Source: Candidatus Peregrinibacteria bacterium Greene1014_49
GTDB taxonomy: Bacteria; Patescibacteriota; Gracilibacteria; Peribacterales; Peribacteraceae
Reading direction: 5' to 3'
Assembly (NCBI GenBank): GCA_007376635.1
Contig: VMGQ01000002.1
Coordinates: 1-34,538, forward strand
Length of the DNA: 34,538 nt
A model generated the notes under the pieces. The model worked only from the letters and a program-made list of their open reading frames with translations, did not search any database and was not told where the DNA came from. Shown in pieces: positions 1-34,538 of the stretch. Each line of letters starts with the position of its first letter. Position 1 is the first letter of the stretch. The position numbers and the translations under genes were made by a program.

Positions 1-1
1 C

Positions 2-979
2 GAGCCATATACGGGCAACGCCACGACTGCGAGAAGAATAGCGGGGTATCTCCAGAGCCACGGGCACACGGTTACTCTACTCGATACCCGGAAGGCAAGC
101 GCCGATAGCGTCCGAACGATGATAGAGGGGTCGAATATTGATGCCGTACTCGGCATTCACGCTCTCGGCGCAGGCAGACTGCTTTTCGATCTCCCCATCC
201 CCACGGTCATCATTTTTGGCGGCACGGATCTGAACGAACATGCACGGAACCCCAGAGATCTGCAAACCATGACAGAGGCCGTAGAACATGCATGCGCTCT
301 CGTTGCCTTCACGGAAGATGCTCGCCAGCGCGCAGAAAACCTGTGGCCCGAATGCAAACAGAAAATCCGCGTCATCCCCCAGGGAGTCCTCACACACCCC
401 TCGGCATTTTCGCTCCGCAAAGCCATCGGTCTGCGTGATGACGACATCCTCTTTCTCCTGCCGGCAGGATTGCGACCCGTGAAAGATCCACTGATGCTCG
501 TCGAAGAGATTGCGCAATGGCACAGAGAAAATCCGCGGGTACACCTTGTGATCATTGGCGCGGATCGCGATCCCACATATGCACAAAAATGCAGACACAT
601 CGCCATGGCGCTTCCAGGCATTCAGATCCTCCCCCCTATCCCCGCAGATGATCTCCATGCTGCCATGAAAGAATCCAATGCCATTCTGAACTCCTCTCAT
701 AGCGAAGGCCTCTGCAATACCCTTCTCGAAGCCATGCATGTCGGGACACCCGTGCTGGCACGAGATATCCCGGGCAACCGCGCGCTCGTTGCCCACAGAG
801 AAACCGGCATGCTCTTTGCAACGCCGGAAGAGTTCAGTGCGTGTGCAATGCAACTGCGCAACGACTCTGTGCTCAGAACGCACATCATCACGAGTGCCCG
901 AAAGATGGTCGAAACGGAATATGCACCAGATCGCGAGGCGGAAGCCTATGCAAAGCTGTTCTCGGAATTGAGCTGGTAG
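2..979 (+). CDS. Glycosyltransferase family 4/group 1 (5' truncated by window edge)
   Basis: Frame is open to the left edge (EPYTGNATTARRIAGYLQSHGHTVTLLD...MIEGSN...); C-terminal half has SHSEGLCNTLLEAMHVGTPVLARDIPGNRALV, typical of GT4 donor-binding region. Confidence 0.85.
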   Translation, partial: EPYTGNATTARRIAGYLQSHGHTVTLLDTRKASADSVRTMIEGSNIDAVLGIHALGAGRLLFDLPIPTVIIFGGTDLNEHARNPRDLQTMTEAVEHACALVAFTEDARQRAENLWPECKQKIRVIPQGVLTHPSAFSLRKAIGLRDDDILFLLPAGLRPVKDPLMLVEEIAQWHRENPRVHLVIIGADRDPTYAQKCRHIAMALPGIQILPPIPADDLHAAMKESNAILNSSHSEGLCNTLLEAMHVGTPVLARDIPGNRALVAHRETGMLFATPEEFSACAMQLRNDSVLRTHIITSARKMVETEYAPDREAEAYAKLFSELSW

Positions 980-1000
980 GGTTTGGGGATTTGTAATAGT

Positions 1001-1110
1001 TCCCCCTCCACCCCTCACCCCTCCTCCACGGGGGAATAATCTTGCTTCTTCACTCGTAAAGCAGAGCTCCCCTTCCTCCCGTGGAGGAAGGGGTCGGGGG
1101 ATGGAGGAGT
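1001..1110. repeat. REPIN-like double-hairpin repeat, copy 1 (internally shortened)
   Basis: tccccctccacccctcacccctcctccacggggg ... ctccccttcctcccgtggaggaaggggtcgggggatggaggag; shares both ends with copies at 4247, 23143, 24643. Confidence 0.85.
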
Positions 1111-1113
1111 TTT

Positions 1114-1725
1114 TCACTTCTTCGCAAACTCTGCATCAGAAGACAATCTCGATTCTTCCGGCAGCACCTGATGCTGATACTTGCTTCCTGGTTTCTTGTG
1201 ATACGGCATATCAGCGGGGCTACTCATCATTTCAAACGCCAGCTGGCAGATGCGCATACCCGGGTACAATGCCACCGGTAAGCGGTTTAAGTTACTGATC
1301 TCGAGCGTGATCGTGCCAGAGAATCCCGGATCCACAAAACCTGCTGTGGAGTGGATGATGATCCCCAGGCGCCCGAGCGAACTTCTGCCTTCCACACGAA
1401 CCACGAGATCATCGGGAACTGTGATTGTTTCCTGCGTGACTCCGAGTACGAATTCCCCGGGCTGCACAATGAACGATTCACCGTCGGGAATCGTGATCGT
1501 GCGCATATTGCCGGCAAAGCTCTCCGGATTTTTGGGATCGAGGACAGCAAATCTGCTGTGCTCATAGAGCTTGAATGTGGGACCCAGCCGAAGATCAAGA
1601 GACGATGCGTGAATGCGGGTAAAGAGTTCTGCCTGCGTCTCTTCGGGCGTAAGAGCACTGCTAAACGTGATCTTCACTCTGCCCGAAGCAACGGCCGCTT
1701 TTATGTCACGATCCGAAAGAATCAT
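1114..1725 (-). CDS. dcd: dCTP deaminase
   Basis: MILSDRDIKAAV...SSLDLRLG...VRVEGRSSLGRLGIIIHSTAGFVDPGFSGTITLEISN. Confidence 0.93.
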   Translation of the reverse strand: MILSDRDIKAAVASGRVKITFSSALTPEETQAELFTRIHASSLDLRLGPTFKLYEHSRFAVLDPKNPESFAGNMRTITIPDGESFIVQPGEFVLGVTQETITVPDDLVVRVEGRSSLGRLGIIIHSTAGFVDPGFSGTITLEISNLNRLPVALYPGMRICQLAFEMMSSPADMPYHKKPGSKYQHQVLPEESRLSSDAEFAKK

Positions 1726-1776
1726 GTCCGTAGGATAAAGAGGAACCAGCCAAGATGAAAGAGGAAAGGCATCCGT

Positions 1777-1801
1777 AGAGACGTACCGGTGGTACGTCTC
1801 T
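1777..1801. repeat. Perfect 11-bp hairpin agagacgtacc-ggt-ggtacgtctct
   Basis: Direct reading of the inverted repeat in the intergenic gap between dcd and the 578-aa CDS. Confidence 0.85.
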
Positions 1802-1879
1802 AGATGTGCATGTAAAAATAGAATGAAATCCAGCTAAAAAAATTGCCCTTATCCCGAGAAGGCACGAAAATAGTGACCT

Positions 1880-3616
1880 ATGGCAGCACGTTCAATGGTC
1901 GGCACAGAAACGCCCTCTCACTTGAAAATCTATCGAGGCGAAGAGGGTGATGATGGAACGGACAACGTGGATAACGGCACACGCCGTTCCATTCGTGATA
2001 AAGCTCGAGAGCGGTGCATGCGGGCACTCGAAAGCGGACTTTCGGGATCACGAGCATGGACGCAGAGAGACTCTCGGGAATTCCGCTCTGAAAATCTCTC
2101 GGATCGCGCGCTTTCTCTCGTGGGCATTGTCACCCACGAAGAGCAATTGCGCGCGATTCTCGAAAATGAATCCCAGCATATTCCCAATATCATCAGCAAA
2201 ATCCACAGTTTGGAACCGCAGTTTCGAGCGCAGATTACCGAAGCAAGAAGCAGAGGATGGATCAGCGAGCGCAGTGCCTCTGGATGGATCGCCCGCCTGG
2301 AAGATTCTGCAACCCCATGGTGGAAGAAAGATATCTTCATCCGGGAAAAATTCCCTGCCTATCAACGCAATTGGGAAAAACTGGGTGAAGATGAGGAAAA
2401 AGTGCAGAAGATCTGTGCTCAGAAAGGCATCAAACCCACGGATCTCCGCGAAGTCGGGGTACTCTCAGCGCACGGTTTCAAGGATGCGACGTATCTGTTT
2501 CGGCGCGGTGCGGTCGACAAAGCACTTGCAGCAATCGCAGCAGTCGGAACAAACCGCAAAGATCTTTATGATGAAGCCAAGCACATGCTCAACCAAGCCG
2601 TCGCCGATGATGCACTCTCGAAAGCAAAGATTGGCACATGGCTCCGGCGCATCTTCGAAAGTAATGCGGATCCCAAAAAGATCGAAGAGTTCGTAATGGG
2701 AAAAGGCACGATGCCGCTCCCGACTTTGATCTGGCAATGGCGCAAAGCCTCCCTCGAGTTCGACAAACTGGAGGCTCGCATTACCAAGGAAGGAAAACCT
2801 CCGAGTTTCACCTTCATGACAAAAAAGAGATTCCTCGATATGCACTACGAAAGCCGCATGGCCTATCTGCAGGAAGCGGAGTACCGCATGAAAGACACAC
2901 AGCTTGCGGCCATTCATCCTCTTCTTCTCGATATCCGCCGCGAAATCGACGCCAAAGACTGGGGCTCAGCCGAGTACCTCATGATCCGCGCGCGGGCATT
3001 AGGTCTTTCCCCGAAGGATCAGGCCAAGCTCGCCTCCATGGAACGCCATATGAACGCACAACGGAGTGAACAAGGTGGCAAAAGCCATGAGGGTACCGGA
3101 GATCCACACGTGGAGCTGGAAGCACTCTTGGCTCAAGTCCCGGCATCCGTCCAGCCCCTCTTCCGAGCCGCAATCGATCGGGGAGAGAGTGTCATGCGCT
3201 GCCTCAAATCCCTCTGGTTTAACCGCGATTGGTGCCGCAAGCACGGTCATCTCGATGACCAAAAGGAGGAAATTCTCCGACAACGTTCGGAGCGTGATAC
3301 GCAGAAAGTCCTCCATGAAGGGCATGGCAAAGGATACGAAAATATTTCCACACGTCACGGTAAACCAGCCGTACGCAAATACCATGATGGAGAGTGGGCG
3401 CCGCAGGTGCTGCACTACTCGACTGATATGTGCGATTCGCTCGTTGAAGATATCACGACCGGAAAAGACAATTACGCATTCAAGTACTGGACCACGCTCG
3501 TTCCTAAGGGTGTAGATTTCGGGACGCATACATACGTTCTTCATAGCATTTTCCCCCGGATGATGCAGTGCGTGCGACGCATTGATGAGGCGCAGGGCAA
3601 AGCAAAAGCAGCCTAA
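1880..3616 (+). CDS. Hypothetical protein, 578 aa
   Basis: Long ORF, no competing ORF of similar quality; no family recognised. Confidence 0.75.
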   Translation: MAARSMVGTETPSHLKIYRGEEGDDGTDNVDNGTRRSIRDKARERCMRALESGLSGSRAWTQRDSREFRSENLSDRALSLVGIVTHEEQLRAILENESQHIPNIISKIHSLEPQFRAQITEARSRGWISERSASGWIARLEDSATPWWKKDIFIREKFPAYQRNWEKLGEDEEKVQKICAQKGIKPTDLREVGVLSAHGFKDATYLFRRGAVDKALAAIAAVGTNRKDLYDEAKHMLNQAVADDALSKAKIGTWLRRIFESNADPKKIEEFVMGKGTMPLPTLIWQWRKASLEFDKLEARITKEGKPPSFTFMTKKRFLDMHYESRMAYLQEAEYRMKDTQLAAIHPLLLDIRREIDAKDWGSAEYLMIRARALGLSPKDQAKLASMERHMNAQRSEQGGKSHEGTGDPHVELEALLAQVPASVQPLFRAAIDRGESVMRCLKSLWFNRDWCRKHGHLDDQKEEILRQRSERDTQKVLHEGHGKGYENISTRHGKPAVRKYHDGEWAPQVLHYSTDMCDSLVEDITTGKDNYAFKYWTTLVPKGVDFGTHTYVLHSIFPRMMQCVRRIDEAQGKAKAA

Positions 3617-3657
3617 GCGCTTGCTCGAGCGCTCTAATCGGCTACAATTTCTTCCCC

Positions 3658-4242
3658 ATGCGCCGTACTCCCTTCGTCACTGGTCTACTATTGCTTACCG
3701 CCCTTACTGGCTGCAACGGTGGTGGAAGCGCAGTTACCATAAAGGAGCGACTGAGAAACCCCTTGTTTGCCGAGCGGTACGCTGAGGCCATGGTCGACAG
3801 ACTCGTGGAATTGGACATCGCGAATGACCCCATTATGGAAGATGCCGGAAAAAAGGCGTTTGTCGATGAGCAACGCAAACATTGGTTGGAAGTTGCGCGC
3901 GAAGGCCGGCAGAGGCAGCGGCTCGGTACGCAGGGCAACATGATAATGATCGGCGAATACACAAAAGGAGACATTCTCTATCTGGATAATCTTCTCTACT
4001 TTGGCACCCTCTTTGAGATCGATCCGCTTCCTTCGATCTCTGTCTTCCTCACATCAGTTGTGGATCCGCGCGATGTCGTATTCCCTGATGAAACTGCTAT
4101 GGATTTGGGTCCACTGCAATCCGCTTATGGCGCGCAAACCTACGATGTCCCTGCCGTAGAAAACCCCCTCCTCTATCGCACAGTGGTACTGTGGGACACG
4201 GAACTCGGGAGGCTGCATTCGTTTGCACAGCTGGGGAAATAG
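3658..4242 (+). CDS. Lipoprotein with C-terminal DM13-like domain
   Basis: Signal peptide with lipobox LTGC; C-terminal GTLFEIDPLPSISVFLTS...MDLGPLQSAYGAQTYDVPA...YRTVVLWDTELGRLHSFAQL resembles the DM13 pattern. Confidence 0.65.
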   Translation: MRRTPFVTGLLLLTALTGCNGGGSAVTIKERLRNPLFAERYAEAMVDRLVELDIANDPIMEDAGKKAFVDEQRKHWLEVAREGRQRQRLGTQGNMIMIGEYTKGDILYLDNLLYFGTLFEIDPLPSISVFLTSVVDPRDVVFPDETAMDLGPLQSAYGAQTYDVPAVENPLLYRTVVLWDTELGRLHSFAQLGK

Positions 4243-4246
4243 GTTT

Positions 4247-4394
4247 CTCCTCCACCCCTACCCCCTCCTCCACGGGAGGAGGGGAATGTTTGTTGTGTGT
4301 TGTATGCATGCAATATCGAAGATTGTTGCTTGTTCACTCCGATAAAAGTGCTCCCCTTCCTCTCGTGGAGGAAGGGGCCGGGGGGATGGAGGAG
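4247..4394. repeat. REPIN-like double-hairpin repeat, copy 2
   Basis: ctcctccacccctaccccctcctccacgggaggaggggaatgtttgttgtgtgttgtatgcatgcaat...ctccccttcctctcgtggaggaaggggccggggggatggaggag. Confidence 0.9.
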
Positions 4395-4398
4395 GGCT

Positions 4399-4989
4399 TC
4401 ATAATCTCTGCATCACCCCTCCGAGCGCTTCCTCAATCGCTGCAGAAAGCGTATCGAAGCCGCTCTCGACTTTTTTGCCATTCACAAAGTACGTCGGCGT
4501 TCCAGTAACACCGAGCTCTTGACCTTCCTCGTAATCTGCAAGAACGGTACTACGCTTGATTTTCGTCTGCATACAGCGATCGAAGAGATCCTGATCCAAT
4601 CCGAGAGCTTTTGCCCAAACGGAGAGCTGATCAAGATCGAGCTTTTTCTGTTCGGCATAAACCTGATCGACATACTCCCAAAATTTTCCCTGATCTGCGC
4701 TGCACTCGCTGGCCATCGCAGCCTCGAGAGCGTAGCGATGCAACGACCGAAGCGGGAAATGCTTGAAGGTAAACCGGATCTGCGTTCCATACTTCTCCAG
4801 AAGCGGAGTCGTGATCTGGCTATGAGCTGACTGGCAAGCCGGACATTGCAAGTCTGCAAACTCCACCACCGTCACTGCGGCAGAGGGATTTCCTTTGGAT
4901 CCACGAGAGGATTTCTCAGAAAGTCCTGTCGTATCGGTACAGGCAACGAGAGCCAGAGTAGCTGCTGCGAGGGCAAGAAAGCGTTTCAT
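4399..4989 (-). CDS. DsbA-like thioredoxin-fold (lipo)protein
   Basis: MKRFLALAAATLALVACTD lipobox-like; FADLQCPACQSAHSQI, KHFPLRSLHRYALEAAMASECS, GVTGTPTYFVNGKKV. Confidence 0.88.
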   Translation of the reverse strand: MKRFLALAAATLALVACTDTTGLSEKSSRGSKGNPSAAVTVVEFADLQCPACQSAHSQITTPLLEKYGTQIRFTFKHFPLRSLHRYALEAAMASECSADQGKFWEYVDQVYAEQKKLDLDQLSVWAKALGLDQDLFDRCMQTKIKRSTVLADYEEGQELGVTGTPTYFVNGKKVESGFDTLSAAIEEALGGVMQRL

Positions 4990-5057
4990 GGAAGTGTTGA
5001 GGAATGTATACGACAATCATAGAGATTCTCTAGGCATCGCGCTATACTTTCCATCCC

Positions 5058-6548
5058 ATGTCGCTCTATAGAAAATACCGTCCCCTCTCCTTCGCTGATG
5101 TCGTCGGTCAGGATCACATCGTAACCACTCTCGAGCAGGCAGCACGGCTCGATAAGCTCTCGCATGCATATCTCTTTGCTGGAGGCCGGGGAACTGGAAA
5201 AACTTCGGTCGCCCGCATCCTCGCAAAAATCATCATGATCCGCGGCATCGAAGACGAGAGAATCCAACAACAAATTATCAAAGGAGTGGAGGAGGGATCC
5301 ATCGTCGATCTGCTCGAAATCGACGCTGCGAGTAACACCGGCGTCGATAACATCCGTGACTTGATCGAGAAGATCCAATTTTCGCCGGTAGCCGCAGGAG
5401 CGAAGGTCTATATCATCGATGAAGTGCACATGCTCTCGAAGGGGGCATTTAATGCGCTGCTTAAAACGCTTGAGGAACCTCCACCGTATGCTTTCTTCAT
5501 CCTCGCGACGACGGAGCTGCAAAAAATTCCCGCAACGATCCAATCGCGCTGCCAATGCTTCCCCTTCCGCAGTATCCGCGAAGAAGACATCGTGCGCCGC
5601 CTCCAGTACATCGCAGATCAGGAACGACTGACCATTGACCGTGAAGCTGTCCGCGTCATTGCGCGTCATGGCGGCGGAGCACTCAGAGACGCCATATCTC
5701 TCCTCGACCAGTTGCGATCTCTTCCAAAAATCACCGTGGAAGACGTTCTCGAGCGAGTCGGTGGAACGAGAGAGGAGGAAGTACAGGCGGTACTTGCAGC
5801 AATCGATGCCGGCGACAGGAGCGGCATCATCGACATTGTCCGGCGGGTGGAAGAAGCGGGCACCGCTCTCGACGGCTTTCTTCGTCAGATTCTCGGTGCA
5901 CTAAGGACTGCTATGCACGGGGCCATTGAGAGAAAAGAGCCCATTGATCAATCGCTCGCCATGATGGACGCACTTCTCCATGCCATCCGCGATGTGCGCA
6001 TTGCTCCGGTTCCGGGATTGATTTTGGAATCCGCGCTGCTGTCGCTCTGTAACAACACCGCTGCATCGGCATCAGGTCTAGCGAAACGTGAAGAAAAGCC
6101 GATAAAAGATAAGGCCGTACCGCAGAAAGAGGGATCGACGGAAACCGCACGTGAGCATGCTCCCGCTGCAATAAAAGACGACGAAGCAAAGGCGCCGACA
6201 CCCACTGCAGCCACCATTGAAGCGCCCGAAGTAACCATGGAATCCGTACAGAAATTCTGGGGAGAAGTGGTCAATGCAGCGAGTCCTCCTTCCGTAAAGA
6301 TGTCTCTGAAAAACGGCCGGATAACTTCTGTGCAAGACGGTAAAATTACTCTGGGATTCCCTTCCTCCTTCCATAAGGAAAAAGTTGCATCAACCGAAGC
6401 CAGCCGCAAGATTGAAGAAATCCTGGAAAAGATTTTCAAACGGCAATTACGATTGGTATGCGTTCTTGATGGACAGAAAGATCCGACAAAGGAAGAACCA
6501 CTACAGGAAGCAGTGAATCTGGCGGAAGCGGCAGCGGAGATATTTTAG
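5058..6548 (+). CDS. dnaX: DNA polymerase III subunit gamma/tau
   Basis: MSLYRKYRPLSFADVVGQDHI, GGRGTGKTSVARILAK, EIDAASNTGVDNIRDLIEKIQF, YIIDEVHMLSKGAFNALLKTLEEPP. Confidence 0.95.
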   Translation: MSLYRKYRPLSFADVVGQDHIVTTLEQAARLDKLSHAYLFAGGRGTGKTSVARILAKIIMIRGIEDERIQQQIIKGVEEGSIVDLLEIDAASNTGVDNIRDLIEKIQFSPVAAGAKVYIIDEVHMLSKGAFNALLKTLEEPPPYAFFILATTELQKIPATIQSRCQCFPFRSIREEDIVRRLQYIADQERLTIDREAVRVIARHGGGALRDAISLLDQLRSLPKITVEDVLERVGGTREEEVQAVLAAIDAGDRSGIIDIVRRVEEAGTALDGFLRQILGALRTAMHGAIERKEPIDQSLAMMDALLHAIRDVRIAPVPGLILESALLSLCNNTAASASGLAKREEKPIKDKAVPQKEGSTETAREHAPAAIKDDEAKAPTPTAATIEAPEVTMESVQKFWGEVVNAASPPSVKMSLKNGRITSVQDGKITLGFPSSFHKEKVASTEASRKIEEILEKIFKRQLRLVCVLDGQKDPTKEEPLQEAVNLAEAAAEIF

Positions 6549-6561
6549 CTATACTCTCCTC

Positions 6562-7149
6562 ATGCACCTCTCCGACCAAAAATCTCAACTCCGCATCTCG
6601 ATTGACGAACGCCTCAAGCACCTCAATGAACAGGAGCGCTCCGCCGAAAGCCGTTCACTTTGTCGTAGGCTAACGGAAGGAATACCCACAGGAACTCCAA
6701 TATGCGCTTTTTTTCCGATGCGCTCCGAACCCGATATCACACCGTTTCTCGAAGAAGTACTCCACCGAGCTGATCCACTCTACCTCCCCTGTTTCGATGG
6801 AATACTCATCTTCCGACAAGCGACGGATCTTTCAATACTTGTTCGTGGGAAACTAGGAACGCTCGAACCTCCACCTACTGCCGCTACAATCGCAAATAGC
6901 AAATCGCAAATCGCAAATCGTCTTACAATCCTCGTCCCCGGCCGCGCCTTCGACCCCCACGGCAACCGCCTCGGCCGCGGCAACGGCGGCTACGACAAGT
7001 GGATCGCGGAAGCACGTAAAAAGGGCGTATCCATGCGATTGATTGGCGTTGCACTGGAATGTCAGATTGTGGATAGTGTGCCGGTGGAATCGCATGATGA
7101 AGGAATGGATGCCTTTGCAACGGCAAGGGGGATACATAAATGTACATAG
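6562..7149 (+). CDS. 5-formyltetrahydrofolate cyclo-ligase
   Basis: ICAFFPMRSEPDITPF, LVPGRAFDPHGNRLGRGNGGYDKWIAEAR. Confidence 0.9.
   Translation: MHLSDQKSQLRISIDERLKHLNEQERSAESRSLCRRLTEGIPTGTPICAFFPMRSEPDITPFLEEVLHRADPLYLPCFDGILIFRQATDLSILVRGKLGTLEPPPTAATIANSKSQIANRLTILVPGRAFDPHGNRLGRGNGGYDKWIAEARKKGVSMRLIGVALECQIVDSVPVESHDEGMDAFATARGIHKCT
6888..6920. repeat. Short tandem word repeat (gcaaatc)n inside the cyclo-ligase CDS
   Basis: aatcgcaaatagcaaatcgcaaatcgcaaatcg, encoding IANSKSQIANR. Confidence 0.8.
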
Positions 7150-7240
7150 AAGCAAGAACCAATGAGGGAAGGGAAAATATGTACTTGCATAAAATGCAAA
7201 ACATTGATGTTGTGGAGGGGAAATGACGCTTACCACAGAG

Positions 7241-7269
7241 AAGGCCGACCGCTCAGGTCGGCCTTTTTC
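7241..7269 (+). terminator. Rho-independent terminator
   Basis: aaggccgacc-gctca-ggtcggcctttttc. Confidence 0.8.
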
Positions 7270-7323
7270 AGTGCTCGCTAAAACCATCTTGAATTGTGCA
7301 ACATAAACGGTTACAATATGTAC

Positions 7324-7608
7324 ATGAAGAAATCCTCCCCTGCCAATCTGCACATTCGTCTTCCTGCAAAACTCAAACGCGAAGCGGAAGCCGTACTCTC
7401 TGCTTTGGGGCTCGATACCTCCTCCGCTATCCGGCTGTTTTACGCGCAGATCGCGCTCAAGCAGACGTTACCATTTTCCCTGCCTGCCTTGCGCAAAGCC
7501 TCTCCGAAAACACGAAAAATTATTGCGCAAGCCCTGCGAGACAAGGACGCATTAGGCCCGTTTGATAATGCTGAAAGCGCACTCAAAGCTCTCTATGCCG
7601 CAGCTTAG
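7324..7608 (+). CDS. RelB/DinJ-family antitoxin
   Basis: MKKSSPANLHIRLPAKLKREAEAVLSALGLDTSSAIRLFYAQIALKQTLPF; followed by a YafQ-like toxin. Start set from TACAAT 6 nt upstream. Confidence 0.85.
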   Translation: MKKSSPANLHIRLPAKLKREAEAVLSALGLDTSSAIRLFYAQIALKQTLPFSLPALRKASPKTRKIIAQALRDKDALGPFDNAESALKALYAAA

Positions 7609-7864
7609 ATTCTCCAAACGGTTTTGCAAGGATGTGCGGAAATGGAGAAAGTCCGGTCAGAATATGGCAGTGTTCGATGCATTCGTTGCAACCATCACAG
7701 AAACGTGGCCGCCACCGCCCAAATACGAACCGCATCTCCTTCTCGGTCCTTTTGAAGGAGTTTGGGACATCCACCTGCGACAAAACTGGGTCGTGCTTCT
7801 GCGATTCCAGGCGGGTACGGTCTTTTTCTTGAGAATGGGCACACACGCTGATCTGGGTTTATAG
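7568..7864 (+). CDS. YafQ/RelE-family mRNA interferase toxin
   Basis: MPQLRFSKRFCKDVRKWRKSGQNMAVFDAFV...LLGPFEGVWDIHLRQNWVVLLRF...RMGTHADL; overlaps the antitoxin; exact start uncertain (7568 or 7595). Confidence 0.85.
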   Translation: MLKAHSKLSMPQLRFSKRFCKDVRKWRKSGQNMAVFDAFVATITETWPPPPKYEPHLLLGPFEGVWDIHLRQNWVVLLRFQAGTVFFLRMGTHADLGL

Positions 7865-7907
7865 AAAATCCGACCTTGCGCACATCATTTGATCTTCTTC
7901 TTTTGGA

Positions 7908-7951
7908 TTTGTTTGTATCTTGTCTCTTGTTTCTTGTATCTTTGTTTCCCC
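7908..7951. repeat. Degenerate word repeat (ttgtatcttgtctcttgtttc) upstream of glyA
   Basis: tttgtttgtatcttgtctcttgtttcttgtatctttgtttcccc. Confidence 0.65.
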
Positions 7952-7952
7952 T

Positions 7953-9218
7953 ATGTTCACCTACTCTGACCTCCGCGCCCAAGACCCCGCCGTTTTCTCC
8001 GCCCTTCAAGGCGAGATGAAGCGCCAAGCCGAAGGAGTTGAGCTCATAGCTTCAGAGAACTATGTTTCGCCCGCGGTGATGGAGACAATGGGAACCGTGT
8101 TCAATAATAAATACAGCGAAGGATACCCGGGTAAGCGTTACTACGCCGGACAGGAATTCACGGATCAGGTGGAAACACTCGCAATCGAACGCGCGAAGCA
8201 GCTCTTCCGCTGCGGCCACGCCAACGTCCAGCCGCACGCTGGGTGTCCTGCAAACGTTGCAATGTACTTTGCGCTTTTAGAGCCGGGTGACTGCGTCCTG
8301 GGAATGGATTTAAGTCACGGTGGGCACTTGAGCCACGGACATCCGGTCACATACCTCACAAAGATCTTCCGCTTCGTGCGCTACGGCATGAAAGACATCG
8401 AAACCGGCGAGATCGACTACGATGCGATGCGCGCAATGGCGAAGAAAGAGAAGCCGAAGATCTTGCTCGGCGGATTTTCCGCCTACCCCCGCGAACTCGA
8501 CTACGCGAAGATGAAGGCGATCGCCGATGAAGTTGGGGCAATCACCGTGATGGACATGGCGCATATAGCAGGACTCATCGCTGGAGGAGCACTGAAGAAT
8601 CCCTTCGACTATGGTTTTGACGTCGTCACCACGACAACCCATAAGACCCTCCGTGGTCCACGCGGCGGCATGATCCTCAGTAAAGATGCGGAGATCGGAA
8701 AGAAGATCGACAAATCCGTGTTCCCCGGCTTCCAAGGCGGCCCCATCATGCAAATGATTGCAGCGAAGGCAGTGGCCTTTGGAGAAGCGCTACGTCCAGA
8801 ATTCAAGGAATATGCAGCGCAGATTATCCGCAATAGTAAGCACCTTGCGCAGTATTTGATGGAACGCGGTGCGAAGCTGATCACGAACGGCACGGATAAC
8901 CACCTCATGCTTGTGGATTGCATCCAAAGCTGGGGCATTGCCGGCGGAGAGGTAGAAACCGTGCTCGACTCTGTCGGCATCACCCTCAACAAAAATTCCA
9001 TCCCGAATGATCAGAGAAAACCGATGGATCCTTCCGGCGTGCGCCTTGGAACGCCTGCTATCACCACGCGCGGCATGAAAGAGCGCGACATGGAAATTCT
9101 CGCCGACTTTATTCTGGCAACGATCGAGAGGCGTAGTGATGCAGCTGCGTTGAAGAATCTTGGTGCAGAAGTGAAGGCGTTTTGTCTGAAGTTCCCGGTT
9201 CCTGGCATCAAAGCCTGA
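7953..9218 (+). CDS. glyA: Serine hydroxymethyltransferase
   Basis: VELIASENYVSPAVMETMGTVFNNKYSEGYPGKRYYAGQEFTDQVE; DVVTTTTHKTLRGPRGGMIL. Confidence 0.96.
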   Translation: MFTYSDLRAQDPAVFSALQGEMKRQAEGVELIASENYVSPAVMETMGTVFNNKYSEGYPGKRYYAGQEFTDQVETLAIERAKQLFRCGHANVQPHAGCPANVAMYFALLEPGDCVLGMDLSHGGHLSHGHPVTYLTKIFRFVRYGMKDIETGEIDYDAMRAMAKKEKPKILLGGFSAYPRELDYAKMKAIADEVGAITVMDMAHIAGLIAGGALKNPFDYGFDVVTTTTHKTLRGPRGGMILSKDAEIGKKIDKSVFPGFQGGPIMQMIAAKAVAFGEALRPEFKEYAAQIIRNSKHLAQYLMERGAKLITNGTDNHLMLVDCIQSWGIAGGEVETVLDSVGITLNKNSIPNDQRKPMDPSGVRLGTPAITTRGMKERDMEILADFILATIERRSDAAALKNLGAEVKAFCLKFPVPGIKA

Positions 9219-9321
9219 TGGAGAGATCCATAAATATGGCTCTGTGATGACAAATACACAATATTTGCATATTATTCATAAATATTATATAATAATACTA
9301 ATATCCAATTACTTTTCTTCT

Positions 9322-9843
9322 ATGGCACATCGCCAAAACTCTAAGCGCTATGAACGTCTCGTCGCAGCCTTCTCCGCTTCCGCATTTGCTCTCCTTGTGA
9401 CCGTAAGTACAGAGAGCACTGCATCGACAAGCGCAGGTCTTACGACGAAAACACGATCTGTCATCCGAACGACACCAAGTTCAAGCGTGCGGCAGACGAC
9501 GCCATCTCAGCCATCACGAGCAACTGCGACACCTATGCGAGAGAGCATTGAGACTGAGGAAACTGGTTCTGCATACATTGAAGAATACGGATCGTCATAC
9601 CACCGCGCTTCCCCGGTATGCCTCTGTGGATGCACCACATCGGACGCTGGCTCCCTCTGCCCAGTACGCACCGAGAATGGCGTGTGTCCGTTCTCCTCAA
9701 GATACGCTATCGCAGCGAGCGGCGAAGATGACTGCTCTGAGTTCTTGGCTAGAAGCGGAACAACCTGTGTTGGATATGACAGCAGCAATGCAACACGAAC
9801 TGGAACGCACATGATCTGCAGTAAAGCAGTGTTGCCGGATTGA
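9322..9843 (+). CDS. Secreted Cys-rich hypothetical protein
   Basis: Signal-peptide-like N-terminus from ATG 9322 (RYERLVAAFSASAFALLVTVSTESTAS); C-terminal VCLCGCTTSDAGSLCP...; AT-rich upstream region. Confidence 0.6.
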   Translation: MAHRQNSKRYERLVAAFSASAFALLVTVSTESTASTSAGLTTKTRSVIRTTPSSSVRQTTPSQPSRATATPMRESIETEETGSAYIEEYGSSYHRASPVCLCGCTTSDAGSLCPVRTENGVCPFSSRYAIAASGEDDCSEFLARSGTTCVGYDSSNATRTGTHMICSKAVLPD

Positions 9844-10403
9844 TGCGCCCTAACGCATCTCAACATTGAATGGCATGATGACAACTCCGACACCGGATGA
9901 AGACAATTTCAGAATACAATATGCGAATATCTTTCATCCTGAAGCCATAATATTCACGTCAAATATTGTATAACTTTTGTATTCATAACACATCCAATTC
10001 CCAGCGCTATGCCGAAGATTTGCGCAAATTTCCGGTGCGCGTACGATAACATGATTTGCACACAGCAAATCTCAGCCATCAGCCTTCGTCCGCCTCAGGC
10101 GGATGTAGCCCTCGTTCCTTCATTACAGAGAACACCCATACAAACACTCCTACGCGTTAAGCGCAGGAGATCGCTCTCCAAGTTCGTGATTGCCGGCTCA
10201 GGTGCCAGCATTCGCGCAATCCCCCACTCCCCAGCGTGATCTAAGCCTTAGGCTTACGCATCGCCACCACGGGGAACTCGCCAGGCCATGAGGATAAACA
10301 AGCGGCCAGAGGAGGGCACAAACGGGAACCTGTCCCAACTTCTCTCTTGTCTCTAGGAAGCTCTTGCTCTCCAAAGCGACACAAGAGAAACACACATACA
10401 AAG

Positions 10404-10425
10404 AGACCCCATCGGGGTCTTTTTG
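10404..10425 (+). terminator. Rho-independent terminator
   Basis: agacccc-atc-ggggtctttttg. Confidence 0.8.
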
Positions 10426-10541
10426 TTATAAGAATAATAAATAAACTTTTGTCGAGTGCAGGATTTACTAATACCACAAATCTTTTCACATACTCCTGCA
10501 ATTGTTTCACTTCTTGGCCAGCCGTACGGTAACGCACTTCC

Positions 10542-10967
10542 ATGACTTCACGTGCATTCGCCACCGGCCTGCTGAGCGCTCTCTTCGCGCTTATGCCTAT
10601 CACAGGGTTTGCCCACCATGATGGGGGTTTCGACGACTATTCGTACGATGACCTCTATGACAATGTCGGTGCATACGATGATCCCTATCATGTGCAATAC
10701 GGCTCCACGTATTACGGCAATAACTATCGATCCAATGACTATTTTTACGACGAGCGATATGGCAATTCTCGAGATACCTATAATCCCCAATACACCATGC
10801 CGGGATTCCGCTGCTACTACTGGGGCAGAGATGGCACCTGCATGAACTATTCCTACCGCCAAGCACCTTCTTACTACGGCGGCTCTCCCTATGGATATAA
10901 CAACTACGGCTATCAGAACAACAACTACGGATATCGCAGTCGCTGTAACTACCAAGAGTGCTATTAA
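10542..10967 (+). CDS. Tyr/Asn-rich secreted protein
   Basis: Signal peptide MTSRAFATGLLSALFALMPITGFAHH; Tyr/Asn/Asp-rich body, CYYWGRDGTC, NNYGYQNNNYGYRSRC. Confidence 0.75.
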   Translation: MTSRAFATGLLSALFALMPITGFAHHDGGFDDYSYDDLYDNVGAYDDPYHVQYGSTYYGNNYRSNDYFYDERYGNSRDTYNPQYTMPGFRCYYWGRDGTCMNYSYRQAPSYYGGSPYGYNNYGYQNNNYGYRSRCNYQECY

Positions 10968-10999
10968 TATCATTGTCCCACTATTTTCCTTCCCCACGT

Positions 11000-11362
11000 A
11001 TGTTCCCTCGTCTCCTCACCATCGGCTCCGCTCTCGTTTCCCTCGTCGCTGCCTTCGCTGCCTTCACAGCGAGCGCTGAGGCGAGTTACTACTACGACGA
11101 ATCCGCCTACAACCGTCCGACCCCCTGCTACCAGTACGACGGCCAAGGACACTGCGTCTCCAGCGGTACGCGCTACCGCGCTCGTACCACGTACAACAGA
11201 ACCTACAACGGATCGGCCTACAACAATCAATATCCTTATGGTTACACAAACTACGGCAGCAACGGTTACTACCGCCCGGTCGATAACTACTACCCGAACA
11301 GAAACAACGGCTGTTACTGGTACTACGGAAGCTACCGATGTGATAACAAGTGCAATCACTGA
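11000..11362 (+). CDS. Tyr/Asn-rich secreted protein, likely relative of preceding
   Basis: MFPRLLTIGSALVSLVAAFAAFTASAEASYYYDES...CYQYDGQGHC...GCYWYYGSYRCDNKC. Confidence 0.75.
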   Translation: MFPRLLTIGSALVSLVAAFAAFTASAEASYYYDESAYNRPTPCYQYDGQGHCVSSGTRYRARTTYNRTYNGSAYNNQYPYGYTNYGSNGYYRPVDNYYPNRNNGCYWYYGSYRCDNKCNH

Positions 11363-11386
11363 TAAGCGGATCAATGCAATCGTAAG

Positions 11387-11412
11387 CACCCGCCACAAGG
11401 CGGGTGTTTTTT
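11387..11412 (+). terminator. Rho-independent terminator
   Basis: cacccgcc-acaa-ggcgggtgttttttt. Confidence 0.85.
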
Positions 11413-11458
11413 TCATCCCGTATTTCTCTTCTCTTCCCCTTCTCCCTATACTTTTTTC

Positions 11459-11845
11459 ATGTTCCGCATTGTCCGCAGTCTTGGCTACGCTCTTGAGGGT
11501 CTTAAGCACGCTCTGATCCACGAACGCAATCTGCAGCTCTTCGTGCTCGGATACGCAGCAGTACTTGTCTGTGCAACAACTCTCTCTCTGGAGCGCTGGG
11601 AATGGACCGCACTCATGGTCAGCGGTGGTGCCTTCATAGCGGTAGAGCTCTTCAATACCGCCTTGGAACGCCTAACAGATGCGGTGGACAGTCTCCCCAG
11701 AGAAAGTGCGAATGTCCTCCTCCATCATTCCATGAAAGCGGCAAAGGACGTTGCTGCGGCTGCCGCACTGGCGGGCTTGGCAGTGGTGGCCATGACGGTA
11801 CTCCTCGTGGCGCTCCCCCACCTTTTCCCCCTTGGTAGACCATAA
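11459..11845 (+). CDS. dgkA: Diacylglycerol/undecaprenol kinase
   Basis: GLKHALIHERNLQLFV, AVELFNTALERLTDAVDS, KAAKDVAAAAALAGLAVV. Confidence 0.9.
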   Translation: MFRIVRSLGYALEGLKHALIHERNLQLFVLGYAAVLVCATTLSLERWEWTALMVSGGAFIAVELFNTALERLTDAVDSLPRESANVLLHHSMKAAKDVAAAAALAGLAVVAMTVLLVALPHLFPLGRP

Positions 11846-12344
11846 ATGATTCCCCGACACTTCTCCTACCTTCTCCACCCAACCGTGAAGATCTTAAAAA
11901 ATGCTGAGCGTTTTCACCGAAGGCAAAAGGCTCGGATACTGTTCCCGTGATGTTGACCGGTTGCTGCGTACTGATCCCCCCACCTGTATTCCGACTCTCT
12001 GTAGACACCGCAATAATTTCTCCACGACTAGTCCCAACAGTGGAGCCGGAATGTGCGCCTGCCTGTCTAGGAGGCAGGCGAACGATACCGCTGTCTCCAC
12101 CATTCCCTTCACTACACGCCAGTCGTTCACGCCAGCCCTCTGTGTGCGGTTGATAATACGGAAGAGGCCCAAACATCCCACACCGGATGTAATCGGGTAA
12201 CGGACCGAGAGCGCCTAAGAAATGATCGTTCGTTGGAGCATTTGCAGCATGTACCGGCTCCGCTCCGGCAAAGAGGTGAATGATGATCGCGCAGCATGTC
12301 AGGATGAACATAGGAGGAGCACAGTACTCCATATGATCATGCAT
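11652..12344 (-). CDS. Putative secreted protein, 230 aa; 3' part antisense to dgkA
   Basis: Signal-like MFILTCCAIIIHLFAGAEPVHAA; start overlaps the ATPase stop with an SD-like ggaggaa. The C-terminal part overlapping dgkA is uncertain. Confidence 0.5.
   Translation of the reverse strand: MHDHMEYCAPPMFILTCCAIIIHLFAGAEPVHAANAPTNDHFLGALGPLPDYIRCGMFGPLPYYQPHTEGWRERLACSEGNGGDSGIVRLPPRQAGAHSGSTVGTSRGEIIAVSTESRNTGGGISTQQPVNITGTVSEPFAFGENAQHFLRSSRLGGEGRRSVGESFMVYQGGKGGGAPRGVPSWPPLPSPPVRQPQQRPLPLSWNDGGGHSHFLWGDCPPHLLGVPRRY
12056..12080. repeat. 9-bp hairpin cgcctgcct-gtctagg-aggcaggcg
   Basis: Direct reading; falls inside the putative 230-aa secreted protein gene. Confidence 0.7.
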
Positions 12345-15069
12345 TTCCTCCCTTTTTCTTCTTCTCCACTTCCGCCAGCAACGTCTTACTGGGTGGCGGC
12401 ACGCCTCCCGAAGCCTCCAGTTTCTTCTCGAGATCTTTCATCTTACCCATATCTTGCTCCGTGAGCACTTCCCCGAGCAATGCCCTCTTACGCAGAGCAT
12501 TGAAATCATTCGTCCACATTTCTTTGTCGCGCCACTTGCGGTACTCCTCAAGCGACATCTTCTTTTCCCGTGCTTTCTTCTTCTCCTCCTCTTCCTTCTC
12601 TTTTGCCTTTTCAACAGACTTTACGGCAACCCTTCCCTCCTTTGCCGATTCTGCCCAGCGTTTGATTTTATCTTCCACGACTGCCCGTTTTTCACTGTAA
12701 CGCTCGCGCGAAAGTCTTCGTATGATCTCGACACGTTTGCTGTCTTGATCGAAAGCCGGAGGGGGAAGGGTACTCACGGAGAAGGGCTTGCTCGGGATAC
12801 CATCGATCATCAAACGCATGTACGCATGGTACTTCGGAAGACTCAGGATATCTTTTTCGACGACCATTTCTTCAAATTGCTTGCTGAGCTCCTCGGCATC
12901 ATCGGAACCAACTTGGAAGCTGGTCATGGTGCCCACGTTTCCAAAGACCGCATCCTGGAGCTTCGTGCTTTTATCACCAATCAGAAGCTGCGCGACGTAC
13001 TGGTTGGCCATTGTCAGGCTCAGACGATACTTGCGAGCCTCAGAGAGGATCGTGGCAAAGGATTCTGTTGCAAAGTTCTGAAACTCATCAACGTACAGGA
13101 AGAAATCGCGGCGTTCTTTCTCCGGAATATCGGCTCTGCTCATCGCTTCGAGCTGAAACTTGGTCACGAGCATGGAACCAAGGAAACCGGAGGTATCTTC
13201 GCCGAGCTTTCCCTTACTCAAGTTCACGAGAATGATTTTCCCGGTGTCCATCGCGTGGCGGATATCCACGGTACTTGTCACCTGTCCAATGATATTTCTG
13301 ATGAGCGGTGTGGAGAGGAGTTGCCCCACTTTGTTCTGAATCGCGGCGATGGCTTCCGTACGATATTTTTCGCTCCAGGAAGCGTATTCGTCCTCCCAGA
13401 AACTCCGAACCAATGGGTCAGATAAGCGTGAGACTACTTTTCCCCGGTACGCGTCATCAGCAAACATGCGCATGATGCCAAGCATGGAAGATCCTTCGGT
13501 CTGCAAAAGCGCGAGAAGAGTATTGCGAAGAATGTGTTCCATACGTCCGCTCCATACGTCCGGCCAGAGCTTGGTAAACACACTCATGATTCCTGATGCC
13601 ACAAGCGGCTGCTGGTCTCTATCTCTGCACTCAAGAATATTGAAGGAAATGGGGAAATCTTTGTCCGAAGGATCAAAGAGAATGACATCGTTGCTGCGTT
13701 CTTTGGGAATGAATTTCATCACGGCATCGACAAGATCTCCGTGCGGATCGATGAGCCCAATCCCCCGCCCTGCGTGGATATCGGAGAAGAGCATATTTTC
13801 CAGAAGTGTGGATTTACCCATACCCGTCTTTCCAATGATGTAGATATGACGACGGCGATCATCCGTCTTGATGCCGAATTTCGTCCGTGCACCGCGGAAT
13901 ACGGCTTCGCCGAGCAGTGTGAGGTGCTTCGATTCGTCTTTTTCTTCCACCGGCGTCTTTGGCGGAACGGGAAGATTGATCGGCGGTTCGAGCTTCTTAG
14001 AAAGCACCCAATCAATGTTCGGCGTCTGCACCATCGCGGTGGGAAGATGCCAAAGTGTTGCGATTTCCTCCACAGAAAGGACATACGGATGAATCGTAAA
14101 CCCGAGCGGAATCTTCTCGGTCACGGTAGGGGTGAGCAAGCGAAAGGCATTCGTATGGGGAAGCGCAAACTGCCGGAAACTTCCGACAATTTCCTGAAGC
14201 TTCTGCATACCCTCTAAGCGATGCCCCTTGGGAACAATGACGCTCAAGCGGACATTGCAGATAAAGAGCAGTCTGTTGACCTTGTCTTGCGCCGCAGCAA
14301 TGGAGTCTTCACGATCGTGGTTTCTCGCTGTGACATGCTCATGCTCATCCGGGTCACTGCTCATGGGCTCATCGGAAAGCATCGACGTCGATCCCGCCAA
14401 AAATTTAGAGAACCCCGGCCATGCGCGGAATCCTCCCATGAATATCGAGATCGGAAGGAATGCGAGCCGACGCCATCCGCGAGCGAGCTGTACACGGGCG
14501 AAGAGATTGGCATACCGCTCGGACATGGAAGACATTCCTTTTTGGAGCAACGGCAGAAAGCGCCATGCGCGCTTGCGATAGCTGCCACCGATGGGTTTAA
14601 AGACCACTTGCACATGTCCACGCATTCCGGGGATGTCATTGCGGGCGAGAGCTGAGCTGACACCCGCTATCGGACTCATGTTTACGCGACTGAGAAGATC
14701 ATCGAATTGCGGATGTCGCTTGATCGGATAAATTTCCGGTTCTTTGAGCGCTAAATCCATCGTCACGACTTCTTCATCCTCGCGCGTGGCAAACGGATCT
14801 GCATCGACTTCCCGGTCGATATCAATCTCCGGATACTGTGCATACATCTGGCTTTGAGCAAGCTGTGCAGCCACTTCGGTCGCTCGTATGAAGAACGCGA
14901 TACGCCCGTCTCCGCCCATTCCCACTTCAAACTGCACCAGAGCATTCTTGCCCCTGAGCGCATGCAACGCAGCGATAGCAGACTCGGCATAGAGCGGACC
15001 TCTGGGGGTTTCTTTTTCCCCTTCTTTGGCCGGACGAATGCGGAGGATGACTTGTGGTGAATCCGTCAT
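12337..15069 (-). CDS. Type IV secretion/conjugation ATPase (TraD/TraG/VirD4-like)
   Basis: HIYIIGKTGMGKSTLLENMLFSDIHAGRGIGLIDPHGDLVD; FFLYVDEFQNFATESFATILSEARKYRLSLTMANQYVAQL. Confidence 0.88.
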   Translation of the reverse strand: MTDSPQVILRIRPAKEGEKETPRGPLYAESAIAALHALRGKNALVQFEVGMGGDGRIAFFIRATEVAAQLAQSQMYAQYPEIDIDREVDADPFATREDEEVVTMDLALKEPEIYPIKRHPQFDDLLSRVNMSPIAGVSSALARNDIPGMRGHVQVVFKPIGGSYRKRAWRFLPLLQKGMSSMSERYANLFARVQLARGWRRLAFLPISIFMGGFRAWPGFSKFLAGSTSMLSDEPMSSDPDEHEHVTARNHDREDSIAAAQDKVNRLLFICNVRLSVIVPKGHRLEGMQKLQEIVGSFRQFALPHTNAFRLLTPTVTEKIPLGFTIHPYVLSVEEIATLWHLPTAMVQTPNIDWVLSKKLEPPINLPVPPKTPVEEKDESKHLTLLGEAVFRGARTKFGIKTDDRRRHIYIIGKTGMGKSTLLENMLFSDIHAGRGIGLIDPHGDLVDAVMKFIPKERSNDVILFDPSDKDFPISFNILECRDRDQQPLVASGIMSVFTKLWPDVWSGRMEHILRNTLLALLQTEGSSMLGIMRMFADDAYRGKVVSRLSDPLVRSFWEDEYASWSEKYRTEAIAAIQNKVGQLLSTPLIRNIIGQVTSTVDIRHAMDTGKIILVNLSKGKLGEDTSGFLGSMLVTKFQLEAMSRADIPEKERRDFFLYVDEFQNFATESFATILSEARKYRLSLTMANQYVAQLLIGDKSTKLQDAVFGNVGTMTSFQVGSDDAEELSKQFEEMVVEKDILSLPKYHAYMRLMIDGIPSKPFSVSTLPPPAFDQDSKRVEIIRRLSRERYSEKRAVVEDKIKRWAESAKEGRVAVKSVEKAKEKEEEEKKKAREKKMSLEEYRKWRDKEMWTNDFNALRKRALLGEVLTEQDMGKMKDLEKKLEASGGVPPPSKTLLAEVEKKKKGGNA

Positions 15070-15128
15070 GTCTCAAACAGTGTAGCGAGAAAGGCAGGAG
15101 GTTGCAGGTTTCATGAAATCTGCAACGT

Positions 15129-15842
15129 TCATGCTTCTCGTAAAAGCCCTGCCGCCATGTCTAATGCCGCCGTATTAAACGCGTAATCCATCCGCATAGG
15201 ACCAAGAATTCCGATCGCGCCTTTCTCGCCGCGCACGGCGTACTCGGTTACAAGAATGGCGCAGCTTTGCACCTGCGGCAGAACATGCTCATCGCCGATG
15301 TAGTAACGGACAGTATCATCAATCTCCAGATTGCGGAGAACACCATCGAAATGTTCCTCGAGAGCCTCAGCAATCCCCATCGCAAGTGCTGGGTTTGTTA
15401 CATACTCCGGCTGCCGAAACAGATTATGGAAACCCAGATAGTAGACCTGACGCTTATGCGGCACAGAGGCAAACACGACATTTGGCGTCATGTGGGCAAG
15501 CATCGTAATAGCCTCATAGACACGCTCTTGATCCTTGCGGTGGAAGTACTGTTCTTTCAAAGCATCAAACCGCGTGCGCACGGCTTTTTCGTGCGTCGTC
15601 GGCTTCATGTATTGCTTCACATACAATCGGTACCCCTCCGCAGTTGGCACGCGGCCGGCAGAGGTATGGGGCTGCTCGATCACGCCTTCATCGCTGAGTG
15701 CACGCATTTCATTGCGAATTGTGGCTCCTGATACCAAAAAATCCCCTGCTGCCAGGATATGCTTACTCCCGACCGGTTCGGCCGATCGGATGAATTCCTC
15801 AATAATGGCCGTTAGAAGCCTCGCCTGGCGTTCGTTCATCAT
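15129..15842 (-). CDS. hrcA: Heat-inducible transcription repressor HrcA (short form)
   Basis: NERQARLLTAIIEEFIRSAEPVGSKHI...VSGATIRNEMRALSDEGVIEQPHTSAGRVPTAEGYRLYV; ends GAIGILGPMRMDYAF. Confidence 0.93.
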   Translation of the reverse strand: MMNERQARLLTAIIEEFIRSAEPVGSKHILAAGDFLVSGATIRNEMRALSDEGVIEQPHTSAGRVPTAEGYRLYVKQYMKPTTHEKAVRTRFDALKEQYFHRKDQERVYEAITMLAHMTPNVVFASVPHKRQVYYLGFHNLFRQPEYVTNPALAMGIAEALEEHFDGVLRNLEIDDTVRYYIGDEHVLPQVQSCAILVTEYAVRGEKGAIGILGPMRMDYAFNTAALDMAAGLLREA

Positions 15843-15849
15843 GAAAAGT

Positions 15850-15876
15850 ATAGCAGTCAAGTGGGGAGAGTGCTAG
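15850..15876 (-). promoter_or_regulatory. CIRCE-like operator overlapping the hrcA -10 box
   Basis: Minus strand CTAGCACTC-N9-GACTGCTAT against CIRCE TTAGCACTC-N9-GAGTGCTAA (3 mismatches, exact 9-nt spacer). Confidence 0.8.
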
Positions 15877-15923
15877 AAGAATGGGACTCTTGCAACTGCG
15901 GTAACCGCTCAATTGCATCCCTG

Positions 15924-16535
15924 CTAATTCAGCTTGGACTCAATCGCTTTTAAGGCTTTGCCATCTTCGTTCTTTTCCGATGCTTCTTTTTGCTGTTTAG
16001 CTGCCTTCTTCAATGCATTAAGCACATCTAGGCGAGATTCAGAGAATGGACTTTCCACAATCTTTGCAAGCACACCCATACATTCATTGCGCAATCGTCT
16101 GTCCCTTGCATGAGTAATTTTTCCGGATTGTATAGCAGATATTTCATCGAAAACGTCTGATCGATAAGCATCTCCCCTGAGCCGAACACGGTCATCAGCT
16201 TCGCGAAAGTGCAAATCAATAATTGGGCCGATGACATTGAGCGGAAGTGTTCTACCAAGTGCGAAAATTTGCTTTTTTTCCTCTGCAACATTGATAGCGT
16301 ACGCTTGAATTATAATAAGTGCTTTATCAGCATTCACTTCCCCGGACTCAATGACTTGTTTCAGAGTTACATCATTGTGTTTGACCAGTAGAGCTGTTGC
16401 CTTTCCCATTGCACGACCCTGATCCTCTTCATTCATAGTTTTAACAGCTTGCTCAATGTCTTTCCATGATGTTTCCGGAGCGGCCTCGCGGACAGCATCT
16501 AACTTTCCATCCAGACCATCTTTAACAGGTTCCAT
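15924..16535 (-). CDS. Hypothetical protein, 203 aa
   Basis: Charged, helical-looking ORF starting MEPVKDGLDGKLDAVREAAPETSWKDIEQAV; no family recognised. Confidence 0.7.
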   Translation of the reverse strand: MEPVKDGLDGKLDAVREAAPETSWKDIEQAVKTMNEEDQGRAMGKATALLVKHNDVTLKQVIESGEVNADKALIIIQAYAINVAEEKKQIFALGRTLPLNVIGPIIDLHFREADDRVRLRGDAYRSDVFDEISAIQSGKITHARDRRLRNECMGVLAKIVESPFSESRLDVLNALKKAAKQQKEASEKNEDGKALKAIESKLN

Positions 16536-16575
16536 AGAGTTGTGTGTATGTGAATATAAAACTCTTTCTATAGTA

Positions 16576-16591
16576 CTCTCTCTCTCTCTCT
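16576..16591. repeat. (CT)8 microsatellite upstream of the 203-aa CDS
   Basis: tactctctctctctctctgg. Confidence 0.9.
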
Positions 16592-16644
16592 GGAATTCAA
16601 GTTCTCCTTTTAAACAAGAATTCTGTATATATCCACAAATCCCA

Positions 16645-17406
16645 CTATCCCCTCATATTCTTCGCCATCCACATTTCCAGATTACACCCCCCAAACGTTA
16701 CTATCTCCACAAGTCGGCTCGTCGTATGCAGCGGACCATAGATCCACTTCTCCATCTTCTCTTCTTCCTGTACCTCCTCTGGAGAAGGTGCAGCCGCCTC
16801 GACGACATCAATCAAAAAAGGCGTCAGACGCTCCCGAATCATACACCCCCACAGAGCCACACTCTCCGGAAGATCCGTGCGTACGGACTGCTCTCTCACA
16901 GCTTCTTCTTGAAACATCCGCTCGGTGCGGGAATGGTGATACCGATGTGTCACTGCTACCACGTCACCGCCACCCGCAATACGGAGAATGGCACGCACTT
17001 CTTCGATGGTGCAATGCGAAACGGATCGAATGATTGGCGGAGGAATCCCTTCGAGCACTTCTGCAGGAACGACACCGTTCCAAATTGCATTCATAATACG
17101 TCCACCATCCATCGGCATTCCTCCAACATTCTGTGGACATCCTTCGACGGATAGTAAATGCACGGGACGCCGGCCGTGGTTCCAGTTCGCGATTGCTGCA
17201 CTGGTAATCCCTCGTGCGATGTCTTGAGCGAGTGCGGGATGCCTTGACCGTGCCTCTCGCATAAGTTGAACATACCGCTCGAGCATGATCGGTTCATGCG
17301 TCGTCGGATCTTGTCGCGTCATGAGTGCTATCGCCTCTTGGTCATTCGTATGAATGGTGCCTTTGAACATTGGCGCGATGAAGAGTGGTTTTTCTTTCAA
17401 TGGCAT
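16645..17406 (-). CDS. Hypothetical protein, weak DUF218-like C-terminal half
   Basis: TIEEVRAILRIAGGGDVVAVTHRYHHSRTERMFQEE resembles the DUF218 VTxxxHxxRa segment. Confidence 0.55.
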   Translation of the reverse strand: MPLKEKPLFIAPMFKGTIHTNDQEAIALMTRQDPTTHEPIMLERYVQLMREARSRHPALAQDIARGITSAAIANWNHGRRPVHLLSVEGCPQNVGGMPMDGGRIMNAIWNGVVPAEVLEGIPPPIIRSVSHCTIEEVRAILRIAGGGDVVAVTHRYHHSRTERMFQEEAVREQSVRTDLPESVALWGCMIRERLTPFLIDVVEAAAPSPEEVQEEEKMEKWIYGPLHTTSRLVEIVTFGGCNLEMWMAKNMRG

Positions 17407-17409
17407 ATA

Positions 17410-17449
17410 TTGACTTTAAGATACTAATTACTAAAATGTCAATTAGTAT
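17410..17449. promoter_or_regulatory. Overlapping divergent promoters with 9-bp inverted repeat
   Basis: Plus: TTGACT-N16-TAAAAT then ATG at 17448. Minus: TTGACA. Inverted repeat atactaatt (17421-17429) / aattagtat (17441-17449). Confidence 0.6.
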
Positions 17450-18143
17450 GGGGATACTCGATGAACTCAAGAATTTCGGCTCTCTGGTCTATACCGTTGG
17501 TGACGGCTGCCCGCCGAATGCGGATGGCCTCAATGCATTGAGCCGAGCAAATGCAGAGCGTGCTGCCCAAGTGGCAAATCTGCATCCCGATAGCATCCTC
17601 TTTATCGCGGGAGGCAATGGCGGGCAAACCAGCAGACGAGGATACAAAATAGAGGGATACCTCACAGAAGCGGAGCGTATGGCCTCATACATCAAGAGAG
17701 AATTCCATGGTCACATTCCCATCATCACCGACTGCGACCCGGGATTTCTGAATCGCTTCGAAGAAGTACAACCACCAATCCTCCCATCCACAAACACCAT
17801 AGAAAACAGCCGTAACGCCGCACATCTGATTTCCGCGAACGATAATTTTCGTAGCTGCGATATCGTTGCCGAACGTATGCATCTGCCACGCGTGATAGGA
17901 ACATTCCGGAGAGAAATGCAGCGTATTTGTCATGATCGTCATCTGCAGCTCCACAGTCATCCCGTTGATGCTGCATTTGAGATGGACAACGACCAATGGC
18001 ATTTGCAATCCAGGTTGCAGTTTCAACTCTGGAATGCGCTCAGTTGCATGCATCATCTGCTGATGGGAGCAGTACCAAGAGCGGAGTTTGTGAAAGAAAT
18101 GGTAACGGGAAACCGATACCGGAATTTGGAAGATCGCAGATGA
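17448..18143 (+). CDS. DUF218/YdcF-like protein
   Basis: VYTVGDGCPPNADGLNALSRANAERAAQV...ILFIAGG...EAERMASYIKREF...STNTIENSRNAAHLI...VAERMHLPRVIGTFRREM. Confidence 0.65.
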   Translation: MGILDELKNFGSLVYTVGDGCPPNADGLNALSRANAERAAQVANLHPDSILFIAGGNGGQTSRRGYKIEGYLTEAERMASYIKREFHGHIPIITDCDPGFLNRFEEVQPPILPSTNTIENSRNAAHLISANDNFRSCDIVAERMHLPRVIGTFRREMQRICHDRHLQLHSHPVDAAFEMDNDQWHLQSRLQFQLWNALSCMHHLLMGAVPRAEFVKEMVTGNRYRNLEDRR

Positions 18144-18144
18144 T

Positions 18145-18229
18145 ATAGCCGCACGCCTCCACGGGTGCGGAACATACAGACCTGCGGCATATCCAACAAT
18201 CGCCGCACGCCAGTAGGCGGTGCGGCTAT
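18145..18229. terminator. Nested inverted repeats between convergent genes (bidirectional terminator-like)
   Basis: atagccgcac...gtgcggctat outer arms, with internal ccgcac..gtgcgg and gccgcacgcc-agta-ggcggtgcggc. Confidence 0.6.
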
Positions 18230-18231
18230 TC

Positions 18232-18576
18232 CTACTCTTCTCCAAATAATAATTGCAGCTTCTGCAGCACCTGCATGAATGCCTCTCGCGGCATCCTCTC
18301 CAAAAACTTCGCCCCACGCGCCAGGAAATCCAGACTCTTCACATGATCCGCGAGAACAACTCCGTGCGTTTTCATTCCGGCTGGCAGAACAACTTCAAAC
18401 GGGTATCCCTTCACATTGCTCGTAATAGGACATGCAAGCATCAACCCAACTTTGGCATTGTATTTCTGTGGAGAAAGCACCACTGCCGGCCGCATGCCTG
18501 CTTGCTCACGTCCACTCTGCGGATGGAACTGGAGCATGACAATATCGCCCTGTGCGGGAATATAGCTCTTCACCAT
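18232..18576 (-). CDS. MazF/PemK-family toxin
   Basis: PAQGDIVMLQFHPQSGREQAGMRPAVVLSPQKYNAKVGLMLACPITSNVKGYPFEV...ADHVKSLDF. Confidence 0.92.
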   Translation of the reverse strand: MVKSYIPAQGDIVMLQFHPQSGREQAGMRPAVVLSPQKYNAKVGLMLACPITSNVKGYPFEVVLPAGMKTHGVVLADHVKSLDFLARGAKFLERMPREAFMQVLQKLQLLFGEE

Positions 18577-18800
18577 ACTTCTTTGCCGCGAACTGCGCCG
18601 GTATTCGTTTCAGGATGAATATTGTTTGTATCGATACGTGCCAGAAGATCATCAAGTGTTTCTTCCTTCGAAAGAACAATGGACTGATCCTGGATATCCA
18701 CGCGGATTTCATCACCTGCATGCATGCCCATATTCATCGCAAAGATCTTCGGAAGGCGGATGCCAAGACTATTACCCCATTTTGTCAGACGGATGCGCAT
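18570..18800 (-). CDS. MazE/AbrB-family antitoxin
   Basis: MRIRLTKWGNSLGIRLPKIFAMNMGMHAGDEIRVDIQDQSIVLS; overlaps mazF start. Confidence 0.9.
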   Translation of the reverse strand: MRIRLTKWGNSLGIRLPKIFAMNMGMHAGDEIRVDIQDQSIVLSKEETLDDLLARIDTNNIHPETNTGAVRGKEVW

Positions 18801-18851
18801 AGGGAAATTATACATTGTATATCCTTAGAAACAAGTGCTTTTTTATTCAGA

Positions 18852-19145
18852 TCAAGCCTTCCGATACGCGTTCTTCCGATGGCGCACGGTGTGACGGCTG
18901 CTACCAAGTTCTTTCATAATCTCTTCTATTGTATAAACCTCTCCCCTCTTCACCTGCGCCCGCGCTTCCGCGATGTCCGCCTTCAGCTGCTCCAATTCCA
19001 GCTCTTTGCGAGTCATCGGAGAGACCCGAAACATCGGCACGGAATGACGCATGACAATGAAATGCACGTTTTTTGTTCGCGCCTCTTTTGTGAGCTTCGT
19101 GAGGTCACGCCGGAACTGCTTGATGCCAATGAGTCTGGTGGTCAT
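18852..19145 (-). CDS. Phd/YefM-like antitoxin without adjacent recognised toxin
   Basis: MTTRLIGIKQFRRDLTKLTKEARTKNVHFIVMRHSVPMFRVSP. Confidence 0.65.
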   Translation of the reverse strand: MTTRLIGIKQFRRDLTKLTKEARTKNVHFIVMRHSVPMFRVSPMTRKELELEQLKADIAEARAQVKRGEVYTIEEIMKELGSSRHTVRHRKNAYRKA

Positions 19146-19255
19146 AGAAAAAAGTAAAGGTGTAACTATAGTGTACACAATTTATGCCCATAAGAGCAAG
19201 CGTTTGCAAACAAAAAACCCTACGCCCTACACCCGACTTCCCCCTTCCCCCCTCC

Positions 19256-19474
19256 CTATTTCTTCACCCCCGTCTTCTCCAATCTTTTCCGGAAGCGTTC
19301 CACGCGTCCTCCACGCGCATCCACTTGTTTCTTTCCTGTGTAGACCGGGTGACAGCCCCGACAGACTTCAATCTGCATTGACTGGACAGTGCTGGGGATT
19401 GCATACACCACCCCGCATGTAGAACACGTGGTCGTTGCATCTTTGAAGACCTGCGGGTGGAGACCTTTTTTCAT
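19256..19474 (-). CDS. rpmE: 50S ribosomal protein L31
   Basis: MKKGLHPQVFKDATTTCSTCGVVYAIPST...IEVCRGCHPVYTGKKQVDARGGRVERFRKR. Confidence 0.92.
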   Translation of the reverse strand: MKKGLHPQVFKDATTTCSTCGVVYAIPSTVQSMQIEVCRGCHPVYTGKKQVDARGGRVERFRKRLEKTGVKK

Positions 19475-19533
19475 AGGATGGGGAGATTGTAGAGAGTATT
19501 GGAACGGGTGCAAGATTTTTGAAGGATTTGTGG

Positions 19534-19621
19534 GTTGGATGGCTGGATGGTTAGAAGTTGGGCTAAAGCGTTTTTGTGCATTCCATTCGCTTTGCGTACC
19601 TAACCATCCTAACCATCCAAC
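19534..19621. repeat. Word-repeat imperfect inverted repeat
   Basis: gttggatggctggatggttag (19534-19554) against ctaaccatcctaaccatccaac (19600-19621). Confidence 0.85.
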
Positions 19622-19633
19622 AATTTTAGTTAC

Positions 19634-22336
19634 CTATTTCGTCGCCGCCTTCCTTTGCCTCTTCGCCGTCCTCTCCACCTTCGCCTGCTCTTCTTCGAGA
19701 GCCTGCACTTCTTCTTCACGCGTTTCCTCGGCAGCATCGAGAACGGCCTGCTCACTCTCGGGGTCGTGCATGATCACGCTCATGGTGGCGACTTTGTCTT
19801 TTGCATTGAGGCGCATAACGATCACGCCTTGTGTTGCGCGACCGCGCGAGGGGATATCGGAGAGCTGCATGCGAATCGTCTGGCCTTGCTTGGAAATACA
19901 AAGAAGATCGCCGTTTTCGCCCTCTGTGAGGATGCATCCACCGATAATATCACCGGTCTTGGCCGTAAGCTGAGCAGCCTTTACTCCAGTCCCTCCGCGC
20001 CCCTGGAAACGGTATTCCTCAACGAGGGTCATTTTCCCGAGACCATTTTCCATGACGACAAGCAGCCTGCTCGTCTTTGCATTGGTAATGCCTGAAGCCT
20101 CGATGACGATATCGCCCGGCCGGAGCTTGATGCCACGCACGCCAGCGGCAGCTCTGCCCATGTCGCGCACATCATCTTCCTTGAAACGGATCGACATGCC
20201 TTTTTTCGTGAGAATGAGAATCTCGTCTTTGCCGCTCGTAGCAATGACCCAGCAGAGTTCGTCCCCTGGAGGCATGCGTTGTGCTATCAATCCTGAGCGG
20301 CGGATGTTTGCGAATTCCGTGAGATCCGTGCGCTTCACCGTCCCCTTCCGCGTCACCATGAAGAGATGCTTCTTGTCTTCCAGATCGGCTTTGAGAATCG
20401 CGGTGATGCGTTCGTCTGGCTGCAATTGCAGCAAATTCACTATCGCGGAGCCCTTTGCCGTGCGGCTGGCCTGGGGAAGCTCGTAGGCCGGTAATTTGAA
20501 GACGCGGCCGGTATTGGTGAAGCACAGAAGATCATCGTGGTTCATCACGTGCATCAGGGATTGCAGCTCATCGTCCTCCTTGGTCGCCATACCCTTGATC
20601 CCCTTCCCTCCGCGGTGTTGTGCTCGAAATTGCATCGGACTCATGCGCTTCACGTAGCCAGTCAATGTAAGTGCCACGATCATCGGCGCATTCGGAATCG
20701 TGTCTTTTGCCGTAAACTCACCAACAGCGCCTTTGACGACCGTAGTGCGGCGTGCGTCTCCGTACGCAGAACGCACTTCTTGAAGTTCTGTCGTGAGAAT
20801 TTTATCGATCCGCTTTTTGTCCTTGAGGATCGCCTCGCACTCGGCGATGAAGGCTTTCTTCTCTGCAAGTTCCTCTTCAATCTTTTTGCGCTCCAGACCA
20901 GCAAGCGTCTGCAAACGCATCTGGAGAATAGCATCGGCCTGGATCTCACTGAGTTTAAACTTATCGACGAGGTTATCTTTGGCGACTTCTTTGGTCTCAC
21001 TTTTCTTGATGGTTTTAATGACTTCGTCGATGTGATCGAGTGCTTTCTTAAGACCCTCGAGAATGTGCGCGCGCTCCTTGGCTCGATCACGATCGAACGT
21101 AACGCGCCGCGTGATCACCACTCTGCGATGATTGATGAAAATCTGGAGGAGTTCCTGGAGATTTAAGAGACGAGGCTGGAGCCCATCAGCAAGTGCGATC
21201 AAGTTGTAGCCGAAACTGCTTTGGAGCTCCGTGTGCTTGAAAAGCTGGTTTAAGACCTTTTGAGGGTAGGCGTCCTTCTTCAGTTCGATGATGACACGGA
21301 TGCCTTCGCGATCACTTTCATCACGGATATCGGAAATGCCCTGAATGATTTTGTCTGTCGTGAGCTGCGCCATCTTCTCGATCATCGTACTTTTATTCAC
21401 CTGATACGGAATCTCCGAAATACGAATGTGGTAGCGGCCTTTCACTTCTTCAATCTCCGCCTTGCCACGCACAATGATGGATCCACGCCCCGTGAGGTAC
21501 GCCTGCTTGATGACTTCCTTGTCATAGACGATGCCCCCAGTCGGGAAATCCGGTCCCTGCACAAACTGGAGAAGATCTTCAACTCCTGCGTCTGGGTGTT
21601 CGACCAAATGCATCGTTGCATCGACGAGTTCACTAAGATTATGCGGAGGAATATTCGTCGCCATACCCACGGCAATTCCGACAGAGCCATTGAGGAGAAG
21701 ATTCGGGATTTTACTGGGAAGAACCGCGGGTTCTTTGCGGCTTCCATCGTAACTGGGACGAAAAAGCACCGTGTCTTTTTCGATGTCTTGGAGAACTTCA
21801 TCGGCAATCCGCGCCATCTTCACCTCGGTGTAGCGCATCGCGGCAGCATTATCGCCATCAATCGAACCGAAGTTTCCTTGTCCATGTACCAATGGATAAC
21901 GCATCGCGAAATCCTGGGCCATGCGGACGAGGGCTTCGTACACAGGAGAGTCGCCATGCGGGTGGTATTTTCCGAGTACGTCTCCCACCACGGCTGCGGA
22001 CTTCTTATTTTTGGCAGTACTCCGCAGTCCCATCTCATGCATCGCAAAAAGGATGCGTCGGTGAACCGGTTTTAATCCATCGCGGGCATCCGGAAGAGCA
22101 CGAGCGACGATGACCGACATCGCGTAATCGAGGTAACTCTCCTCCATTTCCGCAACAATCGGCCTCGGCGCAATACGGCCGATGGTGCCGAGAGACTCTC
22201 CAAGTGATAGCTGGATGGACTGCTCTTTTGTGGAAGCAGCTTCAGCTTTGGGCTCGGGCGTTAGGTCTGGAGTCGGCGGAACCGGCTCAGAATCACGCGG
22301 AGGCTTCTTCTTTGGGGGATCTTTTTTCTTGGGCAT
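19634..22336 (-). CDS. gyrA: DNA gyrase subunit A
   Basis: [37 protein letters not shown]...[56 protein letters not shown]. Confidence 0.96.
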
Positions 22337-22422
22337 CGGTAAGCGAAAGGGAATGGTCCGCAAGCGAACCGTCAAAGGGAATGATAGCGGATTTTCAACG
22401 AAAACAAAGTTTTTGAGAGCCA

Positions 22423-22462
22423 GCTACCGTAGCGGAGAGCCACGGCTCTCCGCTACGGTAGC
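22423..22462. repeat. Perfect 19-bp palindrome with 2-nt centre
   Basis: gctaccgtagcggagagcc-ac-ggctctccgctacggtagc, between divergent gyrA and rsmI. Confidence 0.95.
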
Positions 22463-22467
22463 GATAC

Positions 22468-23142
22468 ATGCTTTCCATAGTCTCCACCCCTATAGGAAAT
22501 CTCGGCGATATCACACTCCGAGCCTTAGAAACGCTCAAAACATGCGATGCGATTGTTTGTGAAGATACGAGAGTGACAGGCCAGTTGCTGAAATTACTCA
22601 ATCTTCCGAAGAAGACACTCATCAGCTGCCACGGGTATAGCGACGAAGGAAAAGTAGCAATGATCCTGGAGCGCCTAAAGAGCGGGCAACATCTGGTACT
22701 GGTATCCGATGCAGGGACTCCCGGAATTTCCGATCCTGGATATGCAATCGTCTCGCGTGCGCGTGAGAACAATATTCCCATGCAAGCGATTCCCGGCCCT
22801 GCTGCTTTTCTCGCAGCACTTTCCGCCTCAGGACTTCCGATCAATCAATTTGTATACCTCGGATTCCTGCCCCTTAAAAAAGGACGACAGACACTGCTGA
22901 AAACATTTATCGAGGAAGAACGGACGATCGTCTTTTATGAATCGGTGCATCGCATCGAAAAAACTCTGAAGGAATTGGCAGAAGTGCTGAAAGAACAACC
23001 AGAACGACCGGTCGTTATTGCAAGGGAATTAACGAAGATGCATGAAATGGTGGTGGTGACGACTGTTGAAAAGCTTCCTACCGTTGCAGAAAGCATAGTA
23101 AAGAAGGGAGAGTTTGTGGTGGTGGTAGGGGCTACACGATGA
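22468..23142 (+). CDS. rsmI: 16S rRNA (cytidine-2'-O)-methyltransferase
   Basis: MLSIVSTPIGNLGDITLRALETLKTCDAIVCEDTRVTGQLL...LVSDAGTPGISDPGY...IPGPAAFLAALSASGLP. Confidence 0.95.
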   Translation: MLSIVSTPIGNLGDITLRALETLKTCDAIVCEDTRVTGQLLKLLNLPKKTLISCHGYSDEGKVAMILERLKSGQHLVLVSDAGTPGISDPGYAIVSRARENNIPMQAIPGPAAFLAALSASGLPINQFVYLGFLPLKKGRQTLLKTFIEEERTIVFYESVHRIEKTLKELAEVLKEQPERPVVIARELTKMHEMVVVTTVEKLPTVAESIVKKGEFVVVVGATR

Positions 23143-23290
23143 CTCCTCCATCCCCCCGACCCCTTCCTCCACGGGAGGAAGGGGAGCTCTTCTTCACGAG
23201 TGAACAAGCAGAATTTTTCCCTGTGGCATGCAAACAACACACAACAAACATTCCCCTCCTCCCGTGGAGGAGGGGGTAGGGGTGGAGGGG
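23143..23290. repeat. REPIN-like double-hairpin repeat, copy 3 (inverted relative to copies 1-2)
   Basis: ctcctccatccccccgaccccttcctccacgggaggaaggggag...gcatgcaaacaacacacaacaaacattcccctcctcccgtggaggagggggtaggggtggagg. Confidence 0.9.
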
Positions 23291-23316
23291 AAAATAATGA
23301 AGAGGAATGAACCGCC

Positions 23317-24609
23317 CTACGGCAACACCCCCACTGGATCGACATTCACTCCATTCTGTATCACTTCAAAGTGCAAATGCGCCCCGCTCGTCATCTGCCC
23401 CGCACCGTACGATCCCGGCTCGCCGCCGCTAAAGCCGATCGTTTGTCCTGCCGCGACTTCCTCTCCCGCTGTCACCGCAAATCCCGAGAGATGTCCGTAG
23501 ATCGTTGCAAAGCCGCCACGATGACCTAGAAGAATATAGCTGTAACCAGTCTCTCCACCGTCACGCACGAGAAAGACAATGCCATCGGCTGCTGCTCGCA
23601 CGAGAGTGCGCATGGGAACCACGATATCCATCCCGAGATGTGGCACACCAAAATACTTTTCATAGTTGGGCGCGCGGAATCCCGCAGAGATTCTCCCAAT
23701 GACGGGCCACAAAAATCCGAGAGTGGATGCCGGAAGCTTGCCATCGGCATGTGCGTCCGGGCGCGCATCCATGAGACCTTTTTCGATCAACGCACGTTCG
23801 GCTTTGCGCTGAAGCCGGGCATCGATACGTGCGAGTTCGCTTTGTAATCGTAATACTTCGCTATGGACATCGGCCATCACACGCTTATTCATGGCAATTT
23901 CCGCCTCACTCGCGCGTGCCGTCATCGTCGCACGTTCGTATATCGTCACGTTCTTGAGGTATTGCTGTGAAAGCGCTTCATGCTCCTCTTCGAGTGCTGC
24001 GAGATGCTCTGAAACCTCCTGCCCATTGACGAAAAATGCATACAGCCGTGCTCGAGCCGTGAGGAGACTTCTCCCTTCCCTACGATGTTGTAGCGGAGAT
24101 CCGAGCACGAGAGCTCTGCGCATGCGCTCACGAAGAGAACCCTGGTGACCGGTAAACATGCCGCGCGCACTCAAGTAACGGACAAATGCGCTGAGTGCAT
24201 TGCGTTCCTTCTCCACGCTCGCAGCAGCATGCGCAGGATCTTTCAGATCAATATGGTAACGGCTCTTCGCATCAGCAACAACTTCTCGCAAGGCGGCAAT
24301 TTCCAGTCGAATATTTTTGCGCTCCGCGCCGATGCGTACAATTTCTGCTGCACTTTTTTCCGCCACTTCTTCGCCGTTGCGCTGGCGCGCGCGCAGACCT
24401 GTACTGATGCGATACCGCTGCGATGCATTCTGAAGCACATCCTGCAAAGAAATTTCGAGCATTTCCCTGTCGGCTGCACCGGTCAGGTGTTGTGTGGCAA
24501 CGGGGATTGCTGCAATCGAAGCGAACGCCACAGCAACGATCCATGCCTGTGTGAAGCGCTTGCCACGTGCCATTCGCGAACGCCGTGGCTTGCGGGAAGA
24601 AGTGTGCAT
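23317..24609 (-). CDS. M23 peptidase, EnvC-like with coiled-coil
   Basis: C-terminal FGVPHLGMDIVVPMRTLVRAAADGIVFLV...GFATIYGHLSGFAVTAGEEVAAGQTIGFSGG...AHLHFEVIQNGVNVDP. Confidence 0.9.
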   Translation of the reverse strand: MHTSSRKPRRSRMARGKRFTQAWIVAVAFASIAAIPVATQHLTGAADREMLEISLQDVLQNASQRYRISTGLRARQRNGEEVAEKSAAEIVRIGAERKNIRLEIAALREVVADAKSRYHIDLKDPAHAAASVEKERNALSAFVRYLSARGMFTGHQGSLRERMRRALVLGSPLQHRREGRSLLTARARLYAFFVNGQEVSEHLAALEEEHEALSQQYLKNVTIYERATMTARASEAEIAMNKRVMADVHSEVLRLQSELARIDARLQRKAERALIEKGLMDARPDAHADGKLPASTLGFLWPVIGRISAGFRAPNYEKYFGVPHLGMDIVVPMRTLVRAAADGIVFLVRDGGETGYSYILLGHRGGFATIYGHLSGFAVTAGEEVAAGQTIGFSGGEPGSYGAGQMTSGAHLHFEVIQNGVNVDPVGVLP

Positions 24610-24642
24610 TTCTAAGTAGTATAGCGGAAATTGCAGGAGTTT

Positions 24643-24789
24643 TCACCTCCATCCCCCGACCCCTTCCTCCACGGGAGGAAGGGGAGCTCTGTTTCTAGAG
24701 TGAATGAGCACATGTTTCCTTATTGCATGCATACAACAAAAAACACACATTCCCCTCCTCCCGTGGAGGAGGGATTAGGGGTGGAGGAG
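24643..24789. repeat. REPIN-like double-hairpin repeat, copy 4 (same orientation as copy 3)
   Basis: cctccatcccccgaccccttcctccacgggaggaaggggag...gcatgcatacaacaaaaaacacacattcccctcctcccgtggaggagggattaggggtggagg. Confidence 0.9.
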
Positions 24790-24807
24790 TTCCTGTATAC
24801 TCCCCTC

Positions 24808-25389
24808 ATGATCTCCTCCCTCCGCGGCGTTATCCACAAAGGTCCCATCGGCGAAGTGACCGTGGACATCTCGGGTGTGGGCTACCGCGTCAAAGTTCCG
24901 CTCGATACATGGGAGATGCTTCAAGAAGGTGATCAACGATTGCTATGGATCAGCACCTACGTCCGAGAAGACCGGCTCGATCTCTATGGATTTCCGGAGG
25001 CTGCAGGGAGACTATTTTTTGAAGAGCTGATCAATATGCAGGGCATCGGGCCACGACTGGGACTGGAATTGTGCGCGGTGCCGAAGGATCTGCTGACGCA
25101 GGCGATCCGTGAGGAAGATGCATCGATCCTCCAGAGCATCAAAGGGATCGGGAGAAAGACCGCCGAGAAACTTTTGCTCGAACTCAAATCCCTCGCAGAG
25201 AAGCAATCTGATCTTTTCCGTCCTGCAATGAAGGGTGGCGATATGGGAGGGCAATACGACCAAGATGCGGTCGAAGCCTTGAAGAGTCTCGGGTACGACA
25301 CCTCAACCGTGCTGGATACGTTGAAGAAACTTCCGAAAGACTTGAAGACGACGGAGGAGCGGGTGACCGCGGCATTGCGGGCGTTATGA
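24808..25389 (+). CDS. ruvA: Holliday junction branch migration protein RuvA
   Basis: MISSLRGVIHKGPIGEVTVDISGVGYRVKVP...INMQGIGPRLGLELC...IKGIGRKTAEKLLLELK...AVEALKSLGYDTSTV. Confidence 0.93.
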   Translation: MISSLRGVIHKGPIGEVTVDISGVGYRVKVPLDTWEMLQEGDQRLLWISTYVREDRLDLYGFPEAAGRLFFEELINMQGIGPRLGLELCAVPKDLLTQAIREEDASILQSIKGIGRKTAEKLLLELKSLAEKQSDLFRPAMKGGDMGGQYDQDAVEALKSLGYDTSTVLDTLKKLPKDLKTTEERVTAALRAL

Positions 25390-25390
25390 T

Positions 25391-25481
25391 CGGATACCGG
25401 TTATCGGAATAACGGAATACCGGAGCAAGCATTGTCTGAAGTTTTTTCTGTTATTCCGATATCCCGTTATTCCGATACCCG
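25391..25481. repeat. Word-repeat inverted repeat (tatcggaataacgg)
   Basis: atcggaataacgg (25403-25415) is the exact reverse complement of 25464-25476; tatcggaataac also matches 25450-25461. Confidence 0.9.
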
Positions 25482-25550
25482 AATAATGTGGCTCTTTTTT
25501 TAGGGAAAACCCGGCAAAGAGAGTACGATCACGACGATTTTCCTCTCCAA

Positions 25551-25784
25551 ATGCAAAAAAAGCACGAGACCTGCCTCGTACGAGGCTGCGGCAAAGCAAC
25601 GAACGGTAAGCAGCACTGTGCACTACACATCAGCCCAGAGCAGCGCAGAAAGCTCCCGAGTGCCATGACTAAAACTATCCGTTCCGCTTGTTGCTCTGTT
25701 ACGTGCATTAGTGGAGAAGGACATGAAAACGGCGAACAGTACTGTACAAAGTGTAAGCAGCCCTGTTGCTGGAAAGCGGCATAA
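25551..25784 (+). CDS. Small Cys-rich putative zinc-binding protein, 77 aa
   Basis: MQKKHETCLVRGCGKATNGKQHCALHI...ACCSVTCISGEGHENGEQYCTKCKQPCCWKAA. Confidence 0.55.
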   Translation: MQKKHETCLVRGCGKATNGKQHCALHISPEQRRKLPSAMTKTIRSACCSVTCISGEGHENGEQYCTKCKQPCCWKAA

Positions 25785-25795
25785 AGAGAGTTTTT

Positions 25796-25909
25796 GGGTT
25801 GAGTGAGTTTGTTGGGTTTTTTGGGTTTACCTAGTAAACGGCATTGATGCATGTATAGATGCAACCCAATAAACCCAAACAACCTAACAAACCCAATACA
25901 CTCACAACC
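25796..25909. repeat. Word-repeat imperfect inverted repeat (gggttt-type words)
   Basis: gggttgagtgagtttgttgggttttttgggttta against aaacccaaacaacctaacaaacccaatacactcacaacc. Confidence 0.85.
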
Positions 25910-25951
25910 ACTCTTCCACTCGCACGCCCTCTCTCGTACCATAGAAGCTCC

Positions 25952-27238
25952 ATGCTCCACCTCGATATCTCCGCAGCGCTGGCCAAAGCCATTACACCCT
26001 CGCGGGGAATTCCTGATCAAGAACTTTCGACGCTTCGCACCGGCATGCGACGCTACGTGGATGACTTTCTAAAGGAACGAGCCAAGGGAGAGCATGCATG
26101 GTCGATGGATCCCTACGACCGCGCGTCCAGCGAAGCGGTGCGCGAAATTTCGATGCGGGTTCGCGCGGACAGAATCAAAACCATCGTCTGGATCGGCATC
26201 GGCGGCTCGGGGCTTGGTCCACGCGTGATCCAAGATGTGTTTGAAGGACCTGAGACTGTGGAATTCATCGTGATCGATACTATCGATCCTGCCATTCTCA
26301 ACATGTACAAAAATCTCGTCGACTGGCGCACAGCGATGGTCGTGGTCGTCAGTAAATCCGGCGGAACGCTCGAAACCATGAGTGCGTTCTTCCTATTTTG
26401 GAACGAGTTGAAGGAAGCTATGAAAGAACGAGCAGCCGAACGCGTGATTGCGATCACGGATCCGCATGCAGGATCTCTCAGGAGCTTCTGCCTCGAACGC
26501 GCCATTCAAATGCTCCCGATCCCCCCGGGAGTCGGCGGACGTTTTTGTATCTTTACCCCCGTAGGACTTTTACCGATGGCACTGCTTGGCGGGGACACAA
26601 CGCAATTCCTTCGTGGCGCCAAAGAGATGGACACCACCTGCCAGGGATCGGTACTCGAGGAAAATCCCGCCGCCATGCTCGCCGCCATGCAATACCTGCT
26701 CGATGTGAAGCGTGGCTACCCGCTCCGCGTGATCATGCCGTATTCGTCACGCTTGGAGCAGTTTGCGCGGTGGGATCAGCAACTGATAGCCGAAAGCCTC
26801 GGGAAAACCGAAACCCATAATCCCATTCCCATAGCCGCAATCGGAACGCAAGATCAACATTCGCTTCTCCAACAATGGATGGCAGGCCCTCGTATGGCAT
26901 GGCATCTCTTTATTCGCGAAGAGGAGAAAGTCCGTCTCACGATCCCAGATGATGTGGAGAATGCATTCAGTTATCTCGCCGGAAAGACCTTCGGTCAGCT
27001 GCTTGATGCCTGCTACGAAGGCACCAGCCGCGCGCTCATCGGCGGCAAGCGGCCATGCATAACCATTACCCTTCCGCGCTTGGATGCTTTCCACCTCGGC
27101 CAGCTCTTCTTCCTGCTCATGACCGAAGTTGTCCTCCTCGGAAAGCTCTATCGGATTGATCCGTACGGGCAGCCGGCGGTAGAAGTGGGGAAGAAGATTA
27201 CAAAGGAGATATTGAGTAGAGGGAGGACGGAATCGTGA
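25952..27238 (+). CDS. pgi: Glucose-6-phosphate isomerase
   Basis: VWIGIGGSGLGPRVIQDVFEG, VVSKSGGTLETMSAF, GVGGRFCIFTPVGLLPMALLGGD. Confidence 0.94.
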   Translation: MLHLDISAALAKAITPSRGIPDQELSTLRTGMRRYVDDFLKERAKGEHAWSMDPYDRASSEAVREISMRVRADRIKTIVWIGIGGSGLGPRVIQDVFEGPETVEFIVIDTIDPAILNMYKNLVDWRTAMVVVVSKSGGTLETMSAFFLFWNELKEAMKERAAERVIAITDPHAGSLRSFCLERAIQMLPIPPGVGGRFCIFTPVGLLPMALLGGDTTQFLRGAKEMDTTCQGSVLEENPAAMLAAMQYLLDVKRGYPLRVIMPYSSRLEQFARWDQQLIAESLGKTETHNPIPIAAIGTQDQHSLLQQWMAGPRMAWHLFIREEEKVRLTIPDDVENAFSYLAGKTFGQLLDACYEGTSRALIGGKRPCITITLPRLDAFHLGQLFFLLMTEVVLLGKLYRIDPYGQPAVEVGKKITKEILSRGRTES

Positions 27239-27298
27239 GTGGGGAAATCGTGAGATCATCGCCCGACCTACGATCTCACTACCTCACGATCTCACGAT
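27232..27298. repeat. Word-repeat imperfect inverted repeat (atcgtgag)
   Basis: atcgtgagtggggaaatcgtgagatc...gatctcactacctcacgatctcacgat. Confidence 0.8.
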
Positions 27299-27333
27299 GT
27301 TCTATACTCCCCTCACAGTTTCCATCCTTAGCC

Positions 27334-27651
27334 ATGCCCTCCCCCATCTCCGACGCCGACTTTCCGAAAGAAGTTTTGGAATCCCCTATCCCCGTCCTTG
27401 TGGATTTCTGGGCTCCCTGGTGCGGCCCATGCAAAGCGATGCTTCCGATCATCGAAGAGCTCGACAAAGAATATGCAGGCAAAGTAAAATTCGTGAAAAT
27501 CAACGTCGATGAAAATATCGACATTCCGGGAAAGTTCAATGTCATGAGTATTCCCACCTTCGTCCTCTTCAAAGGCGGCCAGCCAGTCTCCACGTTTATC
27601 GGAGGGAGAACAAAAGAGGATGTAATAAAGGAACTGGATAAAGTTCTCTGA
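27334..27651 (+). CDS. trxA: Thioredoxin
   Basis: VLVDFWAPWCGPCKAMLPIIEEL...VKINVDENIDIPGKFNVMSIPTFVLFKGGQPV. Confidence 0.96.
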   Translation: MPSPISDADFPKEVLESPIPVLVDFWAPWCGPCKAMLPIIEELDKEYAGKVKFVKINVDENIDIPGKFNVMSIPTFVLFKGGQPVSTFIGGRTKEDVIKELDKVL

Positions 27652-27656
27652 TCATC

Positions 27657-27705
27657 CTTCCTGCCTTTCCTGCCTTTCCTGCCTTTCCTGCACTTTCTGC
27701 CTTTT
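27657..27705. repeat. 9-bp tandem repeat (ctgcctttc)n
   Basis: cttcctgcctttcctgcctttcctgcctttcctgcactttctgcctttt. Confidence 0.85.
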
Positions 27706-27715
27706 CTCCCCTCTT

Positions 27716-27955
27716 ATGGAAATCTTCCTCGGTCTCATTGGAATAGTCGCCAGCATCGCCATCATCAAATACCGCGAAGCAGTCGGCGATCTCTTCGGCG
27801 GTGCCGAATGGACCAAGTATGTCGGTGGTCCTTATAACATGGCCATCATCGTCGGCATCATCCTGTTTTTCTTTTCCCTTGCGAAGATGACGGGAACGAC
27901 GGATTTCTTCCTGTATCCACTCAAGTTTCTGATTCCGGGTGCAATGAGAGGATAA
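27716..27955 (+). CDS. Small membrane protein, 79 aa
   Basis: Two hydrophobic segments (IFLGLIGIVASIAII; MAIIVGIILFFFSLA). Confidence 0.7.
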   Translation: MEIFLGLIGIVASIAIIKYREAVGDLFGGAEWTKYVGGPYNMAIIVGIILFFFSLAKMTGTTDFFLYPLKFLIPGAMRG

Positions 27956-28012
27956 GGCGATGAGGGAATTTTTCCTCGATTGCCGATCATTTATTCATTA
28001 TGATCTGATCGT

Positions 28013-28089
28013 GGGGCTGTAGCTCAGTTGGTCAGAGCACCTGCTTTGCAAGCAGGGGGTCAAGGGTTCGACTCCCTTCAGCTCCACCA
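28013..28089 (+). tRNA. tRNA-Ala(TGC), CCA encoded
   Basis: GGGGCTGTAGCTCAGTTGGTCAGAGCACCTGCTTTGCAAGCAGGGGGTCAAGGGTTCGACTCCCTTCAGCTCCACCA. Confidence 0.97.
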
Positions 28090-28125
28090 TGACAACTTTG
28101 CACACTTTGATCTAGTTTGCTCACA

Positions 28126-28148
28126 AAGCGCCACTTGGCGCTTTTTTG
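28126..28148 (+). terminator. Rho-independent terminator downstream of tRNA-Ala
   Basis: aagcgcc-actt-ggcgcttttttg. Confidence 0.75.
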
Positions 28149-28191
28149 TTGCACTTAGTGCGAGTCTGCACACCCAGCAGTTCAAGTCCCT

Positions 28192-28530
28192 TCAGGTCAT
28201 ATGGATGCCTTTATCCTTTAATGAATCGAGAACACATAACTTCACATAATTTGCCAAAACTTCTTTGCGACTGAGTTTTCGGATTTCTCTTTTTGTTGCA
28301 TCTAAACGGTAATCAAGAACAAGTCTCAATTTTTCAGTTTGAGGATCGAAATTAAATGAGCCGTTTTCTAAAAATAATCCATTTGATACATGCAAAGACC
28401 AGGCATAAATGTCAGCTTCTATCTCTTTAGCATCAATTTCGAATGAAGCTTCATCATGTTCATTAATCATTCTCTTTGCTATTTCTCAACCTTTTTCCTC
28501 GGAGAAAGCAGTCAAATCTAATTCGGTCAT
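28192..28530 (-). pseudogene. Hypothetical protein interrupted by in-frame TGA at codon 15
   Basis: MTELDLTAFSEEKG*EIAKRMINEHDEASFEIDAKEIEADIYAWSL...; TATTAT 6 nt before ATG 28530; TGA at 28488-28486. Confidence 0.5.
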
Positions 28531-28646
28531 GAATACATAATACTCTCCACCCCGCTCAAGGTGGGAGAGTTTTTGCTTCATCTTTACAACAAAGTCGAGC
28601 CCACATCGTTGCCTTCCTTGAGCAATCGATCAACTGCCTGCCCACT

Positions 28647-28793
28647 ATGGCCAACTTTGATCCAGATTTGGACGATGTGGAGATGAGCAACGTCATTGGC
28701 CTACTTATGATCATGAAAGAGATACGAGAGCAAAAACCACTCGATGATCCTGATGCCTTAGGGATCGACGAGAAGGGAAAACCGTACTTCTAA
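28647..28793 (+). CDS. 48-aa ORF, copy A of a duplicated small ORF
   Basis: MANFDPDLDDVEMSNVIGLLMIMKEIREQKPLDDPDALGIDEKGKPYF; homologous to 30521-30667. Confidence 0.65.
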   Translation: MANFDPDLDDVEMSNVIGLLMIMKEIREQKPLDDPDALGIDEKGKPYF

Positions 28794-28799
28794 CATGGA

Positions 28800-29966
28800 T
28801 TACGCATCACTGCGGGTAAAAATATTTAGATATTTGGTATACATATACGATTGGCCGTATTTTTTGTCCTTATGTTTTGGAGCAAGAATGCCAATGGCAA
28901 TGAAACGATCAATAACTGTTTGTGCACCTGCGCGCGTGAAGCCCGTCCATACCTGAATCAACGCAGTGTTGACGATAGGTTGACCGTATAGCCTTGGTAA
29001 CACCTTCATGGCGCTTTCGGATGCACGCTTGCCCAGTGTCTGCACCTTGGCCATGTCCTGTTCGCGCAGACTGGTAATATCCGCGACGATCTCGATGGCC
29101 TCCTTTGCGATCTCGATCACGCCATCCAAAAAGAAATCTACCCATGGTGTAACGAAGCCGTTGTGATAATCAGAAAGCTTCTCGTAGTAAAGTTTCTGAT
29201 GCTTCTTGAAGAAGGAAGAAAGAAACAGAACAGGCTTTTCCAAATACCCCTCCTTCCACAGATAGAAGGTGATGAGCATGCGTCCCGTTCTTCCGTTACC
29301 GTCCAAAAACGGATGGATTGTTTCAAATTGTGAGTGAAGAATGCCGGCTTTAATGACCGTAGGCATTGAATCGTCTGCATGCATGAATTTCTCCAGATCA
29401 TTCAGTGCTGCTTGCATTTCAGGAACCGGAGGCGGTACGAAAAACGCACTATCCGGTCGTACGCCACCGATCCAGTTTTGGCTTTTGCGAAACTCTCCGG
29501 GGTCTGCAAAGTGCGTTGCTCGCGCACTATCCATCAGCCTTTTGTGTAATTCACGCACAAAGCGAAGCGACATCGGGAAATTCTCTTCCCGTACGCGCTT
29601 CATTCCGTAATTCAACGCCTGAATGTAGTGCAAGATATCATCGACGTCGGCGGGGATATCGCCGCTTGTTCGTACCTCCGCTTCGATGGCATCGATCATC
29701 GTTGCCATTGTTCCCTCGATCTGGCTCGATGCCGTAGCGTCTTTGCGCAAGTACATAAGCAGGAAAAAATCCTGATCAGGCAATAGCTTTGTGATGCCGT
29801 CTAACTTGCCAAGCAGTCGCGTTGCTTCATCGTTCTTCTTCAGCAGTTTTGCATCGAATGCAAACCCATCCTTTGGAGGGAACTGGCTTGGAATAAAGGC
29901 CTTGAAGCCTTCTGGTTGTGCCCGCAGTGTGCCGAGCTTAATGGGTTCCATAGGCTTTGTTGGCAT
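28800..29966 (-). CDS. Fic family protein (putative AMP-transferase, class II-type inhibitory motif)
   Basis: HPFLDGNGRTGRMLI Fic core; N-terminal SSQIEGT matches (S/T)xxxE(G/N); C-terminal winged-helix-like tail. Confidence 0.95.
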   Translation of the reverse strand: MPTKPMEPIKLGTLRAQPEGFKAFIPSQFPPKDGFAFDAKLLKKNDEATRLLGKLDGITKLLPDQDFFLLMYLRKDATASSQIEGTMATMIDAIEAEVRTSGDIPADVDDILHYIQALNYGMKRVREENFPMSLRFVRELHKRLMDSARATHFADPGEFRKSQNWIGGVRPDSAFFVPPPVPEMQAALNDLEKFMHADDSMPTVIKAGILHSQFETIHPFLDGNGRTGRMLITFYLWKEGYLEKPVLFLSSFFKKHQKLYYEKLSDYHNGFVTPWVDFFLDGVIEIAKEAIEIVADITSLREQDMAKVQTLGKRASESAMKVLPRLYGQPIVNTALIQVWTGFTRAGAQTVIDRFIAIGILAPKHKDKKYGQSYMYTKYLNIFTRSDA

Positions 29967-29977
29967 CTTCTAACGAA

Positions 29978-30015
29978 TGTATACAAAGTATAGTAGTTTG
30001 TATACAACGAGTCAA
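29978..30015 (-). promoter_or_regulatory. Consensus-like promoter with palindromic operator upstream of fic
   Basis: Minus strand TTGACT-N17-TATACT; inverted repeat tgtatacaaa-N9-tttgtataca spans it. Confidence 0.75.
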
Positions 30016-30034
30016 GAGATGTAAACAAACATTT

Positions 30035-30412
30035 CTACAATTCCAAATGCTCTATTACAAATTCATGCATCCTCATGATTGCATCTTTCATGTAGCGCAG
30101 CCGTTCCTGGGCTCTTTTCATCACCGCCGGATCGTCAGACCATTCTTCGACTCCCGCAGAGACAAGGTAACCATTGTGTTTTCCATCATACCTCGCAGTT
30201 TCCAGTAGCTGTGTTAATACAGGATCATTCGCAAAGTGGTGCTTATTCTTTTTGATAATTCTGAATGTCGTCGGATTTATATTCGCCTCCACTTCAACCA
30301 TCACTCGTGAGACATGATCGTCTAAGATTCTTGTATTCAAAACCAGTTTAGCTTCTGAGTATGGACCATCTTCGCCCCAGAGCATGTCCCGATCATTGTC
30401 GCTGATCTTCAT
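30035..30412 (-). CDS. Hypothetical protein, 125 aa
   Basis: MKISDNDRDMLWGEDGPYSEAKLVLNTRIL...; AATACT 7 nt upstream of ATG. Confidence 0.65.
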   Translation of the reverse strand: MKISDNDRDMLWGEDGPYSEAKLVLNTRILDDHVSRVMVEVEANINPTTFRIIKKNKHHFANDPVLTQLLETARYDGKHNGYLVSAGVEEWSDDPAVMKRAQERLRYMKDAIMRMHEFVIEHLEL

Positions 30413-30520
30413 ACCTTGTAGTATTGCATTTTTAGGGCAAGCTTCACAGCTTGCTGTATTTCCACTTAGGAGCGTCTTCGCTTGAATATCTCTCCCAACA
30501 AATTCTATGGTCTGCTCACT

Positions 30521-30667
30521 ATGGCCGACTTTGATTCAGATTTGGATAATGTGCAGATGAGTAACGTGATTGGCCTACTCATGACCATCAAACAGATACG
30601 AGACCAAAAACCACTCGATGATCCGAATGCTTTGGGCATCGACGACAAAGGAAAGCCCTACTACTAA
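30521..30667 (+). CDS. 48-aa ORF, copy B of a duplicated small ORF
   Basis: MADFDSDLDNVQMSNVIGLLMTIKQIRDQKPLDDPNALGIDDKGKPYY; 37/48 identical to copy A by hand alignment. Confidence 0.7.
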   Translation: MADFDSDLDNVQMSNVIGLLMTIKQIRDQKPLDDPNALGIDDKGKPYY

Positions 30668-30897
30668 GCCATTTCTTTCCGAGCCAAAAGTTTGAAAAGT
30701 CCCGGCAGCTCCCTTGACGCACATGTCGTTTACATCACGAATCGCCATGGATTTTCGGGAGGATTTTTCAGAATGGAAATTATCGAAAACAGTGAATTTG
30801 TCAGTCCTCTCAGTTGTTCTGCTGTTATAATGAGATCGGCATTTTGGGGTTCAAAAAGTTTGAACCTCGTACCTGATGCTCCACCATTCTTAACTGT

Positions 30898-31245
30898 ATG
30901 CGTTCACGCTCTGCCTTCACTCTCATTGAGCTTCTCCTTGTGATCGGCATCATCAGCGTGCTTCTCGTCCTAACGCTCCAGGCAGTAAACCCCACGAGAC
31001 AACTGGGCGCCACGCGGAATGCACAACGCAGTAGCGACATTCAGGCGATTCTCAATGCCGTGCACCAGTACGGCGTAGATCATCGCGGGAATCTTCCTTC
31101 AAGCATTCCAACAAGCACTCCTCTCTCTATTTGCCAAACAAATGCTGCAAGCTGCATAAACGGCGTGAATCTGAATGTACTTTCGGGTGCCTATGTCGTT
31201 GCCATTCCGCTCGATCTCGAGATAGCCTCACATTCCGACTGCTGA
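30898..31245 (+). CDS. Type IV prepilin-like protein, possibly truncated
   Basis: MRSRSAFTLIELLLVIGIISVLLVLTLQAVNPTRQLGATRNAQRSSDIQAILNAVHQY. Confidence 0.85.
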   Translation: MRSRSAFTLIELLLVIGIISVLLVLTLQAVNPTRQLGATRNAQRSSDIQAILNAVHQYGVDHRGNLPSSIPTSTPLSICQTNAASCINGVNLNVLSGAYVVAIPLDLEIASHSDC

Positions 31246-31264
31246 TCCTTCCTCGGGATGTTTG

Positions 31265-32422
31265 TCATGTCACCACCTCCTCCAGCCTCCCCTCTCCTAC
31301 CGCCGCCTTGAGTTCCATGCCAATACGTTCTCCAACAGACATCGCTTCGCCATAGAGATACCGCGTATACGGCGTCGCAAATGTTCCGGGGGAACCCGGC
31401 ATGCGGAAGCTCACATCAAAAATAACAATGTCCTCTTTGCCATCTTCCGTCACCACCGCTCCCTGGAGGGCAAACGGCCCGATAATGCCTTTTCCCGTCG
31501 GATCGAGCTTCTTCGGAAGCTTTTTGCATTGTGTAACGAACTTTTCCCCGAGCTCAAAGGCTTTTTCCAGCAGGGATTCTTTGACAGTGCAGGCGATGTG
31601 TCCCGTTTCCACCATCTTCACGGAGGTGAACTGTTTCGCCCATGTTTGATCTTCAGCCGTCATCCGGAGAAATCCGTCGAGATTGGTCTGCCGGCGGGTA
31701 TCTGTTCCGAGAAGTTCCAGTTCTCCCGTCAGCGGCGAATAAAAGAAGTTGAAATTCACGGGAGCGCCAACGACAAACTCCTCGATCGTCGCGTCATCCA
31801 TAGCATCGGGGCTGATCATTCCTGATTTGATGTGCGCGTTCACGCGATCGTCGAAGTCCGCGGCAGTGGCGAGAAAGAAGCCTCGCTCGTATTTGCGCTG
31901 CGCTTCACGCGCTTTCACGATCACCATACGACCGAGGTCGATCTCCTTCGCGGTCGTATACATCTTCGGCGTCCGGATGCCGGCATCGCGCAGCAGATGA
32001 TTTTGGTTATACGGTTGATCGCGCTCCTCAAGTTTCAGCAAATGCCGCGAGCCGAAGATCGGAATGGCAAACTCCTCTTCCACCTTTGTGTAATCCGGGA
32101 AGTACACGCAGAAGTATCTACTATGAACAAAAATTGTGTTCATATTTTGAAGCTTATCGACAATCTTTTTCTGCAAGACGTCTTCAAATTTATCCACGAT
32201 AATCGTCTCGTCGATACAGCCCACCTCCCCACTCCCCACTCCCGATTCCCGACACTTGTAGTACTTCTCATACGTCTTCTCCCTCCCCTTCCGTGCGACA
32301 CATACCGTTCCAAATCCATACTTCTTCGCGCCGTGCGCGACATCGAGAGCACTGTGGCCGCCGAGCATGCCGACGGTCAGATGCTTCTGATCGTAACCGG
32401 AGAGGATGGAAGAGAGATCCAT
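31265..32422 (-). CDS. purP: PurP-family ATP-grasp ligase (FAICAR synthetase-like)
   Basis: LGGHSALDVAHGAKKYGFGTVCVARKGRE...FVHSRYFCVYF...IPIFGSRHLLKLEERDQPYNQNHLLRDAGIRTPKMY...EEFVVGAPVNFNFFYSPLTGELELLGTDTR. Confidence 0.88.
   Translation of the reverse strand: MDLSSILSGYDQKHLTVGMLGGHSALDVAHGAKKYGFGTVCVARKGREKTYEKYYKCRESGVGSGEVGCIDETIIVDKFEDVLQKKIVDKLQNMNTIFVHSRYFCVYFPDYTKVEEEFAIPIFGSRHLLKLEERDQPYNQNHLLRDAGIRTPKMYTTAKEIDLGRMVIVKAREAQRKYERGFFLATAADFDDRVNAHIKSGMISPDAMDDATIEEFVVGAPVNFNFFYSPLTGELELLGTDTRRQTNLDGFLRMTAEDQTWAKQFTSVKMVETGHIACTVKESLLEKAFELGEKFVTQCKKLPKKLDPTGKGIIGPFALQGAVVTEDGKEDIVIFDVSFRMPGSPGTFATPYTRYLYGEAMSVGERIGMELKAAVGEGRLEEVVT
32221..32258. repeat. Short word repeat (gggagtgg)n inside the PurP-like CDS
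   Basis: ccacctccccactccccactcccgattcccgacactt; encodes RESGVGSGEVG on the minus strand. Confidence 0.75.
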
Positions 32423-32485
32423 AGCAGGAGCTTACCGCTTTTCCAGACTGAATGCAGCAAATGATCATAGCGATGCTATAGCCAG

Positions 32486-33757
32486 CTATATGGCAAGAGC
32501 CGCCCCCATACGGAATTCGAGCAGCTCTTCAGGCACCACTCCGTCTATAAACTCCAGAGTGCGACCATCGTCTAGGATGACAGAGTCCGCGGCTCCCGCA
32601 GCAATGATATGAATGCCAGTGATCTCGCGTATGGCTTTCGCCGCGCTATACGCCTGCTGGCTGACCATGGAATGGTCACGGTAATTCACCACAGATAATA
32701 CTGCTGCACGCACTTTTTCGGCGTGATACTTGAGAAGATAGAGCCAGAACTCGCGATCCTCCATACCATCGATCTGCTGCTTCGTTTTCGTTTTTGCAAA
32801 CCACTCGGCAATGCCAGGTTCCTGCAATCGAGTGAAATGATGCGGGTTTGCGTCGCAGAGTGGATGGATGCCTCCACGTGCTACCACATCTTTGACGCAG
32901 TGCGCTTGGAATGAATTGCGTCCAAGGGAAAGTTCCTTGTATGCAGTCATCAGCGCAGATGTATCGTTATCCAAATCTGCATCGGCTCCATGAACAGCGC
33001 CGGGGTTGAGAAGCATGTTATGAAAATGTTGCTGCAACTCTTCAGGAGCTCCTGGAAATGCCAACGATCCATCTGGAAGCATGCGTGCCGTGAGCACATG
33101 GGATTGGTTTTGGAGGGCACATTCAAAGCGAGCAGCCTCGGCACTCGGCACTTCAACGTCGAAGGACATCGGTACGATCATCACGCGCTCCGTATCTATT
33201 CCCGCCTGGCGCGCCATGCCTTCCGTCAGCGCGAGACCTCCATTGAGCGCAGCAGTAAAGGAATATCCCTGCACCGGTATGGGGAGAATGGGTACGCGCG
33301 GCAGACTGGTCCATTTGTCTCGATACGCAAGCTCGACCGCTCTCTCGGTCATGCGTCCGGGCTCTACCTTGCTCTCCCATCCGGGATTGATGGTAAGCAA
33401 CACACCAGCAAGCGATGGCAGAGATTTCTCCAATGCCTGAAGTCGCGTAAAAAGCACTTCCATTTCCTGCGGTGTTTTCCCGCCGCATCGGACATTCATG
33501 ATGGAAACTTTTCGATTACTTCCACGCCCTGCAACGCGAAGCATGTTCGTTTGTACCTCAATCAGACGTCGTTGCGCCCAATCGTTGATTTCTAAACGTG
33601 GCTTTCCGGATCCAGGCACATGAATGGCATTCAAAATCGCCTGCACGTCTTTCAGATTATCCGGATACTGAAGGTCGATCTCGCCAATACGACCAATATC
33701 CAGTGATCGATCTTGATAGGTATCGTGGTCGAAAGCTGAGGAATTGTCAGGCGACAT
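32486..33757 (-). CDS. Hypothetical protein, 423 aa, between two PurP paralogs
   Basis: Long ORF with consensus-like upstream promoter (TTGACA-N16-TATAGT on minus strand); family not recognised. Confidence 0.8.
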   Translation of the reverse strand: MSPDNSSAFDHDTYQDRSLDIGRIGEIDLQYPDNLKDVQAILNAIHVPGSGKPRLEINDWAQRRLIEVQTNMLRVAGRGSNRKVSIMNVRCGGKTPQEMEVLFTRLQALEKSLPSLAGVLLTINPGWESKVEPGRMTERAVELAYRDKWTSLPRVPILPIPVQGYSFTAALNGGLALTEGMARQAGIDTERVMIVPMSFDVEVPSAEAARFECALQNQSHVLTARMLPDGSLAFPGAPEELQQHFHNMLLNPGAVHGADADLDNDTSALMTAYKELSLGRNSFQAHCVKDVVARGGIHPLCDANPHHFTRLQEPGIAEWFAKTKTKQQIDGMEDREFWLYLLKYHAEKVRAAVLSVVNYRDHSMVSQQAYSAAKAIREITGIHIIAAGAADSVILDDGRTLEFIDGVVPEELLEFRMGAALAI

Positions 33758-33848
33758 GAAGAGAAGAATGAAGTTATAAAACTATATAATTAAATTGTAT
33801 TTTGTCAATGAATTCCGCGGAGCAAACCAATCAAGAAAATAGCTTATC

Positions 33849-34538
33849 TTAGCCCAAAACTTCACTCAATCTCCCCTCCTCAATCGCCGTCTTAATGTCC
33901 CGCGCTATCCTCCTTCCTGTACTCATGGGCTCTTTGTATCGCAGTGCCGTGTACGGCGATCCTTCAACGAAGGGATTGGTGCCAGCGACAATGCGAGCAG
34001 AGATCTCAAAAACGAAGATTTCCAACTTCCGCGTGACGATACACTCGAGACAGAACGGTCCAAACAATCCTTTGCCTCCGCACATTTTCTTGCTGGTTTC
34101 CACGACCCTCTCTCCCATCGCGAAGAACTCCGGAAGCAATGATTCGCGGATGACGACCGGAATGTTGCCGACGATGGTGTAGGACGTGAAAATATTGGCG
34201 GCAAGTTGATCCTCCGCACGAATGCGGCCGATAGAGTCGGCGTTGCTTTCGTAGCGCTTGTCGAAGCTCATGATCTCGAGTTCTTGCGTAAGCGGTGAGA
34301 AGAAGTAGTGTGCGTAGATAGGAACACCGACGATGTATTCCTGGAGCGCGAAATCGTTTTGTTCCGGATACTTGCGGTTCTTCACTTCGTAAAACTGCTC
34401 CGCACTCTTGGCGATGAAGTACCCGAATCCTCCGCCGGCACCGTGGAATTTTACGATCACGGCCTTCTCGATCTCCTCGGGTGTTGCAAAAACCCTGGGC
34501 ATTTTGATATCGGCCGCCTCGAGCCATTGGCGCTCCAT
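33849..34538 (-). CDS. Second PurP-family paralog (5' truncated by window edge)
   Basis: VIVKFHGAGGGFGYFIAKSAEQFY...LQEYIVGVPIYAHYFFSPLTQELEIMSFDKRYESN...GLFGPFCLECIV...FEISARIVAGTNPFVEGSPYTAL. Confidence 0.87.
   Translation of the reverse strand: MERQWLEAADIKMPRVFATPEEIEKAVIVKFHGAGGGFGYFIAKSAEQFYEVKNRKYPEQNDFALQEYIVGVPIYAHYFFSPLTQELEIMSFDKRYESNADSIGRIRAEDQLAANIFTSYTIVGNIPVVIRESLLPEFFAMGERVVETSKKMCGGKGLFGPFCLECIVTRKLEIFVFEISARIVAGTNPFVEGSPYTALRYKEPMSTGRRIARDIKTAIEEGRLSEVLG

Follow-up and report, generated by a model that had tools for sequence, protein, structure and literature searches.

A conserved microgene as the candidate backbone of small, recombinase-free islands at tRNA-Ala genes in one family of Patescibacteria

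Our analysis of 34,538 nucleotides (nt) of Candidatus Peregrinibacteria bacterium Greene1014_49 (contig VMGQ01000002.1; this whole stretch is the window, and positions are counted from its first letter) leads us to propose, with a probability of roughly 60%, that a microgene forms the backbone of small mobile islands that lack an integrase, occupy the 3' ends of tRNA-Ala genes in one Patescibacteria family (of the Peribacteria/Peregrinibacteria type), carry mostly defence-like, swappable cargo, and depend on a helper. This reading is built on the following observations: a protein family and the selection acting on it; tRNA-Ala/att-like boundaries; islands free of recombinase genes; variable cargo; transfer of a fic gene; and the association of the microgene with a single right-end type.

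Two copies of the microgene, each encoding 48 amino acids (aa), lie on the forward strand of the window, i.e., copy A at positions 28647 to 28793 and copy B at positions 30521 to 30667, and both translate as the initial annotation had described. As it had also claimed, these open reading frames (ORFs) are homologous (37/48 aa identical) and form direct repeats that enclose fic and a gene for a 125-aa protein; the repeats match over 156 nt at 85% identity and lie 1,874 bp apart. We found that the functional unit is larger, extending from a tRNA-Ala gene (28013-28089) to position 30886. Its suggestions of selection at the protein level and of a new microprotein family likewise held up, in that homologues are present in other Patescibacteria genomes and dN/dS is far below 1, both between copies A and B and among the homologues elsewhere. 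More specifically, copies A and B differ at 22 of 144 coding positions, with 6, 2, and 14 differences at codon positions 1, 2, and 3, respectively (dN = 0.10, dS = 0.56, dN/dS 0.18), and an ungapped comparison of their 60-nt flanks gave 32% identity upstream and 23% downstream. Other comparable microgene pairs, drawn from other genomes, gave dN/dS values of 0.05-0.15, and in a branch of 52-53 aa proteins the variability at the three codon positions was 0.10, 0.04, and 0.28. Because homologues in other genomes share the same constraint, the resemblance between the two ORFs is more than chance. Judged by these substitution patterns, the microgene is a real, conserved protein family under strong purifying selection.

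Copies A and B are the only ones in the 1.36-Mb, 105-contig assembly. Of the 288 genomes of the class covered by a profile search, 11 are carriers, all from one family, and elsewhere in the phylum a 55-aa homologue (L149, E=9e-26) was found in a single genome, G303, which belongs to a different class; a second sample of the phylum yielded no additional convincing homologue. The sole close record that bears a name is a Candidatus Peregrinibacteria MAG (L015). The family comprises two branches, one of 48 aa (as in the window) and one of 52-53 aa, with an invariant core of L8, N15, I26, Q29, P31, L32, P35, D41, and G44 (window numbering); the copy in G109 contains an in-frame stop. Structure prediction (mean pLDDT 68.8) returned a single helix over residues 6-29, too weak a model for a fold search. 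No match to the family was obtained in Pfam, NCBIfam, PADLOC, phage records, plasmid records, or IMG/VR, nor a significant one in PHROG, and the family is previously undescribed. A phage or plasmid origin of the microgene was rejected, as nothing was found in IMG/VR, phages, or plasmids, and a 37% match in Tateyamaria (L016), situated in a 151-codon open stretch and without the conserved C-terminal half, was taken as chance.

The microgene is preceded by a 5' block that is conserved in 14/14 copies of the class, varies little in length, and lies at nearly constant spacing from the ATG and with no Shine-Dalgarno sequence. In the 14-copy alignment, this block covers positions 28588 to 28646 (forward strand) before copy A (AGTCGAGC...GTTGC...CCCACT) and positions 30462 to 30520 (forward strand) before copy B (AGGAGC...CTTGAATAT...TCTATGGTCTGCTCACT). 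It ends in CACTATG and includes hexamers of the TTG(C/A/T) type and of the TATGGT or AACTGT type, which are also at nearly constant spacing. These motifs suggest that the block is likely a promoter giving a nearly leaderless mRNA; it was not picked up by a generic promoter scan. We rejected the idea that the block extends the protein at its N-terminus, given the in-frame stops present in some copies. Since the 5' block is conserved past the limits of the ORF, and the nearby right-end module (described below) is conserved at the DNA level with a weak coding signal, one may ask if the ORFs are untranslated by-products of a conserved DNA element, i.e., an attachment or regulatory site. We consider this extremely improbable in light of the third-position bias, the dN/dS of 0.05-0.18 among divergent copies, and the fact that conservation on the 3' side of the microgene ends at the stop codon in most copies.

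The window island shares two features with tRNA-integrated islands, as it lies directly 3' of a tRNA gene and bears, at its far end, a direct repeat of the 3' end of that gene, but it lacks an integrase of its own. Its insertion site is a tRNA-Ala(tgc) gene (28013-28089, forward strand; identified by ARAGORN and Rfam), of the same gene type as precedes most related islands, and the 3' end of this gene (...CAGCTCCACCA) constitutes the left attachment site. It is followed by a conserved left end (28090-28160; TGACAACTTTGCACACTTTGATC..., then a terminator hairpin at 28125-28144 detected by terminator scan) that is near-identical over about 70 bp with five other islands. The last nine bases of the tRNA-Ala gene (GCTCCACCA, 28081-28089) are repeated at positions 30878 to 30886 (forward strand), and this incomplete repeat of the tRNA 3' end, which in the window spans only 9 nt but is longer in other islands, forms the right attachment site. 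The alternative raised in the initial annotation, that the ORFs are remnants of a duplicated insertion site, is therefore half right: the region does represent an insertion at a tRNA gene, but as repeats of the site we identify the tRNA-Ala 3' end and positions 30878-30886, not the ORFs. The ORFs are selected genes of the inserted island, perhaps doubled when two such islands fused.

Related microgenes are mostly located downstream of a tRNA-Ala gene (tgc, cgc, or ggc), the far end of the segment repeating the tRNA 3' end. Nearly all islands, which measure roughly 1.7-4 kb, begin at tRNA-Ala and, where the right end is visible, close with GCTCCACCA. As exceptions, G232 (L021) and G208 (L022) carry the microgene with no right end detected, and no tRNA-Ala was found within the stretches examined for L017, L021, and L026. 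Six islands have a common left end of about 70 bp including the terminator hairpin. The right ends are of three types, (i), (ii), and (iii), distinguished by sequence within a terminal module of roughly 150 bp, and the microgene is present in 11/12 type-(i) islands versus 0/10 type-(ii)/(iii) islands (Fisher P = 3e-5); thus, one type-(i) right end occurs without a microgene, and type-(ii)/(iii) islands do without it. The window island itself begins with microgene A behind a type-(i) left end, continues with fic and the 125-aa gene, and finishes with microgene B beside a right end of the variant found in L017 and L018. It is probably a fusion of two elements, which would account for the two microgenes around fic and which explains this pair better than local duplication, because the 5' blocks of A and B differ in type. 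Empty sites were observed in G093 and G104, where the gene flanking the window island downstream lies within 10-65 bp of tRNA-Ala. A pilin-like gene (FTLIELLLVIG; 30898-31245), which in the window separates the right attachment site from the conserved flanking gene, is missing from the empty sites of relatives. We also observed two further families of integrase-less tRNA-Ala islands (L070-L078) with other end modules, 1-4 cargo genes, and sizes of 0.9-4.8 kb. Our search of the literature found no description of these tRNA-Ala islands.

No recombinase- or integrase-like ORF was detected in any of the microgene islands, and the only recombinase matches of the assembly (two serine recombinases and one tyrosine recombinase) are on other contigs. 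In this family, serine recombinases are frequent; of the 30 loci checked, 17 end inside tRNA genes. In G228, one such recombinase lies at tRNA-Ala(cgc) and precedes a microgene island. These elements resemble the microgene islands in their insertion at tRNA 3' ends, but they carry a recombinase gene, ending inside the tRNA gene, whereas the microgene islands carry none. The tRNA genes in which serine recombinase genes end (L158-L187, L068, L069) are on the opposite strand and encode tRNAs for Ala, Ile, Met, Glu, Gln, Val, Lys, Asp, and Asn, so that the tRNA gene supplies the last codons of the recombinase.

A direct repeat of the attachment region is found inside the right end of most islands and of all three end types, reaching about 25 bp in the best cases. 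In the window, the inner copy (AAAAGTTTGAA) occupies positions 30686 to 30696 (forward strand) and its outer match positions 30854 to 30864. In type-(ii) islands the inner repeat is positioned at 156 bp, and in most type-(i) islands at 171 bp; within any one island, its variable letters agree with those of the outer copy, with 25/25 identity in two islands; no right-end repeat above threshold was detected in L018 and L078. Matched repeats of fixed spacing that co-vary per island were seen in the window as well as in L019, L020, L024, L027, and L028. Between the repeats, a frame of 47-51 codons is open through the attachment site. The window version (30733-30885, reverse strand; GGASGTRFKLF...WRFVM, then stop) has 51 codons, and the same frame and length are seen in 12 islands. 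Given its weak coding signal (dN/dS mostly 0.2-0.7) and low synonymous divergence, we treated the right-end module mainly as recombination DNA, and the ORF had no match in IMG/VR. That it might be the severed C-terminus of a serine recombinase is appealing, since recombinase genes of this family terminate within tRNA genes, but is unproven, as the one tRNA-Ala recombinase reads the site in another frame and dN/dS is mostly 0.2-0.7. A structured or guide RNA at the right end was rejected on account of weak RNAalifold energies (about -14 to -23 kcal/mol over about 220-250 nt).

The cargo of the window island comprises a 92-aa ORF (28192-28470, reverse strand) with no family match, the fic gene (28800-29966, reverse strand), and the 125-aa ORF (30035-30412, reverse strand), which matches no family above the curated cut-off. 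The Fic protein is SoFic-type and of class II (SSQIEG inhibitory motif, HPFLDGNGRTGR active site; PADLOC SoFic E=1.8e-107; Pfam Fic_N and Fic). Microgene A ends at position 28793, 7 nt from the fic stop codon, which begins at 28800 (28800-28802) on the opposite strand. This arrangement recalls AS1, which PMC12249575 describes as a 47-aa anti-Sofic protein encoded downstream of E. coli Sofic; the likeness is one of size and position, as both are small and adjoin a Sofic-type fic gene. The microprotein might accordingly be an antitoxin of the Fic toxin, in line with the link to Fic control suggested by the initial annotation. That link did not survive the comparison of genomes: unlike AS1, the microgene is near fic in only 1/11 carrier genomes of the class, the remaining ten having different cargo beside it, and G099, which encodes the closest relative of the window Fic (95% aa identity), has no microgene in its genome. 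Moreover, the microgene is convergent with fic and has its own conserved 5' block, and no annotated small gene adjoins the Fic relatives on the two plasmids inspected. A Fic-specific antitoxin was thus rejected by co-occurrence, and we regard an AS1-like role as very improbable.

The Fic block (28796-30047) is 91.7% identical at the nucleotide level to a block beside tRNA-Ala(cgc) in G099, which belongs to a different genus and whose flanking core gene has 68% protein identity to its window counterpart. This comparison identifies the fic module as a recent horizontal transfer. As the homology starts 3 nt past the stop codon of microgene A and G099 lacks the microgene, Fic must have moved without it. 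Fic is interchangeable cargo and not the partner of the microprotein.

Among islands, the cargo differs on both sides of the microgene, e.g., a SMODS nucleotidyltransferase (CBASS-like) with a membrane protein in L028, AbiJ_NTD4/DUF7014 in L023 and L024, DUF4145 in L027, and a D12 methylase in L017. Its richness in abortive-infection and modification genes would fit a microprotein that serves as a general defence-island component (antitoxin, sensor, or regulator) common to many defence cargoes, as would the distant G303 homologue, which resides in a restriction-modification locus and whose start overlaps the stop of the preceding gene. We rate this main rival as unlikely, since the cargo is diverse, including a non-defence TauE exporter and AdoMet decarboxylase, and since islands of other end types hold defence-like genes without a microgene (e.g., a methyltransferase-like gene in L074 and L075). 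The G303 locus lies on a 7.8-kb contig with neither tRNA nor att visible; over positions 227-7770 of L149, two DNA methyltransferases and a GHKL-type protein are densely arranged around the homologue.

The microprotein is acidic (pI about 4.1-4.4), occurs once per element behind its own promoter-like block, and, in its distant form, adjoins methyltransferases, all of which would suit a protein that shields the incoming element by anti-restriction or host take-over, perhaps as a DNA mimic. Such a role seems improbable to us, as the protein has no likeness to any family tested, measures just 48-55 aa, and is conserved far above what is expected of arms-race proteins. Rather, we infer a molecular role in mobility or in the regulation of the element or the host. 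A role for the element is most likely, because the microprotein is the only conserved type-(i) protein gene besides the end module; it may aid the element, not the Fic toxin, as a directionality factor, recombinase partner, or element regulator. Typical excisionases are basic, DNA-binding proteins. The microprotein is small and encoded by an integrated element, but its acidic composition argues against a classical excisionase; moreover, no integrase adjoins the microgene in the island, and no Pfam, NCBIfam, or PHROG match to an excisionase family was obtained.

In the mechanism that we propose for the backbone-gene reading, a recombinase supplied in trans would excise and integrate the island, and the microprotein would be made from its own conserved promoter. 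Helper-dependent integrated islands have been described as "hitcher genetic elements" (PMC11389934), which are similarly small, apparently without their own transfer or integration genes, and combine a conserved site with swappable cargo. In contrast to these, the islands described here have a single 48-55 aa protein as backbone, a Patescibacterium host, a putative helper, and a platform of tRNA-Ala genes of three anticodons. They also resemble integron gene cassettes in being short, recombinase-free, sometimes tandem (L019, L020, L024), and terminated each by a recombination site, but that site is the tRNA-Ala 3' end rather than attI/attC, and no promoter platform was seen. We tentatively raise the more speculative possibility of an integron-like cassette economy at tRNA-Ala in Peribacteria-type Patescibacteria, in which integrase-less cassettes with matched end modules are moved in trans and the microprotein represents a new class of mobility factor for one type of attachment site. 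Little is known about how ultra-small, streamlined Patescibacteria acquire and exchange phage-defence genes; a cassette platform whose boundaries are fixed and which is marked by a single signature microprotein could be searched for in genomes and tested. It would also exemplify a mobile element whose best marker is a conserved gene that falls under the customary annotation cut-offs.

Two minor observations concern the surroundings of the island. Next to the gene at window positions 31265-32422 (compared in L110-L145), the orientation of tRNA-Ala(tgc) relative to its neighbour differs among genomes of the family, and in G147, from the same genus, this tRNA gene is 100% identical over 80 bp yet inverted. 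Related intergenic hairpin repeats of the CCCCTCCTCCCGTGGAGGAGGGG type, possibly REP/MITE-like, occur at window positions 997-1107, 4244-4394, 23143-23293, and 24646-24789 and are 82-93% alike.
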